A stretch of 64,000 nucleotides of DNA from Rhizobium sp. (lineage in GTDB: Bacteria > Pseudomonadota > Gammaproteobacteria > Burkholderiales > Thiobacillaceae): positions 1 to 64,000 of the forward strand of contig JAIBEL010000006.1 in assembly GCA_019459285.1 (NCBI GenBank), read 5' to 3'. The notes under the pieces were generated by a model that worked only from the letters and a program-made list of their open reading frames with translations, was not told where the DNA came from and did no database searches. Both the position numbers and the translations under genes were made by a program. Positions 1-64,000 of the stretch are shown here, in pieces; the first letter of the stretch is position 1; every line of letters starts with the position of its first letter.

Positions 1-1
1 G

Positions 2-448
2 GGTTTGCAGGGCGACCATTAAAACCAGCTTTACGCGGCCCTTAAAAATTTACCCGAGGCGCGAGCCGCGCACTTGGGCGGGCTCGCACTGATGCAGGCC
101 ATGCCGTCCTTGGTCGAGCAGGATCTCCCGGGATTCGGCGCCGCCATCCACGCCATCCAGCAGACGGTGGGCGACCATTTCGCGCCAGCCCAAGGTGGAC
201 GGTTCGCCAGCCACCACGTGGCCAGCGCGCTGGCCTGGCTGGCACGGAACGGCGCCGAAGGCATCGGGCAAAGCTCGTGGGGACCCACCGGTTTTGCATT
301 GATTGACTCGGAAATCCAGGCGCGTTCCCTGGCACGCGCCGCATACAACGAGTTCGGTACCGAAGGGCTGGAGTTCATGGTGTGTTCCGGCCGCAATCGC
401 GGTGCGGAAATCCGCACCGAGGCGTACCGGGCCCAGGCGCATTCCTGA
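2..448 (+). CDS. mptG: beta-RFAP synthase (H4MPT biosynthesis), C-terminal part, with an in-frame stop near the left edge
   Basis: This is the C-terminal end of beta-ribofuranosylaminobenzene 5'-phosphate synthase, the GHMP-kinase-fold enzyme that joins p-aminobenzoate to PRPP in the first committed step of H4MPT synthesis. The family signatures GQSSWGPTGFA and QGGRFASHHV are present, and the gene ends 22 bases before mtdB, as expected for this cluster. Reading the same frame to the left edge gives GLQGDH, a TAA at 20-22, then NQLYAALKNLP, which fits the family's usual stretch if TAA stood for GAA. So the gene is either interrupted, restarts downstream (for example at TTG 74) or carries a sequence error. 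Most of the gene lies outside the window. Confidence 0.8.
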
Positions 449-470
449 ATAACAACAGCTGGAGAAAACA

Positions 471-1373
471 ATGGAAAAACCCTATTTGCTGCACTTTGCC
501 ACGCCCGGCACACGGGTCAGTCCGTTTGACGTGAACATGGCCTACGATGCCGGCTGGAACGCCGTGATCCCGTATTCGGGCGTGGGGTTGGAAGACATCG
601 CAGGCTTTACCCAGGACGCGATTTTTTCACGGGGTCCGAAAGGCGCGAAGCGCACCGGCATCTTCATCGGCGGACGCGATCCCATGCTCGCCGCCGGCAT
701 GCTCGACGCCGCACGCAAGGCAATGGTGCCGCCCTTCGAAGTGTCGGTCTTCGCCGATCCGAGCGGCGCCTTCACCACCGCCGCGGCCATGATCGCCGCT
801 GTGGAAAAAGCCCTGGCCGGCACCCAAGGCAGCACGCTTGCCGGCCGCCGCGTCACCGTTTTCGGCGGCACCGGCCCGGTCGGCATGATTGCAGCCGTAC
901 TCGCTGCCCAGGCGGGCGCCGAGGTCACGATTCCCGGCCACGATGGCCTGTTCCGGGCGCAGTCTGCCGCCGAGACCATCCAGGCTCGATTCGGCGTGAC
1001 GGTATCCCCCATCGACGCCAGTTCCGACGATGCCAAGACGGCGCTCATCGCGGACACTGAAATCGCGCTCGCCACGGCGAAGGCCGGCGTCCAAGTGCTG
1101 GGGCCGACGCATCTCGCGCACGCGACGCGGTTGATGGTGGCGGCCGACATCAACGCAGTCCCGCCAGCCGGAATCGAAGGGATCGGCGTCATGGACGATG
1201 GCAAGCCGCTTGTGGCAGCGTCCGGGCACGCCGTGGGAATCGGGCCGCTCGCCATCGGCAACATCAAATACAAGGTTCAGCAAGGGCTGCTGCAAGCCAT
1301 GCTGCGCACGGACAGCCCGCTTTATCTGGGCTTTGCCGACTGCTTGCGCGAGGCCAGGCTGCATGCCGCCTAA
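471..1373 (+). CDS. mtdB: NAD(P)-dependent methylene-H4MPT dehydrogenase
   Basis: The 300-residue protein matches MtdB, which oxidises methylene-H4MPT to methenyl-H4MPT in the cytoplasm and so carries out the first oxidation after formaldehyde condensation. A Rossmann nucleotide-binding loop, GGTGPVG, lies near residue 133. The N-terminal half (YLLHFATPG, IPYSGVG) and the C-terminal GIGPLAIGNIKYKVQ are typical of the family, and the length is usual. The start is supported by a GGAG 8 bases upstream of the ATG. The gene lies between the beta-RFAP synthase and orfY genes and overlaps the latter by 11 bases, which suggests translational coupling. Methylotrophs that have H4MPT carry a similar order. 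Confidence 0.95.
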   Translation: MEKPYLLHFATPGTRVSPFDVNMAYDAGWNAVIPYSGVGLEDIAGFTQDAIFSRGPKGAKRTGIFIGGRDPMLAAGMLDAARKAMVPPFEVSVFADPSGAFTTAAAMIAAVEKALAGTQGSTLAGRRVTVFGGTGPVGMIAAVLAAQAGAEVTIPGHDGLFRAQSAAETIQARFGVTVSPIDASSDDAKTALIADTEIALATAKAGVQVLGPTHLAHATRLMVAADINAVPPAGIEGIGVMDDGKPLVAASGHAVGIGPLAIGNIKYKVQQGLLQAMLRTDSPLYLGFADCLREARLHAA

Positions 1374-2544
1374 GGCCTTTCTGCTCACTTCGCTGTCCGG
1401 GCGCGTGCTGGCCAAGGCAGCGGCGCGCGCGCAGCGCTCGGTCGTCGGGATCGATGCCTTCGCCGACCAGGATACCTGCGGGATGGCCTTGAAATGGACA
1501 CGCTCGCCCCTGGACCGCAACGGTGCATTCGACGCGACCGCCATGCTGGATGCGGCCGATTCGGTCTGTCCGCCTGCCGCCTGTCTCGGACTGGTCTATG
1601 GATCGGGACTCGAAGCCCAGCCGGCCCTGCTGCGCGGGCTGTCCGAAGGGCGGATCGTACTGGGCAACTCGCCAGACGTCCTGGAAACCGTCGCGGATCC
1701 GGAACGCTTCAGCAGCCTGCTCGCGGCGCTCGGCATTCCCCATCCGGCAACCCGCATGTCACGTCCGGCAGAGGTTGCCGGCTGGCTGTCCAAACAGGCC
1801 GGTGCGTGCGGCGGCACGCATGTACGCCTCGCATCCGCCATGCCCGAAAGCGATGCGGGACGCTATTTCCAGCGGCAGGTCGCCGGCGAGGAATGGTCCT
1901 TCCTGTTTCTGGCCAATGGACGCGACATCTGCTCGATCGGTTTCAACCAGCCCCTGACGGCTCCTCTCCAGGCATCCGGACGTTGGAGCTATGCCGGCGC
2001 GACACGCATGGATGCCGGCCCGTCCGGGGTTGACGAAGCCGTCATGCATGCGGCACGGGCGCTCACCGCCCGGCTCGGCCTGGTCGGCCTCAACGGCCTC
2101 GACTTCATTGTCACCCACTCCGGCTGGGTATTGCTGGAACTGAATCCGCGTCCGCCCGCCACGCTGGAATTATGGGATGTGCCGCTGCTGCCCTGCCTGT
2201 TCGATCTGCACGTCGAAGCCTGCAAGGGACGATTGCCTGCCCGCCTGCCTCATCCTGACGGCAGCATGGCCGTGGCGGTGGTCTACGCCGAAACCCGCTT
2301 GCTGATTCCGACCGATTTCGCATGGCCTTCCTGGTGTGCGGATCTGCCTTGGGCGGACAGCGTGATCGAGGCCGGCGACCCTGTCTGCACGGTCCGTGCG
2401 GACGGTCCGGATGCAGCCACCGCCCGGCACCAGGCGCTCGGCAGGCGTCAGGAGATCCTGCAATGGCTGGATCGTTTCGCCTCCCCCGCAACCGGTTGGA
2501 ATGACCCTGCCGTCGCGCAATCCACTCAGATGTTCCCGGCCTGA
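1363..2544 (+). CDS. ATP-grasp protein of the H4MPT cluster (OrfY type)
   Basis: The 393-residue protein has a C-terminal ATP-grasp domain, including LVGLNGLDFIVTHSG and the metal-binding ELNPRPPATLELWD near its middle. By position (mtdB-x-mch) it corresponds to orfY of methylotroph H4MPT clusters, an ATP-dependent ligase-like protein thought to act in cofactor synthesis; its reaction is not established. The ATG at 1363 was chosen because the protein-like sequence begins there, inside the mtdB tail. The open frame extends upstream to 1198, but only as a shadow of mtdB. The stop overlaps the mch start as TGATG. Confidence 0.8.
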   Translation: MPPKAFLLTSLSGRVLAKAAARAQRSVVGIDAFADQDTCGMALKWTRSPLDRNGAFDATAMLDAADSVCPPAACLGLVYGSGLEAQPALLRGLSEGRIVLGNSPDVLETVADPERFSSLLAALGIPHPATRMSRPAEVAGWLSKQAGACGGTHVRLASAMPESDAGRYFQRQVAGEEWSFLFLANGRDICSIGFNQPLTAPLQASGRWSYAGATRMDAGPSGVDEAVMHAARALTARLGLVGLNGLDFIVTHSGWVLLELNPRPPATLELWDVPLLPCLFDLHVEACKGRLPARLPHPDGSMAVAVVYAETRLLIPTDFAWPSWCADLPWADSVIEAGDPVCTVRADGPDAATARHQALGRRQEILQWLDRFASPATGWNDPAVAQSTQMFPA

Positions 2545-3521
2545 TGACACACCCGATGAAGCACGTTCCCAGCGTCAACCAGCTCGCAGCCCCCTTGGTC
2601 AAATATCTGGTGGACCACGCTGAGGAACTGCGCCTGGCGGTTTCGCGGCAGGACAATGGCGTACGTATCGTCGATGCGGGTATCCAGGCAACGGGTGGCA
2701 TCGAGGCAGGCCGGCGCATCGCCGAAATCTGTCTCGGCGGCCTCGGACGCGTCACCCTAGTCCCGGCCGCTGCCCAGGCCGACTGGCCCTGGGAATTGTC
2801 CGTTTCCACTGCGCAGCCGGTGCTGGCCTGTCTGGGCAGCCAGTACGCCGGATGGAGCCTGTCGCACGGCGAAGGCAAGGGCAGTTTCTTCGCATTGGGA
2901 TCGGGACCCGGCCGCGCACTGGCCGGCAAGGAAGAACTCTTCGCTGAACTCGCTTATCGCGATCGCGCGGACTCGGCCTGCCTGGTTCTCGAAACCGACA
3001 AGATCCCGCCGCTGCCCTTGCTGGACAAGATCGCCGGCCAGTGCGACGTGTCCCCCGACCGTCTGACCTTGATCCTGACGCCCACCACCAGCCTGGCCGG
3101 CAGCGTGCAGGTGGTGGCCCGCGTACTCGAAGTGGCCCTGCACAAGGCGCACTTCCTGGGCTTCCCGCTCGATCACATCGTCGACGGCATGGGCACGGCT
3201 CCGGTCTGTCCGCCCTCGCCGGATTTCCTGACCGCCATGGGCCGCACCAACGATGCGATCCTCTTCGGCGGCCGCGTGCAGCTGTTTGTCGCCGGCGAGG
3301 AAACGGCAGCCGAGGCGCTTGCGCAGCGCATGCCAAGCGAGGCCTCCAAGGATTATGGCCAGCCTTTCGCGCAGGTATTCAAGGATGCCGGACACGATTT
3401 CTACAAGATCGACCCGCTATTGTTCGCGCCGGCACAGATCATCGTGACCTGCCTCGGAACAGGGCGCAGTTTCCGCGCCGGCCAGCTCAACGCAGACTTG
3501 CTGGAGCGCTCGTTCTCATGA
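2544..3521 (+). CDS. mch: Methenyl-H4MPT cyclohydrolase
   Basis: The 325-residue protein is Mch, which hydrolyses methenyl-H4MPT to formyl-H4MPT, the step after MtdB. It shows family sequence throughout: SVNQLAAPLVKYLVDHAEEL at the start, then TGGIEAGRRIAEICLGGLG, a GSGPGRAL loop, and DGMGTAPVCPPSPD in the C-terminal half. The length is normal. It starts in the TGATG overlap with orfY and ends in an ATGA overlap with the next gene, so it is part of a tightly coupled operon. A second in-frame ATG at 2556 is an alternative start. Confidence 0.95.
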   Translation: MTHPMKHVPSVNQLAAPLVKYLVDHAEELRLAVSRQDNGVRIVDAGIQATGGIEAGRRIAEICLGGLGRVTLVPAAAQADWPWELSVSTAQPVLACLGSQYAGWSLSHGEGKGSFFALGSGPGRALAGKEELFAELAYRDRADSACLVLETDKIPPLPLLDKIAGQCDVSPDRLTLILTPTTSLAGSVQVVARVLEVALHKAHFLGFPLDHIVDGMGTAPVCPPSPDFLTAMGRTNDAILFGGRVQLFVAGEETAAEALAQRMPSEASKDYGQPFAQVFKDAGHDFYKIDPLLFAPAQIIVTCLGTGRSFRAGQLNADLLERSFS

Positions 3522-4429
3522 CACGCCGCATCGCGATCTTCACCGACGATCCGGGCTGGCATGGCAAGCAGCTCAAGCGTGCGTTCGCGCACAGAGGCTA
3601 CGCGGCCAACTACCTGTCGCTGACGGATTGCCGGGTGGACCTGGGCCAAGCCGGCGGCGTGGCGATTCCCGGTTTCGAGCATGCGCTACCCGATGGCGTG
3701 TTCGTGCGCGGCGTGCCGGGCGGAACCCTGGAGCAGGTCATCCTGCGTCTCGATTTCCTACACGTGTTGCCGCTGCTGGGCGTGCCTGTCTACAACTCGG
3801 TCCGCGCCATCGAGAAAAGCGTGGACAAGGCGATGACCAGCCTGCTTCTGCATCACGCGGGTATTCCGACGCCACCCACGTGGGTAACGGAGTCCGAATC
3901 CCAGGCGCGTACCCTGCTCATGCGCGAAATCGCACTGGGACACGAATTGGTGCTGAAGCCGCTGTTCGGTTCCCAGGGAACGGGGCTCAAGCGTCTGGCT
4001 TCTCCTGCCGATCTCCCGCCGGGAGAAGCGTACCGGGGCGTGTATTACCTGCAGCGCTACATCGGCGGCGAGACGGGCTCATGGGAGGACTACCGGGTAC
4101 TCGTGATCGGCGGCCGCAGCCGTGCCGCCATGACGCGCCAAGGCACCAGCTGGATCAACAACGTGGCCCAGGGCGCCGCCTGCCGGCCTGCCCCCATCGA
4201 CCCGGAATTGTCCAGACTGGCCGAGGACGCCGCCCGTGCACTCGACATGGACTATGCGGGAGTCGACCTGATACGCGATCCCGAAGGCCGCCTCAACGTG
4301 CTGGAAGTGAACAGCATTCCGGCCTGGCGCGGCCTGCAAAGCGTCGTCAAGGACAATATCGCCGCCATGCTGGTGGATGATTTTCTCGACCGGCACGTGG
4401 TCAGGGAAGCCCGGGAGCAGTGCGCATGA
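3518..4429 (+). CDS. RimK-like ATP-grasp ligase of the H4MPT cluster (Orf5 type)
   Basis: The 303-residue ATP-grasp protein belongs to the RimK-like glutamate ligase group. It carries VLKPLFGSQGTG (nucleotide-binding glycine-rich loop) near residue 148, YYLQRYIGG, and the metal-binding LNVLEVNSIPAW near residue 260. By order after mch it is orf5 of methylotroph clusters. Its likely job is to add an amino acid, possibly glutamate, to a C1 cofactor, but the substrate is unproven. The ATG at 3518 overlaps the mch stop (ATGA) and is the only start that gives the full RimK-like N-terminus (TRRIAIFTDDPGWHG). Confidence 0.8.
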   Translation: MTRRIAIFTDDPGWHGKQLKRAFAHRGYAANYLSLTDCRVDLGQAGGVAIPGFEHALPDGVFVRGVPGGTLEQVILRLDFLHVLPLLGVPVYNSVRAIEKSVDKAMTSLLLHHAGIPTPPTWVTESESQARTLLMREIALGHELVLKPLFGSQGTGLKRLASPADLPPGEAYRGVYYLQRYIGGETGSWEDYRVLVIGGRSRAAMTRQGTSWINNVAQGAACRPAPIDPELSRLAEDAARALDMDYAGVDLIRDPEGRLNVLEVNSIPAWRGLQSVVKDNIAAMLVDDFLDRHVVREAREQCA

Positions 4430-5337
4430 ACGCTCCCATGTTGCGCGCGCCCGTCGCCCCGCAGTTGTCCGATCTGTTTCTTGCCGCCTGCGAGATGGAC
4501 GTGGTCGCCTTCAAGCCCGGCAACGTGAGCTGGGAATCCCCCGGGCACGGCATGACCGCCGAGGATTTCCTGATCAGCGCCAAGGCGGCCGCGCCGCATG
4601 TGGCCGATCCCGACCTCCACATCGGCGAACGGATCTACCGCGCGGTCGAGGCAACCCGGGAAGCGGTCGGCTGCAATACCAACCTCGGCATCGTGTTGCT
4701 GGCCGTGCCGCTCATTCATGCCGCCCAGCATTGCATGCCGGGAGACATCCTGGCGCACCGGCTCCAGCGCAGCCTGGCTGCACTCACTCGCGATGATGCG
4801 GAATGGGTCTACCGGGCCATCCGGCTGGCCGCACCCGGCGGACTCGGCGAAAGTCCCCGCCACGATGTCCGGGAAACGCCGGTCGTCACGCTGCTGGAAG
4901 CCATGCAGGAAGCGGCTGCCTGGGATCGCATCGCCTATCAGTACACCCATTGCTATGCCGACGTCCTCGGCCCCGGATTGCTTTCCCTGCATCAGGGACG
5001 CATGCACTGGGGCAGCGAGACGGCGGCAGTCACGACTGCCTACCTTGGATTTCTGGCCGGATTTTCCGACAGCCACATCTGGCGCAAACACGGCCGCAGC
5101 GCAGCGGGCGCCGTGCGAACAATGGCCTTCGACTGCATTGCCCGCTTGGGCCAATGCGCCGACTGGACTTGCGCCAAAACCCATTTGACGGGTCTGGACA
5201 CGACCCTCAAATCCACAGGTTTCAACCCGGGCACGAGCGCCGATCTGACCGTGGCGACATGGCTGGCGGATCGGCTTCTGCACGGGGAAGCGACCTGTAT
5301 TCCAAACCATGCCCAGGGGGACTCTCAGTTTGTTTGA
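4426..5337 (+). CDS. CitG/MdcB-like triphosphoribosyl-dephospho-CoA synthase family protein (Orf7 type)
   Basis: This 303-residue helical protein belongs to the triphosphoribosyl-dephospho-CoA synthase family. Signature stretches are KPGNVSWESPGHGM, GCNTNLGIVLLAVPL and GGLGESPRHDV. In H4MPT clusters this gene is orf7, placed between orf5 and fae as here. A role in a ribosyl-phosphate transfer step of H4MPT synthesis has been assumed, not shown. The ATG at 4426 overlaps the stop of the preceding gene; a GTG at 4420 is less likely. The gene's last codons overlap a possible small open frame that leads into fae. Confidence 0.8.
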   Translation: MNAPMLRAPVAPQLSDLFLAACEMDVVAFKPGNVSWESPGHGMTAEDFLISAKAAAPHVADPDLHIGERIYRAVEATREAVGCNTNLGIVLLAVPLIHAAQHCMPGDILAHRLQRSLAALTRDDAEWVYRAIRLAAPGGLGESPRHDVRETPVVTLLEAMQEAAAWDRIAYQYTHCYADVLGPGLLSLHQGRMHWGSETAAVTTAYLGFLAGFSDSHIWRKHGRSAAGAVRTMAFDCIARLGQCADWTCAKTHLTGLDTTLKSTGFNPGTSADLTVATWLADRLLHGEATCIPNHAQGDSQFV

Positions 5338-5443
5338 TCTACTGAAGCACCTGGTTGGTCATGCAACAAGTGGTCAGCCGACGGACGACTCGGCGCTGGC
5401 GAGCCGCTATAACCCAACCGAGTCTGTTCAACTTAAGGAGTAA
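5330..5443 (+). CDS. Possible 37-residue leader ORF upstream of fae (TTG start)
   Basis: I do not recognise this short open frame. It starts with TTG 8 bases after a strong AGGGGGA ribosome-binding sequence (5315-5321) in the end of orf7, and its TAA ends directly in front of fae. It would encode a polar peptide starting MFDLLKHLVGH. Its last codons include the AAGGAG that serves fae. It could be a translated leader that couples fae to the operon, or chance. No homology was recognised, and TTG starts are uncommon. Confidence 0.3.
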   Translation: MFDLLKHLVGHATSGQPTDDSALASRYNPTESVQLKE

Positions 5444-5446
5444 ATG

Positions 5447-5959
5447 ATGGCGAAAATCAATAGCGTAATGGTCGGTGAATCCCTGGTTGGCGAAGGCAAC
5501 GAAGTAGCCCATATCGATCTGATCATGGGCCCGCGCGGCAGCGCCGTTGAAGCGGCGTTCTGCAACGGCCTCGTCAACAACAAAGACGGCTTCACGTCCC
5601 TGCTGGCTGTCGTGGCGCCCAATCTGCCCTGCAAACCCAACACCATGATGTTCAACAAAGTGACCATCAAGGGCGCCAAGCAGGCCGTCCAGATGTTCGG
5701 CCCGGCCCAGCGCGGCGTGGCGATGGCCGTCGCGGATTGCGTGGAAGACGGCACCATCCCGGCCAATGAAGCAGACGATCTGTTCATCTGCGTGGGCGTG
5801 TTCATCCACTGGGAAGCCGAGGACGACGCCAAGATCCAGGACTACAACTACGAAGCCACCAAGCAATCCATCAAGCGTGCCATTGCTGGCACACCCAAGG
5901 CAGCTGAGGTGGTTGCCCAGAAAGCGAAGGCAGGTCATCCCTTCGCTGCGCATATCTGA
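5447..5959 (+). CDS. fae: Formaldehyde-activating enzyme (5,6,7,8-tetrahydromethanopterin hydro-lyase)
   Basis: The 170-residue protein is near-canonical Fae, which speeds condensation of formaldehyde with H4MPT to methylene-H4MPT, the entry point of this pathway. It shows [20 protein letters not shown] with the conserved His at residue 22, [35 protein letters not shown] and the C-terminal [19 protein letters not shown]. The second of two adjacent ATGs (5447) was chosen, because AAGGAG at 5435-5440 is then 6 bases away and the protein begins MAKI like other Fae proteins. Fae is usually very abundant, which fits the strong ribosome-binding site. Confidence 0.97.
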
Positions 5960-5973
5960 TCGGGAGAACGGGC

Positions 5974-7197
5974 GTGATTTGCAAGGAATGTGGGGGCATG
6001 GTGAGCGAACTCGACAACGAGCACTTGCTCGCCTGTAGCGGCCTGACCTTGCAGGAGTATGCATTACGTCACGCCTTGCCGCTCGACCTGCTGGTATCTC
6101 CGGACAGGATCGAGGCAGGCGCCGCGCAGGCGGAGCTCCCGCTCATGCCTGTCGCCGTACCTGATGAGACGGCACGGGCCGTGCTGGCCGGCTTACGCCT
6201 GGCTGGCAAGGTCCATGATGCCGGATCGGTCTGTTTCGTCGAGGGCGAGGTCTCCTGGCTGGATCTGCTGTTCTGCGATCTGGCGCAACTCGCCCCCTAC
6301 GGCTTCCGGTTTCACCAGGAATATCACTACGCACCCGGCACCCATCGGGTCGTGGCGAAAAACCGCCTGGTGACGCAAAAGCGCAATCTGGTCGGCCCCT
6401 GGCTCCCTGCCAGGGTGCCTCCACCGGAACAACGCCTGAAATATGCAACCTATCTGGCCCATGCAGCCGAACTGCATGCCGGATTTTTATTCCTGCCTTT
6501 CGCTTCGAACGACGAAGCCGAAGCGGCAGCCGAATTCCTGTCGCGCGAATTGAACGTGCGCACCCGCCATCTGGCTGCCGGCACGCCGCTGCTGCGCACG
6601 CTGACCAAGGCCGATACGACGCGCCTGCTGGACAGCCTGCGCGGCGAGCTCGAAGCCATGCCCGGCGTCTGGTCGCGTTTCCATCCGGATACTCCGGAGG
6701 TCACGGTGAGCAAGGAAGTTGTGTTCGATTCCGCCCACTTCCTCACCGACCATCCTGCCAAATGCAGCAACCTGCATGGCGGACGCTACGTCCTGCACGT
6801 CAAGGTACGCGGGCAGATCGACCCGATCACCGGCTGCGTACTGGATTACGGCTATCTCAAGCGCGTGGTCAACACCCGCGTGGTGGAGCGCTTCGACCAC
6901 CACACCCTCAACTACGCCGGGCCGGAACTGGCCTGGCGCTCCACCACGGAATTGCTGAGCGTGTACATCTGGGAACAACTCATCGATTTCCTGCCCGAAC
7001 TGATCGAACTGACCCTGTACGAAACGCCGCAGTCATGGTGCCAGTACAGCGGCCCCGATCTGGAAACCTGGCAGCGCCGGGGCAGCCAGCCGCTGCTGGG
7101 TCGATTTACCGATCCGGCGCTGGGCCATTCGCCTTGGCGTCACTGGCTGCGGACGTGGGATGAGCAGCATGAAAAGCGTCAAGCTCAGGGCGACTGA
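5974..7197 (+). CDS. Zinc-finger plus 6-pyruvoyltetrahydropterin synthase-like protein (Orf17 type)
   Basis: This is a 407-residue protein with three parts. The N-terminus has a possible zinc site, C3-x2-C6-x10-H17-x3-C21. The middle domain (about 85-230) was not recognised. The C-terminus (about 245-360) resembles 6-pyruvoyltetrahydropterin synthase/QueD, with FDSAHFL, KCSNLHGGRYVLHV and FDHHTLNY as zinc-ligand and catalytic stretches. It matches orf17 next to fae in methylotroph clusters and probably acts on a pterin precursor of H4MPT; the reaction is not proven. The start is GTG with GGGAG 7-11 bases upstream. The last 92 bases overlap the convergent HisA-like gene. Confidence 0.8.
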   Translation: MICKECGGMVSELDNEHLLACSGLTLQEYALRHALPLDLLVSPDRIEAGAAQAELPLMPVAVPDETARAVLAGLRLAGKVHDAGSVCFVEGEVSWLDLLFCDLAQLAPYGFRFHQEYHYAPGTHRVVAKNRLVTQKRNLVGPWLPARVPPPEQRLKYATYLAHAAELHAGFLFLPFASNDEAEAAAEFLSRELNVRTRHLAAGTPLLRTLTKADTTRLLDSLRGELEAMPGVWSRFHPDTPEVTVSKEVVFDSAHFLTDHPAKCSNLHGGRYVLHVKVRGQIDPITGCVLDYGYLKRVVNTRVVERFDHHTLNYAGPELAWRSTTELLSVYIWEQLIDFLPELIELTLYETPQSWCQYSGPDLETWQRRGSQPLLGRFTDPALGHSPWRHWLRTWDEQHEKRQAQGD

Positions 7198-7867
7198 GCC
7201 TGCCGTCGTGCAGGGCCGATGCCAGCAGGACACCGGCCGCCCCGGCCCGGGCCAATGCGGCCAAATCGTCAACCTGGCGTACGCCGCCCGCCGCATACAT
7301 GCGGCAGGCGGTATTCAGGCGCTGCAACTGCGCCAGCCGGGCCAGATCGGGTCCGGCATCCATGCCCACGCGCGCCAGTGTCATGACGATCACCTCCGCC
7401 GGCCAGCGTTCTGGGTATTGCAGCAAAGTGGCCGAACCGAGAAAATCGTCCCCCCGGAAATCCAGCGACAGCACACCCTGCGCCGGCCATGCGTCGCGTT
7501 CCGGAAGAACCGCCAGGCTCTCGCTGCCCAGCACCGGCCGTCCCCGACCCGCCGCGTGCCAGGCTTCGGCCGCCGCCGCATCGGAAAAGCCGCCATCCAC
7601 CCAGAATTCGAGATCCGGATGCAATCGCTGCAGCCCCTCCACTACACTTCCGTGATTGCCCCGTCCCAGGATGGCATCCAGGTCGGCGATATAGATCCGC
7701 CGGAACGGATACAGTGCAAGCAGTCCCACCACCACCGCCTCGGGGCGGCTGGAATCGCACAAGGCCGATTCCAGCGGCCGGTATTCGTCGCGCCGGCCGC
7801 CAAAAGCACGCACAACCTGTCCGTCCATCAGGTCGAGTACGGGGATGAGCGCTAGGGAGACGGGCAT
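7106..7867 (-). CDS. HisA/HisF-like TIM-barrel protein of the C1 cofactor cluster
   Basis: The 253-residue protein resembles HisA: it opens with LALIPVLDLMDGQVVRAFGG and has a phosphate-binding pattern AAGGVRQVDDL plus GAAGVLLASALHDGRL near the end. HisA-like paralogues occur in other H4MPT/methylofuran clusters, so a sugar-phosphate or furan-forming step in cofactor synthesis is plausible but unproven. It is the only gene of this cluster on the minus strand. Its ATG (7865-7867) overlaps the ATG of the divergent mfnD-like gene, and its 3' end overlaps orf17. No ribosome-binding site is visible. The frame is open upstream to 8056, but there it only shadows mfnD. Confidence 0.75.
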   Translation of the reverse strand: MPVSLALIPVLDLMDGQVVRAFGGRRDEYRPLESALCDSSRPEAVVVGLLALYPFRRIYIADLDAILGRGNHGSVVEGLQRLHPDLEFWVDGGFSDAAAAEAWHAAGRGRPVLGSESLAVLPERDAWPAQGVLSLDFRGDDFLGSATLLQYPERWPAEVIVMTLARVGMDAGPDLARLAQLQRLNTACRMYAAGGVRQVDDLAALARAGAAGVLLASALHDGRLSRPELDAFHAAHPTSAASDAKANGPAPDR

Positions 7868-8852
7868 GAAAGTGTTTGTTTTCGAGTATGTGACGGGAGG
7901 AGGGTTCGCCAGTATGGCGCTGCCTGGGTTTTTACACGATGGCGAAGTCATGTGGCAAGCGCTGGTCGACGACTTGCGCGCCATCGATGGCGTGGACGTG
8001 CTGACGCTGCGGGACTGCCGCCTGCCCCGGCCTGCCATGGACAAGGTGGAGATCATCGAGACGGAGGCCCATCGCTTCAGTGAGGATTACCGGCATTGCC
8101 TCGCGCTGTCGGATGCGGTATGGCCGGTCGCGCCGGAAGAGGCCGGGATACTCGAATCCCTGAACCAGGAAATCCTGACTGCAGGCAAACGCCTACTGGG
8201 CTGCCGGCCCGACGCCGTGCGCATTGCAGCCAGCAAACATGCCACCGCACAGCGGCTGGGCCACGCGGGCATTCCCGTGGTCCCCACGTTCACCTCGCCC
8301 TTCCCGATGACGACGAAAGGCCCGGTGGTGGCCAAACCGGACGAGGGCGCCGGCTGTCAGGACACCCTGTATTTCTACAACCAGGCCTCAGCCGAGGAAT
8401 GGGCGCTGGACGAAGGAAGCGCAGGATTTGTTTTTCAGCCGTTTCTTTCGGGCGAGCCACTGTCCCTGTCCGTGTTGTGTCAGCCGGGCAGCTGCCAATT
8501 GCTGTCGGTCAACAGGCAACACATCCGGCTGGAAGACGGCCAATTGCGCTTCCACGGCGTGACGCCCCACGCACTGCCCGATCCGGACGAACGCTATGCC
8601 GGCCTGGCCCTGCGCGTGGCCTCAGCCATCCCCGGCCTGTGGGGGTATGCGGGGATCGACCTGATCGATACGGAAAGCGGGCCGGTGGTTCTGGAAGTGA
8701 ATCCCCGTCTCACCGTCTCCTATGCCGGCCTGCATGCGATGCTGGGATTCAATCCTGCCGGGAAAGTCCTGGCCCTGCCGGACCATCCGCCCATGAGCGC
8801 GTTGCCGCCGGCCAACCTGACGAACGCTACGCGCGTAGCGCGCGCCCTATGA
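7866..8852 (+). CDS. mfnD: ATP-grasp tyramine-glutamate ligase-like protein (MfnD type)
   Basis: This 328-residue ATP-grasp enzyme is like MfnD, which in methanogens joins tyramine to glutamate to build the tail of methanofuran. It starts with the typical FVFEYVTGGG and has VVAKPDEGAGCQD (nucleotide loop) near residue 156 and metal-binding VLEVNPRLTVSYAG near residue 279. AGGGAGA 6 bases upstream supports the ATG at 7866. With the MfnF-, MfnE- and MfnA-like genes downstream it forms most of a methylofuran pathway. Assignment rests on family resemblance and context; substrate use in bacteria is inferred. Confidence 0.8.
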   Translation: MKVFVFEYVTGGGFASMALPGFLHDGEVMWQALVDDLRAIDGVDVLTLRDCRLPRPAMDKVEIIETEAHRFSEDYRHCLALSDAVWPVAPEEAGILESLNQEILTAGKRLLGCRPDAVRIAASKHATAQRLGHAGIPVVPTFTSPFPMTTKGPVVAKPDEGAGCQDTLYFYNQASAEEWALDEGSAGFVFQPFLSGEPLSLSVLCQPGSCQLLSVNRQHIRLEDGQLRFHGVTPHALPDPDERYAGLALRVASAIPGLWGYAGIDLIDTESGPVVLEVNPRLTVSYAGLHAMLGFNPAGKVLALPDHPPMSALPPANLTNATRVARAL

Positions 8853-9955
8853 ACGCGCCGACACGCATGCCGCCCGTGGATGAATCCGTGATCGGATGGG
8901 ATGTCGGCGGCGCGCATCTGAAGGCCTCACGGATCGAGCGCGACGGCACGGTCTCCGGCGTCTGGCTCGTGCCCTGCGCGCTATGGCGCGGTCTCGATCA
9001 TCTGCACCAGGCCATCGACCGGATCGAGGCCACGATGCAGGCAAGCGATGCCTGCGTGCATGCCGTCACCATGACCGGAGAAATGGTCGACCTGTTCGAA
9101 ACGCGGCAAGCCGGCGTGCAGGCCCTGGTCGCCCTGCTGAGCCAGCGCCTGGGCGCCGACCGGGTCCGCTTTTATGCCGGCGGCCAGGGCTGGTACGATG
9201 CCAGCCAGGCCAGCCAGGATGCCGGGCGCGTTGCCTCCGTCAACTGGCATGCCACGGCCCACCTGGTTTCGACCTGCATCAGCGAGGCCCTGCTGGTCGA
9301 TATTGGCAGCACCACTACGGACCTGATTCCCATCCGGGACGGATTGGTAGCCACACCCAGCAGCAGCGACCGCGACCGCCTGTCCGCCGGCGAACTGGTC
9401 TATACCGGCGTGGCCCGCACGCCGCTCATGGCCCTGGCAAGCGAAGCCCCGGTGGCCGGACAGTTCACGCCACTGATGGCAGAGCATTTCGCGACCAGTT
9501 CGGATATCTACCGGATCCTCGGCCTGCTCCCCGAACAAGCCGATCTGCATGACACCGCGGATGGCGGTGCCAAGACCCCGTCAGCCAGCCGGATGCGTCT
9601 TGCTCGCATGGTGGGGCGCGATGCCCGGGAATTGCCTGACAAGGCGTGGGCCGAACTGGCGGCCTGGTTTGCGGATGCCCAGATGGCCCAGATCGGGCGC
9701 GCGGTGCGGCAGGTATTGTCGCGCGAGATGCTGGCTGCAGGTGCCCCGCTGGTCATCGCAGGTGTCGGCGGATTCCTCGGCCCGCGACTCGCCGCCCGGA
9801 TCGAGCGACCGGTGATCAATTTCTCGCAGATTCTGGCCGCCCGCGCCCATCAGGATATGATTGACGGATGTGCCCCTGCCGTCGCGGTGGGACGGCTGCT
9901 CGCAACCCACCGCCACCCGTCGGGCCTTACGCCTGCGGACATACCATGCGGATAA
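8849..9955 (+). CDS. mfnF: Hydantoinase/oxoprolinase-like H4MPT-linked C1 pathway protein (MfnF type)
   Basis: The 368-residue protein has an ASKHA-like fold marked by VIGWDVGGAHLKAS at the start, HAVTMTGEMVDLF, and LLVDIGSTTTDLIPI near residue 149. This is the 'H4MPT-linked C1 transfer pathway protein' family. In methanogens a member, MfnF, condenses the activated furan with tyramine-glutamate, and the same role in methylofuran synthesis is inferred here. The ATG overlaps the mfnD stop (ATGA), and the gene overlaps pabB by 10 bases. The open frame upstream of 8849 is a shadow of mfnD. Confidence 0.75.
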   Translation: MNAPTRMPPVDESVIGWDVGGAHLKASRIERDGTVSGVWLVPCALWRGLDHLHQAIDRIEATMQASDACVHAVTMTGEMVDLFETRQAGVQALVALLSQRLGADRVRFYAGGQGWYDASQASQDAGRVASVNWHATAHLVSTCISEALLVDIGSTTTDLIPIRDGLVATPSSSDRDRLSAGELVYTGVARTPLMALASEAPVAGQFTPLMAEHFATSSDIYRILGLLPEQADLHDTADGGAKTPSASRMRLARMVGRDARELPDKAWAELAAWFADAQMAQIGRAVRQVLSREMLAAGAPLVIAGVGGFLGPRLAARIERPVINFSQILAARAHQDMIDGCAPAVAVGRLLATHRHPSGLTPADIPCG

Positions 9956-11337
9956 GCGCTCTTCCTTATTGCCCCGACAGTGCCGAACGCTTCGAGGCCA
10001 TCGCCGACGAACCCTGGTCGGTATTTCTCGACAGCGGACGGCCGCGCTCCACCATGGGACGCTTCGACATCCTGGCAGCGCGCCCCTATGTCACGCTGGT
10101 GACCCGGGGCGGCATGACCGAAATTCGTGAACGCGACCGGCCGACGCTCTCCCCGGCGGACCCTTTCGAGCTGCTGCGCCGTTATCTCGCGGTGGACGGA
10201 CACCCCACGGCACTCCCGTTCGCGGGCGGCGCGATCGGCTATTTCGGCTACGACCTCGCCCGTCGCATCGAGCAACTGCCCAGCCACGCGCGTGACGCCG
10301 AAGCCATCCCCGACATGGCAATCGGCATCTACGACTGGGCCGTCATCGTCGATCATGCGCAACGCGCCAGCTGGCTCGTCGGCTCCGGACGCGACGCCCG
10401 GACCGACGCCAGCTGGAACGAATTGATCGCTCTGTTCAGCGACACGCCGCACGTCACGGCGCGGCGTCCTTTCCAGGTCGGGCCCGTCAGCTGCAACTTC
10501 ACGCCCGACAGCTACCGCCAGGCATTCTCACGCGTCCAGCATTACATCCGTGCCGGCGACTGCTACCAGGTCAACCTGGCCCAGCGCTTTGCTGCCGAAG
10601 TCAGCGGCGACCACTGGCTGGGATACCAGACGCTGCGTCGCCTCAACCCGGCACCCTATTCGGCCTATCTCAATTTCCCGGGTGCACGCATCCTATCCTC
10701 CTCTCCGGAACGTTTTCTGGAAGTGAAGCAGGGACGCGTGGAGACCAAGCCGATCAAGGGCACGCGCCCCCGTGCCGCCGCGCCCGAAGCCGATTCGGCA
10801 CTGGCCCGCGAACTGCGCGACAGCACCAAGGACCGCGCAGAGAACCTGATGATCGTCGACCTGCTGCGCAACGATCTGGGCAAGGTGTGCCAAGCGGGGT
10901 CGGTGGCCGTGCCCAGGCTGTTCGAGGTCGAGAGTTTCGCCACCGTGCATCATCTGGTCAGCACCGTCACCGGCCGTCTCGACCGGGACATCGACGCGGT
11001 GGGCCTGCTGCGTGCGGCCTTCCCGGGCGGCTCCATCACCGGCGCGCCAAAAATCCGTGCCATGGAAATCATCGAGGAACTCGAGCCAAACCGTCGCGGT
11101 GTCTACTGCGGCGCCGTCGGCTGGCTGGGATTCAATGGCGACATGGATACCAATATCGCCATCCGCACGATGGTCAGCTCGGATCATTCGCTGCGTTTCT
11201 GGGCAGGCGGCGGGCTGGTCGCCGATTCTCGCGCAGACGACGAATATCAGGAATGCCTCGACAAGGCATCGGCCATGTTGAAATTGATGCGGGAATGCGG
11301 AGGCCATCTGGAAGACGGACAATGCTCCGGGTTGTGA
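9946..11337 (+). CDS. pabB: Aminodeoxychorismate synthase component I
   Basis: The 463-residue chorismate-utilising enzyme has the PIKGTRPR motif whose lysine marks PabB rather than anthranilate synthase (PIAGT). It also has DLLRNDLGKVC, GGSITGAPKIRAMEII and the C-terminal AGGGLVADSRADDEYQEC. It makes aminodeoxychorismate, the precursor of p-aminobenzoate. Beta-RFAP synthase, encoded at the left edge, consumes p-aminobenzoate, so its place in this cluster is sensible: H4MPT synthesis needs it besides folate. There is no fused PabC lyase domain. It overlaps mfnF by 10 bases and mfnE by 16 bases. Confidence 0.9.
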   Translation: MRISALPYCPDSAERFEAIADEPWSVFLDSGRPRSTMGRFDILAARPYVTLVTRGGMTEIRERDRPTLSPADPFELLRRYLAVDGHPTALPFAGGAIGYFGYDLARRIEQLPSHARDAEAIPDMAIGIYDWAVIVDHAQRASWLVGSGRDARTDASWNELIALFSDTPHVTARRPFQVGPVSCNFTPDSYRQAFSRVQHYIRAGDCYQVNLAQRFAAEVSGDHWLGYQTLRRLNPAPYSAYLNFPGARILSSSPERFLEVKQGRVETKPIKGTRPRAAAPEADSALARELRDSTKDRAENLMIVDLLRNDLGKVCQAGSVAVPRLFEVESFATVHHLVSTVTGRLDRDIDAVGLLRAAFPGGSITGAPKIRAMEIIEELEPNRRGVYCGAVGWLGFNGDMDTNIAIRTMVSSDHSLRFWAGGGLVADSRADDEYQECLDKASAMLKLMRECGGHLEDGQCSGL

Positions 11338-11903
11338 AACTGGGCGGCAGCCTGTATCGCGTTCCCGAACTCGCCCAGTGCCTCGACGCGCTGGCCGCCG
11401 CAGGCGGGGAAACCGTGCTGGTACCCGGCGGCGGCCCTTTTGCCGACGTCGTGCGCACGGTCCAGACGCATTCCGGGATCAGCGATGCCGCCGCACACCA
11501 CATGGCCATCCTGGCCATGGAGCAGTATGGCCTGATGCTGTGCGACCTGAACCCCAGCCTGGTTCCTGCCGACAGTCTGGGAAACATCGGCCATGCGCTG
11601 AGACAGGGGTTCACCCCCGTCTGGATGCCCGCCGAGATGTGCCGGCATGCGGCCGAGCTTCCGCAAAATTGGTCCGTCACATCCGATAGCCTGGCCGCGT
11701 GGCTGGCGATCCAGCTGTCGGCCGACAATCTCACGCTGGTCAAGTATGGACAGCCCACCGATACCGATCCCCTTGCGATGGCCGCGTCGGGCTGGGTGGA
11801 CCAGGGCTTCCCCGCCTTTGCAAACGCATTCGACGGAAGCCTTCGGGTATTGGACTTCCATGGGGCCAGCACGATCTCGGCCTGGCTGGCCGAACCGGAC
11901 TGA
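11322..11903 (+). CDS. mfnE: Amino-acid-kinase-fold protein (MfnE type)
   Basis: This 193-residue small kinase-fold protein has VVKLGGSLYR and LVPGGGPFADVVR at the start (phosphate loops of the amino acid kinase family) and LTLVKYGQPTDTDP near residue 138. In methanogens MfnE phosphorylates aminomethylfuran phosphate to its diphosphate before MfnF joins it to the tail. The same role is inferred here from resemblance and from mfnD and mfnF next door. The ATG lies inside the end of pabB. The protein is shorter than uridylate kinases, as expected for this group. Confidence 0.7.
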   Translation: MLRVVKLGGSLYRVPELAQCLDALAAAGGETVLVPGGGPFADVVRTVQTHSGISDAAAHHMAILAMEQYGLMLCDLNPSLVPADSLGNIGHALRQGFTPVWMPAEMCRHAAELPQNWSVTSDSLAAWLAIQLSADNLTLVKYGQPTDTDPLAMAASGWVDQGFPAFANAFDGSLRVLDFHGASTISAWLAEPD

Positions 11904-11918
11904 TCGGGGGAGACACCG

Positions 11919-12521
11919 ATGATCAAGACACGCAACGGACTGGAGCAGGTCAGCGTCAGGAACATGCTGTATTTTCTCTGCGCATTGCCTGTCTGGGCGA
12001 TTACCGCTGGTGCGACCGAGACGAGCCGCGATCCTGAAACCGGCCTGGAAAGCTGGCAGGTCGAGACGCGCGGTATCCAGGTTCGCCTGACGCAGATCAG
12101 CCCCGATCAGGCGCGGGCCTTCTATCAGGCACGCGGCTTCACCCCGGAACAGGCAGAAGACTATGCGTCCAGCTGCGTCTTCATGACGGTCGTCCGCAAT
12201 ATCGGCACCCTCCCGATCGAACATCGCCTGGCCGACTGGCGTTACGTCGCCGGCGACGGCAAGGCTCGCGCCCTCCGCAGCAAGGCTGAATGGGATGCGA
12301 CATGGGTCGACCGCGGAGTCTCCGAGCCTGCCCGAATCGCATTTGCCTGGGCCCAGTTCCCCGCGACCCAGACCTTTCACGCGGGGGACTGGAATCAGGG
12401 CATGACCACCTATCAGCTTCCGCGCGGCAGCCGCTTCGACCTGATCATCAACTGGCGCGCAGGTGGCGCAGGGCGCAAAACAACACTCGAAAATGTGAGG
12501 TGTACGGATGACATTCAGTAG
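11919..12521 (+). CDS. Exported protein of unknown function in the methylofuran cluster
   Basis: I do not recognise this 200-residue protein. A hydrophobic segment at about residues 16-31 (NMLYFLCALPVWAITAGA) looks like a signal peptide, so it is probably exported to the periplasm. The mature part is soluble and contains two cysteines (in SSCVFMTVV and VRCTDD) that could form a disulfide, which fits the thioredoxin gene that overlaps it by 14 bases. GGGGGAGA about 8 bases upstream supports the ATG at 11919; the ATG at 11964 is an alternative. It sits inside an otherwise cytoplasmic cofactor operon. Confidence 0.7.
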   Translation: MIKTRNGLEQVSVRNMLYFLCALPVWAITAGATETSRDPETGLESWQVETRGIQVRLTQISPDQARAFYQARGFTPEQAEDYASSCVFMTVVRNIGTLPIEHRLADWRYVAGDGKARALRSKAEWDATWVDRGVSEPARIAFAWAQFPATQTFHAGDWNQGMTTYQLPRGSRFDLIINWRAGGAGRKTTLENVRCTDDIQ

Positions 12522-13038
12522 CATGATGGGCGCCCTGCTCATGACCATGGGCATGACGGCCTTCGCGGCGGACCTGCCGGCCTTGTCCCACAGTCTGACC
12601 GAGCAGGCCGCGAAAGCACCGGCTCCGGTGCTGGCCCTGAAGGATCTCGATGGACAGTTGCACGACCTGGCCAGTCTCAAGGGCAAGGTCGTCCTGGTCA
12701 ATTTCTGGGCGACCTGGTGCCCGCCCTGCCGCCGCGAAATGCCGTCCATGGATCGCCTTGCACGCAAGCTGGCCGGCACACCGTTCGTCGTGCTGGCGGT
12801 GGACATCGGCGAAGATGCCGATACCATTCACACCTTCATCAGCCAGCTGGACGCGACGCCTTCGTTTCCCATCCTGCTCGATCCGCATGCCCGGATCATG
12901 CAAACCTGGAAAATCTCCGGCCTGCCGACGACCTACCTGATCGACCCGCAGGGACGTATCGCCTACAGTGCGGTGGGCGGCCGCGAATTCGACCATCCGG
13001 ACATCGAACGCCAGGTACGCGCCCTGCTCAAACCCTAG
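12508..13038 (+). CDS. TlpA/ResA-like periplasmic thioredoxin
   Basis: The 176-residue thioredoxin-fold protein has an N-terminal export signal (MMGALLMTMGMTAFAAD) and the active site FWATWCPPCRREMPS. A cis-proline region (SGLPTTYLIDPQGRIAYS) follows. Such proteins reduce or exchange disulfides in the periplasm, often for cytochrome c assembly. Overlap with the preceding exported unknown suggests the two work together. It stands between the methylofuran genes mfnE and mfnA, where a periplasmic function is unexpected. Confidence 0.88.
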   Translation: MTFSSMMGALLMTMGMTAFAADLPALSHSLTEQAAKAPAPVLALKDLDGQLHDLASLKGKVVLVNFWATWCPPCRREMPSMDRLARKLAGTPFVVLAVDIGEDADTIHTFISQLDATPSFPILLDPHARIMQTWKISGLPTTYLIDPQGRIAYSAVGGREFDHPDIERQVRALLKP

Positions 13039-13045
13039 GACCCTC

Positions 13046-14395
13046 ATGCCATTTGACCGGGAAAGCCTGGCCCTGCTGGACGAAGCCCTGGCCGTACTGG
13101 CGGACGGCTTTCGCCATCTACCCGATGTCCCGCAGACTCTCGACGTTGCGCAACTACGCGAACCCCTGCTCGCCGCGGCCCGTCGGCTGCAGGACAACGC
13201 GCCCTACCATCATCCGCTCTACGTCGGGCACATGCAGAAGCCGCCGCACCCTGTCGCGCGGCTGGCCTACACGCTGACCCTCTGGCTCAACCCGAACAAC
13301 CATGCCTACGACGGCGGGCGCGCCAGCTCGATCATGGAGCAGGAAGCCATCGCCGAAATCGCGCGCATGGTCGGCTGGTCGGACAGCCAGGGGCATCTGT
13401 GCGGCGGCGGCACGCTGGCCAATTTCGAAGCGCTCTGGGTCGCGCGCGAGCAGCATCCCGGCAAGGCGATTGCCGCTTCCAGCCAGGCGCACTACACCCA
13501 CGAACGTCTGTCCGGCGTGCTCGGCGTACCGTTCCGTTCCATCGCGGCCGACGCGCATGGACGCATGGATGCAGCGGCCCTGGAAGACGCCTTGCAGGAC
13601 GGCACGATCGGCACCGTGGTCGTCACCCTCGGTACGACGGCAACCGGCGCCGTCGATCCGCTCGAGCGGATCCTCGCCCTGCGCGCGCGTCACACGTTCC
13701 GGATTCATGTCGACGCCGCCTATGGCGGCTACTTCACGCTGGCTGACAACCTGGACGCCGAGACCCGGCAGGCGTTCGACTGCGTTGCGCAGGCCGACTC
13801 CCTTGCCATCGACCCGCACAAGCACGGACTCCAGCCCTACGGCTGCGGTTGCGTGCTGTTCCGCGATCCCGCCGTCAGGCACCACTACCGCCACGACTCG
13901 CCCTACACCTACCTGAGTTCGGACGACCCCCATCTGGGCGAAATCTCCCTGGAATGCTCCCGCCCAGGGGCCGCGGCCGTGGCGCTGTGGGCCACCCAGC
14001 GCCTGCTGCCGCTGGTGTCCGGCGGAATTTTCGCGCAAGACCTGGCGGCCGGCCGCATGGCTGCCCTGGCCTTGTATCGTGCCCTGGCCGGCGACGCGCG
14101 TTTCGCCCCGCTCTTCCCGCCCCCGCTCGACATCGTCGTCTGGGCCGTCCGGGCCGACACCGCCAGCCAGGCATCCCTGCGCGCGCGCGCCTTGCATGCC
14201 GCTGCCAGGGAACACGACCTGCATCTGGCGCTCGTTACCCTGCCCAGGGTCATGCTGGAAACCTGCGCACCGGTACGAACCTGGGATACAGACACGCTGA
14301 CCTGCCTGCGTGCCTGCGTGATGAAACCCGAACATCGTGAATGGATGGACGAGATATTGGCGCGCCTGGATACTGCTGCTGCGCTTGTCAGGTAA
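13046..14395 (+). CDS. mfnA: PLP-dependent tyrosine/aspartate decarboxylase-like protein (MfnA type)
   Basis: This 449-residue group II PLP decarboxylase shows GGRASSIMEQEAI, LCGGGTLANFEAL (phosphate binding), FRIHVDAAYGGYF with the PLP-ring aspartate, and AIDPHKHG with the Schiff-base lysine at residue 259. In methanogens MfnA makes tyramine from tyrosine for methanofuran. Here the neighbouring mfnD, mfnE and mfnF genes support the same role; glutamate or aspartate decarboxylation cannot be excluded from sequence alone. The ATG at 13046 begins right after the thioredoxin gene. It is the last gene of the cluster. Confidence 0.8.
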   Translation: MPFDRESLALLDEALAVLADGFRHLPDVPQTLDVAQLREPLLAAARRLQDNAPYHHPLYVGHMQKPPHPVARLAYTLTLWLNPNNHAYDGGRASSIMEQEAIAEIARMVGWSDSQGHLCGGGTLANFEALWVAREQHPGKAIAASSQAHYTHERLSGVLGVPFRSIAADAHGRMDAAALEDALQDGTIGTVVVTLGTTATGAVDPLERILALRARHTFRIHVDAAYGGYFTLADNLDAETRQAFDCVAQADSLAIDPHKHGLQPYGCGCVLFRDPAVRHHYRHDSPYTYLSSDDPHLGEISLECSRPGAAAVALWATQRLLPLVSGGIFAQDLAAGRMAALALYRALAGDARFAPLFPPPLDIVVWAVRADTASQASLRARALHAAAREHDLHLALVTLPRVMLETCAPVRTWDTDTLTCLRACVMKPEHREWMDEILARLDTAAALVR

Positions 14396-14657
14396 ACGTG
14401 CCAAAGACTTCGCCGCCGCGGTCGTTCTCCCGCGTCATGAAGAGGCCATCCACTCACAAATGCGAAGGTCCGTCGCTAACGAGATACGCCATTCCCGGGA
14501 CTGATCGGTTTGAGTGGCTCGCTTGATCGACTCGTTTTCAAGTCGCCATGTTTGTTTGGATGATTGAGATTCCATGCATATTTAATCCAGGAATGCGCGC
14601 TTCAGGAATCCGCATTGGCAGGCTTAATATGTCGGTCATTCAAGGTAAGGATCGAAA
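14396..14657. other. Gap between the C1 cluster and cytochrome c gene; nothing assignable
   Basis: This is 262 bases without a convincing gene, RNA or repeat. It is richer in A and T than the flanking genes, especially at 14550-14640, and probably holds the promoter of the cytochrome c gene. No clear -35/-10 pair was picked. Confidence 0.4.
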
Positions 14658-15224
14658 ATGACGCTCGTCAAGTCAGCACTGCTTCTACTATTACTGGCCA
14701 TCCTTGGCGCCGGCATATTCATAGGGTCGGGCGCATACAATCCTGGCGCCGACAGTCCCCACTGGAAACTCACCTACACGCTGATGCAAGCTGCGCGCGA
14801 ACGTTCCGTCGAACACCATGCCTCCGCCATCGCGCTGCCCACCAATCTCGATGATCCGGACGTGATCCTGAAAGGCGCGGGCCAATATGCCGCAATGTGC
14901 ACCAGTTGCCATCTGGCGCCGGGAATGCGGGATACCGAACTGCGTCCGGGCTTGTATCCCACGCCGCCCAATCTGAGCAAAGGCAGCGTAGACCCCCGGG
15001 AAGCATTCTGGGTCATCAAGCACGGCCTCAAGATGAGCGCGATGCCGGCCTGGGGTACGAGTCATGACGATCCGACGATCTGGAGCATGGTCGCCTTCCT
15101 GAAGAAACTTCCCAGCATGACTCCTGCGCAATACAAGGAGATGGTCGCCAAGGCGCCGCCAGACGACGATATGGAGCCAGCGGACGGGAACGGCTCCGAT
15201 GGCCACACGCATGTCCACGAGTGA
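14658..15224 (+). CDS. Membrane-anchored or exported monohaem cytochrome c
   Basis: The 188-residue protein has an N-terminal hydrophobic segment (about 6-25) that is either a signal or an anchor. It has one haem site, CTSCH near residue 84, and a possible distal Met ligand in MSAMPAWG. The tail is acidic and ends in a short His-rich stretch (DGHTHVHE) that might bind metal. It is likely a periplasmic electron carrier, but the partner is unknown. It stands alone between the C1 cluster and the convergent glutaredoxin/V-ATPase operon. AAGG lies 11-14 bases before the ATG. Confidence 0.88.
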   Translation: MTLVKSALLLLLLAILGAGIFIGSGAYNPGADSPHWKLTYTLMQAARERSVEHHASAIALPTNLDDPDVILKGAGQYAAMCTSCHLAPGMRDTELRPGLYPTPPNLSKGSVDPREAFWVIKHGLKMSAMPAWGTSHDDPTIWSMVAFLKKLPSMTPAQYKEMVAKAPPDDDMEPADGNGSDGHTHVHE

Positions 15225-15238
15225 GTGGTCCGGCTCAC
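15221..15238. terminator. Small hairpin between convergent genes
   Basis: GTGAG and CTCAC pair across an 8-base loop. The hairpin holds the TGA of the cytochrome c gene on the plus strand and the TGA of the glutaredoxin gene on the minus strand. No T run follows, so a transcription end here is only a guess. Confidence 0.3.
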
Positions 15239-15480
15239 CTGCCCGCTAACGCCCGGTCGAGCTGTGGCCTCTGTTGGGCGAATGTTCCGTAAAAAAACGA
15301 CGCGCCGATGACCGTGATGGGGGCTATCCGTACCCCATAGCGTGACTTGGCCTCATCCGCCACGCCCGGGGCAGTGATGTCGCGTTCTTCGAAAGGGATG
15401 CCACGCTCTCTGAGATAGTGCTTCACCGCGGCGCAATCGGGGCAGCCGGGACTGATGTAGACGATGACGTTTGCATTCAT
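15235..15480 (-). CDS. Glutaredoxin-like protein
   Basis: This 81-residue thioredoxin-fold protein starts VIVYISPGCPDCAAVKHYL with a CPDC redox site, has the expected IPFEERDI second strand, and has a cis-proline region IAPITVI. It resembles NrdH/GrxC-like small glutaredoxins that reduce disulfides in the cytoplasm. It is the last gene of the V-type ATPase operon, 27 bases after subunit D. A role in protecting or regulating the ATPase is possible but not shown. Confidence 0.85.
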   Translation of the reverse strand: MNANVIVYISPGCPDCAAVKHYLRERGIPFEERDITAPGVADEAKSRYGVRIAPITVIGASFFYGTFAQQRPQLDRALAGR

Positions 15481-15507
15481 GATGTGCTCGTTTCAGGAAA
15501 GGGAAAT

Positions 15508-16128
15508 TCAGGCCAGCTTGCGCGTCCGCAGCACCTTGATCTGGAACAGCGTGTTGCGTTCATCCTCTTCCAGCGCGGCACGGATGTGCTGCACCGTGGC
15601 TTGGTAGCGCGGGATGATGTTGTATTTCAATGCGTTGACCCGCTTCTGCGTCTTGCGGCTGGCGGCGAGCAACCGCCACAGCGCGTTTTCCGCCTCACCC
15701 AGCCGCGCCAGCGTCACCGTCAGCTCTCTCAATCGCAAACGCGCTTCGTCGAAGCTGACGTCGGTCCACATCAGGCCCACCGGTTGCAAGGGCAACGGCT
15801 CGGCCGACACGCTGGGATATTCGACGCCGACGCTGGAACGCGCCACCACCTTGATCGCCACCGCCGGCTTGAGCCCGACCGACGCCTGGCGCAGCATCTG
15901 CTCACCCATGCGCATCTGCACGATGCCGAGCCAGCGGTAGGCCTCGGCAAGTTCGCGCTGGGTCTGCGCGCGCAGTTCGCGATATTGCGCCAGCCGTTCA
16001 TACACCAGCCGGGTCAGCAGGTCGCGTTTCTTTTCCAGCATCTGCCGGCCCTGCTCCAGAAAACGCGCCTGCCTGCCAACCTGCAGCAACGCGCTTTTCG
16101 TGGGCGGGACGGGGAGGCGTTTTTTCAT
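15508..16128 (-). CDS. ntpD: V/A-type ATPase subunit D (central stalk)
   Basis: The 206-residue long coiled-coil protein begins RLPVPPTKSALLQVGRQA, a typical subunit D start, followed by LEKKRDLLTRLVYE. Subunit D is the rotor shaft inside the A3B3 head. The length is normal. The gene follows subunit B with an array of 7-base repeats in the gap, and the glutaredoxin gene follows. On the plus strand the region is open in other frames but those are shadows. Confidence 0.9.
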   Translation of the reverse strand: MKKRLPVPPTKSALLQVGRQARFLEQGRQMLEKKRDLLTRLVYERLAQYRELRAQTQRELAEAYRWLGIVQMRMGEQMLRQASVGLKPAVAIKVVARSSVGVEYPSVSAEPLPLQPVGLMWTDVSFDEARLRLRELTVTLARLGEAENALWRLLAASRKTQKRVNALKYNIIPRYQATVQHIRAALEEDERNTLFQIKVLRTRKLA

Positions 16129-16130
16129 TG

Positions 16131-16219
16131 TGGGTAAGCGGTAAGCGGTGAGGAGTGAGCGGCAAGGACGGCAGTGAAACGGAGTTTCCCGCTCACCGCT
16201 TCCTGCTCACCGCTCACCC
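16131..16219. repeat. Inverted array of 7-base repeats between V-ATPase B and D
   Basis: The left arm (16131-16162) is made of units such as GGTAAGC, GGTAAGC, GGTGAGG and AGTGAGC. The right arm (16186-16219) holds the complement, GCTCACC, GCTTCCT, GCTCACC, GCTCACC. The arms can pair around a loop of about 23 bases. The same unit recurs near 19450, 21065 and 54870. Confidence 0.85.
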
Positions 16220-16225
16220 ATTCCA

Positions 16226-17608
16226 TCACGCTGCCCCCTTGTGATATTTCGCCAACTCTTCCTCCGACACCCGAATCAGCGATTCCGGCGGCAGCATGGA
16301 AAGCAGGTCCCAGGCGAGATTGAGCGTTTCATGGATGCTGCGGTCCTCGTCCTCGCCCTGGTTGATGAAGCGACGCTCGAAGGCGTCGGCGAACGCCAGG
16401 GTACGGCGGTCGGCGTCGCTCAGTTCCTCGGCGCCGATGATGGCGGCCAGCCCGCGCACTTCCAGTGCCTTGGCGTAGCTGGCGAACAGTTGGCTGGCGA
16501 CGTGGGGGTGATCCTCGCGGGTGAAGTTCTTGCCGATGCCGTCCTTCATCAATCGGGACAACGAAGGCAGCACGGTCACCGGCGGGTAGACGCCCTGGTT
16601 GGATAGCTCGCGCCCGAGCACGATCTGGCCTTCCGTGATGTAGCCGGTGAGGTCGGGAATCGGATGGGTAATGTCGTCCGACGGCATCGACAGCACCGGA
16701 ATCATGGTGATCGAGCCGCGCCGGTTCTTGATCCGCCCTGCCCGCTCGTAGAGCTCGGCGAGGTCGGAATAGAGATAGCCGGGGTAGCCTTTGCGCGCCG
16801 GCACGTCGCCGCGCAGCACCGCGACTTCGCGCAGCGCCTCGGCATAGGCGGTCATGTCGGTCATCACGACCAGCACGTGGTAGTCGAGATCGAACGCCAG
16901 GTATTCGGCCGCGGTGAGGGCGGCGCGCGGGGTCAGCAGGCGTTCGATCACCGGCTCGTCGGCGAGGTTGAGGAACATCACCACCTTGTTGAGCACCCCG
17001 CTTTCCTCGAAGCTTTCCTGGAAGAAGCGCGCATCGGCGTGCGAGGCGCCGAAAGCGGCGAATACGATCACGAATTCTGCGGATTCCTCGCCCAGCAGCT
17101 TCGCCTGGCGCACGATCTGCGCCGCCACCTGGTTGTGCGGCAGGCCGCCGCCGGAAAAGATCGGCAGTTTCTGCCCGCGCGTCAGCGAATTCATGCCGTC
17201 GATGGCGGAAATGCCGGTCTGGATGAATTCGCGCGGATACGCGCGTGCCGCCGGGTTGAGTGGCTCGCCGTTGATGTCGCGGCGATCGGCGGAAATGACG
17301 GGTGGGCGCCCGTCGCATGGCCGGCCTGAGCCGTTGAACACACGGCCGAGAATGTCGCGCGACACGGGCAACTTGTAGGGTTCCTCCAGAAAACGTACCC
17401 AGGTTCGCTCCAGATCAAGTGCATCGGTCCCCTCGAACACCTCCACCAGCACGGCATCATTGGCGCTGCGGATGACCAAGCCGGAACGCACTCGGCCGGC
17501 ATGGTCGCGCAGCTGCACGCGCGAGCCGGCCGCCACGCCGGGCACGCCGGCCATGACGACGAGCCCCCCTTGGGCGGAAGCGGCGGTGCGGAATTCGATG
17601 TTCTTCAT
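16226..17608 (-). CDS. ntpB: V/A-type ATPase subunit B (regulatory nucleotide-binding)
   Basis: This 460-residue B subunit shows the expected non-catalytic P-loop-like stretch GQKLPIFSGGGLPHNQVA and later VLSMPSDDITHPIPDLTGYITEGQI and LPSLSRLMKDGIGK. It forms the A3B3 head with subunit A. The start at 17608 gives [15 protein letters not shown], and the ATG overlaps the end of subunit A by 4 bases. An open frame extends without stop to 19240, but that part shadows subunit A in another frame and is not a fusion. Confidence 0.95.
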   Translation of the reverse strand: MKNIEFRTAASAQGGLVVMAGVPGVAAGSRVQLRDHAGRVRSGLVIRSANDAVLVEVFEGTDALDLERTWVRFLEEPYKLPVSRDILGRVFNGSGRPCDGRPPVISADRRDINGEPLNPAARAYPREFIQTGISAIDGMNSLTRGQKLPIFSGGGLPHNQVAAQIVRQAKLLGEESAEFVIVFAAFGASHADARFFQESFEESGVLNKVVMFLNLADEPVIERLLTPRAALTAAEYLAFDLDYHVLVVMTDMTAYAEALREVAVLRGDVPARKGYPGYLYSDLAELYERAGRIKNRRGSITMIPVLSMPSDDITHPIPDLTGYITEGQIVLGRELSNQGVYPPVTVLPSLSRLMKDGIGKNFTREDHPHVASQLFASYAKALEVRGLAAIIGAEELSDADRRTLAFADAFERRFINQGEDEDRSIHETLNLAWDLLSMLPPESLIRVSEEELAKYHKGAA

Positions 17609-19404
17609 GGCCGGATCTCTTCCATCGCCGAAGACGGGGCAGCGGGCGCATATTCCAGCAATAACGGCTCGAAAGCCGCCGGAATCGCAGCAATCTTCGC
17701 CTTCAATGCTTCGAGGTCGTCCGAGCTGTGCTGACTCTTCCAGCGTCGCGCCTGCGCCAGCAGCGGCATCTGGATCAGGCGCCGGGCCGGCGCGCCGAGC
17801 TTCACCAGTTTCATACCCTGGCGATAGATGTCGAGCAATGCCGTCAGCAGCGCGAACTGCTTCTCGGGCGAGGCAAAGCTGTCGACCTCGTCGGTGGCGG
17901 CCTGCTGCAGCAAGCCCTCCTTGATCAAACTGGCGGCTTCCAGCGTCCATCGCTGCTCGGAAGATAGCGCCTCGACCCCGACCAGGTTGACGATGCGCTG
18001 CAGCTCCTCGGATGCGGCGAGTAGATCCAGCGCGGCGGCACGCGCGGCTTCCCAACCCGGATCGATGTTGTCCGCCCACCACTTCGCAGCGGAACTCACG
18101 TAGCCCGAGAAGCTTTCCAGCCAGTCCACGGCCGGGTAATGGCGGGCATCGGCCAGTTCCTTCGACAGCGCCCAGAACGTCTGGATGATTTCCTTGGTAT
18201 GGCTGGTCACCGGCTCCGAGAAGTCGCCGCCCGGCGGCGACACCGCGCCGATCAGCGTGACCGATCCGTGGTCGCCGGCGAGGGTTTCCACGCGTCCGGC
18301 CCGCTCGTAAAAAGCCGCCAGGCGCGAGCCGAGATAGGCCGGGTAGCCCTCCTCCACCGGCATCTGGCCCAGCCGGCCGGCGACCTCGCGCAACGCCTCG
18401 GCCCAGCGGCTGGTGGAATCCGCCACCATCACCACGTCGTATCCCTGGTCGCGGAAATATTCCGCCAGCGTGATGCCGACATAGATCGAGGCCTCGCGCG
18501 CCACCACTGGCATGTTGGAGGTGTTGGCCACCAGCAGGGTGCGTTCCATCAGCGGGCGGCCGGTGTGCGGGTCCGTCAGCGTGGGCATGGATTCGAGCAC
18601 GTCGGTCAGTTCGTTGCCGCGTTCGCCGCAGCCGACATAGATGACGATCTGGGCGTTGCACCAGCGTGCGACCTGGTGTTGCAGCATGGTCTTGCCGGCA
18701 CCGAACGGGCCCGGGATCGCCGCCTTGCCGCCCTTCAGCAGCGGATAGAAGGTATCGAGGATGCGCTGGCCGGTGATCAGCGGCGCGACGGCATGATCGC
18801 GCTGTCTGAACGGGCGCGGCGTGCGTACCGGCCAGCGATGGAACAGGTGCAGTTTCTCGATGCGGCCATCGGCGAGTCTCACCCGGCCGATCACCTCCTC
18901 CACGGTGTGCTCGCCTTCCGGCGCCAGTTCCAGCAATTCGCCCTGGACCCGCGGCGGGACCAGGATGCGGTGCTGGATCGATTCGGTTTCCTGCACCGTG
19001 CCCAGCACCTCGCCGCCGGCCAGTGGCATGCCGGCACGGCGCCCGGGATCCGGCACAAAATACCAGCGCCGGTCGCGCGGCAGTGACGCCACCGCGACGC
19101 CACGGGCGATGCGATCGCCGCTCTGTTCCCACATCGCCTGCAAGGGGCGCTGCACACCGTCGAAAATGCCGCCCAGCAAGCCCGGCCCGAGTTCCACCGA
19201 CAGTGGCCAACCCAGGCCTTCCGCTTCCTCGCCCGGACACAACCCGGCGGTGTCCTCGTACAACTGTGCCAGCGCCGTATTGCCGTCGCGGCTGATGACT
19301 TCGCCTACCAGGCCCAGGCGTCCGACCCGCACCTGTTCGCCGAGTACCGTCTGCGGCAGGTCGAGTTTGACCAGGGGACCGTTGATTTCGAGGATTTTGC
19401 CCAT
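17605..19404 (-). CDS. ntpA: V/A-type ATPase subunit A (catalytic)
   Basis: This 599-residue catalytic subunit begins [22 protein letters not shown]. It carries the Walker A loop [17 protein letters not shown], the [13 protein letters not shown] stretch with the catalytic glutamate, and [17 protein letters not shown] (Walker B region). The length suits bacterial V/A-type A subunits. The start at 19404 is chosen over the longer frame to 19461, because the protein begins like its family there. It is preceded by a 7-base repeat array and coupled to subunit B by a 4-base overlap. Confidence 0.96.
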
Positions 19405-19415
19405 CGTTTTCCTTA

Positions 19416-19484
19416 AGGGGTAAGCAGTGAACGGTGAGCGGTAAAACCGCTCACTACTCACTGCTCACCGTTCACTACTCACCC
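19416..19484. repeat. Inverted array of 7-base repeats between V-ATPase E and A
   Basis: The left arm (about 19416-19444) contains GGTAAGC, AGTGAAC, GGTGAGC. The right arm (19447-19484) contains GCTCACT, ACTCACT, GCTCACC, GTTCACT, ACTCACC. The arms pair around a very short loop. The TGA stop of subunit E (19479-19481, minus) lies inside the right arm, so the repeat supplies the stop codon. Confidence 0.85.
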
Positions 19485-20129
19485 ATGAATCAGCGTGCCA
19501 AGGTCGGGCGCGCTGGCGAACAGGCGTTCCATCGTCACGCGAGCCAGTTCGTCGGCCAGGCGCGCATGGCGGGCTTCGACCGTCTGGTCGTATTGAGCGC
19601 GATTGTCAGCCAGCCGTACCCGGATGCCGCCTTCGCTGGGTTGTCCGTGCGTGGCGAGCGTGACGTTGCGCCCCGGCGCTGCACGCGCGCACATTTCATT
19701 CCACCGCGATGCCAGGCGCTTTTCGTCTTCAGGCCGGACTTCCGCCACCAGATCGCCCGGCGGCAGGTCTTGCGCCGCCGCTGCCAGCCAGGCTTCGAGC
19801 ACGTCCAGATAACGTGTTTCGTCCTGCACCAGATGCCGGAAAGCATTCTTGACCTCGGCCAGCGCGGACTCCGTGAGCGCCCAGCGCAGCCGGTCGAGTT
19901 CGGCTGCCAGCCGCGTTTCCGCCGCCTGGCCTTGCCGTCGCACCAGCCGCTCAGCCTCGACCTTGGCACCCAGCACTTCGTGCTCGCCGGCCAGTTTCAG
20001 CTTCTCAGCCGATTCGGCGAGCATGCGGGCGCGGGTCGATTCGGCATTCTGTAGAAGTTCGCGCGCCAGCGTCCCGGCCTGCTGCAGCAGCGCCTGCTCG
20101 AGTTGGGAGACCTGCACATCGGCTTCCAT
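19479..20129 (-). CDS. ntpE: V/A-type ATPase subunit E (peripheral stalk)
   Basis: This 216-residue protein has a long N-terminal coiled-coil (about 5-100, rich in Glu, Ala, Arg) and a globular C-terminal end with GGIRVRLADNRAQYDQTVEARHARL, the usual pattern of subunit E. It joins the head to the membrane part through the outer stalk. The start at 20129 is preceded by CTGGAGAAAAA. The stop codon is part of the adjacent 7-base repeat array, and a different array lies upstream of the gene. Confidence 0.88.
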   Translation of the reverse strand: MEADVQVSQLEQALLQQAGTLARELLQNAESTRARMLAESAEKLKLAGEHEVLGAKVEAERLVRRQGQAAETRLAAELDRLRWALTESALAEVKNAFRHLVQDETRYLDVLEAWLAAAAQDLPPGDLVAEVRPEDEKRLASRWNEMCARAAPGRNVTLATHGQPSEGGIRVRLADNRAQYDQTVEARHARLADELARVTMERLFASAPDLGTLIHG

Positions 20130-20157
20130 TTTTTCTCCAGATTCAATAACTTGACTA

Positions 20158-20229
20158 ACAAGTTTCAAGTTGAAAATTACAAGACTGGTTGCCGGTTTTT
20201 CCTTGTAACTTGTATCTTGCAACTTGCAT
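20158..20229. repeat. Inverted array of a second 7-base repeat family between V-ATPase F and E
   Basis: The left arm has ACAAGTT, TCAAGTT, GAAAATT, ACAAGAC (20158-20185). The right arm has CTTGTAA, CTTGTAT, CTTGCAA, CTTGCAT (20202-20229) in perfect 7-base register. The arms are roughly complementary. The layout is the same as the GGTGAGC arrays but the unit is different and AT-rich. The right arm ends exactly at the subunit F stop codon. Confidence 0.85.
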
Positions 20230-20574
20230 CTACTTCAGCGCATCTGGCCCGAGGACAGCCCGCACCACGTCGTCGACCGCCGGCGCGTAATCCTGGGGCG
20301 AGGGCAAGGGCGGCAGTTCGGTGATGACGATGCGCCCGCCTTCGTTGCGCAGGCGATTGAGCCAAGGGCCGCCGGCATGGGCCAGCGGCGTCTCCAGCAG
20401 CACCAATGCCGCCTCGCCGCTCCGCACCAGCTGTTCCAGCACCGTTTCCACGGTGGCGGGTTCGGCGTCGGCGTACACGTCGGCGCCGATCAGGCTGAAG
20501 CCGTCGGCGAGGCCGGCGCTGCCCAATACAATCAGACGCGCGCTATCGGACGGGCTGCCGGATCCAGACGGCAT
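20230..20574 (-). CDS. V/A-type ATPase subunit F (central stalk)
   Basis: This 114-residue protein fits subunit F: LIVLGSAGLADGFSLIGADVY in the first strand-loop, then LVLLETPLAHAGG and an IVITELPPLPS stretch near the middle. Subunit F binds the D shaft and can modulate turnover. It starts 4 bases after the stop of the proteolipid gene and ends in a TAG next to the CTTGYAN repeat array. It is small and divergent; the position between K and E supports the call. Confidence 0.8.
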   Translation of the reverse strand: MPSGSGSPSDSARLIVLGSAGLADGFSLIGADVYADAEPATVETVLEQLVRSGEAALVLLETPLAHAGGPWLNRLRNEGGRIVITELPPLPSPQDYAPAVDDVVRAVLGPDALK

Positions 20575-20578
20575 CGGC

Positions 20579-21016
20579 TCAGAGCTTGCCGAGCAGCAGG
20601 ATAGACATGACCAGGCCGTAAATCGCGATCCCTTCGGCCAACCCCATGTAAACCAGGGTGCGGCCGAACATTTCCGGCTTTTCGGCGATCACCGCCAACG
20701 ATGCTGAACCGATCGGCCCCAGTGCCATCGCCGCGGCGATGGCCGCCAGCCCGGTCGGCAGGCCGATACCGAGCAGGGCCAGCCCCTGCCCCAAGGTGAT
20801 CTCGCGCGCGGCCGTCGCAGCCGTTTCGGCCGCCATGACCTCCTGTAAGCCCATCAGCAGGACGCCGGCAATACCCAGGCCGAACAGCGCCAGATTGGCC
20901 AGCAGCCCGCCCTTTAGCCAGCCCGCGGATACACGGCGCGGCTTAAGCATCAGCCAGATCCCCACGCCCAGCGTGGCCGCCACCGGCACGCCCATCAATG
21001 CAATCAACCAGGTCAT
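20579..21016 (-). CDS. ntpK: V/A-type ATPase proteolipid subunit K
   Basis: This 145-residue membrane protein has about four hydrophobic helices. The ion-binding glutamate is E128 in YMGLAEGIAIYGLVMSI. Only the second helical hairpin carries the glutamate. By eye the segment 86-115 aligns without gaps to NtpK of Enterococcus hirae, but the position of its Na+-binding glutamine (Q110) is leucine here (L99). This suggests proton rather than sodium transport; the inference relies on a remembered sequence. A 7-base repeat array lies between this gene and subunit I. Confidence 0.92.
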   Translation of the reverse strand: MTWLIALMGVPVAATLGVGIWLMLKPRRVSAGWLKGGLLANLALFGLGIAGVLLMGLQEVMAAETAATAAREITLGQGLALLGIGLPTGLAAIAAAMALGPIGSASLAVIAEKPEMFGRTLVYMGLAEGIAIYGLVMSILLLGKL

Positions 21017-21032
21017 GTTTTCTCCTTACTAT

Positions 21033-21097
21033 GGTGAACGGTGAGCGGTAAGCAGTGAGGCGGTCTCCGCTCACTGCTTACTGCTCACTGCTCACGC
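21033..21097. repeat. Inverted array of 7-base repeats between V-ATPase I and K
   Basis: The left arm (21033-21065) contains GGTGAAC, GGTGAGC, GGTAAGC, AGTGAGG. The right arm (21066-21097) contains GCTCACT, GCTTACT, GCTCACT, GCTCACG. The TGA stop of subunit I (21092-21094, minus) is inside the right arm, as for subunit E. Confidence 0.85.
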
Positions 21098-22975
21098 CTT
21101 CTCGATTCGCAACGGCACGAACGCCCTTCCATCTCCACTGAAGAAACGCGAGAACCCCTCGTAATACATCAGGCGCAGTGCCTGGATCGCAACGATGCCG
21201 CCTTCCAGTACGATGATGACGATATTGCCCAATACAAGCGTGATCCCGTGGCCGACCATGCCTAGGCCGTGCGCCAGGGTGAAGACCGCCAGCGCCAGCG
21301 CCACATGGTTGAGGCTGAAGGCCGCCACGCGCATGAATGACAGCGTATTCGAAAACAGGTTGATCGCGGTTTCCAGCGTTTCGATGAACGTGACCAGCAT
21401 GCGCTCGCCCAGCCGCGCCCGGGTTTCATGCCACTTGAATGCCGCCACCCCGGCGATTCCCAGCCCGGCCAGTATCCAGGCTGTTTGCGCGACATCCGCC
21501 ACGCCGGCCAGGCTCGCCAGGACGCCGACGGCACCGAGATAGAACGCCAGTCCGGCGAGGCCGCTGGAATCGAACAAGGCCTCGCCGCCCCGTCCGGCTG
21601 CCCATTTGTTGCGTACGTTGACCAGCAGCGTGAACACGATGAAACCGACGCCGAACGTCACCGCTATCGTCAGCACGCGGATCGGATCGTGCAGCGGCGA
21701 CAGCCAGCGCGGCGAGACGATGTCCTCGTAGCCGAAGACACTGCCGTAGAAAAAACCGAACAGCATCGACACGGCGCCGGCGGCCACGCCTATCCAGGCC
21801 ATCTGGCCGAGGCGCCGCGCGAATGCCAGCGCCAGCAGCAGGATCGCCGCACCGTGGCCGATGTCGCCGAACATGGCGCCGAACAGCAGCAGGTAGGTGA
21901 CGGCGAACGGCAACGCCGGGTCGAATTCGCCATAACGCGGGACCCCATAGCTTTTCACCAGCGGCACAAAGGGTTTGAGCCAGCCCGGATAGCGCACCAG
22001 CGATGGCACCTCGGCCGCGTCGCCGGCCGCGAGTTCGCGCGGGTCGAGCCAGTAGCGGCCATGCAGGCGCGCGTCCAGGGTTTCACGCAATTCATCCAGT
22101 TGTCGGCGCGGGATCCAGCCCGACAAAGCAGCCAGCCCACCGCGGCCAAGTATGCCTGCCTGTGCGGCCTCGGCCAGTGGACGCGCCAGGGCCAGACGCA
22201 ACCGTGCTTCATGCAGGCGCGGACCGAATTGTTCGCGCAGGCCGTCCCGGACCTGGCAGACTGCACCGGTTTGCGTGTCCAGGCGGATGCGTTCGGCCTC
22301 CAGCCAGGCGCGTGCCGCCTGCGGATGGGTACGCAGTTCGTTCGGTACCGGCAGTTCGCGCCAGCCCGCCTGAGCCAGCAGGCCGCGCACTTCGTTCCGA
22401 CGGCTGCGCGGCCCGGCAATCACCGCGAACACCTGTTCGCCAGCCTGATCGAAACGCGACACCAGATACCCGGTCATGGACAAGGCTTCGGTCACCCGTT
22501 TGAGTTCCGCCGCCGGCAAGCTGCCGATGCTCGCCGACAGCAGACTGTCGGGACGCAGCAGGTATGCCAGGTTCACATTCAACCCTTCCAGCTTGGCCAG
22601 CGTGTCCTCCAGCGTCCCGAGGTGGCTGCGCGCATCCTCGATCCTCGCCTCATTCTCATGGCAATCGAGGCAGTCTTTCCACACGCCTTTCAGCCAGTGA
22701 TTCAGTTCCTGCAGATCGGCGAGCGAAGGTGCTTCGGCATCCGCCGGTGGGTTCAGGGGGCCGGTGTCGCCGCATTCCTCCTGCAGCTTGGACAAGCGGG
22801 CTTCCGCTTCGAGCCAGGCTTCGCGATACGCAGCCGCAGGCGATTCCGCAAGCGCAGTCTCCCTGCACGGTGCCGGATTGAACACGCCGAAGCGGGCCAG
22901 CGCCAGGGCGGCATCCTGCGTTTCGGACGCCAACACCAGCAATTGAATTCTGAGCAGGGGTTCGGCGCGCAGCAT
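21092..22975 (-). CDS. ntpI: V/A-type ATPase subunit I (membrane stator)
   Basis: This 627-residue protein has a soluble N-terminal half (to about residue 330) with a long helical region, and a C-terminal half with about seven to eight membrane segments including AVTYLLLFGAMFGDIGHGA, LFGFFYGSVFG and NTLSFMRVAAFSLNHVALA. These match subunit I/a, which forms the ion path with the K ring. The length is close to normal. It begins in a TGATG overlap with subunit C, and its stop is in a repeat array. Confidence 0.93.
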   Translation of the reverse strand: MLRAEPLLRIQLLVLASETQDAALALARFGVFNPAPCRETALAESPAAAYREAWLEAEARLSKLQEECGDTGPLNPPADAEAPSLADLQELNHWLKGVWKDCLDCHENEARIEDARSHLGTLEDTLAKLEGLNVNLAYLLRPDSLLSASIGSLPAAELKRVTEALSMTGYLVSRFDQAGEQVFAVIAGPRSRRNEVRGLLAQAGWRELPVPNELRTHPQAARAWLEAERIRLDTQTGAVCQVRDGLREQFGPRLHEARLRLALARPLAEAAQAGILGRGGLAALSGWIPRRQLDELRETLDARLHGRYWLDPRELAAGDAAEVPSLVRYPGWLKPFVPLVKSYGVPRYGEFDPALPFAVTYLLLFGAMFGDIGHGAAILLLALAFARRLGQMAWIGVAAGAVSMLFGFFYGSVFGYEDIVSPRWLSPLHDPIRVLTIAVTFGVGFIVFTLLVNVRNKWAAGRGGEALFDSSGLAGLAFYLGAVGVLASLAGVADVAQTAWILAGLGIAGVAAFKWHETRARLGERMLVTFIETLETAINLFSNTLSFMRVAAFSLNHVALALAVFTLAHGLGMVGHGITLVLGNIVIIVLEGGIVAIQALRLMYYEGFSRFFSGDGRAFVPLRIEKA

Positions 22976-24015
22976 CAGTTGAGCTCGACAGGCGCGCGTC
23001 GCAGTGCCAGACGGATATCGTCGTCGGGCAAGCCGAGATGGCGCCCGCGCAGTATCGCACGGACGGCGCGCAGGTCACGTTCGCGCAGGATCAGGTAAGC
23101 GAACGCACGGGCGATGCCGGGCGCGCGGGAACGCAGCACCCGCAAGGCCTGTTCGGCGGCGACGTGCTCCATGCGCGCGAATATCTCGGGCACGTCCGTC
23201 ACCCCTGCCAGACGGGCCTGCCACGCGGCAGGCAGCGCGGCCAGGACGGCTTCCAGGCTGTCCTGCGCAGCGAGATCCCGTAGCCGCGCGCCGGACAAGT
23301 TGTAATGCGACGCCACCAACAGGTAATACACCTCGGCAGGCGGCAATCCGTAGTTGAAGCGGTAGCGCAACAGCCAGACCAGGTTGATGCGGTCGATGAG
23401 ATTGGCCATGAGACTGCGGAACGGCGCACCCACCGCCTCTTCAAGCGGCTGGGCGCACTGGACCAGGCCTTCGTAGTAGCCGCGATCGAGCGCGGCATCG
23501 AGGCTGAACGGATCGTGGCTCTGTTCGAACGCGCGCCGCGCGCGACGCACGATGCCGGCATAGGGACCGGCCTCCAGGCGGCGCAACAGTTCGCCGATAT
23601 CCTCGGCGTGCGCCAGGTCCTCGTTGTCCAGACGGCCGAATGTCCCCATCGGAATCAGCCGGGCGAGGATGGCCGCGGGACGCTCGTTGGTCATCTTGCT
23701 GCGCAGCAGGGTCTTTACGTTGGACATCTCGAAGCGCGCCGTCCAGAAGGTCAGGAACGCACGCGCCGCCCCGGACTGGGGCCGGACCAGTACGCGCGTC
23801 TCGTCCAGGATCTGGGCGATGATGCGCTGCTCCAGCGAGCGGGGGTCCTGGGTCCCGCCGGTCCGGTCGTACCCCGTTGCCAGTTGCGGCAATCCGTGTC
23901 CGATGAGCCTTTCTGCCACCGTGCCATCCGGCGCGTCGATCAGCGCCGTCAGTGCATCGTCCGGCCACAGGCGGCCGGCATACAGACTGACACGGGTATC
24001 GAGGTAAGCGGACAT
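22975..24015 (-). CDS. ntpC: V/A-type ATPase subunit C (AC39-like)
   Basis: This 346-residue all-helical protein resembles subunit C/d, the funnel that connects the central stalk to the membrane ring. Typical parts are SAYLDTRVSLYAGRL at the start, NVKTLLRSKM near residue 115 and RINLVWLLRYRFNYGLPPAEVYYLL near residue 220. The start at 24015 was chosen because the family-like sequence begins there; the open frame runs upstream to 24108. It follows the small coiled-coil subunit gene by 55 bases. Confidence 0.88.
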   Translation of the reverse strand: MSAYLDTRVSLYAGRLWPDDALTALIDAPDGTVAERLIGHGLPQLATGYDRTGGTQDPRSLEQRIIAQILDETRVLVRPQSGAARAFLTFWTARFEMSNVKTLLRSKMTNERPAAILARLIPMGTFGRLDNEDLAHAEDIGELLRRLEAGPYAGIVRRARRAFEQSHDPFSLDAALDRGYYEGLVQCAQPLEEAVGAPFRSLMANLIDRINLVWLLRYRFNYGLPPAEVYYLLVASHYNLSGARLRDLAAQDSLEAVLAALPAAWQARLAGVTDVPEIFARMEHVAAEQALRVLRSRAPGIARAFAYLILRERDLRAVRAILRGRHLGLPDDDIRLALRRAPVELN

Positions 24016-24070
24016 GGCAGCGGGCTGGCGCGATTCGGGAGCCCTGTCCCTCAGGTTGTCCGGGAAACCT

Positions 24071-24388
24071 TCATAAGGTCGGGTCGAGCAACAGGGCCAG
24101 CGCCGCATCCACGGCTTCGGATTCGTGGCGGGCGGCCAGTTCGCGCAGCATGCGCTGACGCTCGCCGTATTTGCGCGTCAGCTCGGCCACCATCTGGTCG
24201 GCGCGCCCCTGTGCTTCGTGCAGGTAAGGCGCGCGCAACTCGGCTCGCCCGGCGTCGAAACGCGCCTCGGCGCCACGCACGGCAGCCAGCGCGTCGTCCA
24301 TCATGCGCTGGCGCGCCTGGCTGGCGTCATCGATGACCGCTTGCGCACGGGCCTCGGCGTCGAGCAGTCTTTGCAGCGAATCATCCAC
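24071..24388 (-). CDS. V/A-type ATPase G/H-like peripheral stalk subunit
   Basis: This 105-residue protein is almost entirely coiled-coil, rich in Ala, Arg, Glu and Gln (LLDAEARAQAVIDDASQARQ), as in the small G/H (NtpF) stalk subunit that pairs with subunit E. The sequence is low in complexity, so the call rests on length, coiled-coil and position as first gene of the operon. The promoter should lie in the 53 bases upstream or within the hupE gene; none was recognised. Confidence 0.75.
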   Translation of the reverse strand: MDDSLQRLLDAEARAQAVIDDASQARQRMMDDALAAVRGAEARFDAGRAELRAPYLHEAQGRADQMVAELTRKYGERQRMLRELAARHESEAVDAALALLLDPTL

Positions 24389-24441
24389 CCGATTGACTTC
24401 CTTCAGTGCGGTTCAGAAATGGCCCGGCGCCTGCCGTCCGA

Positions 24442-25014
24442 TCACACCAGGACCAGCAAGGCCGTGCCGGTAGCCGCGATGCCGATGCCGGCCATCCGCA
24501 TCGCACGCCGGCCCAGCAGGCCGCCGGCAATGCCCACGCCATGCAGGCAAGCCGTGGCCAACACGAAACCCAGGGCATACAGCACAGGCGACGTGGCCTG
24601 CGGCATTTCCATTCCATGCGCATAGCCGTGGAAGAGTGCGAACACGCCGGCGATGCCCATGCCGGCGATGAGGGAGGCGCGCTGCTGCGTGGCGATCAGC
24701 AACCCCAGCAGCAGCACCGACAGCGCGATGGCCGTCTCGACATGCGGCAGCGCCACCCCGGTCCAGGCCAGCAGGCCCCCCATGCCCATCGCACCGACAA
24801 ACGCGGCCGGCACCGCCCACAGCGCCCGCCCACCTTGCTGCACGGCCCACAGACCGACCGCGATCATGGCGAACAGGTGGTCCACGCCCAGAAACGGATG
24901 CGCGAAGCCGCCAGCGAAACCGGTCGGAGGGTGGCCGGGGTGTGCGTATGCCGTGCCCGCAAACAGGCAGAGGACAGTCAGGACGATCGTGCGCGAGTAG
25001 TTCATCGGTTTCAT
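24442..25014 (-). CDS. hupE: HupE/UreJ-family nickel permease-like protein
   Basis: This 190-residue protein has a cleavable signal (ending around GTAYA), then HPGHPPTGFAGGFAHPFLGVDHLFAM, whose His residues form the HupE family signature, and about six membrane segments with FHGYAHGMEMP. HupE proteins move nickel across the membrane for hydrogenase synthesis. It is the last gene of the hydrogenase operon, 35 bases after hynL. The ATG at 25014 is used, as the frame upstream shadows hynL's end. Confidence 0.9.
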   Translation of the reverse strand: MKPMNYSRTIVLTVLCLFAGTAYAHPGHPPTGFAGGFAHPFLGVDHLFAMIAVGLWAVQQGGRALWAVPAAFVGAMGMGGLLAWTGVALPHVETAIALSVLLLGLLIATQQRASLIAGMGIAGVFALFHGYAHGMEMPQATSPVLYALGFVLATACLHGVGIAGGLLGRRAMRMAGIGIAATGTALLVLV

Positions 25015-25049
25015 TGCATGCTCTCCACGTTCAAAATCTCTTCGGCAAG

Positions 25050-26840
25050 TCACTTGATTTTCACCTGCACCAGTTCCTCGCCATCCGGATCGGTCACGTG
25101 GACGGCACAGGCAATGCAAGGATCGAAGGAATGGATGGTGCGCAGGATCTCAATCGGCTGCTTCGGATCCTGCATGACGTGATTGTCCTGCAGCGCCGCC
25201 TCGTAGGCGCCCGGCTGGCCTTGCGTGTCGCGCGGGCCGGCGTTCCAGGTGCTCGGCACCACCGCCTGGTAATTGCTGATCTTGCCGTCGTCGATGACGA
25301 TCCAGTGCGAAAGGCCGCCGCGCGGCGCTTCCATCAGGCCGACGCCCTGCATGTGATTAGGCCAGGTCGACGGTTCCCAGTACTGCTCGTTGAACGTCCG
25401 GATGTCGCCGGCCTTGATGTTGGCGATGAGCTGGTCATACCAGCCTTGCATGGCGTCGGCCAGGATTTTCGATTCCAGCGTGCGCGCGGCGGTGCGGCCC
25501 AGCGTCGAGAACAGCGCATCGACCGGCACATCGAGCGTCTTCAGCGTGTAGCCCACCAGTTCCTTCGCCTGGGCGTTGCCGGTGGCATACAGCATCAGCA
25601 CGCGGGCAAGCGGGCCGACTTCCATGGATTTGCCCTGCCAGCGCGGCGACTTCATCCAGGAATATTTCTGGTCGACATTGAGTTGTTCGTAAGGCGGCTT
25701 CGGCCCGGTGTAGTTGAGCTCGGTCTCGCCCTTGAACGGATGCAGGCCCTGCGCGTCGCCCTGGCTGTACTTGTACCAGGAGTGGCTGACGAATTCCTGG
25801 ATCTCGTTGTCCGCATCGAGGTCGATGGGGTGGATCTTGGAGAGGTCGCGGTTGAGGATGACGCCGCGCGGGATGAGATAGGAATCGGTATCCCAGAAAC
25901 TTTTCGACGGCAGGTCGCCAAACGACAGGAAGTTGCCGAGGCCTTCTCCCCGCCCTGCCCAGTCCTTGTAGAAACCGGCGATCGCCAGCGTGTCGGGCAC
26001 GTAGACCTGGTCGACGAACTCGCGCATCTGCCGGATGACGTTCTGTATCGTCTGCAACCCCACCTCGTTGAGTGCGGTGCCACCCTGGCCACCGTGAAAA
26101 TTCGGCCCCTTGCCTTGGCTCGCGCCAATCTGCACGGAAATGGCCGAGGGCACGCCGCCCACCACGAAGTTGGGATGCGGGTTCTTGCCGCCGAAGATGG
26201 TATGCAGCTTGACCACGTCGCGCTGCCAGGCAAGCGCGTCGAGGTAGTGCGCCACCGCCATCAGGTTGGCTTCCGGCGGCAGCTTGTAGGCGGGGTGGCC
26301 CCAGTAGGCGTTGGCGAAGATGCCGAGCTGTCCTTGCTCGACGAAGGTCTTCACCCGCTTCTGCACGTCGGCGAAATAGCCCGGCGACGATTTCGAGTAG
26401 CTGGAGATCGATTGCGCCAGCGTGGAGGTGGCCTTGGGATCGGCCTTGAGCGCCGACACCACGTCGACCCAATCGAGCGCATGCAGGTGATAGAAATGCA
26501 TCACGTGGTCGTGCACGTATTGCGCCGCGATCATCAGGTTGCGGATCAGCTCCGCATTGTGCGGAATGCTGTAGCTGGGAATGGCGCGATGCAGCGCGTC
26601 CTCCACCGAGCGCACCGAGGCGATGCCGTGCACCAGGGTGCACACGCCGCAGATGCGCTGGGCAAACGCCCAGGCGTCGCGTGGGTCGCGCCCGCGCAGG
26701 ATGATCTCGATGCCGCGCACCATGGTGCCGGCCGAATACGCGTGGGTGATCTTGCCGCTGGCGTCGGTTTCGGCCTCGATGCGCAGGTGGCCCTCGATGC
26801 GGGTGATGGGATCAACGACGACGCGTTGTGCTGTGGTCAT
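25050..26840 (-). CDS. hynL: [NiFe] hydrogenase large subunit (group 1e, Isp type)
   Basis: The 596-residue catalytic subunit splits H2 at a Ni-Fe centre. Both metal-binding motifs are present: RICGVC near residue 62 and DPCIACAVH near the end. After that histidine a 15-residue tail starting VTDPDGEEL remains, which the HupD protease would remove. In this operon large and small subunit genes are separated by isp1 and isp2, the arrangement known for Thiocapsa and Allochromatium Isp-type hydrogenases. The enzyme probably faces the periplasm with the Tat-exported small subunit. It starts 4 bases after the isp2 stop. Confidence 0.96.
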   Translation of the reverse strand: MTTAQRVVVDPITRIEGHLRIEAETDASGKITHAYSAGTMVRGIEIILRGRDPRDAWAFAQRICGVCTLVHGIASVRSVEDALHRAIPSYSIPHNAELIRNLMIAAQYVHDHVMHFYHLHALDWVDVVSALKADPKATSTLAQSISSYSKSSPGYFADVQKRVKTFVEQGQLGIFANAYWGHPAYKLPPEANLMAVAHYLDALAWQRDVVKLHTIFGGKNPHPNFVVGGVPSAISVQIGASQGKGPNFHGGQGGTALNEVGLQTIQNVIRQMREFVDQVYVPDTLAIAGFYKDWAGRGEGLGNFLSFGDLPSKSFWDTDSYLIPRGVILNRDLSKIHPIDLDADNEIQEFVSHSWYKYSQGDAQGLHPFKGETELNYTGPKPPYEQLNVDQKYSWMKSPRWQGKSMEVGPLARVLMLYATGNAQAKELVGYTLKTLDVPVDALFSTLGRTAARTLESKILADAMQGWYDQLIANIKAGDIRTFNEQYWEPSTWPNHMQGVGLMEAPRGGLSHWIVIDDGKISNYQAVVPSTWNAGPRDTQGQPGAYEAALQDNHVMQDPKQPIEILRTIHSFDPCIACAVHVTDPDGEELVQVKIK

Positions 26841-26844
26841 GTAT

Positions 26845-28107
26845 TCAGTCCTCCAGGTGTTCCGCCAGCAGCTCGGTCAGGCCGAGCAGTTTGGTATTCA
26901 TTTCGTAATGGTCGAACCCTTCCTCGATCGTGATGCGGCAGTTGGCGCAGAAGGTCACCATGGTATTGACGCCCGCTTCCTCGATCTGGCGCTTCTTGAT
27001 GCGGAAAGCCTTGGCGCGCAGCGCTTCCGCCTCTTCGGTATGGATCGCCGACGCGCCGCCACCGCCACCGCAGCACCAGTTCAGCTTCTGCTTGTCGGCG
27101 ATCGGGATGTAGTTCTCCGCGACCTGCTGGATCAGCGGCTCGGGTGCCTGCAGCACACCGCCGCGGCGCACGATCTGGCAGGGGTCGTGCAGGATGAGCG
27201 GATCCTTCAGCTTGTCCTTCATCTTCAGCACGCCCTTCTGCCGCAGCTCGTCCAGCAGTTCCAGCACGTGCACGACCTCGAAGCCGAATGGCCGACCGAC
27301 CAGGTTGGGGCCTTCCCAGCGGATCGCCATGTAGGCGTGGCCGCATTCGGGCGACAGCACCTTCTTCACCTTCAGGCGCTCGGCGGCGTCGACGATGCGC
27401 GAGACGATCACTTTCGCCAGGTCCGAATTGCCGATCTGTATGCCGGCGTTGGTCGCCTCGTAGGCGTCGGACGCGAGCGTGTAGCTGATCCCTGCTTTCT
27501 TGAAGATCTTGGCGATTGCCTCGATGTACTCCGGGTAGTTGACGATCTCCATCGACGACAGCAGCACCAGGTACTCGGCGCCTTCCTTGTCGACCGGAAC
27601 GGTGAGACCGGTGTTTTCCTGGACGTGTTTGAGGACGTTGGCGACCGCCGGCCACTTCAGGCCCATCGGCCCACCAGTCTCGACCGTACGCTTGGTCGCG
27701 CTCCGGATGCCGTCGGGGACGTGGCCGGACACCGCCATGCCTTCGCGGAACTTGCGCACCATGTAGACGATGTCGTTGCCCACCGGACAGACCAGCGAGC
27801 AGCGTCCGCACATGGTGCAGCTGTCGTACACCAGTTCCTGCCACTGGTCGAGTTCAGCGTCGGTCACCGGCTTGGACAGGCCGACCATTTTCTTCAGCCG
27901 CCCGAGCAGCGTGTATTCCTGCTCGTAGACGCGGCGCAGCGGCTCCAGCTTGTGGATCGGCGTGTACTTTGGATCGCCGGTCTCGGTATAGAACAGGCAG
28001 GCTTCGGCGCACAGGCCGCAATGCACGCAGCTTTCGAAGTAGCTGGCGATGGGCGCGTCGATGACTTCCTTGAGGGCGTGGATGCCTTTTTCGAGTGTCG
28101 CGCTCAT
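26845..28107 (-). CDS. isp2: HdrD/CCG-domain iron-sulfur protein Isp2 of the hydrogenase
   Basis: This 420-residue protein has two ferredoxin-like [4Fe-4S] sites near the N-terminus, CVHCGLCAEAC and CTMCGRCSLVCP. Further on are two CCG-type cysteine-rich parts like heterodisulfide reductase subunit D: LNWCCGGGGGASAI and CANCRITIEEGFDHY in the second. Isp2 probably carries electrons on the cytoplasmic side between Isp1 and a quinone or thiol/disulfide acceptor; the acceptor is unknown. GAGGAAGC lies about 8 bases before the ATG at 28107. The frame upstream to 28233 overlaps isp1 and is not coding. Confidence 0.92.
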   Translation of the reverse strand: MSATLEKGIHALKEVIDAPIASYFESCVHCGLCAEACLFYTETGDPKYTPIHKLEPLRRVYEQEYTLLGRLKKMVGLSKPVTDAELDQWQELVYDSCTMCGRCSLVCPVGNDIVYMVRKFREGMAVSGHVPDGIRSATKRTVETGGPMGLKWPAVANVLKHVQENTGLTVPVDKEGAEYLVLLSSMEIVNYPEYIEAIAKIFKKAGISYTLASDAYEATNAGIQIGNSDLAKVIVSRIVDAAERLKVKKVLSPECGHAYMAIRWEGPNLVGRPFGFEVVHVLELLDELRQKGVLKMKDKLKDPLILHDPCQIVRRGGVLQAPEPLIQQVAENYIPIADKQKLNWCCGGGGGASAIHTEEAEALRAKAFRIKKRQIEEAGVNTMVTFCANCRITIEEGFDHYEMNTKLLGLTELLAEHLED

Positions 28108-28135
28108 ACGGCTTCCTCCTTGACGATGACGGGGC

Positions 28136-28795
28136 TCATACCGGCACGCCTTTATGGCCATTGACCCGGCCGTTGTACCAGCGCGAGCCGAACAGCGTGA
28201 AGCCGTGGAACAGCTTGGAGAACGGCAGCACAACGAGCAGGACTTCCGCGGAGAGGATATGCAGCGCCAGCATCTGGGTGTAGGGCAGCAGCAGGTGCTG
28301 CGTCGCCATCCACCCCGTCAGCACCGGCACGAAGGTCACCGCCCAGGTGAACCAATCCTCGAAGGTGCTGAGGAAGCGCTTGACCGGCTTGTTGATGCGG
28401 TCGGCCAGCATCACCACCATCGCCGCCATCGTCACCACGGCCGTCAGCCCGATGAACTGCGAGGGCAGCGCGGGCCACGACAGCCCGACAAGGTTCTCGA
28501 TCAGCAGGATGTGCGGGGCGCCCAGGAACACAATGATCGCCAGCCCGATGTGGAAGATATAGCCGCCGATATAGCTGACCGGCGAACGCTTCAGCATGCC
28601 GGGCGGCGGCAACGAACGCCGGAACACCGTATGCAGGCCGGACGCGCCGGCAGCATGGCGCGGTGCGGCGAGATCCTTCTTGCGGCCGAGCGTATAGATT
28701 TCGATCAGGCGCCACAGCACGCCCAGAAGGAAGATGCCGACGGCGATGTCGAGGCCCGGACCCCGGGTCCAGGTCAGAAATTGCAGATCGTTCAT
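28136..28795 (-). CDS. isp1: NarI-like membrane cytochrome b Isp1 of the hydrogenase
   Basis: This 219-residue membrane protein resembles the gamma subunit of nitrate reductase, with about five membrane helices and paired His residues (YIFHIGLAI, ATQHLLLPYTQMLALHILSAEVL) that fit haem b ligands. Isp1 takes electrons from the hydrogenase across the membrane. The start at 28795 is preceded by CGGAGG about 8 bases away; this ribosome-binding site lies in the end of the inverted-repeat element that separates isp1 from hynS. Confidence 0.92.
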   Translation of the reverse strand: MNDLQFLTWTRGPGLDIAVGIFLLGVLWRLIEIYTLGRKKDLAAPRHAAGASGLHTVFRRSLPPPGMLKRSPVSYIGGYIFHIGLAIIVFLGAPHILLIENLVGLSWPALPSQFIGLTAVVTMAAMVVMLADRINKPVKRFLSTFEDWFTWAVTFVPVLTGWMATQHLLLPYTQMLALHILSAEVLLVVLPFSKLFHGFTLFGSRWYNGRVNGHKGVPV

Positions 28796-28798
28796 TTG

Positions 28799-29068
28799 GG
28801 AACCTCCGATTGCTTTATCCGTGGCCGCGGCGCGGCTTTCCGGGACGGGATGCGCGAAGCGCCGAGCTGCAAATGGCAACCCCTTTGCAAGCGGCGCGAC
28901 AAAGCAGACCGCCCGGAAAGCCACGCCCCAAAGGGTTTACACGAACAATGCCCATCTGCGGCGTTGCGCTCCTCGGCTTCGTATGCTCGATACGACCTTC
29001 GTCGCGCGCCTTGCAGCTGAGCATTTTTCGTGTAAACGCGGTCCATGGATAAAACAATCGGAGGTTCC
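28799..29068. repeat. 270-bp inverted-repeat element between hynS and isp1 (MITE-like)
   Basis: The ends (28799-28824 and 29043-29068) are 26-base inverted repeats starting GGAACCTCCGATTG with two mismatches. Inside are two more inverted pairs: GCGGCTTTCCGGG / CCCGGAAAGCC (near 28831 and 28912) and GTTTACACGAA / TTCGTGTAAAC (near 28935 and 29028). Both inner regions can fold, including CGTAT-GCTCG-ATACG. The element starts right after the hynS stop and carries the isp1 ribosome-binding sequence at its other end. There is no open reading frame of note and no clear target duplication. Confidence 0.75.
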
Positions 29069-29069
29069 A

Positions 29070-30149
29070 TTATTTCTCCAGGTCGGCCAGCGTGGTGGTC
29101 TCATGCATCGCCTTGGCGGTATTTTTCTTGACCCGGTTGGCGACGCTGACCGCCACTCCAGCGCCGGCGCCAACGACCGCGGCGGCGGCGGCGAATTTAA
29201 GCGGGTCGGCCGGTGCCGACAACGCCTTGTAGAAGCTGCCGCCGTCCCAAAAATCGGGTTCGGAACAGCCCAGGCAGCCATGCCCCGATTCCACCGGCCA
29301 CGACGTGCCGCCATTCCATTTCACCGTGGCACAGGCGTTATGCGTCACCGGCCCCTTGCAGCCGAGCTCGAACAGGCACCAGCCCTGGCGCGCGCCTTCG
29401 TCGTCGAAGGTCTTGGCGAACTTGCCCTGGTCGTAGAACGGGCGACGGTAGCAGCGGTCGTGGATGGTGTCTCCATAGAAGGATTTGGGCCGCCCCTTGT
29501 CGTCGAGTTCGGGCAGGCTGCCGAAGGTGAGGTAATGCGCCAGCACGCCGGTCATCACCACCGGGATGGGCGGGCAGCCGGGAATGTTGACGATGGGTTT
29601 GTCCTTGACGAGGTCGGATACCGAGACGGCGCCGGTCGGATTCGGATTGGCCTTCGGGATGCCTCCGAAGGAGGCGCAGGAGCCGACGGCGATGACGGCG
29701 GCTGCACCAGCGGCCGCCTCCTTCAGGATGTCCACGTTGGAGCGGCCGCCGATGCAGGAGTAGGCGCCGTCCTGCCCCAGCGGGATCGAGCCGTCGACGA
29801 TCAGCAGATACTTGCCTGCGTTGTCCTTCATCGCGGTATGCAGCGCTTCCTCGGCCTGGTGGCCGGCGGCGGCCATCAGCGTCTCCTGGTAGTCCAGCGA
29901 GATCATGTCGAAGATCATGCCTTCGATGGTCGGGGAGTGCGAACGCGTGATCGATTCGGTGCAGCCGGTGCATTCCTGGAACGGCAGCCAGATCACCGAC
30001 GGCCGTCGCGCCGCCGCCATCGCCTCGGCCATGGCGCGTCCTGCCGTCGGCGGCAGCGCCATCATCGAGGCCAGCGTCGCGCAATACTTGAGAAAGGTAC
30101 GGCGGGTTACCCCCCGTCGCGCAAGCGTATCGATCAACGGACCCTGCAT
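29070..30149 (-). CDS. hynS: [NiFe] hydrogenase small subunit (group 1e)
   Basis: This 359-residue electron-transfer subunit begins with a Tat signal (TRRTFLKYCATLASMMAL). Proximal cluster cysteines lie in CTGCTES, VGSCASFGG and NIPGCPP; medial and distal cluster ligands lie in CYRRPFYDQG, CLFELGCKGPVTHNAC and GHGCLGCSEPDFWD. The glycine in CTGC means the extra cysteine of oxygen-tolerant enzymes (CTCC) is absent, so ordinary oxygen sensitivity is expected. A C-terminal hydrophobic segment (about 316-335) would anchor it. It follows the hupH-like gene by 44 bases. Confidence 0.95.
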   Translation of the reverse strand: MQGPLIDTLARRGVTRRTFLKYCATLASMMALPPTAGRAMAEAMAAARRPSVIWLPFQECTGCTESITRSHSPTIEGMIFDMISLDYQETLMAAAGHQAEEALHTAMKDNAGKYLLIVDGSIPLGQDGAYSCIGGRSNVDILKEAAAGAAAVIAVGSCASFGGIPKANPNPTGAVSVSDLVKDKPIVNIPGCPPIPVVMTGVLAHYLTFGSLPELDDKGRPKSFYGDTIHDRCYRRPFYDQGKFAKTFDDEGARQGWCLFELGCKGPVTHNACATVKWNGGTSWPVESGHGCLGCSEPDFWDGGSFYKALSAPADPLKFAAAAAVVGAGAGVAVSVANRVKKNTAKAMHETTTLADLEK

Positions 30150-30193
30150 GATGCGTGCCTCCTGACAAGAAACATTCCCGCGCTCCCTACACC

Positions 30194-30604
30194 TTAGAGG
30201 TCGGATACCAGTAATTCAAGATATCCCGATCCAATTTCCACATCCTGGGGATGGGCCTTGACCAGATCGGGAACGAATGCCACTTCGATGAATTGCGACG
30301 TCACCGCGCCCTGTTCGTTGTGATGCGTGACCCACCACACGCCGGGGCACGCGGTTTCGTTCAGTGTGGATTCGCCATTGGCCTGCAGGGTGACGCCGAT
30401 TTCACCGGTGCCGAGCTTGTCGCGCAACCAGTCCAGATCGGCTGGCGTCAGCGGCAACGCAGACAAATCGATGGCGGACGGCTCGCCGGTCTCGAGCAGG
30501 CGCCGCACCATCTCAAGCAATTCGCGCAGAAGCGGCGGCGCATTGCCGGTCAGGCCCGGTTCACCCGGCGGGACGACGTGTATGGAAATGGAATCAAGCG
30601 ACAT
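30194..30604 (-). CDS. hupH: HupH/HyaF-like hydrogenase maturation protein
   Basis: The 136-residue protein resembles the C-terminal part of HupH/HyaF proteins: GEIGVTLQANGESTLNETACPGVWWV and IEVAFVPDLV. It is about half the size of HyaF, which has two such parts. These proteins help load or protect the small subunit clusters. It overlaps hupD by 11 bases and precedes hynS, the gene of its presumed client. Confidence 0.78.
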   Translation of the reverse strand: MSLDSISIHVVPPGEPGLTGNAPPLLRELLEMVRRLLETGEPSAIDLSALPLTPADLDWLRDKLGTGEIGVTLQANGESTLNETACPGVWWVTHHNEQGAVTSQFIEVAFVPDLVKAHPQDVEIGSGYLELLVSDL

Positions 30605-31067
30605 GGCGCCATGCCCGGATCAAGTCACGGATCGCCGTACAGGCAGGGGAAATGGCAGCGGCGACGGCGGGAGTAGGGTGCTCGCCCCAGTCGATGGTCT
30701 GCGGCTGGATGGCCAGCATGGCGCGCTTCTCGGGCCAGTGCCCGGCCAGGATGGCGATGACGCGCAGATCGGTCAGCCCCACCTCATGCACCGAGGCCTT
30801 GCGATTGCTCATCAGGAATGCGTCCATCTCCTCCCCTTCCAGCAATGCCCAGTCGCCTGGTTTCGATTTGATATTGGCGGCATCGACGACGATCAGCGCC
30901 TCGGTCTCCTCGATCGGTCCCGCCAGGGTAAACGAAAGCGTGCCGCCATCGAGCAGGGTCACATCGGGCCAGTTTGCCAGCTCGGGTTCGAGTGCCTGCA
31001 GGATATGAATGCCAATGCCTTCGTCGGTAAGCAGGGTGTTGCCGATGCCGAGCACAAGCGTTTTCAT
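30594..31067 (-). CDS. hupD: Hydrogenase maturation endopeptidase
   Basis: This 157-residue HupD/HyaD/HybD-family protease removes the C-terminal tail of the large subunit after nickel insertion. The nickel-sensing residues are in place: E16 (LLTDEGIGI), D62 (IVVDAAN) and H94 (SVHEVGL), matching HybD spacing. It is the first gene of the hydrogenase operon on the minus strand, divergent from hypC. Having the protease first in the operon, before the structural genes, is unusual but not unique. Confidence 0.93.
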   Translation of the reverse strand: MKTLVLGIGNTLLTDEGIGIHILQALEPELANWPDVTLLDGGTLSFTLAGPIEETEALIVVDAANIKSKPGDWALLEGEEMDAFLMSNRKASVHEVGLTDLRVIAILAGHWPEKRAMLAIQPQTIDWGEHPTPAVAAAISPACTAIRDLIRAWRHVA

Positions 31068-31217
31068 CGATTCAATCTACCAGCCTGAAATTAGAATAAC
31101 AACCAAGTAATTCACTCAAGCTTCTGATTCTCCATCATTATTTTGTAATATTTCTGATCCGGCAGAGGACTGGCAAATCACATATACTGGTTTGAGTGTA
31201 GATTCTGATTGCCGCCC
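31068..31217. promoter_or_regulatory. Divergent promoter region between the hydrogenase and hyp operons
   Basis: This 150-base AT-rich spacer separates hupD (minus) and hypC (plus), so both operons probably start here. TATACT at 31183-31188, about 30 bases before the hypC start, is a possible -10 box without a good -35. No -24/-12 sigma-54 pattern was found on either strand. Confidence 0.5.
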
Positions 31218-31448
31218 ATGTGTCTCGCCATTCCGATGCAGATCGAATCGATCGACGGCTTTACCGCCCGCTGCCAGGCCAAGGGCGTGTGGCGCGACGT
31301 CAGCCTGTTCATGATGCAGGACACGCTGCCGGTCGTCGGCGACTTCGTCATGGTGCACGTCGGCTACGCCATCCAGAAGATCGCCGAGTCGGACGCCCGC
31401 ACGACCTGGGAGTTGCTCGACCAGATCCTGGAGGAAAGCGGTGCATGA
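31218..31448 (+). CDS. hypC: Hydrogenase maturation chaperone
   Basis: The 76-residue protein is HypC, which carries the Fe(CN)2CO unit with HypD and delivers it to the large subunit. It begins MCLAIPMQI; the cysteine at position 2 is essential, so the ATG at 31218 must be the start rather than the upstream TTG at 31209. A WRDVSLFMM and DFVMVHVGYAI pattern follows, as usual. It overlaps hypA by 8 bases. Confidence 0.95.
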   Translation: MCLAIPMQIESIDGFTARCQAKGVWRDVSLFMMQDTLPVVGDFVMVHVGYAIQKIAESDARTTWELLDQILEESGA

Positions 31449-31827
31449 ACTGGCTGTCGCCCAGGCGCTCGTCGAACAGGTGGATGCCGTGATGGGCCAA
31501 CATCAGGCGCGCCATGATCATGATGCATCGTCATCCGATGCATGGCGTGCCACAGCCATCCGCGTGCGCATCGGCCCGCTGGCCGGCGTGGTACCTGAAC
31601 TTCTCGCGACCGCATTTCCGCTCGCCGCGGCCGGCCGCCGCATGGAACACGCCGCACTCGAATTCACCCACGCGCCGATCCAGGTGCGCTGCCAGACCTG
31701 CGGCGCGGAAACCGAAGCCGCGATGAACCGCCTGCTCTGCGGCGCCTGCGGCGACTGGCATACTCAGGTTATTTCCGGCGACGATCTGCTGCTCGAAAGC
31801 GTCGAACTCGAAACCACACCGTCCTGA
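31441..31827 (+). CDS. hypA: Hydrogenase nickel-insertion protein
   Basis: This 128-residue HypA delivers nickel to the large subunit. It starts with GTG, giving MHELAVAQALV with the nickel-binding His at position 2, which fixes the start. The zinc site is CQTCGAE...CGACGD in the C-terminal half. An insert of His and Asp residues (HQARHDHDASS) near residue 22 is longer than in most HypA proteins and might bind metal. Overlap with hypC suggests coupled translation. Confidence 0.93.
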   Translation: MHELAVAQALVEQVDAVMGQHQARHDHDASSSDAWRATAIRVRIGPLAGVVPELLATAFPLAAAGRRMEHAALEFTHAPIQVRCQTCGAETEAAMNRLLCGACGDWHTQVISGDDLLLESVELETTPS

Positions 31828-31828
31828 C

Positions 31829-31852
31829 CACTCACTACTCCCCACTCACCTA
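31829..31852. repeat. Single arm of the 7-base repeat between hypA and hypB
   Basis: ACTCACT, ACTCCCC, ACTCACC in direct 7-base register match the right arms of the V-ATPase and narK2 arrays, but no opposite arm is seen. It directly follows the hypA stop. Confidence 0.6.
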
Positions 31853-31854
31853 AA

Positions 31855-32661
31855 ATGTGTGACACCTGCGGCTGCAACCTCACTCCCGGCAACAAGCACC
31901 TCGCGTTCAAGCCCGTCGCCAAGGGCGCGACCGCCGTCTCCGTGCTCAAGGGCCTGCTGGCAAAGAATGACGACCAGGCCGGACACAACCGCGAGCACTT
32001 CGACCGCCGCGGCATTCTCGCGATCAACCTGATGTCCTCGCCGGGATCCGGCAAGACCGCGCTGCTCGAGGCCACGCTCGTCGCGTTGAAAGACGAATTC
32101 ACCTGCGCCGTGATCGAGGGCGACCTGGAAACCGAGAACGACGCCGAACGCATCCGCGCCAAGGGCGTGCAGGCGCACCAGATCGTCACCGGCACCGCCT
32201 GCCACCTCGACGCCCATCTGGTGCACGATGCGCTGCATCACATGACGCTCGAAGGCGTCGACCTGCTGTTCATCGAGAACGTCGGCAATCTGGTCTGTCC
32301 CGCCAGCTTCGACCTCGGCCAGCACCTCAACGTCACCCTGCTCTCGGTCACCGAGGGCGACGACAAGCCGGCCAAGTACCCGGTGATGTTCCGCGCCGCC
32401 GATGCCATGTTGTTGACCAAGACCGATCTGCTAGCCGTGCTCGACGATTTCGACCCGGACAAGGCCGAGACACACCTGCGCAACCTCGCCAATCCGGCGC
32501 CAGTGATGCGGCTGTCGGCACGCAAGGACATGGGTATGGACGCCTGGCTGACCTGGTTGCGCGAACAGCTTACGGCGCAACGCGCGCGCGTCGCCATCGG
32601 GCAATCGCGCCGCCCTGCCATCCAGAGCGACGGCATGAAATATCACAAGGCCACGGCCTGA
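31855..32661 (+). CDS. hypB: Hydrogenase nickel-incorporation GTPase
   Basis: This 268-residue protein has the N-terminal high-affinity metal motif CDTCGC, the GTPase P-loop MSSPGSGKTALL near residue 62, VIEGDLETENDAERI, the second metal site around GTACHLDAHLVHD, and FIENVGNLVCP. It works with HypA to load nickel. There is no extended poly-His region. The stop overlaps hypD as TGATG. One arm of a 7-base repeat precedes the gene, and no clear ribosome-binding site is visible. Confidence 0.96.
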   Translation: MCDTCGCNLTPGNKHLAFKPVAKGATAVSVLKGLLAKNDDQAGHNREHFDRRGILAINLMSSPGSGKTALLEATLVALKDEFTCAVIEGDLETENDAERIRAKGVQAHQIVTGTACHLDAHLVHDALHHMTLEGVDLLFIENVGNLVCPASFDLGQHLNVTLLSVTEGDDKPAKYPVMFRAADAMLLTKTDLLAVLDDFDPDKAETHLRNLANPAPVMRLSARKDMGMDAWLTWLREQLTAQRARVAIGQSRRPAIQSDGMKYHKATA

Positions 32662-33758
32662 TGAGCGAGTCCCGCGCCTGGCTGGACAAGATCCACGCCT
32701 TCGAATTCGACCGCCCGATCAAGATCATGAACGTGTGCGGCGGCCACGAGCGTTCGATCACCCACGCCGGCATGCGCGGCGCGCTGCCGAAGTGGCTCGA
32801 ACTGGTGCCGGGTCCCGGGTGTCCGGTGTGCGTGTGCCCGGAGGAAGACGTCTACCAGGCGATCCGGTTGGCGTTGCAGGACAAGGTCATCCTGGTTGCG
32901 TTCGGCGACATGTTGCGGGTGCCGGTCAATGTAAAAAAAGGCGAGGTGCGCTCGCTGGCCGAAGCGCAGGCCGCCGGCGCCGATATCCGTCCGATCGCCA
33001 GCCCGCTCGATGCGCGCCGGATCGCGCAAGACAATCCCGATCGCTCGGTGGTGTTCTTCGCCGCTGGCTTCGAAACCACCACGGCACCGACGGCCGCCAT
33101 GCTGGCCGAGGGGATTCCCGACAACCTCAGCATCCTGTTGTCCGGCCGCCTGACCTGGCCGGCAGTCGCGATGCTGCTTGATTCGGGCAGCCCCGGCTTC
33201 GACGCGCTGGTCGCACCCGGCCATGTCTCCACGGTCATGGGGCCGGAAGAATGGTCTTTCGTCATCGACCGGCACGAGATTCCCGCTGCAGTGGCCGGCT
33301 TCGGCACGGAGTCACTGCTCGCCTCGTTTTATTCCGTGCTGCGCCAGCTTGAAACCGGCGAGCGCTTTCTCGACAATTGCTATCGCGAAGTCGCCCACCC
33401 GGGCGGCAATCCGACCGGCCGCCGCCTACTCGATCACACGCTCGAGGTCGTCGACGCCAACTGGCGCGGCATCGGCATCATTCCAAACTCCGGCTACGCA
33501 CTGAAGCCTTCCTTTGCACACCACGACGCGCGCCTGCTGTTTCCCGACCACACCGACCCCGGCCGCCGCCGCGCCGGCGAAATGCCACCCGGTTGCGATT
33601 GTGCGCAGGTGGTGCTCGGCAAGATCTACCCCAACCAGTGCCGCATCTACGGCAAGGCCTGTACCCCACGCAATCCGGTCGGCCCCTGCATGGTGTCGGA
33701 CGAAGGCGCCTGCCGCATCTGGTGGGCGGGCGGCGTGCGCGTAGCCGCCGATGCCTGA
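32661..33758 (+). CDS. hypD: Hydrogenase Fe(CN)2CO assembly protein
   Basis: This 365-residue protein forms with HypC the scaffold on which the iron receives cyanide and CO. Conserved parts include NVCGGHE, PGPGCPVCVCP, GFETTTAPTA, AVAGFGTESLLAS and a C-terminal [4Fe-4S] region with CDCAQVVLGKIYPNQC and KACTPRNPVGPCMVS. It begins in the TGATG overlap with hypB and overlaps hypF by 8 bases. Confidence 0.96.
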   Translation: MSESRAWLDKIHAFEFDRPIKIMNVCGGHERSITHAGMRGALPKWLELVPGPGCPVCVCPEEDVYQAIRLALQDKVILVAFGDMLRVPVNVKKGEVRSLAEAQAAGADIRPIASPLDARRIAQDNPDRSVVFFAAGFETTTAPTAAMLAEGIPDNLSILLSGRLTWPAVAMLLDSGSPGFDALVAPGHVSTVMGPEEWSFVIDRHEIPAAVAGFGTESLLASFYSVLRQLETGERFLDNCYREVAHPGGNPTGRRLLDHTLEVVDANWRGIGIIPNSGYALKPSFAHHDARLLFPDHTDPGRRRAGEMPPGCDCAQVVLGKIYPNQCRIYGKACTPRNPVGPCMVSDEGACRIWWAGGVRVAADA

Positions 33759-35976
33759 ACGCATCGCCCGCTTCATCACGATAAGCGGCAGAGTTCAGGG
33801 CGTAGGCTTCCGGCCCTTCGTCTATCGGCTCGCCCATCGGCATGGCATCACCGGCTGGGTGCGCAACGCCAACGGCGCAGTGGAAATCCATGCGGAGGGA
33901 CAGCCCGCGCAACTCCAGCGATTCAGCGACGCTTTGCTGAACGATGCGCCGCCCTTGTCGGCGCCCGCCAGACTGTCTAGTGATAACTGCCTGCCCGAAG
34001 CGGCACTCGCATTCTCCATCCTCGACAGTCAATCCCGGAACGCGGCCGACATCCATGTGCCGGCCGACGGTTTTGTCTGTGCGGACTGCCTGGCCGAACT
34101 GTACGACCCGGCCAACCGCCGCCATCGCTATCCCTTCATCAACTGCACCCAGTGCGGGCCGCGCTACACGCTGATCACCGCCCTGCCCTACGATCGCCCC
34201 AATACGGCAATGCACGATTTCACGCTGTGCCCCGATTGCCGGCAGGAATACGAGAACCCGCTCGACCGCCGCTTTCATGCCGAACCCATCGCCTGCCCGG
34301 CGTGCGGTCCACACCTGCAGTTCGTCTCGGGGGATAAGACCACCGACGGCGACGAGGCCGCCCTGGCCGCGACCGTCGCCGCGCTGCAGTCCGGGAAGAT
34401 CGTCGCGGTGAAAGGCGTCGGCGGCTACCACTTGATGTGCGATGCCGCGAACGATGACGCCGTCGCTGCGTTGCGTGCACGCAAGTCGCGCCCGGCCAAA
34501 CCGCTGGCGGTGATGTTCCGCAATCCCGACACCCTGCGCCGTGCCGTGCAGATGACGCCGGAACGGGTGGATTTCGTGGCGTCGGCCCAACGCCCCATCG
34601 TGCTGCTGCCGGAACAGGCAGAATCCGGCCTCTCCGACCTCATCGCACCTGGTCTCGCGGAAATCGGCTGCCTGCTGCCCTACTCGCCGCTGCATGATCT
34701 GCTGCTGGCCGATTTCGGCGGGCCTCTGGTGGCCACGTCCGGCAACCTCTCAGGCGAGCCGGTGCTGACCGACAACATGGAAGCGCAAACCCGGCTCGCC
34801 CATCTTGCCGACGCCTTCCTTCACCATGATCGTCCCATCGTGCGGCCGGCCGACGATCCGGTGTACCGCCCGATTGCTGGCATGCCGCGGCCGCTACGCC
34901 TGGGACGCGGCAATGCGCCACTGGAACTCGGACTGGCTGTTCCCCTGCCCGAACCCGTGCTGGCGCTTGGCAGCCACATGAAGAACACGCTCTGTCTCGC
35001 CTGGGGATCGCGCGCCGTCATCTCGCCGCATATCGGCGAACTCGTCACCGCGCGCAGCCAGGACACCCTGGCGCAGATAGCGTCCGATCTGCAAAACCTG
35101 TATCAAGTGCGGGCAATACGCCTGATCGTCGACCGTCATCCCGGCTACGGCACGCGCCGTTTCGCCCGCGCTGGCGGCTTGCCTGTGTTCGAGGTCTGGC
35201 ATCACCACGCCCACGCATCCGCGCTGGCCTGGGAATTCCCGGATGTCGCCGACTGGATCGTGTTTACGTGGGATGGCGTCGGCCTCGGCGAGGATGGCAC
35301 GCTGTGGGGGGGCGAGGCCTTCACCGGCGCGCCCGCCCGCTGGAAGCATGCCGCCTCGTTCCGACCCTTTCGACTGCCTGGCGGCGACAAGGCCGGGCGC
35401 GAACCGTGGCGCGCCGCGGCGGCACTACTGTGGGAAATGGGACAGCCGGCACCCTTTGCGCCCGAATCCTTGCAGCAGGCATGGTCGGCCCGGCTCAACA
35501 GCCCCGCCAGTTCCGCCGTCGGGCGCCTGTTCGATGCCGCCGCGGCTTTGTGCGGCGTCTGTACCCACGCCAGTTTCGAGGGCGAGGCGCCGATGCGGCT
35601 GGAAGCGGCCGCGGTCGCATCCACCGGCGATGCCGTCGAACTGCCGCTCGCGCGCGACCCGCTCGGCCTATGGCGCACCGACTGGGCGCCGCTGCTACCC
35701 ATGCTCGGCGACACGGCCCGCCCGCCCGCCGAGCGCGCGGCCCGCTTTCATCTGAGCCTGGCGCAGGCGCTGGTTGAACAGGCGAAACAGTTACGCACGC
35801 AAACCGGCATCCGGTCAGTCGGCCTCACCGGCGGCGTGTTCCAGAACCGCGTGCTTGCAGAAGCCGCGATCGGTCTGCTTGAGCGCGCAGGCTTCAGCGC
35901 TCATCTGCCCCAACGTGTCCCCGTCAACGATGCCGGGTTAAGCTTCGGCCAGGTCATCGAATTCCTCCATCAATAA
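33751..35976 (+). CDS. hypF: Carbamoyltransferase for hydrogenase cyanide ligands
   Basis: The 741-residue HypF makes the thiocarbamate on HypE from carbamoyl phosphate. Domains in order are an acylphosphatase part (ISGRVQGVGFRPFVYRLA, 10-90), two zinc-finger pairs (CADCL...CTQCG, CPDCR...CPACG, 108-185), a YrdC-like part (KPLAVMF, about 195-375) and a Kae1-like part with WHHHAHASALAWE and GLTGGVFQNRVL. The length is normal. Here hypF sits between hypD and hypE; in many genomes it is elsewhere or before hypC. Confidence 0.96.
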   Translation: MPERIARFITISGRVQGVGFRPFVYRLAHRHGITGWVRNANGAVEIHAEGQPAQLQRFSDALLNDAPPLSAPARLSSDNCLPEAALAFSILDSQSRNAADIHVPADGFVCADCLAELYDPANRRHRYPFINCTQCGPRYTLITALPYDRPNTAMHDFTLCPDCRQEYENPLDRRFHAEPIACPACGPHLQFVSGDKTTDGDEAALAATVAALQSGKIVAVKGVGGYHLMCDAANDDAVAALRARKSRPAKPLAVMFRNPDTLRRAVQMTPERVDFVASAQRPIVLLPEQAESGLSDLIAPGLAEIGCLLPYSPLHDLLLADFGGPLVATSGNLSGEPVLTDNMEAQTRLAHLADAFLHHDRPIVRPADDPVYRPIAGMPRPLRLGRGNAPLELGLAVPLPEPVLALGSHMKNTLCLAWGSRAVISPHIGELVTARSQDTLAQIASDLQNLYQVRAIRLIVDRHPGYGTRRFARAGGLPVFEVWHHHAHASALAWEFPDVADWIVFTWDGVGLGEDGTLWGGEAFTGAPARWKHAASFRPFRLPGGDKAGREPWRAAAALLWEMGQPAPFAPESLQQAWSARLNSPASSAVGRLFDAAAALCGVCTHASFEGEAPMRLEAAAVASTGDAVELPLARDPLGLWRTDWAPLLPMLGDTARPPAERAARFHLSLAQALVEQAKQLRTQTGIRSVGLTGGVFQNRVLAEAAIGLLERAGFSAHLPQRVPVNDAGLSFGQVIEFLHQ

Positions 35977-35985
35977 AGACACGCC

Positions 35986-36990
35986 ATGGACGACACCCGC
36001 ATCCTTCTCGCACACGGCAACGGCGGCCGCCTGATGCGCGAACTCATCACCGACGTCTTTGCCCGCCATCTTGGCAACCCGCTGCTCGACACCGACGCCG
36101 ATGCCGTCACGCTGCCGCACGTGGACGGCGAACTCATGGTCACCACCGATGGCTTCACCGTCGAGCCGCTTGAATTTCCCGGCGGCGACATCGGCTCGCT
36201 CGCCGTGCATGGCGTGGTCAACGATCTGGCAGTGGCCGGGGCCGACCCGCTTTATTTCACCGTGTCCGCACTCATCGAGGAAGGGCTGGAAATCGGCGCG
36301 CTCGATCGCTATATCTCCAGCTTTGCGCGGGCTGCGCGACAGAACCATGTCGTCGTCGTGGCCGGCGACACCAAGGTGGTGCGCCGGGGCGAAGGCAGCG
36401 GCCTGTATCTCTCCGTTGCCGGCATCGGTGTGCGGCGCACGTCCACCCGGCTGGCGATGGATCGCATCGCCCCGGACGACGTGGTGCTGGTGTCCGGCCC
36501 GGTCGGCGATCACGGTATCGCGGTGATGCTGGCACGCGAGCAGTTCGGCCTGTCCGGCGAGCTGCGTTCCGATTCGGCCTCGGTGCTGCCGCTGACGCGC
36601 GCCGTGCGCGACTTTCCCGATCTCAAGTTCATGCGCGACCCGACGCGTGGCGGACTCGCCACGGTCGCCCACGAAATCGCGCGCGCCAGCGGCCACAGCA
36701 TCGTGCTCGACCAGAATGCGGTACCGCTGCGTCCGGAAGTCGTGTCGGTCTGCGAAATGCTGGGCTACGACCCGTATTTCCTGGCCTGCGAAGGCCGGGT
36801 CGTCGCCGTCGTCGACCCCTTCGCAGCCGACGACGTACTCGCCCGCTGGCACGCTCTGCCGGAAGGGCGGGACGCCTGCATCATTGGTCGCGTTGAAACA
36901 GGCGGCGGACGGGTGATCCTGGAAACCGGTCTTGGCGGTCGGCGCGTGCTGGACGAACTGGAAGACGATCCGCTGCCACGGATCTGCTGA
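35986..36990 (+). CDS. hypE: Hydrogenase cyanide-synthesis dehydratase
   Basis: This 334-residue PurM-like ATPase receives the carbamoyl group on its C-terminal cysteine (ending LPRIC) and dehydrates it to thiocyanate. It opens with ILLAHGNGGRLMRELI and has VVAGDTKVVRRGEGSG and DPTRGGLATVAHEIARAS. The terminal cysteine is intact. It closes the hyp operon; a weak palindrome, GTGAC-AC-GTCAC (37002-37013), follows the stop. Confidence 0.96.
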   Translation: MDDTRILLAHGNGGRLMRELITDVFARHLGNPLLDTDADAVTLPHVDGELMVTTDGFTVEPLEFPGGDIGSLAVHGVVNDLAVAGADPLYFTVSALIEEGLEIGALDRYISSFARAARQNHVVVVAGDTKVVRRGEGSGLYLSVAGIGVRRTSTRLAMDRIAPDDVVLVSGPVGDHGIAVMLAREQFGLSGELRSDSASVLPLTRAVRDFPDLKFMRDPTRGGLATVAHEIARASGHSIVLDQNAVPLRPEVVSVCEMLGYDPYFLACEGRVVAVVDPFAADDVLARWHALPEGRDACIIGRVETGGGRVILETGLGGRRVLDELEDDPLPRIC

Positions 36991-37095
36991 ATCGCAGTGT
37001 AGTGACACGTCACGCCAAAATGCAGTTTCAACGCCTGTGTCGATTGCATTGACGGATAATGCCTGGCTTCGCTCACCCTCTGGAAACCAGGCCGT

Positions 37096-38496
<1,401 letters not shown>

Positions 38497-38589
38497 GGAA
38501 TCGCCGTATCGAGCCCGCTCCTCGTTGTTCGCACACCCACACCCATCATCCCCAAACCTGCCGCCCTTGGCTGAGGAAACCGACAGCTG

Positions 38590-39249
38590 TCAGGATTTGG
38601 CCTGTCTGCGACAGCGATCCGCCCACACTGCCGCCTCCACCCGCGAACGCAGGTTGAGCTTCTTCAGCAGGTGCTTGACGTGGACCTTCACCGTACCTTC
38701 GGCGATATTCATGTCGCGGGCGATCAGCTTGTTGCTCTTGCCGCCGACCAGGTGATCGAGGATGCGGCCTTCCTGCTCGGTCAGGCCGGCTTCGGCAAGA
38801 CTGGTCGGACGGCTTTTCTCGCGCAGCGAGGCGACCAGCAACTGGGTCAGACGCTCGCTGATGGTGATCTTGCCGTGCGCGGCCTCGACCAGCTTCTGCA
38901 TCAGATCCTCCGGTTCCATGTCCTTCAGCAGATAACCGTCGGCGCCGGCCTGCAGCGCCGCCATCAGATCCTCCGCCTGGTCGGACACGGTGAGCATGAT
39001 GACGCGGGAATCGGAGCCTTCGTCCTTGATCGCCTTCAGTACCTCGACGCCGTTCATGTCCTTCATGTTGAGGTCGAGCAGGATCATGTCGGGATGCAGG
39101 CGCTGCGCCAGCTGGATGCCTTCCTTGCCGCAGGGGGCCTCGCCGACAAAACGGAATTCGGGGGTGGCCTGGATCAGCTGGATCACGCCCTTGCGGAACA
39201 GGGGATGGTCGTCGACGACCAGGATGGTGTAGGTATCGGACGGATTCAT
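38590..39249 (-). CDS. narL: NarL-family response regulator
   Basis: This 219-residue protein has a receiver domain (VVDDHPLFRKGV, phosphorylated Asp in ILLDLNMKDMNG, conserved Lys in GYLLKDMEPEDL) and a LuxR-type helix-turn-helix (LTEQEGRILDHLVGGKSNKLIARDM). It binds DNA when nitrate or nitrite is sensed by NarX. The gene overlaps narX by 4 bases and is likely co-transcribed with it. Near-consensus NarL sites occur upstream of narK1 and of narX itself. Confidence 0.95.
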   Translation of the reverse strand: MNPSDTYTILVVDDHPLFRKGVIQLIQATPEFRFVGEAPCGKEGIQLAQRLHPDMILLDLNMKDMNGVEVLKAIKDEGSDSRVIMLTVSDQAEDLMAALQAGADGYLLKDMEPEDLMQKLVEAAHGKITISERLTQLLVASLREKSRPTSLAEAGLTEQEGRILDHLVGGKSNKLIARDMNIAEGTVKVHVKHLLKKLNLRSRVEAAVWADRCRRQAKS

Positions 39250-41168
39250 AGGGATGGGGGCAATTGTTCGGTAGAAAGAGAAAGGATGTCGCGCCGCCCG
39301 GTCGGCATGAAGTGCAGGGTGACGCGAGTGCCGGCGGCAGGAAGGTTCTCGACGCTCAACTGGCCGCCCAGATTTCTGGCCCGCTCTTCCATGATCGTCA
39401 TCCCGTAATGATGCGCCCCCGCTGCCTGGCGGACGCCGATGCCGTCGTCGGTCACGATCGCCGACACCGACCCGTCGCTGTTGCAGAGCACGCTGATTTC
39501 CGCCTGTTGCGCCCGGGCATGGTTGAGCACGTTGGAGAGCGCCTCGCGCACGATCTGCAGGGCATGGATTTCCTCGTTGGGCGTGAGAGTGCAGCCGGCC
39601 AGATGCACGTCCAGCGTGATCGGAATACCACCGCGGGCGGTGAATTCATTCACGGTGTCCTGCAGGGCGGCGCCCAGGCCTTCTCCTTCGATACGCAGGC
39701 GGAACGTGGTGAGCAGTTCGCGCAACTGGCGGTAGGCGCTGTTGAGGCCTTCGCGCAACTCGGCCAGCACTTCGTTGGCCTCGCTGCCTGCGCCGGGCTG
39801 CGACGCCGGGTCCGCAGCAGGCAACAATGGTTTCAACCGGCTGACCTGGATTTTCATGTAGGCGAGCGACTGCGCCAGCGAGTCGTGCAGTTCGCGCGCC
39901 AGCGCAGCACGCTCTTCCAGCAGTGACAGCCGGCGAGTCTGCTCGGTACGGCGCGCGGTGCCGATGGCGATGCCGATATGTCGCGACAAGGCCTCAAGCA
40001 GCTGGGTCTGCCATTGCACCAGCTCCTTGCCCGGGGGCATCTCCAGTTGCAGCACGCCATACTGATGCTCGGTATCCTTGAGCGGCAACGTCAGCATGCG
40101 ACGGCCATCCTGCAGCGCATGGACGGCCAGCGTCCGGTGGGCGAGACATTCGGCGCAACTCATCAGGCCGCACTGATTGGGATCGCCGCCGTCCGGGTGC
40201 AGCGTACTGGCGATCACGCGCGCACGTGTCTCGCCGGCCTCCACCAGACAGGCGAGGCCGTGTCCGACACCGAGGACATTCTCCAGGTCGTTCAGCAGGA
40301 TGGCATAGGTGTTCGCTGCCACCGGCCCGTTGTAGAGCCGGGCGATGGAGTGATAGAGCAATTCCAGCGAACGGTTGGCGATGGTGAGTTCGGCGGTCTT
40401 TTCCTCCACCCGCGCTTCCAGGTTCTGATACATCCTGGAAAGGTCCTCGGCCATGTGGTTGAAGGCCTGGCCCAGCCGTCCGAGTTCGTCGCTTCCGGTG
40501 TGTTCGGTGCGCACCGCGAGATTGCCCCGGCCGACATTGGCTGCAAACGACAGCAGGTCGCGCAGGGGCAGGATCAGGTCGTTGCGTGCCAGATACAGCG
40601 TGAGCGAGCCGACCAGCAGCGTCATCAGCAAGGCGGCCCCGAGCACCATGCGCAGGACCAGGATTTTCGCCTCGGTATCGCGTTCGATCTGCTTGACCAG
40701 GTGATCGATCTTGTCGACGAACCCATTGACCTCCGCGATCAGCGGGGCTTGGTTTGCCATTGCAGACGCGCTGCCATCCGCCTCCGCCCTGAAATGCGGC
40801 TTCACCTTCTGCCAGGCCTGCAGCACGGCCGCATAGCTGCGCGAGAGTTCGGTTTCAGCCTGCCGCGGCATCAATTCCATGATGCGGGGGTCGGCCAGGG
40901 TGGACTCGAACGTGTCGATCGCGGCGCCAAGCTGGGCCGCGGCATTCCCGTCTGTCGACTGCCTGGCTGATAGCGCGAGGCTGCTCATCCTGTAGGTCTG
41001 CATACGCAGGCTGCCTGCGAGGTTGATCGCCTCGCCGCTGCCCTGCACCGATTCGGCGATGATCCCCGAGCTGGCCATGCCGAGGATGGCGAAACAGGCG
41101 ATCAGCGCCAGGGCTCCGCCCAGTTTCAGCAGCAGCGAATGCTGCAGGAAGCCACGTTTCTCGTTCAT
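39246..41168 (-). CDS. narX: Nitrate/nitrite sensor histidine kinase
   Basis: The 640-residue NarX-type kinase has a first membrane helix (about 10-32), a periplasmic part with the P-box-like sequence GEAINLAGSLRMQTYRM, a second helix (about 165-190), a HAMP domain, a cysteine-containing central part (CGLMSCAECLAH), the phosphorylation site ALARELHDSLAQSLAYMK and an ATP-binding domain (VTDDGIGV, HYGMTIMEERARNLGG). The start at 41168 is supported by AAGGCGG 4 bases upstream; the longer frame to 41225 is less likely. Confidence 0.94.
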   Translation of the reverse strand: MNEKRGFLQHSLLLKLGGALALIACFAILGMASSGIIAESVQGSGEAINLAGSLRMQTYRMSSLALSARQSTDGNAAAQLGAAIDTFESTLADPRIMELMPRQAETELSRSYAAVLQAWQKVKPHFRAEADGSASAMANQAPLIAEVNGFVDKIDHLVKQIERDTEAKILVLRMVLGAALLMTLLVGSLTLYLARNDLILPLRDLLSFAANVGRGNLAVRTEHTGSDELGRLGQAFNHMAEDLSRMYQNLEARVEEKTAELTIANRSLELLYHSIARLYNGPVAANTYAILLNDLENVLGVGHGLACLVEAGETRARVIASTLHPDGGDPNQCGLMSCAECLAHRTLAVHALQDGRRMLTLPLKDTEHQYGVLQLEMPPGKELVQWQTQLLEALSRHIGIAIGTARRTEQTRRLSLLEERAALARELHDSLAQSLAYMKIQVSRLKPLLPAADPASQPGAGSEANEVLAELREGLNSAYRQLRELLTTFRLRIEGEGLGAALQDTVNEFTARGGIPITLDVHLAGCTLTPNEEIHALQIVREALSNVLNHARAQQAEISVLCNSDGSVSAIVTDDGIGVRQAAGAHHYGMTIMEERARNLGGQLSVENLPAAGTRVTLHFMPTGRRDILSLSTEQLPPSL

Positions 41169-41203
41169 ATCCGCCTTAGGGCCGGTTAGGCGCCCGACAA
41201 TAA

Positions 41204-41214
41204 AGAGGTACCTC
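41204..41214. promoter_or_regulatory. Candidate NarL heptamer upstream of narX
   Basis: AGAGGTA (41204-41210) is a full match to the reverse-complement NarL heptamer, and it continues into CCTC to make the palindrome GAGGTACCTC. It lies 36 bases upstream of the narX start, where autoregulation would act. Confidence 0.4.
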
Positions 41215-41393
41215 GAAAGTACCATTTTCTTAAGTCCATGCTAGCAACGATCCGCCGATTTGTTGTGAAAACATGGGCTTAACAATCTTTCTCCATACAT
41301 CTTTTAGCCGTCGCCACCTGCCGGTAACACCATGATTCCAACAAACACTTGCAGACCTAGAGATCGGATTTTCTTTATATGCTAGATTCCAAA

Positions 41394-41410
41394 TGCGACA
41401 TTTTGTCGCA
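41394..41410. promoter_or_regulatory. Perfect 17-base palindrome upstream of nosZ
   Basis: TGCGACA-TTT-TGTCGCA is a perfect inverted repeat 107 bases before the nosZ start. Its symmetry and place suggest an operator for a Crp/Fnr-like or other nitrogen-oxide regulator, but it does not match the FNR, DNR, NsrR or NorR consensus as I know them. Confidence 0.5.
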
Positions 41411-41453
41411 GCGGCAAGCGGCCGGGATGGTCGCCTGCCGGATTCGAGCGATC

Positions 41454-41475
41454 CGGATTGCCTGGCGCCAATCCG
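41454..41475 (+). promoter_or_regulatory. Hairpin in the nosZ leader
   Basis: CGGATTG and CAATCCG pair around an 8-base loop (CCTGGCGC), 42 bases upstream of the nosZ start. It would form in the leader RNA if transcription starts near the palindrome. No function is known. Confidence 0.35.
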
Positions 41476-41517
41476 AGTGAACGTGCCGATTATTTTCAGG
41501 ATGGGGAGCACCACGAC

Positions 41518-43485
41518 ATGACACAGGACCATACGCAGGACGATAGCAAACTATCTGACACCCAGCCCGATCTGGGTCGCCGAAAATTCATGAATACCGC
41601 CGCCCTGGTCGGACTTTCCGGCGCGGGGCTTTCGCTGGGACTGTCTGCATGCAACAAGAAATCAGCGCCGGCGACGGATAAAGGCGCCAGCGCGGGTGCC
41701 CCCGCGGCGCAGGCCGGGAGCGGTGTCGATTACAGCAAATACGAAGTTCCGCCGGGGCAACTCGACGAATACTATTCGTTTTCCAGCGGTGGTCATTCGG
41801 GCGAGTGCCGCATCTACGGCATCCCATCCGGGCGCGAGTTGAAGCGCATCCCGGTCTATAACATGGACGCCCTGGTCGGTTGGGGCGTGACCAACGAATC
41901 GAAGGCGATCCTCGGCACCAAGCCCAACGGCACGCCCAAGTACACCACCGGCGACACGCACCACGTCCATCCGTCCTATACCGACGGCACCTACGACGGC
42001 AAGTACATGTTCGTGAACGACAAGATCCACGGTCGTCTCGCGCGCATCCGCATGGACACCATGGAGTGCGACAAGATCACCGAACTGCCCAACGTCCAGG
42101 GCTTCCACGGCACCTTCCCCGACAAGCGCGACCCGGTCGACTCCAACGTCAACCACACCACCCGCGTGTTCTGCGGCGGCGAGTTCTCGATCCCGCTGCC
42201 CAACGACGGGCGCGACCTGGAAGACGGCAGCAAGTACAAATCGATATTTACCTGCGTCGATTCCAACTCCATGGATGTGCGCTGGCAGGTGCTGATCGAC
42301 GGCAACTGCGACTTGGTGGCCAGTTCCTATGACGGCAAGCTTGCCGCGACCAACCAGTACAACACCGAGATGGGGCTCCATTATGAAGACATGATGGCGT
42401 CGGAAATGGACGACTGCCTGTTCTTCAACGTGGCCCGCATCGAAGAGGCCGTGAACGCCGGCAAGGTACGCTATATCGCCGGCTCAAAGGTCCCTGTCGT
42501 CGACGGCACCAAGGCGGCCAACCAGGACCCCAAGACGGCGCTGACCTGCTATGTGCCGATCCCGAAGAACCCCCACGGCGTGAACATCAGCCCAGACGGC
42601 AAGTACTACGTCTGCTCAGGCAAGCTCTCGCCGACCGCCTCGGTCATCGAACATGCCCTGGTGCTGAAGTGGTTCGATGGCGGCCTGGCCAATCCCCGCG
42701 ACGCGGTGGTCGGCGAACCCGAGATCGGCCTCGGGCCGCTGCACACCGGCTTCGACAACAAGGGCAACGCCTACACCACCCTCTTCCTCGACAGCCAGAT
42801 CGTGAAGTGGAACGTGGAGGCTTCGATCAAGGCATACAAGGGCGACAAGAATGCCAAAGTGGTATTGGACCGCATCGACGTGCACTACCAGCCAGGTCAT
42901 GGCTTCACCTCGATGGGCGAAACCAAGGAAGCGGATGGCCGCTTCTTCATTTCCGACAACAAGTTTTCCAAGGACCGCTTCCTGCCGGTTGGGCCGCTGC
43001 ATGCCGAGACCGCGCAGCTGATCGACATCAGCGGCGACAAGATGAAACTGGTGGCCGACCACTCGGTATATTCGGAACCGCACGACTCGATCATCATCCG
43101 CCGCGACATCATCAAGACGCGCCAGGTCTACAACATGGACGAATTCCCGCTGGCGGTGAAGGACCCCAAGGACTCGGGTGTCTTCCGCAACGGCAGGAAG
43201 GTGACCATCAAGCTCACCAGTCAGGCGCCGGCCTTCAGCCTGCGGGAATTCAAGGTCAAGAAGGGTGACGAGGTGACCATCATCCTGACCAACCACGACA
43301 AAGTCGAGGATTTGACTCACGGCTTCGCCATTCCCAAGTACGACATCCAGTTCATCGTCAACCCGCAGGAGACCAAATCGGTTACCTTCGTCGCTGACAA
43401 GCCGGGCGTTTATTGGTGCTACTGCACCAATTTCTGTCATGCGCTGCATCTGGAGATGCGCAGCCGCATGCTGGTCGAGGCTTGA
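41518..43485 (+). CDS. nosZ: Nitrous oxide reductase (clade I, Tat-exported)
   Basis: The 655-residue enzyme reduces N2O to N2 in the periplasm. A Tat signal is present (GRRKFMNTAALVGLSGAG), which marks clade I. CuZ-binding histidines include DTHHVHPSYT, and the CuA site CTNFCHALHLEM lies near the C-terminus with the C-x3-C-x3-H-x2-M spacing. The start at 41518 is preceded by GGGGAG; the frame upstream to 41458 lacks family sequence. The gene comes before nosR, the reverse of the common nosRZ order. Confidence 0.97.
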   Translation: MTQDHTQDDSKLSDTQPDLGRRKFMNTAALVGLSGAGLSLGLSACNKKSAPATDKGASAGAPAAQAGSGVDYSKYEVPPGQLDEYYSFSSGGHSGECRIYGIPSGRELKRIPVYNMDALVGWGVTNESKAILGTKPNGTPKYTTGDTHHVHPSYTDGTYDGKYMFVNDKIHGRLARIRMDTMECDKITELPNVQGFHGTFPDKRDPVDSNVNHTTRVFCGGEFSIPLPNDGRDLEDGSKYKSIFTCVDSNSMDVRWQVLIDGNCDLVASSYDGKLAATNQYNTEMGLHYEDMMASEMDDCLFFNVARIEEAVNAGKVRYIAGSKVPVVDGTKAANQDPKTALTCYVPIPKNPHGVNISPDGKYYVCSGKLSPTASVIEHALVLKWFDGGLANPRDAVVGEPEIGLGPLHTGFDNKGNAYTTLFLDSQIVKWNVEASIKAYKGDKNAKVVLDRIDVHYQPGHGFTSMGETKEADGRFFISDNKFSKDRFLPVGPLHAETAQLIDISGDKMKLVADHSVYSEPHDSIIIRRDIIKTRQVYNMDEFPLAVKDPKDSGVFRNGRKVTIKLTSQAPAFSLREFKVKKGDEVTIILTNHDKVEDLTHGFAIPKYDIQFIVNPQETKSVTFVADKPGVYWCYCTNFCHALHLEMRSRMLVEA

Positions 43486-43498
43486 CGGGCTGCTCCGT

Positions 43499-43522
43499 TC
43501 CGTTCCCCCTGGGCGGAACGGA
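43499..43522 (+). terminator. Hairpin between nosZ and nosR
   Basis: TCCGTTCC and GGAACGGA form an 8-bp stem with an 8-base loop 13 bases after the nosZ stop; a second TCCGTTCC lies just upstream and overlaps the first arm. There is no T run, so it may protect the nosZ message or reduce read-through into nosR rather than end transcription. Confidence 0.45.
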
Positions 43523-43595
43523 CGACCAGACCGCCGGCCAGCCGGCGGACAAAGCGCGTGTTCCAGGTGATGTTTCGACATTTGCGGTGTTTTTC

Positions 43596-46244
43596 ATGGA
43601 TTATCTTGCCCGCCCTATCGTCCGTTTCCTGACGATGCTCTGTTTCTGCTGTGCCCCTGGGCTGGCCGCCGCCGGCAGCTATGAGGCGCCGCTGCCGGTG
43701 CAACTGTCCACCGATCCCGATCTGTGCGCGTACGTGCCCTGCAAGGACGTGATGCCTGGCGCAGACAGCTTTTCCAAACGCATGGGCAAACCGGCCTATG
43801 TCGAGGCCTACCAGAGCAGGAAAGACAAGCATGACGGGAAGGACGATCATGGCGACGAGAAGGAAGGGCATGGCGGGAAAAACGGCCGCAAGCTGATCGG
43901 CTACGTATTCCTGTCCACGGACATCGTCGACATTCCGGCCTACTCGGGCAAGCCCGTGGTGACGCTGATCGGCATGGATACCAAGGGCATCATCACCGGT
44001 GTCCGGGTCCTGAAGCACTCCGAGCCAATCCTGCTGGTGGGTATTCCGGAGTCGCAGCTCACCAAGTTCGTCAAGCAGTACCTCGGCAAGTTTGTCGGAG
44101 ACAAGATCGAAGTGGGCTCGGCCCGGTCCGGCGAAGGCATGATCGGCGTCGACGCGATTTCCGGCGCCACCGTGACGGTGATCGCGGAGAACCAGGTCAT
44201 CCTGCGCAGCGGCCTCGGAGTCGCCCGGCAGGTGGGGATCGTCAAGCCGACGATCAGGCCCCAGGCGAAATTCAGGGACGTGCCGGGCATACTTGACTGG
44301 CAGGCACTGCTCGACGAAGGCAGCGTCCAGGAACTCAAGGTCAAGGCGGATGAAATCGGCCAGGGATCCGGGGGACAGCCCTACATCGACATTCATTTCG
44401 GTTACCTCAACGACCCGACGATCGGACGCAGCGTGCTGGGCGAACACGGCTACGCCGCGCTCATGTCCAAGCTCAAGCCGGGCGAACACGCGATTTTCCT
44501 GATCGCCGACGGCACGGGATCCTTCAAGGGCTCGGGCTTCGTGCGTGGCGGCATCTATGACCGGGTGCTGGTGTCCCAGGACATCGATTCCTTCACCTTC
44601 CGTGATCTGGATTATCTCAACCTGTATGGCATCGAGGCCGCCGGTGCACCGCGCTACAAGGAGTCGGCCATCTTCATCATCCGTTCGCCGATCTTCAGTG
44701 CGGCCTATCCCTGGAACCTGGTGTACCTGGCCAACAAGATAGACCGGCAAACCGGCACCAAGACCTTTACCAGCTTCGACCGGGAATACTGGCTGCCCGC
44801 CCGCTACCTCGAAGGCGGGCGCCCGGAAATCGTGAAGCCGGAGGCGACCTGGGTAAAAGTATGGAAGTCGCGCAAGATCGAGGTCGCGCTGTTCCTGCTA
44901 TGGCTCGTCGCTGCAGGCACCGTCTACGCATTGCGCGACAAGCTGGTCCGGCGCTCGACGATGAAGGACACGCGCTGGAAGGAAATCCCGCGTTACCTTC
45001 TGTGGATTTCGTCGATCGGCTTCGTCGGCTTCTACCTGCTGGCCGTGCCCTCGATCACCCAGGTGCTGACCTGGTTCCACGCCATCCTGTTCGAGTGGCG
45101 CTGGGAACTGTTCCTCTCCGACCCCTTCGTCTTCCTGTTCTGGATCTTCATCATCGTCACCACGTTCTTCTGGGGGCGCGGGATGTTCTGCGGCTGGATG
45201 TGCCCCTACGGGTCGCTCGCGGAACTGGTCTACCATGTGGCCGGCAAGCTGGGACTGAAGCGCTACCAGCGCCACCTGCTGCCGCAGAGTTGGCATGATC
45301 GGCTGAAATGGATCAAGTACGGCATTTTTACAATCCTGCTCGCCGTGTCCTTCTATTCCATGGGATTGGCGGAAAAGCTCGCCGAAGTCGAGCCGTTCAA
45401 AACCACCTTCCTGGTCGGGGTGTGGAACCGCTCCTGGCCTTTCGTGACTTTCTGGACCGTCCTGATCGTCGCGTCGGCTTTCTTCGAACGCCCATTCTGC
45501 AAGTATCTGTGCCCGCTCGGCGCAGCGCTCGCGGTGCCTTCGACCTTCCGCTGGTGGGGCCTCAAGCGCAAGCAGGAGTGCGGGCCGTGCGCGGCGTGCC
45601 AGGTGGGATGCGGCTCGCAGGCGATCGACGACGCCGGCCGCATCGACCAGCGCGAATGCCTGCTGTGCCTCGACTGCCAGGTCCTTTATTACGACACCCA
45701 TGCCTGCCCGCCGCTGGCGCAGGAACGCAAGCGCCGCACCCGGGCCGGCGAGCCGCTGACAGCGATCGGGGCGGACGGCTACTACATCCCCATCAAGCCG
45801 ATTGCCGCAGTTGCCTCGCCAGCCACCGCCGTGCGGCCAAGCCTGCCCGCCTTCATCGGCCAGGAATTCTTCGACCACCTGTTCCCCTGGAGCCGCAAGG
45901 TCTTCCAACAGCCCATCCTGCTGCAGGCGACCACGTTCGCCCTCACCGTGCTGGTGACCTGGGTATGGGTGCTTGGCGCTGCCGGCCAGATCGGCCCCGG
46001 CATTGTGCTCGGCTGGTGGCTGGGCTGGAGCGCCTACGAACTGGTGGTGCGCATGCGCTGCAAGCCCTACGTCAAGGATGGCCCGTGGTGGGGACGCAAC
46101 CTGCGTCCGGCCTCCTGGGCCGACATGGCCTCCTACGTGGCATTCAAGAACCTGCTGATTGCCGTCGTGCTATTCCTGATCATGAAGGGCACGGGGATCC
46201 TGGATTTCCTGCAGAGCCTGCCGTCCCTACAATGGTTTTACTAG
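43596..46244 (+). CDS. nosR: NosR, membrane flavin and iron-sulfur protein for N2O reduction
   Basis: The 882-residue protein has a signal peptide (MLCFCCAPGLAAAG), a periplasmic FMN-binding domain (GMIGVDAISGATVTV near residue 188), several membrane helices from about residue 430, and C-terminal cysteine motifs CGWMCPYGSL, CKYLCPLGAAL, CGPCAACQVGC and CLLCLDCQVLYYDTHAC. It supplies electrons to NosZ or supports its expression. It is longer than typical NosR (about 700-780). Part of the excess is a charged Lys/Asp/His/Gly insert at about residues 75-99, which may bind metal. It ends within the start of nosD (13-base overlap). Confidence 0.93.
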   Translation: MDYLARPIVRFLTMLCFCCAPGLAAAGSYEAPLPVQLSTDPDLCAYVPCKDVMPGADSFSKRMGKPAYVEAYQSRKDKHDGKDDHGDEKEGHGGKNGRKLIGYVFLSTDIVDIPAYSGKPVVTLIGMDTKGIITGVRVLKHSEPILLVGIPESQLTKFVKQYLGKFVGDKIEVGSARSGEGMIGVDAISGATVTVIAENQVILRSGLGVARQVGIVKPTIRPQAKFRDVPGILDWQALLDEGSVQELKVKADEIGQGSGGQPYIDIHFGYLNDPTIGRSVLGEHGYAALMSKLKPGEHAIFLIADGTGSFKGSGFVRGGIYDRVLVSQDIDSFTFRDLDYLNLYGIEAAGAPRYKESAIFIIRSPIFSAAYPWNLVYLANKIDRQTGTKTFTSFDREYWLPARYLEGGRPEIVKPEATWVKVWKSRKIEVALFLLWLVAAGTVYALRDKLVRRSTMKDTRWKEIPRYLLWISSIGFVGFYLLAVPSITQVLTWFHAILFEWRWELFLSDPFVFLFWIFIIVTTFFWGRGMFCGWMCPYGSLAELVYHVAGKLGLKRYQRHLLPQSWHDRLKWIKYGIFTILLAVSFYSMGLAEKLAEVEPFKTTFLVGVWNRSWPFVTFWTVLIVASAFFERPFCKYLCPLGAALAVPSTFRWWGLKRKQECGPCAACQVGCGSQAIDDAGRIDQRECLLCLDCQVLYYDTHACPPLAQERKRRTRAGEPLTAIGADGYYIPIKPIAAVASPATAVRPSLPAFIGQEFFDHLFPWSRKVFQQPILLQATTFALTVLVTWVWVLGAAGQIGPGIVLGWWLGWSAYELVVRMRCKPYVKDGPWWGRNLRPASWADMASYVAFKNLLIAVVLFLIMKGTGILDFLQSLPSLQWFY

Positions 46245-47557
46245 CCATCAGGACGACAGCCCGGTGGGCGCACGCCGCATGGCCAATCAGGCCGGCCGTG
46301 CTGCTCGCCGTCGCGGGCCTGCTGGCCTGCCTGCCGATCACAAGGCTGGCGTTCGCCGACATCCTGACGGTGCACCCGGGCCAGTCCATCGGCGCGGCCA
46401 TCGCCCAGGCCCGCCCGGGAGACGAAGTGCGGGTGGAACGTGGCCTGTACCGGGAAAACCTGCTGATCGACAAGCCCCTGACGCTGAAGGGAATCGACCG
46501 GCCCACGCTGAGCGGCGGCCTCAAGGGCGACACCATCCGCATCACTGCCGAGGATGTCACCATCGACGGACTGATCGTGCGCGATTCCGGCGACAGCCTG
46601 GTCGAGCAGAATGCCGGCATCTACATCCGGCCGGGCGCGAATCGTGCGACCGTGCACAACTGTGATCTGACCTACAATCTTTTCGGCCTGTGGATCGAAA
46701 AGGCAAACGACGTGCATGTCGAGAACAACCTGATTACCGGCAAGCGCGACTACCGATCCGCCTCGCGCGGCAATGGCATCCAGCTTTACAACACGCAGCG
46801 GGCGCGCATCGTCGGAAACCAGATCAGCTTCGTACGCGACGGTATCTACGTGGATGTGTCCCACCATGCCATCTTCCGCAACAATCGCATTCACGATGTG
46901 CGCTACGGATCGCATTACATGAACTCCTACTACAACGTGTGGGAAGGCAACGACTCGTACCACAACCGAGGGGGGCTGGCACTCATGGAAGTACGCAACC
47001 AGATCGTGCGAAACAACCGCGCCTGGGGAAACTCCGACCATGGGATCATGCTGCGTACCATCCAGGATTCGGTGATCGAGGGCAACATTGTCGCCGGCAA
47101 TGGCCGCGGGTTTTTCATCTACGACGCCGAGTACAACACCATTCGCAACAATCTCGTGATGGATAACACGGTCGGCGTACATCTGTGGGCGGGCTCCTAT
47201 CACAACAAGGCGGAAGGCAACGATTTCATCCTGAACCGGACCCAGATCAAGTACGTGGCCAGCCGGGACGAGATCTGGTCCGGCAACTACTGGAGCAACT
47301 ATGTGGGCTGGGACCGCAACGGCGACGGCATCGGGGATGTACCCTACGAAGCGAACGACATGGTCGACTATCTGTCCTGGCGTCACCCGATGATGAAGCT
47401 GCTGCTGGCCAGCCCGGCCGTGCAGACATTGCGCATGGTCAGCCAGCAGTTCCCGCTGCTGCGCGCCACGAGCATCGTCGACCCCCAACCGCGGATGCAG
47501 CCGCACAACCCCGACTGGAGACAATGGCGTGGAATCTTCCCTTCCCAGCCTCAATGA
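46232..47557 (+). CDS. nosD: NosD, periplasmic copper-site assembly protein
   Basis: This 441-residue protein has an N-terminal signal (LLAVAGLLACLPITRLAFA) and then parallel beta-helix repeats (for example VHVENNLITGKRDY, ARIVGNQISFVRDGIYVD, HAIFRNNRIHDVRYGSHYM), the carbohydrate-binding-like fold of NosD. With NosF and NosY it helps assemble the CuZ centre. The C-terminal part has SGNYWSNYVGWDRNGDGIGDVPY, typical of the family. It overlaps both nosR and nosF. Confidence 0.94.
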   Translation: MVLLAIRTTARWAHAAWPIRPAVLLAVAGLLACLPITRLAFADILTVHPGQSIGAAIAQARPGDEVRVERGLYRENLLIDKPLTLKGIDRPTLSGGLKGDTIRITAEDVTIDGLIVRDSGDSLVEQNAGIYIRPGANRATVHNCDLTYNLFGLWIEKANDVHVENNLITGKRDYRSASRGNGIQLYNTQRARIVGNQISFVRDGIYVDVSHHAIFRNNRIHDVRYGSHYMNSYYNVWEGNDSYHNRGGLALMEVRNQIVRNNRAWGNSDHGIMLRTIQDSVIEGNIVAGNGRGFFIYDAEYNTIRNNLVMDNTVGVHLWAGSYHNKAEGNDFILNRTQIKYVASRDEIWSGNYWSNYVGWDRNGDGIGDVPYEANDMVDYLSWRHPMMKLLLASPAVQTLRMVSQQFPLLRATSIVDPQPRMQPHNPDWRQWRGIFPSQPQ

Positions 47558-48470
47558 CGCCGGCGCGCCCCTGATCGTCGCGCACGGGGTACGCAAGCAC
47601 TACGGAAACATCCACGCGGTCGATGGCGTCGACCTCGACATCCGTTCCGGCGAACTCTTCGGCCTCATCGGGCACAACGGCGCCGGCAAGAGCACGCTAT
47701 TCAAGATGATGCTCGGCCTGATCCCCCCTACCGCGGGCGATATCCGCATCGGCGGTGCGCTCGTCACCGGCCGCGATTTCCGTGCCGTACGGCGCACGGT
47801 CGGCTACCTGCCGGAAAACGTGGTGCTGTATGACAATCTCACCGGCCTCGAGACGCTGTGGTTCTTTGCCAGGCTGAAAGGCGTCTCGCCCGCGCAGGCG
47901 GCGCCGACGCTCGAACGCGTGGGCCTCGCACACGCGGCCAAACGGCGCGTGCGCGAATACTCCAAGGGCATGCGCCAGCGTCTCGGCTTTGCCCAGGCAT
48001 TGCTCGGCAAGCCGCGCATCCTGTTTCTCGACGAGCCCACCACCGGACTGGACCCGGAGGCGATCCGCAGTTTTTACGCGACGCTCCGACAGCTCAGAAG
48101 CGAAGGCGTGACGACGGTCATCACCTCCCACATCCTGGCCGAGATCCAGGAACGGGTGGATCGTCTCGCGATCATGACCGCCGGCAAGGTACAGGCCCGC
48201 GGCACGGTGCAGGATTTGCGCGAACAGGTGGACCTGCCGCTGTGGTTCAGCGTGCGCGTCGCAAAGGAGGATTTCGAGGCGGTGCGTTCTGCGCTTTCCC
48301 ATCTGCAGGTAGACGCGATCGAGGCGCACGACGACCATGTGAAGGTGCGGTGCCGGCGCGAGGCGAAGATGGCGGTGATCGAAGCACTCGCCAGGCTGGA
48401 TGGCCGGGTCCGCGACCTCACGGTGCGCGAGCCCTCGCTTGAAGACGTGTTCTTCGGCTTTTCGGATTGA
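47529..48470 (+). CDS. nosF: NosF, ABC transporter ATPase
   Basis: This 313-residue ABC ATPase has a Walker A (GLIGHNGAGKSTLFKMM), the signature YSKGMRQRLGFAQAL and Walker B (RILFLDEPTTGLDPE), followed by a C-terminal regulatory part. It pairs with NosY and NosD in copper-centre assembly. The start is taken as GTG at 47529, inside the end of nosD (29-base overlap); a later start is possible, since VAHGVRKHYG is the first family motif. Confidence 0.93.
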   Translation: MESSLPSLNDAGAPLIVAHGVRKHYGNIHAVDGVDLDIRSGELFGLIGHNGAGKSTLFKMMLGLIPPTAGDIRIGGALVTGRDFRAVRRTVGYLPENVVLYDNLTGLETLWFFARLKGVSPAQAAPTLERVGLAHAAKRRVREYSKGMRQRLGFAQALLGKPRILFLDEPTTGLDPEAIRSFYATLRQLRSEGVTTVITSHILAEIQERVDRLAIMTAGKVQARGTVQDLREQVDLPLWFSVRVAKEDFEAVRSALSHLQVDAIEAHDDHVKVRCRREAKMAVIEALARLDGRVRDLTVREPSLEDVFFGFSD

Positions 48471-48479
48471 GGGGGGGAC

Positions 48480-49295
48480 ATGGAAATCGCACAGATCGCC
48501 ACCATCGCGAGCAAGGAATTCTGGGACCGTATCCGCAACCGCTGGGTGCTAGCCGTGGCGCTGGTATTCACCGCCTTCGCGCTGGTCATCGCCTACTTCG
48601 GCGCGGCGCAACAAGGCTCCGTCGGCTTCCGCTCAATCGACATCACCATCGCCAGCCTGGTCAGCCTGGTCATCTACCTGATTCCCCTGATCGCACTGGT
48701 CCTGGGCTTCGACGCCATCGTCGGCGAGCGCGAACGGGGTTCGCTCGACCTCCTGCTCTCGATGCCGATCACACGCCTGGAATTGCTGCTGGGAAAATAC
48801 CTGGGACTGGCTGCCGCACTGGCGTTCTCGACCATCGCCGGTTTCGGCCTGGTGGCGATCGTGCTGTCGGCCCGACTCGATCTCAATGCCCTGTACCACT
48901 ACTTCGGCTTCATGCTCAGTTCGGTACTGCTGGGCTGCGCCTTCCTGAGCCTGGCGGTGATGCTGTCGGTGTTCGCCGCCGACCGCACCCGTGCCTCGGG
49001 GCTCGCGATCGCCACCTGGTTCTTCTTCGTACTGGTGTTCGACCTGCTCCTGCTCGGCGCGCTGGTCGTCACCGGCGGCCAGTGGGGTGGCGAGATCTTT
49101 CCTTACCTGCTGCTGGCGAACCCTGCCGACGTGTTCCGCATCCTCAACATTTTTTCCCTGGACGACGTCCGCACCCTGTACGGACTGACGACCGTTTTTC
49201 CCCCTGCATTGGCCAATCCCTGGCTGCTCGGCCTGGTGATGCTCGCCTGGATCGTCGTGCCATTGGGTATCGCAAGCTGGAGATTCCGCACATGA
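48480..49295 (+). CDS. nosY: NosY, ABC transporter permease
   Basis: This 271-residue membrane protein has about six helices, starts with ASKEFWDRIRNRWVLAVAL like other NosY proteins, and has GERERGSLDLLLSMPITRLELLLGKY in the first cytoplasmic loop. It forms the membrane part of NosDFY. AGGGGGGG precedes the ATG, and it overlaps nosL by 4 bases. Confidence 0.94.
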   Translation: MEIAQIATIASKEFWDRIRNRWVLAVALVFTAFALVIAYFGAAQQGSVGFRSIDITIASLVSLVIYLIPLIALVLGFDAIVGERERGSLDLLLSMPITRLELLLGKYLGLAAALAFSTIAGFGLVAIVLSARLDLNALYHYFGFMLSSVLLGCAFLSLAVMLSVFAADRTRASGLAIATWFFFVLVFDLLLLGALVVTGGQWGGEIFPYLLLANPADVFRILNIFSLDDVRTLYGLTTVFPPALANPWLLGLVMLAWIVVPLGIASWRFRT

Positions 49296-49816
49296 CATCA
49301 ATCAGACCTACGCTCATCCTTGTCGCGCTCACGGCAACAACCCTGCTGGCAGCCTGCGGGCAGTCCTCCGGCCCGGCCACGGCGGCGCCGCAGGAAATCA
49401 CCCGCGACACATCCTGCTCCCTCGACGGCATGCTGCTGGCCGACTATCCCGGCCCCAAGGCGCAGATTTTCTACGCCGGGCAGGCAGAGCCGGATTTCTT
49501 CTGCGACACCGTGGAGATGTTCCATGTCTATCTCACCCCGGAACAGGTCAGGGATGTACGCGGCATTTTCGTGCAGGACATGGGCAAGACGGCCTGGGAC
49601 GAACCGCACGGCCACTGGATCGACGCGAAATCCGCCTACTACGTCTATGGCAGCAAGCGCGAGGGGTCGATGGGACCGACCATCGCCAGTTTTGCGCTGG
49701 AACAGGATGCGGCGAAATTCGTTGGTGAATACGGCGGCAAGGTCTATCGGTTTGCCGATATCCAGCCCGACATGGTCGTGCTGAACGGCGGCGTACTCAA
49801 CGACAGCCACATGTAA
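49292..49816 (+). CDS. nosL: NosL, copper-binding lipoprotein
   Basis: The 174-residue protein begins with a lipoprotein signal (LLAAC, cysteine near residue 21) and the NosL copper-site region TSCSLDGMLLADYPGPKAQIF followed by FFCDTVEMFHVYL. It delivers Cu(I) to NosZ via NosDFY. Of two NosL-like genes in this operon this one has the usual DGM-type motif. The start overlaps the nosY stop (ATGA). Confidence 0.93.
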   Translation: MTSIRPTLILVALTATTLLAACGQSSGPATAAPQEITRDTSCSLDGMLLADYPGPKAQIFYAGQAEPDFFCDTVEMFHVYLTPEQVRDVRGIFVQDMGKTAWDEPHGHWIDAKSAYYVYGSKREGSMGPTIASFALEQDAAKFVGEYGGKVYRFADIQPDMVVLNGGVLNDSHM

Positions 49817-49823
49817 GAATCTC

Positions 49824-50096
49824 ATGCCCGAATTCTTTGAAAGCGTCGCGTTCGAGACGGCAACCGAAATCGAACAACTGGCCCGGCTGGTCTACGAGTT
49901 GCGCGAGAACCGTCAGGCCGTCCTGCAGTTCCACGAGGTCGCGGACGAGGCGGCGCTGCTGCAGAAAATCCAGTCCGGCGAGGTAGCCGAGCATCCGGCC
50001 TATGAACACTATCTGGCGGCCCGGATTCTCGAGGACACCCGCGAAACGGCCCGGGCTGCGCTGGCCGAGCGCGTGAAAGCGGCCAACAGGACATGA
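49824..50096 (+). CDS. Small helical protein, possible antitoxin partner
   Basis: This 90-residue protein is of unknown function, acidic and predicted to be nearly all helix (ATEIEQLARLVYELRENRQAVLQFHEV). There is no signal peptide. It follows nosL by 7 bases and overlaps the next gene by 4 bases (ATGA). Since the next gene resembles TumE/DUF6516 toxins, this could be its antitoxin; this is context-based inference, and it lacks a clear helix-turn-helix. A nos-related role is the alternative. Confidence 0.6.
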   Translation: MPEFFESVAFETATEIEQLARLVYELRENRQAVLQFHEVADEAALLQKIQSGEVAEHPAYEHYLAARILEDTRETARAALAERVKAANRT

Positions 50097-50458
50097 GCCT
50101 GCATCTCGAACTCGGCAAAGCAATCGAGGACGCCTTCCCGAACGATCTGGATGGGGCGATCGAACACCGGCAGGACGCGCTCAGCGTCCGCCTGAGGAAT
50201 GGCGTGACACTGGAGGTGCGTTATGCCGCGTCCGATGCCTATTCCTTGCGCTGGGTCTACGGCGAGGTCGAGTCCGGTATCGACACGGCGCCCTTGCATC
50301 CCGGCCTGGCGACCTTCCCCAACCATTTCCACGATGCGGCCAAGCGCATCGTGGCCGACCCGGTCACGCGTCCGGATGCCGCGCCGGAAGAGAACCTGCG
50401 CCATTTGATCCGCGCCCTGCTCGACGACCCGATGCTAGGCGCCAAGGACATCGGCTGA
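50093..50458 (+). CDS. TumE/DUF6516-like small protein (possible toxin)
   Basis: The 121-residue protein contains VTLEVRYAASDAYSLRWVYG and DTAPLHPGLATFPNHFHDA, which recalls the conserved 'RIDNAPHHPELPTFPHHKH' type segment of TumE/DUF6516 toxins. The family is recalled from memory, so the assignment is tentative. It lies between two nosL genes and is linked to both neighbours by 4-base and 1-base overlaps, so it is probably translated with the nos operon. A non-toxic, adapted function is possible. Confidence 0.55.
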   Translation: MSLHLELGKAIEDAFPNDLDGAIEHRQDALSVRLRNGVTLEVRYAASDAYSLRWVYGEVESGIDTAPLHPGLATFPNHFHDAAKRIVADPVTRPDAAPEENLRHLIRALLDDPMLGAKDIG

Positions 50459-51057
50459 TGCCACGGCCATCCAGACTGCTGTCGTCGGGTGGCCTCACGA
50501 TCGCCTTCACCACCTCGCTGCTGCTGTTCGCCGACGGGCAGCCGGCACGCGACATCGACCCGTTCAACAACACGCTGTGCATCGTCGCCCCCGCCACACC
50601 CTACGACCCGGCGTCGGGCCTGCCCATGTATGCGCCGCGGCCGATACCCGCCGATGCACGCTGCCCGGTGTGCGGCATGTATCCCGCCCGTTATCCGCGC
50701 TGGGCCGCCCAGATCATTTTCAAGGACGGGGCCGCCCATTACTTCGACTCGCCGGTCAACCTGTTCGATTTTCTCCTCAAGGTCGATCGCTACGATCGGC
50801 GCTACACCCGCGCCGACGTTGCCGTCAGCTATGTGCGCGATCTCGCGAGCGGGCGATGGATCGAGGCCGGACAGGCCCATTTCGTCCATGGCTCCGATGT
50901 CGCCGGCCCGATGCGCAATGCCGACCTGCCCGCCTTCGCCAGCCGCGCGACAGCAGACGCCTTTGCCCGCCTGCACCGCGGCGCCGTGCTGACCGCCTCG
51001 GACATGACGCCTCAACTGCTGGCGCCTCTGAGCCGCAACGGCCGCCACCGCCATTGA
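50458..51057 (+). CDS. Second NosL-like copper protein
   Basis: This 199-residue protein has a likely signal (FTTSLLLFADGQPA) and the NosL-like motif ARCPVCGMYPARYPRWAAQIIF with a CxxCGM site, followed by AAHYFDSPVNLFDFLL. It has no lipoprotein cysteine, so it may be soluble in the periplasm or membrane-held by the signal. The CxxCGM motif differs from the CSLDGM of the first NosL, suggesting separate copper handling. It is the last gene of the nos operon, ended by a strong terminator. Confidence 0.88.
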   Translation: MPRPSRLLSSGGLTIAFTTSLLLFADGQPARDIDPFNNTLCIVAPATPYDPASGLPMYAPRPIPADARCPVCGMYPARYPRWAAQIIFKDGAAHYFDSPVNLFDFLLKVDRYDRRYTRADVAVSYVRDLASGRWIEAGQAHFVHGSDVAGPMRNADLPAFASRATADAFARLHRGAVLTASDMTPQLLAPLSRNGRHRH

Positions 51058-51089
51058 CCCTGGCGGCGCAAACTCAGAAATCGAATTCA

Positions 51090-51124
51090 AAAAAACGGGG
51101 GAGACCAAGTCTCCCCCGTTTTTT
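51090..51124. terminator. Bidirectional rho-independent terminator
   Basis: CGGGGGAGAC (51096-51105) pairs fully with GTCTCCCCCG (51109-51118) around a CAA loop. Six A precede and six T follow, so it can stop both the nos operon (plus) and the cytochrome c gene (minus). Confidence 0.93.
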
Positions 51125-51158
51125 CCGCTGCACAAGCCCGAGGGCTCGGACCCGGTGC

Positions 51159-51587
51159 TTATTTGACCTTGTCGGCCATGTAATTCACCGCTGCCTTCAC
51201 TTCGTCATCCGTCAGCTTGGGGTTACCGCCACGCGCGGGCATCATGCCTTTTGCACCGGTGAAGCCTTCGAGTGCATGCTTGTACAGGACGTCCATACCC
51301 TGGGCGATGCGCGGTTCCCAATCGGCCTTGTTGCCAAACACGGGGGCGCCTGCCGCTCCAGACGCATGGCACAGCGAACAGACGGCGCCGAACACCTTCT
51401 TGCCTACGTCGTTCGCGGCCTCTTCAGGCTTGTTTGCGGCTTCGTCATGCTTCTCCACGACTGCTGGTGCCGGTGCGGCCGCCTCGGGCGCTGCTGGCGC
51501 AGCAGCCTCAGGCGCACTTTCCTGTTTTCCGCAGGCGCCCAATAGCGTGACAAGTGAAAGGGCGAGGATGAGCGATGTTTTTTTCAT
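51159..51587 (-). CDS. Cytochrome c5-like lipoprotein
   Basis: This 142-residue protein has a lipoprotein signal (LVTLLGAC), an Ala/Pro/Glu-rich linker (about 22-50) and a single-haem domain with CSLCH near residue 71 and the C-terminal MMPARGGNPKLTDDEVKAAVNYM, typical of the cytochrome c5 group. It may carry electrons to NosZ or other periplasmic reductases, given its place between nos and nar. It is transcribed away from narK1 and shares the 359-base intergenic region with it. Confidence 0.9.
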   Translation of the reverse strand: MKKTSLILALSLVTLLGACGKQESAPEAAAPAAPEAAAPAPAVVEKHDEAANKPEEAANDVGKKVFGAVCSLCHASGAAGAPVFGNKADWEPRIAQGMDVLYKHALEGFTGAKGMMPARGGNPKLTDDEVKAAVNYMADKVK

Positions 51588-51946
51588 TTGAGTTTCCTGT
51601 TGTGCTGGTAAAAGGATGTGATTTCTTAAAGCGTCCGGCCCAGGTGGCCCACGCATCACCTCGGACAGGCCACCTCGTTACGATTCAAAATATAGCACCT
51701 CACCTCCGGGCAGTCTCCACCGCTGAAGAGCTACTCCCAATATATCTATTGCCCTGTCCCGCGCCACAAAAATTTCAAAATATCTCCTACAAAACATTTA
51801 TTTAGCGGCATACCCCCACTACCTCTTTGGAGGTAGAAAGCGTCTCAAAACATACAAATCCCGCACTTTTCATCTACATCCATAGGCATACACTGCGATC
51901 AACATTTCAGATAAACCAGTCTTGAAGTCTCGGTAAAGGATGGATC
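51588..51946. promoter_or_regulatory. Divergent control region between cytochrome c and narK1
   Basis: This 359-base AT-rich region holds promoters for the cytochrome c gene and the nar operon. The clearest element is a NarL 7-2-7 site (listed separately). A single ATCAA at 51898-51902 could be half an FNR site, but the other half (TACAC) is poor. No open frame of note is present. Confidence 0.7.
51820..51835. promoter_or_regulatory. Near-consensus 7-2-7 NarL binding site
   Basis: TACCTCT-TT-GGAGGTA has two heptamers in opposed orientation with 2 bases between. The first matches TACYYMT fully and the second differs from AKRRGTA at one base. It lies 111 bases before the narK1 start, with narXL encoded 12 kb away. 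Confidence 0.75.
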
Positions 51947-53200
51947 ATGGCGACCCAGACCCAGAAGCAGATTTCCGTGCTCACGCTGAGCACGCTGGCG
52001 TTCACTGCCTGCTTCGCCGTGTGGATGATGTTCGCGATCATCGGCATCCCCATCAAGAAGATGCTGAGCCTGAACGAGACCGAGTTCGGCATCCTGGTGG
52101 CCACGCCGGTGCTGACGGGCTCGCTCATCCGGCTGCCGCTCGGCATGTGGACCGACAAGCTGGGCGGCCGCATCGTCTTTTTCGTATTGATGCTGGCGAC
52201 CGTCGTGCCGATCTGGCTGATCGGCTATGCCACCGCATACTGGCATTTCCTGCTGCTGGCGCTGTTCGTCGGCGTGGCCGGGGGATCCTTCTCGGTCGGT
52301 ATCGCCTACGTGGCCCGCTGGTTCCCGAAAAAACGGCAGGGGTTTGCCATGGGCATCTTCGGCGCCGGCAACTCGGGCGCCGCGCTGACCAAGTTCGTCG
52401 CGCCCTCCCTGGTGGTCGCCTACGGCTGGCAGTCTGTGCCGCACGTATACGCGGTAGCGATGCTGATCATGGCCATGCTCTTCTGGATCTTCACCTATAC
52501 AGACACGGCGCATCACGTGCCCAGCCACATCACCTTCAGACAGCAGCTCGCCGCGCTGAAGGATCCCAACGTCTGGAAGCTTTCCCAGTATTACTCGATC
52601 GTGTTCGGCGGCTATGTGGCCCTGTCGCTCTGGCTGACCAAGTATTTCATCACCGAGTACGGCTTCTCCATCAAGACCGCGGCATTGATGGCAGCCTGCT
52701 TTTCGCTGCCGGGCGGCGTGATGCGTGCGGTGGGCGGCTGGATTTCCGACAAGGTTGGCGCGCACCGGCTCACCTGGTGGGTGATGTGGGTGTCGTGGAT
52801 ATGCCTGTTCCTGCTGTCCTATCCGCAGACCGACATGGTGATCCAGACCACCAGGGGCGAATTCGCGCTGCACATCGGCCTCAACGTCTGGGTGTTCACC
52901 GCGCTGCTGTTCGTGCTGGGCCTGTGCTGGGCGTTCGGCAAGGCCTCGGTATTCAAATACATCTCGGACGAATATCCCGACAACATCGGTGTCATCTCGG
53001 GCATCGTCGGCCTCATGGGCGGCCTGGGCGGATTCGTGTTGCCCATCCTCTTCGGCGCCATCGTCGACCTCACCGGCATCAATAGCGGCATCTTCATGCT
53101 GATGTACGGCATCACCTGGGTATCGCTGATCTGGATGTACCTGACCGAGGTTCGCAAGCTGCCGATGATCAGGACCGCAGGCGCCGACCCGCTCGAGTAA
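51947..53200 (+). CDS. narK1: Nitrate/nitrite transporter, NarK1 type
   Basis: This 417-residue major facilitator protein has twelve predicted membrane segments. It has GMWTDKLGGR in loop 2-3, GNSGAALTKFVAPSL and a second-half GGWISDKVGAHRL. NarK1-type proteins act mainly in nitrate/proton symport. AAAGGA lies 6 bases upstream of the ATG. It is the first gene of the nar operon, followed by the NarK2-type gene after 27 bases. Confidence 0.93.
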   Translation: MATQTQKQISVLTLSTLAFTACFAVWMMFAIIGIPIKKMLSLNETEFGILVATPVLTGSLIRLPLGMWTDKLGGRIVFFVLMLATVVPIWLIGYATAYWHFLLLALFVGVAGGSFSVGIAYVARWFPKKRQGFAMGIFGAGNSGAALTKFVAPSLVVAYGWQSVPHVYAVAMLIMAMLFWIFTYTDTAHHVPSHITFRQQLAALKDPNVWKLSQYYSIVFGGYVALSLWLTKYFITEYGFSIKTAALMAACFSLPGGVMRAVGGWISDKVGAHRLTWWVMWVSWICLFLLSYPQTDMVIQTTRGEFALHIGLNVWVFTALLFVLGLCWAFGKASVFKYISDEYPDNIGVISGIVGLMGGLGGFVLPILFGAIVDLTGINSGIFMLMYGITWVSLIWMYLTEVRKLPMIRTAGADPLE

Positions 53201-53227
53201 TCCCCTCTTTCAAGCCAGGAGCGATCT

Positions 53228-54838
53228 ATGCCCACCAATATCAAGGAATGGAACCCGGAAGACGCCGCCTTCTGGGAAACGACCGGCAGGAAGATTGCCT
53301 ACCGCAACCTGTGGATCTCGGTTCCGGCCCTCCTGTGCGGATTCGCCGTGTGGCTGATGTGGGGCATCATCACCGTGCAGATGTCCAACCTGGGCTTCCC
53401 CTTCAGCCAGGACGAGCTGTTCACGCTGACCGCGATCTCGGGGCTGGCCGGCGCGACGATGCGCATCCCGTCCTCCTTCTTCATCCGGCTGGCCGGCGGG
53501 CGCAACGTCATCTTCCTCACCACGTCCATGTTGCTGGCCCCCGCGATCGGTACCGGCATCGTCCTGCAGCACCCCGAATGGCCGCTGTGGACCTTCCAGC
53601 TGATGGCGCTGTGGTCGGGCGTCGGCGGCGGCAACTTCGCCAGCTCGATGTCCAACATCAGCACCTTCTTTCCCAAGCGCCTGCAGGGCACGGCGCTCGG
53701 GATCAATGCGGGCCTGGGGAATTTCGGCGTCACCACCATGCAGATCCTCATCCCGCTGGTGATGACGGTCAGCGTGTTCGGCGCACTGGGCGGCGAGCCG
53801 ATGACGCTGGTCAAGGACAGCGGCTGGATCTTCGGCAAGATACTCGCCGGCACGCCGACCTACATCCAGAACGCCGGCCTCACCTGGGTGCTGTCGCTGG
53901 TGCCGCTCGGGATCATCGCCTGGTTCGGCATGAACAATCTGCTGCCGGTGTCGCCGGATGCGGGCAACGCCGTCTCCGCCTTCTTCAAGGTCACCTGGCT
54001 CTATACCCTGGTGTTCGTCCCCGCCATCGGCGGCCTCTACCTCTATCTGCCCACCCCCACCGGGCTGGGGATGCTCAACATGTGGGTGGCGATGCCGCTC
54101 ATCATCGTCGTCACGCTGGTGATCCTGAAGCTGGCCGCCTTCGGTCCGATGAAGGAGAACATCGCCAAGCAGTTCGCCATCTTCAACAACAAGCATACCT
54201 GGTCGATGACGGCGCTCTACCTGGTCACCTTCGGTTCGTTCATCGGCTTTTCGATGGCGCTGCCGCTGTCGATCGCCGTCATCTTCGGTAACAGCCATGT
54301 CCTGGATGCTGCGACCGGCGTCTGGACACATGTGAAAAATCCACACGCTCCCTCCGCCCTGCAGTATGCGTGGATCGGCCCCTTCGTCGGCGCGCTGATC
54401 CGCCCGGTCGGCGGCTGGATTGCCGACAAGGTCGGCGGCTCCATCGTCACCCAGATCATCTCGGCAGTGATGGTCGTTGCCTCGGTCTACGCCGGCTGGG
54501 TGCTGATGCAGGCCTATCAGTCGGCCACGCCCGAGGTCTACTTCACCCAGTTCCTGGTGGTGTTCGTGGTGCTGTTCGCCGCCACCGGCATGGGCAACGG
54601 CTCAACCTTCCGCACCGTCGGCGTGATCTTCGACCGCGTGCAGGCCGGGCCCGTTCTGGGTTGGACTTCCGCCGTTGCCGCCTATGGTTCATTCATCGCT
54701 CCCGAGGTGATCAAGAACCAGATCAAGGCCGGCACCCCGCAAAACGCCATGTACGGCTTCGCCATCTTCTACGCCGTGTGCCTGGTGTTGAACTGGTGGT
54801 TTTATCTGCGCAAGGGATCCGAAATTCGGAACCCGTAA
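53228..54838 (+). CDS. narK2: Nitrate/nitrite antiporter, NarK2 type
   Basis: This 536-residue transporter of the same family is longer than NarK1, with an N-terminal extension (TNIKEWNPEDAAFWETTGRK) typical of NarK2. It shows GATMRIPSSFFIRLAGGRN, GVGGGNFASSMSNISTFFP, GLGNFGVTTMQ and GGWIADKVGGS. NarK2 types are thought to exchange nitrate for nitrite. The TAA stop is provided by the start of the 7-base repeat array before narG. Confidence 0.94.
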   Translation: MPTNIKEWNPEDAAFWETTGRKIAYRNLWISVPALLCGFAVWLMWGIITVQMSNLGFPFSQDELFTLTAISGLAGATMRIPSSFFIRLAGGRNVIFLTTSMLLAPAIGTGIVLQHPEWPLWTFQLMALWSGVGGGNFASSMSNISTFFPKRLQGTALGINAGLGNFGVTTMQILIPLVMTVSVFGALGGEPMTLVKDSGWIFGKILAGTPTYIQNAGLTWVLSLVPLGIIAWFGMNNLLPVSPDAGNAVSAFFKVTWLYTLVFVPAIGGLYLYLPTPTGLGMLNMWVAMPLIIVVTLVILKLAAFGPMKENIAKQFAIFNNKHTWSMTALYLVTFGSFIGFSMALPLSIAVIFGNSHVLDAATGVWTHVKNPHAPSALQYAWIGPFVGALIRPVGGWIADKVGGSIVTQIISAVMVVASVYAGWVLMQAYQSATPEVYFTQFLVVFVVLFAATGMGNGSTFRTVGVIFDRVQAGPVLGWTSAVAAYGSFIAPEVIKNQIKAGTPQNAMYGFAIFYAVCLVLNWWFYLRKGSEIRNP

Positions 54839-54907
54839 GCGGTAAGCGGTGAGCAGCAAGCGGTGAAACCGCTCACCGCTCACCGCTCACTGCTAACCGC
54901 TCACCCA
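54835..54907. repeat. Inverted array of 7-base repeats between narK2 and narG
   Basis: The left arm reads GTAAGCG GTAAGCG GTGAGCA GCAAGCG GTGAAAC, and the right arm GCTCACC GCTCACC GCTCACT GCTAACC GCTCACC, ending at 54907. The narK2 stop TAA (54836-54838) is part of the first unit. A strong hairpin would form 23 bases before the narG start. Confidence 0.87.
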
Positions 54908-54929
54908 TGAGCAACAAAGGAGCGAATAC

Positions 54930-57900
54930 ATGAGTCACTTCCTCGACCGACTGACCTTCTTCAAGAAGAACATCGCCAGTTATTCCAACGGCCATGGCGT
55001 CGTCAGCAACGAAGACCGCAGCTGGGAAAATGCCTACCGCAGCCGCTGGCAGCACGACAAGGTGGTGCGTTCCACCCATGGGGTGAACTGCACCGGATCG
55101 TGCAGTTGGAAGATCTTCGTCAAGAACGGCCTCATCACCTGGGAAATCCAGCAGACCGACTATCCGCGCACCCGCCCCGACCTGCCCAATCACGAGCCGC
55201 GCGGCTGTCCGCGCGGTGCCAGCTACTCCTGGTATGTGTATTCGGCGCAGCGCGTGAAGTACCCGCTGATCCGCGGGCGCCTGATGGAAATGTGGCGCGA
55301 GGCGAGGAAGACGATGGACCCGGTGGCGGCCTGGAAATCGATCAGCCAGGATCCCGAGAAGGCCCGGCGCTACAAGTCGGTGCGCGGCCAGGGCGGGTTC
55401 GTGCGCGCCAAGTGGGACGAGGTGACGGAAATGATCGCCGCCTCCAACGTCTTCACCATCAAGGAATTCGGCCCCGACCGCATCTACGGCTTTTCGCCGA
55501 TTCCCGCCATGTCGATGGTGAGCTATGCGGCAGGCTCGCGCTACATGTCGTTGATCGGCGGCGTGTGCGGCTCGTTCTACGACTGGTACTGCGACCTGCC
55601 GCCGTCGAGCCCGCAGGTATGGGGCGAGCAGACCGACGTGCCGGAATCGGCCGACTGGTACAACTCGACCTATCTGATGGTGTGGGGCTCCAACGTGCCG
55701 CAGACGCGCACACCCGACGCCCACTTCTACACCGAGGTGCGCTACAAGGGCACCAAGACCGTGGCGGTATCAAGCGACTTCGGCGAGATGGTGAAGTTCG
55801 GCGACATCTGGCTGGCGCCGCGCCAGGGCACCGACGCCGCGCTCGCGCTGGCGATGGGCCACGTCATCCTCAGCGAATTCCACAACAAGAACAAGAGCCA
55901 ATATTTCGATACCTACTGCCGTCAGTACAACGACATGCCGATGCTGGTCATGCTGAAGGCGCACGAAGGCAAGCTGATCGCCGACCGCTACCTGCGCGCC
56001 TCCGATCTCACCGGCCACATGGGGCAGGACAACAATCCGGAGTGGAAGACCGTGGTGTACGACGAGAACACCGGCTACCTGGTCGCGCCCAACGGGTCGA
56101 TCGGTTTCCGTTGGGGCCAGTCCGGTGCGTGGAACCTGGAAATGCGCGACGGCTATTCCAATAAAGAGGTGAAGCCGCAGCTGAGCCTGCTGAGCAACCA
56201 CGACGAGATTGTCGAAGTCGCCATGCCCTATTTCGGCGGCGACGACCACAACGACCTGCTCGTCCGCAATATGCCGGTCAAGCGCATCAGCGTCGGCGGC
56301 AAAGACGTGTACGTGGCCACCGTCTATGACCTGACGCTGGCCAATTACGGCGTCGACCGTGGCCTCGGCGGGCCGAACGTGCCCAAGAGCTACGACGACG
56401 ATGTGCCCTACACCCCGGCCTGGGCCGAGAAACACTGCGGAGTGCCGCGTGCCGACATCATCACGGTGGCGCGCGAATTCGCCGACAACGCCGACAAGAC
56501 CCTCGGCAAGTCCATGGTCATACTCGGCGCGGCGCTCAACCACTGGTACCACAACGACATGATCTACCGCGGCATCATGAACCTCCTGATGATGTGCGGC
56601 TGCATCGGCCAGTCGGGCGGCGGCTGGGCGCATTACGTCGGCCAGGAAAAACTGCGGCCGCAAACCGGCTGGGCGCCGCTAGCCTTCGGCCTCGACTGGC
56701 ATCGCCCGCCGCGGCAGATGAATTCCACCTCCTTCTTCTACGCCCACACCAGCCAGTGGCGCCATGAGAAGCTGGCAGCGTCGGAGATCCTCTCGCCGAC
56801 CGCAAGCAAGACCTTGGGGGACTATCGCCTGATCGACTTCAACGTGCGTGCCGAGCGCATGGGCTGGCTGCCGTCCGCGCCGCAGCTGGAAACCAATCCG
56901 CTCGAAATCACCAAGGCGGCCGATGCCGCCGGCATCGACCCGGTCAAGTATGCGGTCGAGCAGATCAAGAGCGGTGCGCTCAAGTTCTCCTGCGAGGATC
57001 CGGACAACCCGAAGAACTTCCCACGAAATTTATTTGTGTGGCGCTCGAATCTTTTAGGGTCGTCGGGCAAGGGCCACGAGTACTTCCTCAAGTATCTGCT
57101 CGGCACGCAGAACGCGGTGCTGGGGCCGGACCTCGGCGAACTGGGCGAGGCCAAGCCGAAGGAGGTGGTGTGGCACGACAAGGGCGCCGAAGGCAAGCTG
57201 GACCTGCTGGTGACACTCGACTTCCGCATGTCGACCACCTGCCTGTATTCCGACATCGTGCTGCCGTCGGCCACCTGGTACGAGAAGGACGACCTCAATA
57301 CCTCGGACATGCACCCCTTCATCCACCCGCTGTCCGAAGCGGTGCAGCCGCTGTGGGAATCGAAGTCCGACTGGGACATCTACAAGACCATCGCGAAGAA
57401 GTTTTCCGAACTCGCAGCCACCCATCTGGGCACGCAGAAGGACCTGGTGCTGACGCCGCTGATGCACGACACGCCGTCCGAACTGGGGCAGAGCCTGGGC
57501 GTGCGCGACTGGAAGAAGGGAGAAGTCGATCCCATTCCCGGCAAGACCATGCCGACGATGACGGTGGTGACGCGTGACTACAGCGACACCTACAAGAAGT
57601 TCACCGCGCTGGGGCCCTTGATGACCAAGGTCGGCAATGGCGGCAAGGGCATCAGCTGGAATACCGAACTCGAAGTGCAGCAGCTGGCCGAACTGAACTA
57701 CACCGTCACCGAGGAAGGCATCAGCAAAGGGCTACCGAAGATCGAATCGGCCATCGATGCCTGCGAAGTGGTTTTGATGCTGGCGCCGGAAACCAATGGC
57801 CATGTGGCGGTGAAGGCATGGGAGGCGCTGTCGAAGATCACCGGCCGCGACCACACCCACCTCGCCATCGCGCGCGAGGACGACAAGATCCGCTTCCGCG

Positions 57901-58631
57901 ACATCCAGGTGCAGCCGCGCAAGATCATCTCCTCGCCGACCTGGTCGGGCCTGGAATCGGAACACGTGTCGTACAACGCCTGTTTCACCAACGTCCACGA
58001 GTTGATCCCCTGGCGCACCCTCACCGGCCGCCAGCAGTTCTACCAGGATCATCAGTGGATGCTGGATTTCGGCGAGGGCCTGTGCGTGTACAAGCCGCCG
58101 GTCGACACCAAGACGATTGCGCCGATGCTGGGCAAGAAGCCGAACGGCCACCACGAGCTGGTGCTCAACTGGATCACGCCGCACCAGAAATGGGGCATCC
58201 ACAGCACCTACACCGACAACCTGCGCATGCTGACTCTTTCCAGAGGCGGCCCCCACGTCTGGGTATCGGAAATCGAGGCGAAGCAGGCCGGGCTGGTCGA
58301 CAACGACTGGGTCGAGGTGTTCAACGTCAACGGCACGCTGACCGCGCGCGTCGTGGTCAGCCAGCGGGTGCCCAAGGGCATGTGCCTGATGTACCACGCG
58401 CAGGAAAAAATCATCAACGTGCCGGGTGCCGAGGTGAGCGGATTCCGCGGCGGCATCCACAACTCGGTGACGCGCACCATCACCAAGCCCACGCACATGA
58501 TCGGCGGCTACGCGCAGCTGGCCTACGGCTTCAACTACTACGGCACAGTGGGGTCCAACCGCGACGAGTACGTGATCGTACGCAAGATGAAGAAGGTGGA
58601 CTGGATGGAAGGCCCCCTGGTCGATCGCTGA
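54930..58631 (+). CDS. narG: Respiratory nitrate reductase alpha subunit
   Basis: This 1233-residue molybdenum subunit reduces nitrate to nitrite on the cytoplasmic side. The N-terminal cluster ligands are HGVNCTGSC, with a further cysteine in GCPRGASYSWY. The Asp-containing SADWYNSTYLMVWGSNVPQ, EVRYKGTKTVAVSSDF and C-terminal GGYAQLAYGFNYYGTVGSNRDEY are conserved. The length is normal. AAAGGAG precedes the ATG. Codons at 57025-57062 are unusually AT-rich (two TTA leucines, AAT, TTT) inside a conserved stretch, unlike the rest of the gene. Confidence 0.97.
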   Translation: MSHFLDRLTFFKKNIASYSNGHGVVSNEDRSWENAYRSRWQHDKVVRSTHGVNCTGSCSWKIFVKNGLITWEIQQTDYPRTRPDLPNHEPRGCPRGASYSWYVYSAQRVKYPLIRGRLMEMWREARKTMDPVAAWKSISQDPEKARRYKSVRGQGGFVRAKWDEVTEMIAASNVFTIKEFGPDRIYGFSPIPAMSMVSYAAGSRYMSLIGGVCGSFYDWYCDLPPSSPQVWGEQTDVPESADWYNSTYLMVWGSNVPQTRTPDAHFYTEVRYKGTKTVAVSSDFGEMVKFGDIWLAPRQGTDAALALAMGHVILSEFHNKNKSQYFDTYCRQYNDMPMLVMLKAHEGKLIADRYLRASDLTGHMGQDNNPEWKTVVYDENTGYLVAPNGSIGFRWGQSGAWNLEMRDGYSNKEVKPQLSLLSNHDEIVEVAMPYFGGDDHNDLLVRNMPVKRISVGGKDVYVATVYDLTLANYGVDRGLGGPNVPKSYDDDVPYTPAWAEKHCGVPRADIITVAREFADNADKTLGKSMVILGAALNHWYHNDMIYRGIMNLLMMCGCIGQSGGGWAHYVGQEKLRPQTGWAPLAFGLDWHRPPRQMNSTSFFYAHTSQWRHEKLAASEILSPTASKTLGDYRLIDFNVRAERMGWLPSAPQLETNPLEITKAADAAGIDPVKYAVEQIKSGALKFSCEDPDNPKNFPRNLFVWRSNLLGSSGKGHEYFLKYLLGTQNAVLGPDLGELGEAKPKEVVWHDKGAEGKLDLLVTLDFRMSTTCLYSDIVLPSATWYEKDDLNTSDMHPFIHPLSEAVQPLWESKSDWDIYKTIAKKFSELAATHLGTQKDLVLTPLMHDTPSELGQSLGVRDWKKGEVDPIPGKTMPTMTVVTRDYSDTYKKFTALGPLMTKVGNGGKGISWNTELEVQQLAELNYTVTEEGISKGLPKIESAIDACEVVLMLAPETNGHVAVKAWEALSKITGRDHTHLAIAREDDKIRFRDIQVQPRKIISSPTWSGLESEHVSYNACFTNVHELIPWRTLTGRQQFYQDHQWMLDFGEGLCVYKPPVDTKTIAPMLGKKPNGHHELVLNWITPHQKWGIHSTYTDNLRMLTLSRGGPHVWVSEIEAKQAGLVDNDWVEVFNVNGTLTARVVVSQRVPKGMCLMYHAQEKIINVPGAEVSGFRGGIHNSVTRTITKPTHMIGGYAQLAYGFNYYGTVGSNRDEYVIVRKMKKVDWMEGPLVDR

Positions 58632-58672
58632 GAAGACAGGTTTCGAGGGCAACGGTCTCCCCCATGCCCTCA

Positions 58673-58703
58673 CCCGCGCCACACTCTCCGGCGCGGGGTT
58701 TTT
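58673..58703 (+). terminator. Terminator-like hairpin between narG and narH
   Basis: CCCGCGCC (58673-58680) and GGCGCGGG (58690-58697) form an 8-bp GC stem with a 9-base loop, followed closely by TTTTT. It lies inside the operon, 48 bases before narH, so it may cause partial termination. Confidence 0.6.
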
Positions 58704-58750
58704 AAAAACGCACAGAGGCACATCGCCCCTGTCAGGCAAGGAGTTACAAC

Positions 58751-60298
58751 ATGAAAGTGCGTGCCCAGATTGCCATGGTGCTGAACCTCGACAAGTGCAT
58801 CGGTTGCCATACCTGCTCGGTCACCTGCAAGAACGTGTGGACCTCGCGCGAAGGCATGGAATACGCGTGGTTCAACAACGTCGAGTCGAAGCCCGGCATC
58901 GGCTATCCCAAGCAGTGGGAGAACCAGGACGTGTGGAACGGCGGCTGGAAGCTCAAGGGCGACGGCAAGCTCGAGCCGCGCCAGGGCAGCCGGCTGAAGA
59001 TCCTCGCCAATATTTTCGGCAACCCCAACCTGCCGGAGATCGACGACTACTACGAACCTTTCACCTACGACTACCAGCACCTGCAGAAGGCGCCGCTGTC
59101 CGAGACGCCGCCGACCGCGCGTCCCATCTCCGCCATCACCGGCGAGAAGATGGAGAAGATCAACTGGGGACCCAACTGGGAAGACGATCTCGGCGGCGAA
59201 TTCGCCTCGCGCAGCCGCGACAAGAACTTCGACAACGTGCAGAAGGAAATGCACTCGACCTTCGAGAACACCTTCCTGATGTACCTGCCGCGGCTGTGCG
59301 AGCACTGCCTCAACCCGACCTGCGTCGCCTCCTGCCCCTCGGGATCGATCTACAAGCGCGAGGAAGACGGCATCGTGCTGGTCGACCAGGACAAGTGCCG
59401 CGGCTGGCGCATGTGCATCTCCGGCTGCCCGTACAAGAAGATCTACTACAACTGGAAATCCGGCAAGGCCGAGAAGTGCATCTTCTGCTATCCGCGCATC
59501 GAGGCTGGCCAGCCGACCGTGTGCTCGGAATCCTGCGTCGGACGCATCCGCTACCTTGGCGTGATCCTGTATGACGCCGACCGCATCGAGGAAGCCGCCA
59601 GCGTAGCCGACGAGAAGGAACTCTACGAGGCGCAGCTGAAGATCTTCCTCGACCCCAATGACCCCGAAGTCATCGCCGCCGCACGCGCAGAAGGCATCCC
59701 TGAGGCCTGGCTCGAGGCCGCGGTGAACTCGCCGGTCTACAAGATGGCGATCGACTGGAAGATCGCGTTCCCGCTGCATCCGGAATACCGCACGCTGCCG
59801 ATGGTCTGGTACGTGCCGCCGCTCTCGCCGATCCAGTCGGCTGCCGAGTCGGGCCAGATGGGCATGAACGGCATCATCCCGGATACCAAATCGCTGCGCA
59901 TCCCGATCACCTACCTCGCCAACCTGCTCACCGGCGGCAAGGAAAAGCCGATCGTGACCGCGCTCGATCGCCTGCTTGCGATGCGCGCCTACATGCGCGG
60001 CAAGTCGGTGGAGGGCAAGCCCAACACCGCAGCGCTCGACCAGGTGGGCCTGACCTCCGCGCAGGCCGACGAGATGTACCGCTATCTTGCGATTGCCAAC
60101 TACGAGGATCGTTTCGTCGTCCCCACCACCCACCGTGAGGAAACGATCAACACCTTCGAGGAGAAGTCGAGCTGCGGCTTCACCTTCGGCAACGGCTGCT
60201 CGGATGGGGTGACGCCCAAGACCACCCTGTTCGGCAATCGCAAGAATGCCGTCCCGGTCGACCTGTCGCAGCTGCACGCCAAGAAGAAAACCGGTTAA
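58751..60298 (+). CDS. narH: Respiratory nitrate reductase beta subunit
   Basis: This 515-residue protein carries the iron-sulfur clusters linking NarI to NarG. Cysteine groups are CIGCHTCSVTCKNVW, CEHCLNPTCVASCPSG, CRGWRMCISGCPYKK and CIFCYPRIEAGQPTVC. The tryptophan in CRGW replaces a cysteine and marks the [3Fe-4S] cluster, as in E. coli NarH. The start AAGGAG is 8 bases upstream of ATG. It is separated from narG by 119 bases containing a terminator-like hairpin. Confidence 0.97.
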   Translation: MKVRAQIAMVLNLDKCIGCHTCSVTCKNVWTSREGMEYAWFNNVESKPGIGYPKQWENQDVWNGGWKLKGDGKLEPRQGSRLKILANIFGNPNLPEIDDYYEPFTYDYQHLQKAPLSETPPTARPISAITGEKMEKINWGPNWEDDLGGEFASRSRDKNFDNVQKEMHSTFENTFLMYLPRLCEHCLNPTCVASCPSGSIYKREEDGIVLVDQDKCRGWRMCISGCPYKKIYYNWKSGKAEKCIFCYPRIEAGQPTVCSESCVGRIRYLGVILYDADRIEEAASVADEKELYEAQLKIFLDPNDPEVIAAARAEGIPEAWLEAAVNSPVYKMAIDWKIAFPLHPEYRTLPMVWYVPPLSPIQSAAESGQMGMNGIIPDTKSLRIPITYLANLLTGGKEKPIVTALDRLLAMRAYMRGKSVEGKPNTAALDQVGLTSAQADEMYRYLAIANYEDRFVVPTTHREETINTFEEKSSCGFTFGNGCSDGVTPKTTLFGNRKNAVPVDLSQLHAKKKTG

Positions 60299-60310
60299 GG
60301 AGCCCGCACG

Positions 60311-60967
60311 ATGAAAACCTTCAAAGTCCTATCCCTGCTGCTGTGCTACCCGGAATCCGACTGGCTGGCGGCGCTACCCGAGATGCACACCGCGCTGGAG
60401 GACGAAGCCGACTTCAATGGCGGCGCACCGATGCGGCTGGCGCCGCTGTTCGACCTGCTGCACGAGTCGAAGCTGATCGCGCTGCAGGAAAACTACGTCG
60501 CCACCTTCGACCGCAATCCCTCGCACTCGCTGCACCTGTTCGAGCACATCCACGGCGAGTCACGCGACCGCGGCTCGGCGATGATCGATCTGCTGGAGGA
60601 ATACTGGAAGCACGACTTCGACGCCAGCGCCTCCGAACTGCCGGATTACGTGCCGCTGTTCCTCGAGTTCCTCTCGCTCTTGCCGGCCGAGGAAGCCCTC
60701 GAACTGCTGGGCGACGCCGTGCACGTGCTCGCCACCATCGGCCGCAAGCTCGATGCCAACGGCAGCCCCTACGCCACCGCCTTCCAGGTGCTGGAAGCGC
60801 TGTCGCCGGTGGTCGCGCAGGAACTGGCCGAGCCGCCGGTGCGAGACATGGACGAGGCGATGGAACTGTTCGGCCCGTCGATCGACGGCGTCGAACCGCT
60901 GCTCAAGCCCGGTCCGCAGGTATCCGTGGTGCAGATGCCGGCCTCGCGCCGGCAGGCTGCGATCTAA
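60311..60967 (+). CDS. narJ: Nitrate reductase assembly chaperone
   Basis: This 218-residue soluble, helical, acidic protein has VLSLLLCYPE at the start and the NarJ core HLFEHIHGESRDRGSAMIDLLEEY with DYVPLFLEFLSLL. NarJ helps insert the molybdenum cofactor into NarG and does not stay in the final enzyme. AAGGAG lies in the 12-base gap after narH. Confidence 0.95.
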   Translation: MKTFKVLSLLLCYPESDWLAALPEMHTALEDEADFNGGAPMRLAPLFDLLHESKLIALQENYVATFDRNPSHSLHLFEHIHGESRDRGSAMIDLLEEYWKHDFDASASELPDYVPLFLEFLSLLPAEEALELLGDAVHVLATIGRKLDANGSPYATAFQVLEALSPVVAQELAEPPVRDMDEAMELFGPSIDGVEPLLKPGPQVSVVQMPASRRQAAI

Positions 60968-60984
60968 TCACAGGAGAATCTGAA

Positions 60985-61668
60985 ATGCCCTACTCGCAAA
61001 CCTTCCTGTTCGGAATCTACCCCTACATCGCCCTGACGATCTTCCTGCTCGGCAGCCTGATTCGCTTCGACCGCGAGCAATATTCGTGGAAGAGCGATTC
61101 GTCGCAATTGCTGAGACGCGGCCAGCTGCGATTGGGCAGCAACCTGTTCCACGTCGGCGTGCTGTTCCTGTTCTTCGGCCACTTCTTCGGCATGCTGACG
61201 CCGCACTTCGTCTACGCGCCCTTCATCAGCGCCGGCGCCAAGCAGGTGCTGGCCATGGTGTCGGGCGGCACGGCGGGCGTGCTGGCCTTCATCGGCATTT
61301 CGCTGCTGCTGCACCGCCGCCTGACCGAGCCGCGCATCCGTGCCACCTCGAAGTTCAGCGACATCCTGATCCTGCTGCTGCTGTGGCTGCAATTGCTGCT
61401 CGGGTTGGCGACCATTCCGCTGTCAGCCCAGCACCTCGACGGCAGCATGATGATCCGGCTGGCCGAGTGGGCGCAGCGCATCGTCACCTTCCGCGGCAAT
61501 GCCGTCGAGCTGTTGGCAGGTGCCGGCTGGGTATTCAAGACGCACCTCTTCCTCGGCATGACGATCTTCCTCGTCTTTCCGTTCACGCGTCTGGTTCATG
61601 TGTGGAGCGGCTTTGCCGCAACGACCTACGCCGTGCGCGCCTGGCAACTGGTGCGCCCGCGTGGCTGA
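60985..61668 (+). CDS. narI: Respiratory nitrate reductase gamma subunit (cytochrome b)
   Basis: This 227-residue membrane protein has five helices and two haem b groups. The His ligands are in GSNLFHVGVLFLFFGHFFG and THLFLGMTIFLVFPFTRLVHVW. It passes electrons from quinol to NarH. AGGAGA precedes the ATG at 60985; the frame upstream is a shadow of narJ. It shares the fold of Isp1 in the hydrogenase operon. Confidence 0.96.
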   Translation: MPYSQTFLFGIYPYIALTIFLLGSLIRFDREQYSWKSDSSQLLRRGQLRLGSNLFHVGVLFLFFGHFFGMLTPHFVYAPFISAGAKQVLAMVSGGTAGVLAFIGISLLLHRRLTEPRIRATSKFSDILILLLLWLQLLLGLATIPLSAQHLDGSMMIRLAEWAQRIVTFRGNAVELLAGAGWVFKTHLFLGMTIFLVFPFTRLVHVWSGFAATTYAVRAWQLVRPRG

Positions 61669-61701
61669 GCAACGTGGCCTAAACGAATCAAGGAGACTGA
61701 A

Positions 61702-63252
61702 ATGACGCATGTTGTCATCCTGGGAGCCGGCATCGCGGGCGTGACCGCGGCCTATGCCCTGAAAGCCCAACTGGGTCCGCACGACGAAGTGACGGTGGTG
61801 TCGGACAAGCCCTATTTCCACTTCGTGCCGTCCAATCCCTGGATCGCCATGGGCTGGCGCGAACGCGCCGATATCGCCTTCCCTATCGCGCCCTATCTGG
61901 AATCGCGCGGCATCAAATTCATCCACAGTGCCGTCGAGCGCATCCATCCTGACGTCATCCAGGTCGACCTGGAGAACGGCGATGTGCTGTATTACGATGC
62001 ACTGCTGATCGCCACGGGCGCAAGCGGCATGACCGACGCGATTCCCGGTCTCGCCGACTACACGCATTCGGTCATCCACATCGACCAGGCCGAGCGCGCA
62101 CTGGCGGCCTACCGTGAGTTCGTACGCCACCCCGGACCGATCGTGATCGGGGCGGCGCCAGGCGCCAGCGTGCTGGGACCGCTCTACGAATATGCCTTCC
62201 TGATCGATGCAGACCTCAAGCGCCGCAACATCCGCGAGCGGGTGCCGATCACCCTCGTCACGCCCGAACCCTGGCCCGGTCATCTCGGCCTCGGCGGCGA
62301 AGGCGCCAGCCGGGGCGCGGTGACTGCCGCGCTGGTCGACACCAAGATCAGTGTGATCTGCAACGCCATCACGACGCGCGTCGACGCGGACGTCCTCCAC
62401 ATCGCCGAACTCAATGCCGCCGGTGGCACCAAGCAGACCCATACCCTGCCTTATGCCTATTCGGTCTACTGGCCGGCTTTCGGCGGCGTACCCGGCGTAC
62501 GCAGTGCCGCCGGCCTGGTCGACAAGCATGGACTCGTGATCGTGGACGAATACCTGCGCAATCCGGACTACCCTAATGTGTTCGCCCTGGGCGCCTGCGT
62601 GGCGCAACCGGCAGTGACCCACACCCCGGTACCGGTGGGCTCCCCCGACTCGGTATACGCGATCCAGAAAGCCGGCGAGATCGCGGTACACAACATCCTG
62701 GCCCAACTCGGCGATGCGCCGCTGACGAGCTATGTCCCGCAACGCGCCAAGTGGCTGAGCGACATGGGCAACACCGGCGCCGCCTACCTGTCGGAGCCCC
62801 AGGTGCCCTTGCGCGACATCAACTGGATGCGCCAGGGGCGCTGGGTGCATCAGGCCAAGGTCGATTTCGAGAAGTACTTCGTCAACCGGATCCGTCTGCA
62901 GCCTGCTGGCCACACCCCTTCCGTCGCTTCGCACATCGCCGGCGTGATGAGCCGAGTGCTGGCCGGAAAAAGCGGCGAACCGCACCCGCCGCTGGTGGCG
63001 CCGAGCGGCGGCAAGCCCCTGGAAATCCGGCTGCCGCAGGATCCCTGCATCGAGCTCAGGGCACTGGCCAAGTCGGTCGGTCGCGATCCCGACGCACTGG
63101 CAGCCGACCTGCTGGCTGCCGCGGTGTCAGATGCCAAATCGTATCTGAACGAACCGGCCGTCGAGGCCATGGCGCTGGCACGGCGCGAACTGCTGGTGGA
63201 AGCCCTGCCGGAACGCCAGCCGGGTGTCGAATTCCACGGCGGCGGGACGTGA
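61702..63252 (+). CDS. SQR-like FAD/NAD(P)-type flavoprotein lacking a canonical cysteine
   Basis: This 516-residue protein resembles sulfide:quinone oxidoreductase. It has an FAD-binding VVILGAGIAGVTAAYAL at the start, PYFHFVPSNPWIAMG, LIATGASG and the second FAD part VFALGACVA near residue 292. A typical SQR has a catalytic cysteine in 'GASCFGPAYE'; here the stretch is GASVLGPLYE with valine at 157. Cysteines remain only in VICNAI, ALGACVA and DPCIEL. It also has a C-terminal addition of about 100 residues. It lies between narI and a dsrC-like gene, so a redox role with a sulfur carrier and quinone is plausible, but sulfide oxidation is doubtful. Confidence 0.8.
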   Translation: MTHVVILGAGIAGVTAAYALKAQLGPHDEVTVVSDKPYFHFVPSNPWIAMGWRERADIAFPIAPYLESRGIKFIHSAVERIHPDVIQVDLENGDVLYYDALLIATGASGMTDAIPGLADYTHSVIHIDQAERALAAYREFVRHPGPIVIGAAPGASVLGPLYEYAFLIDADLKRRNIRERVPITLVTPEPWPGHLGLGGEGASRGAVTAALVDTKISVICNAITTRVDADVLHIAELNAAGGTKQTHTLPYAYSVYWPAFGGVPGVRSAAGLVDKHGLVIVDEYLRNPDYPNVFALGACVAQPAVTHTPVPVGSPDSVYAIQKAGEIAVHNILAQLGDAPLTSYVPQRAKWLSDMGNTGAAYLSEPQVPLRDINWMRQGRWVHQAKVDFEKYFVNRIRLQPAGHTPSVASHIAGVMSRVLAGKSGEPHPPLVAPSGGKPLEIRLPQDPCIELRALAKSVGRDPDALAADLLAAAVSDAKSYLNEPAVEAMALARRELLVEALPERQPGVEFHGGGT

Positions 63253-63352
63253 CGGGTGCATTTGCCGATCCCGGCTTGATCGCATCGGCAGAACATGCAA
63301 ACATATATGCAAAATGAATTATTAAGCAACGTAATCGGAACAGGAGAAAACC
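63253..63352. promoter_or_regulatory. Spacer before the DsrC-like gene with a short inverted repeat
   Basis: This 100-base AT-rich gap contains ATGCAAACATATATGCA near 63295-63311, with TGCA at both ends, and an AGGAGAAAA ribosome-binding sequence before 63353. It may hold a separate promoter for the DsrC-like gene. No known operator was matched. Confidence 0.3.
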
Positions 63353-63673
63353 ATGGCCATCGATTTGCCCGAACGCGACGCGGAAGGTTATCTGATCGAA
63401 CCGGGAGACTGGAACGAGGAAATAGCCCAGGCCCTGGCCGAAGGCGAGAACATCCAGCTCACCGACGACCATTGGGATGCCATCCGTTTCATGCGCGAAT
63501 ACTATGACGAGCACCAGATCGCAGCTGATGCCCGCTACGTCATCAAGCATCTGGCCGAACGCATGGGCAGGGACGCGCAGAAGAAGCTGTTCGAACTGTT
63601 TCCCTATGGCTATGTGAAGCAGGCCTGCAAGATCGCCGGCATGAAACGTCCGCGAGCCTGGAGCACGGGCTGA
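63353..63673 (+). CDS. DsrC/TusE-family protein with only one of the two C-terminal cysteines
   Basis: This 106-residue protein is clearly of the DsrC/TusE family: DAEGYLIEPGDWNEEIAQALAEGE, LTDDHWDAIRFMREYYDEHQIA and LFELFPYGYVKQACKIAGMKRPR. DsrC uses two cysteines, 11 residues apart, at its end. Here the first (C92) is present, but the second position is tryptophan (W103), followed by STG. It therefore cannot form the usual intramolecular disulfide, and lacks the terminal cysteine that TusE needs. It may be a regulatory or divergent member of the family. AGGAG lies about 9 bases upstream. Confidence 0.92.
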   Translation: MAIDLPERDAEGYLIEPGDWNEEIAQALAEGENIQLTDDHWDAIRFMREYYDEHQIAADARYVIKHLAERMGRDAQKKLFELFPYGYVKQACKIAGMKRPRAWSTG

Positions 63674-63735
63674 TCGACGACCTGCAAACGGCGCAGCGCG
63701 GCATACCTCGACCTGATTGATCCCACCCGCACCGC

Positions 63736-64000
63736 ATGGCCATGCTACCCATCGACGATCGAGCGAAGCGTCCACCGCCCACCGGCTGGGCGCCCTTCGC
63801 GCTCGGATTCCGGCCATTCTTCCTGGCGGCCGGCCTCTATGCCGTATTGATGATGGCGCTGTGGCTGTTTGTGCTGGGCGGCATCATCATTCCTGGCGAA
63901 TTGCTCCCGCTGGTCTGGCACGGTCATGAAATGGTGTTCGGCTTCGCCGTATCGGTGATTGCCGGTTTTCTGCTGACCGCGGCACAGAACTGGACCGGCC
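63736..64000 (+). CDS. nnrS: NnrS-family haem/copper membrane protein, N-terminal part
   Basis: Cut by the right edge; 88 residues are visible. GWAPFALGFRPFFLAAGLYAVLMMAL, LVWHGHEMVFGFAVSVIAGFLLTAAQNWTG are typical of NnrS, a polytopic protein linked to resistance to nitric oxide stress in denitrifiers. The conserved WHGHEM may bind metal. It follows the DsrC-like gene by 62 bases. The ATG at 63736 has a second in-frame ATG two codons later. Confidence 0.9.
   Translation, partial: MAMLPIDDRAKRPPPTGWAPFALGFRPFFLAAGLYAVLMMALWLFVLGGIIIPGELLPLVWHGHEMVFGFAVSVIAGFLLTAAQNWTG

Follow-up and report, generated by a model that had tools for sequence, protein, structure and literature searches.

Inverted heptanucleotide arrays at gene edges of a Thiobacillaceae V-ATPase operon: dispersed short repeats of changing unit sequence

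Introduction

Tandem repeats of heptameric units between bacterial genes have been described in Xanthomonas and Nostoc. There, units of the sequence GGGAATC or GGGGA(C/T)T are dispersed, lie mostly between aligned and only in few cases between divergent open reading frames (ORFs), overlap stop codons, and differ in length and sequence among close relatives (Rehm et al., 2015, PMC4692102). In two Xanthomonas genomes, 70 and 75 convergent (inverted) heptamer pairs are reported (PMC4692102). The TAACTGA direct repeats of Beggiatoaceae are intergenic heptamers adjoining start codons that mostly lack a ribosome binding site, and some of them overlap stop codons (MacGregor, 2015, PMC4679880). Earlier discussion has treated the Xanthomonas and Nostoc heptamers as G-quadruplexes, and the Beggiatoaceae repeats as regulator binding sites (PMC4692102, PMC4679880). 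In a survey described in the same two papers, Mrazek et al. (2007) found heptanucleotide simple sequence repeats to be over-represented in prokaryotes and attributed them to a 7-nt polymerase contact.

The inverted heptamer arrays of the V-ATPase operon considered here are most similar to the GGGAATC heptamers of Xanthomonas, as portrayed in the cited account: tandem 7-bp units, placement, polarity and convergent inverted pairs are all alike. Heptamer repeats of such placement and polarity are already known; what differs here is the presence of different unit sequences at the same gap, where the unit switches between species. Moreover, the main unit RGTRAGC lacks a GGG tract (at most GG), and therefore quadruplex formation is not the feature common to these repeats, although some variants such as GGGGAGC have G runs. 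With the TAACTGA repeats, as characterized in PMC4679880, the arrays share intergenic heptamers at start codons, some over stop codons, and a patchy distribution among lineages. Those repeats, however, have one fixed unit and are direct (with one indirect repeat in that genome), whereas RGTRAGC and CAAGNNN units occur here, often inverted. An excess of period 7 is in common with the survey of Mrazek et al. (2007), which according to its secondary description dealt with long simple sequence repeats, while the present arrays are imperfect, inverted and polar.

Results

The stretch of DNA analysed, called the window in the following, comprises 64,000 nt of Rhizobium sp. GCA_019459285.1 (Thiobacillaceae), treated as a Thiobacillus genome; its features are listed without strand. 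RGTRAGC inverted heptamer arrays lie in three gaps of the V-ATPase operon, namely between subunits B and D (16131–16220, with arms at 16131–16165 and 16186–16220), E and A (19418–19484), and K and I (21034–21095). Arms are 25–35 nt long each, and lag 7 is the best in every array among the lags 4–11 tested. The low-coordinate edge of the B-D array is 2–4 nt away from the start codon of D, and the stop of subunit B (16226–16228) lies just beyond the array. The TGA stop codons of subunits E (19479–19481) and I (21092–21094) fall within the E-A and K-I arrays. The original prediction had named these three arrays and the two stop codons inside the repeat, both of which hold; its count of arrays was too low. 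Additional features are an inverted array of another heptamer, CAAGNNN / NNNCTTG, in the E-F gap (20159–20231; lag 7, p = 0.003), an RGTRAGC inverted array at 54835–54904, and a weak one-sided stretch of ACCACTC heptamers just before an ATG (31827–31850). The array at 54835–54904 separates the gene of an MFS-like transporter (53228–54838) from that of nitrate reductase alpha (54930–58631), and its first unit contains the TAA stop of the transporter gene.

When the window was combined with nine stretches of 20 kb chosen blind to content (244 kb together), eight inverted repeats exceeded the threshold. Period 7 was seen in four of them, each located in the window: the B-D, E-A and K-I arrays and the one at 54835–54904. 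One run of an order-1 Markov control of the same 244 kb yielded 0 inverted repeats of any kind. RNA folding gave z scores of -5.96, -7.77 and -8.75 for the B-D, E-A and K-I arrays. Known RNA families did not match the window at gathering threshold.

A genome-wide search for the unit in 7-base register, proposed with the original prediction, found 77 matches to two RGTRAGC units versus 7 for the reversed pattern, and the surroundings of 71 of the 77 were examined. Repeats are neither confined to the window nor missing from gene ends elsewhere: 9 of 12 stop-side arrays in this genome hold the stop. Two-armed clusters number 12, against about 0.2 expected if arms were independent. Within the genus, 23 of 56 genomes carry the three-unit RGTRAGC pattern, and the dominant unit class varies by genome. 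In G009, RGTRAGC triples number 0 and CAAG triples 88 (reversed control 13), and in G013 the counts are 0 and 70 (reversed control 0), while G007 has 41 RGTRAGC and 5 CAAG triples. Unit similarity is 0.43 between gaps of one genome (30 pairs) versus 0.25 between genomes (601 pairs; p = 4e-5, with pairs that are not independent). These data show a dispersed repeat that shares units between the loci of one genome. Gene calls beyond the V-ATPase loci come from a codon-usage script, and several relatives are metagenome bins in which repeats may be misassembled.

The step of seven bases is largely independent of the unit sequence. Lag 7 is significant in 43 of the 90 gaps of 40–300 nt from 41 V-ATPase loci, the relatives being the best 40 of 146 (80 retained), and each other lag from 4 to 12 in at most 3; a repeat with new shuffles gave 45 gaps for lag 7 and at most 4 for other lags. 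Three sets of noncoding segments contain 5, 28 and 10 with lag 7, and at most 2 with any other lag from 4 to 13. The step is not strictly seven, because the B-D gaps of L095 and L104 carry GTGACAA arrays of period 8 or mixed 7 and 8, which rules out a strict period. Octamer arrays are outside the set of 81 arrays described below, for which period 7 was required.

In sister species, different units can occupy one gap. At least six different heptamers, and an octamer in two loci, were found in the B-D gap of related operons. Sister species without an array at the same gap have 4-nt overlaps or 5-nt gaps instead. The E-A gap measures 74 nt in the window versus 5 nt in the sister L066, which could reflect a gain in the window or a loss in L066. 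Array turnover appears not to be fast in every case, because some B-D arrays align gap-free between species (L071, L072, L076 and L077; the window and L066; L069 and L102; L067 and L092). The pair L085 and L086 is 93–99% identical over most of B and the start of D, and 58% identical in the last window of B. This class switch looks like short-tract recombination, in which case class switching would not always be a new insertion.

Across beta- and gammaproteobacteria, the polarity is constant for nine classes of heptamer. Among 81 inverted heptamer arrays of these classes, G is more frequent in the left arm in 78 cases and equally frequent in both arms in 3, and the reverse occurs in 0. The 82 clusters of RGTRAGC divide into 31 "+-", 0 "-+" and 51 single ones, and two-armed CAAG clusters, among the matches listed, into 18 "+-" and 0 "-+". 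The G-richer strand runs 5′ to 3′ away from the flanking gene. In 120 co-directional segments, sense arrays are closer to the stop in 49 of 50 and antisense arrays closer to the start in 57 of 70, which is the polarity given for Xanthomonas and Nostoc in the cited account (G-rich strand coding after stops, non-coding before starts). Stop-side arrays hold the stop in 34 of 65 cases overall (20 of 33 and 5 of 20 in the sets other than this genome). Of the 36 genes whose start lies at most 9 nt from an antisense array, 0 have a Shine-Dalgarno-like motif, compared with 996 of 1673 genes overall, partly because the array occupies the site. Co-directional gaps contain 74 of the 81 arrays. Since 28 of these come from one operon, and since 46 of 53 arrays remaining without the V-ATPase relatives are co-directional (6 are not, 1 is undetermined) against a background of 59 of 77 gaps of 40–300 nt, no strong enrichment is claimed. 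A demand for stop codons was rejected as the general cause of polarity: CAAGNNN arrays follow the same rule (18 of 18 two-armed clusters among the matches listed), and their G-strand is mostly without stop codons and without strong Shine-Dalgarno likeness.

Discussion

Based on this dataset, we lean towards the view that the arrays are short, dispersed and largely selfish repeats, with units of nearly always seven bases, which spread as inverted pairs and are tolerated only at gene edges. New copies would arise by template switching or fold-back in replication or repair, seeded by existing arrays, and such events would yield both arms together. The arms may later diverge separately by slippage and point mutation, and arrays or whole gaps may also be swapped between species by short-tract recombination. 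Copies would persist only where harm is small, namely in gaps within operons and with the purine-rich strand kept away from start codons. An array running into the end of an ORF would become its new stop codon, as TGA or TAA occurs in every frame of the RGTRAGC strand. The hairpin is real, yet would be a by-product and not a selected feature. The suggestion of a spreading repeat at gene ends stands in outline, as far as dispersal, units common to several gaps and presence at ORF edges are concerned. Arrays adjoin start codons too, however, and are not confined to gene ends; tolerance accounts for their placement as well as targeting does.

A tolerance filter alone may not explain the polarity, because the stop-poor CAAGNNN arrays obey the rule too. 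A process that copies without a fixed sequence, but with fixed polarity and a strong preference for a step of 7 nt, and so writes inverted arrays at gene edges, would make the step a feature of the machinery for replication or repair. We consider such a process quite improbable, and the octamer arrays of L095 and L104 have lowered an estimate that was higher before, though already low. Neither G-quadruplexes nor regulator sites provide a general explanation either, because several unrelated heptamers in the same gaps are alike in how they pair and in their polarity.

Selection may instead act on hairpins in the mRNA that determine the stability of operon segments or their stoichiometry, a role for RNA stability having been part of the original prediction. 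The four RGTRAGC arrays fold strongly (z from -5.96 to -9.49), arrays are placed within operons, and no stem pair is broken between the window and L066, L069 and L102, L067 and L092, or L085 and L086 (E-A), with a consensus fold chosen to suit both sequences. The CAAG array of the window, however, folds poorly (z -1.55). Of 74 arrays, 35 have the more stable fold in the sense RNA and 39 in the antisense RNA (p = 0.15), and mismatches on the sense strand comprise 64 G-U versus 100 A-C, the opposite of what selection on RNA predicts. Complementarity averages 15.1 to an arm's own partner and 16.0 between arrays (p = 0.78, 31 arrays), in a comparison of low power as the units of one genome hardly differ. 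Each of 10 comparisons shows 0 or 1 pairs with both sides changed, about the level of coincidence. Since sense and antisense fold equally and arms fit their own partner no better than others, selected hairpins are unsupported and seem unlikely; the arrays may have an incidental effect on RNA. Similarly doubtful is a translation-coupling or start-site element, in which the array holds the stop and the region before the next start, and the terminating ribosome opens the hairpin to feed that start. The stops held by about half of the stop-side arrays would fit such an element, as would the missing Shine-Dalgarno-like motifs, which recall the TAACTGA repeats without ribosome binding sites as described in PMC4679880. 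Array filling accounts in part for the latter, however, the partner arms are not co-conserved, and the overlaps and short gaps of sister species do without any array.

REP-like elements and terminators fit the arrays less well. REP-like palindromes mobilised by a RAYT or Y1 (IS200-type) transposase are, like these arrays, dispersed and intergenic, form inverted doublets or head-to-head dimers (BIMEs), and have GTAG ends that can supply stop codons, as described in PMC3733652; a Y1 match is present in 40 of 56 genus genomes, and of the 23 that carry RGTRAGC arrays, 13 have one. According to the same source, REP elements consist of a fixed short hairpin that bears a GTAG or CGTC tag, and those with GTAG are tied to transposase genes. 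The present arrays consist of tandem heptamers of many sequences with variable units and loops, and have neither a constant hairpin nor a common tag. As 10 of the 23 array-positive genomes, including this genome and the one-contig G007, have no Y1_Tnp match, such transposition was rejected and we regard it as very improbable. Copying by a telomerase-like reverse transcriptase is disfavoured, with PF00078 found in G000 and G001 and missing in 9 of 11 genomes tested. As to features of miniature inverted-repeat transposable elements (MITEs), no conserved body was seen in the arrays, and empty sites differ between relatives. Intrinsic terminators share stable hairpins at gene ends, but the arrays lie within operons with further subunits downstream, no T run follows the array at 54835–54904, and 4 terminator-like matches in 15900–21300 compare with 3.7 expected, none at an array. 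This explanation is barely credible, in agreement with the original prediction that the arrays are not standard terminators.

Among sister species, the slots of the V-ATPase operon are in some cases empty and in others filled by different arrays, a natural series that allows array birth, replacement and loss to be dated. The repeat can also rewrite protein C-termini, as the final codons of V-ATPase subunit I fall within repeat units in four relatives.

Heptamer arrays in the V-ATPase operon

Pfam matches place the V-ATPase genes of the window on the minus strand, arranged as C/AC39-like, I, K, F, E, A, B, D. Arrays of RGTRAGC units facing GCTYACY are present in the I-K (21034–21095), E-A (19418–19484) and B-D (16131–16220) gaps, and the TGA stop codons of subunits I and E both lie inside the repeat, in agreement with the original prediction. 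The prediction listed these three gaps and overlooked two further arrays, an inverted one of a second heptamer class (CAAGNNN) in the F-E gap (20159–20231), and an RGTRAGC array at 54835–54904 which occupies most of the gap between an MFS-like transporter (Pfam score slightly below the cut-off) and nitrate reductase alpha, and supplies the TAA of the transporter. The window and nine stretches picked blind to content (244 kb together) contain eight strong inverted repeats, of which four have period 7, all of them in the window; a Markov control of 244 kb (one run) contained no inverted repeat of any kind. An inverted repeat at 51090–51124 of the window (16 bp, perfect, A/T ends) resembles a bidirectional terminator.

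For comparison, 229 gaps were taken from 41 V-ATPase loci, namely the window and the best 40 of 80 relatives (L066–L105). Among the 90 gaps of 40–300 nt, lag-7 autocorrelation reached p ≤ 0.01 against shuffles in 43 and the next best lag (4–12) in 3; with fresh shuffles the counts were 45 and 4. Noncoding lag-7 segments numbered 5 in the set from the genome itself, 28 in L066–L105 and 10 in the relatives L106–L145, where units are AT-rich (AGTTTTG, TGAATTA); no other lag between 4 and 13 exceeded 2 segments, and a lag-14 signal arises because 14 is a multiple of 7. Period 7 is thus strongly preferred. Two loci, L095 and L104, contradict a strict period of 7: in their B-D gaps, inverted GTGACAAA / TTTGTCAC units recur every 8 bases or in a mixture of 7 and 8, with the polarity of the heptamer arrays. 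So does L127, where ten GTTCAGGA octamers follow one another in noncoding sequence (5215–5294).

Polarity and placement at gene edges

Inverted period-7 arrays were also collected without a unit pattern, from loci many of which had been fetched for RGTRAGC or CTTGYAW matches. The left arm is richer in G in 78 of these 81 arrays, equal in 3 and poorer in none; it is richer in purines in 77 and equal in 2, the two right-purine-rich arrays being AT-rich and gammaproteobacterial. RGTRAGC clusters comprise 31 facing pairs with the G-strand arm on the left, none in the reverse arrangement and 51 single arms, and the CAAG clusters among the matches listed comprise 18, 0 and 20.

Co-directional gaps contain 120 of the heptamer segments. 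Of the 50 with the G strand in sense, 49 lie closer to the stop codon upstream, and of the 70 with it in antisense, 57 lie closer to the start codon downstream. The stop codon is inside the stop-side array in 9/12 cases in the genome itself, 20/33 in other genomes of the genus (loci chosen for RGTRAGC) and 5/20 in V-ATPase loci; in L069, L088, L090 and L102, the final codons of subunit I fall within repeat units. A Shine-Dalgarno-like motif precedes none of 36 genes in the fetched loci that start 0–9 nt after an antisense array, against 996 of 1673 genes overall; some of this deficit is to be expected, since the array itself takes up the site. Arrays thus occur in pairs, are polar and supply stop codons.

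There is precedent in REP ends, which can supply stop codons (PMC3733652), and in TAACTGA repeats, which precede starts lacking a ribosome binding site (PMC4679880). The heptamers of Xanthomonas (PMC4692102) follow similar placement rules; they differ in that the main unit here, RGTRAGC, lacks G runs, and therefore the quadruplex idea is not transferable. Searching by title or start of abstract, with few subscription journals covered, we found no report on these units in Thiobacillus and none on unit replacement at a fixed gap.

Dispersal and replacement

A search of the whole genome (3.38 Mb, 74 contigs; the window is contig C8) returned 77 matches to GTRANCNGTRANC and 7 to the reversed control, which bears out a repeat beyond the window. 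The three-unit pattern is found in 23 of 56 genomes of the genus (control: 0 of 56); across the order, 25 of 300 genomes carry it, representing 17 of 134 genera (control matches in 9 genomes). CAAG triples predominate in some other Thiobacillus genomes, such as G009 (88, reversed control 13) and G013 (70, reversed control 0), both devoid of RGTRAGC triples; the reversed CAAG control also matched in G014 (6), G102 (20) and G145 (3). The arrays are dispersed, with genome-specific units (p = 4e-5). Two contig ends of the assembly fall inside arrays (C7:2–21, C60:4030–4078), and heptamer arrays may therefore be a cause of assembly breaks.

At a fixed position the filling changes. The B-D gap holds RGTRAGC, CAAGNNN, GGGGGAA, GAGTGGC, GGTAGTC or GGGAAAC heptamers, depending on the locus. 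Between sister species, defined on an A+B tree, L085 has GGTAGTC and L086 GGGAAAC, and a 106-nt CAAG gap in L071 corresponds to a 4-nt overlap in L075. The E-A gap measures 74 nt in the window and 5 nt in its sister L066 (Thiobacillus denitrificans UBA2410), with which V-ATPase A is 99% identical. L085 and L086 share 93–99% identity across most of B and the start of D, but in the final window of B identity falls to 58%; this drop points to short-tract recombination as one route of array replacement. Long non-heptameric palindromes, of GTAGGNTGG... and CGTCATTCCCG... types among others, occur in the B-D, E-A, I-K and F-E gaps of L079, L080, L070 and L093, as if the V-ATPase slots were open to any palindrome.

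Possible origin of the paired arms

The original prediction offered RNA stability between subunits as a role of the hairpins. Folding of the four RGTRAGC arrays is indeed strong (z = -5.96, -7.77, -8.75 and -9.49; CAAG array, -1.55), and selection on transcripts would be expected to favour the sense RNA and to tolerate G-U pairs on the sense strand. Of 74 co-directional arrays, however, 35 have the more stable RNA on the sense strand and 39 on the antisense strand (p = 0.15), and G-U mismatches on the sense strand are fewer than A-C mismatches (64 against 100, p = 0.006). Complementarity between an arm and its own partner does not exceed that between arms from different arrays of the group (means 15.1 and 16.0, p = 0.78, 31 arrays; power is limited, as the units are alike). 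In ten orthologous comparisons, two-sided pair changes number 0 or 1 each, near coincidence, and pairs are unbroken in 4, with a fold picked to suit the sequences compared. These results do not support a hairpin selected for its effect on RNA stability. Two arms in one gap were observed 12 times, with about 0.2 expected under independent arrival; we conclude that the two arms are formed together and drift afterwards.

New arrays might arise by template switching with fold-back during replication or repair and subsequently be altered by slippage, with translation signals acting as a filter on which arrays persist. As to enzymes, a Y1 transposase is present in 13 of 23 array-positive genomes of the genus and was found neither in the genome itself nor in the 9 others, and no reverse transcriptase was found in 9 of 11 genomes tested.

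Inverted arrays of further heptamer classes, TAGGNNN and TCAGGNN, occur in L036 (2059–2171), L049 (177–289), L166 (1358–1464) and L172 (539–611), the TAGGNNN class looking similar to plant telomere repeats. By eye, the A-B gaps of L071 and L102 contain an extra ORF-like stretch adjoining CCCTCTCCCC-type repeats, and those of L070 and L083 a different insert, a putative small toxin-antitoxin-like gene pair.
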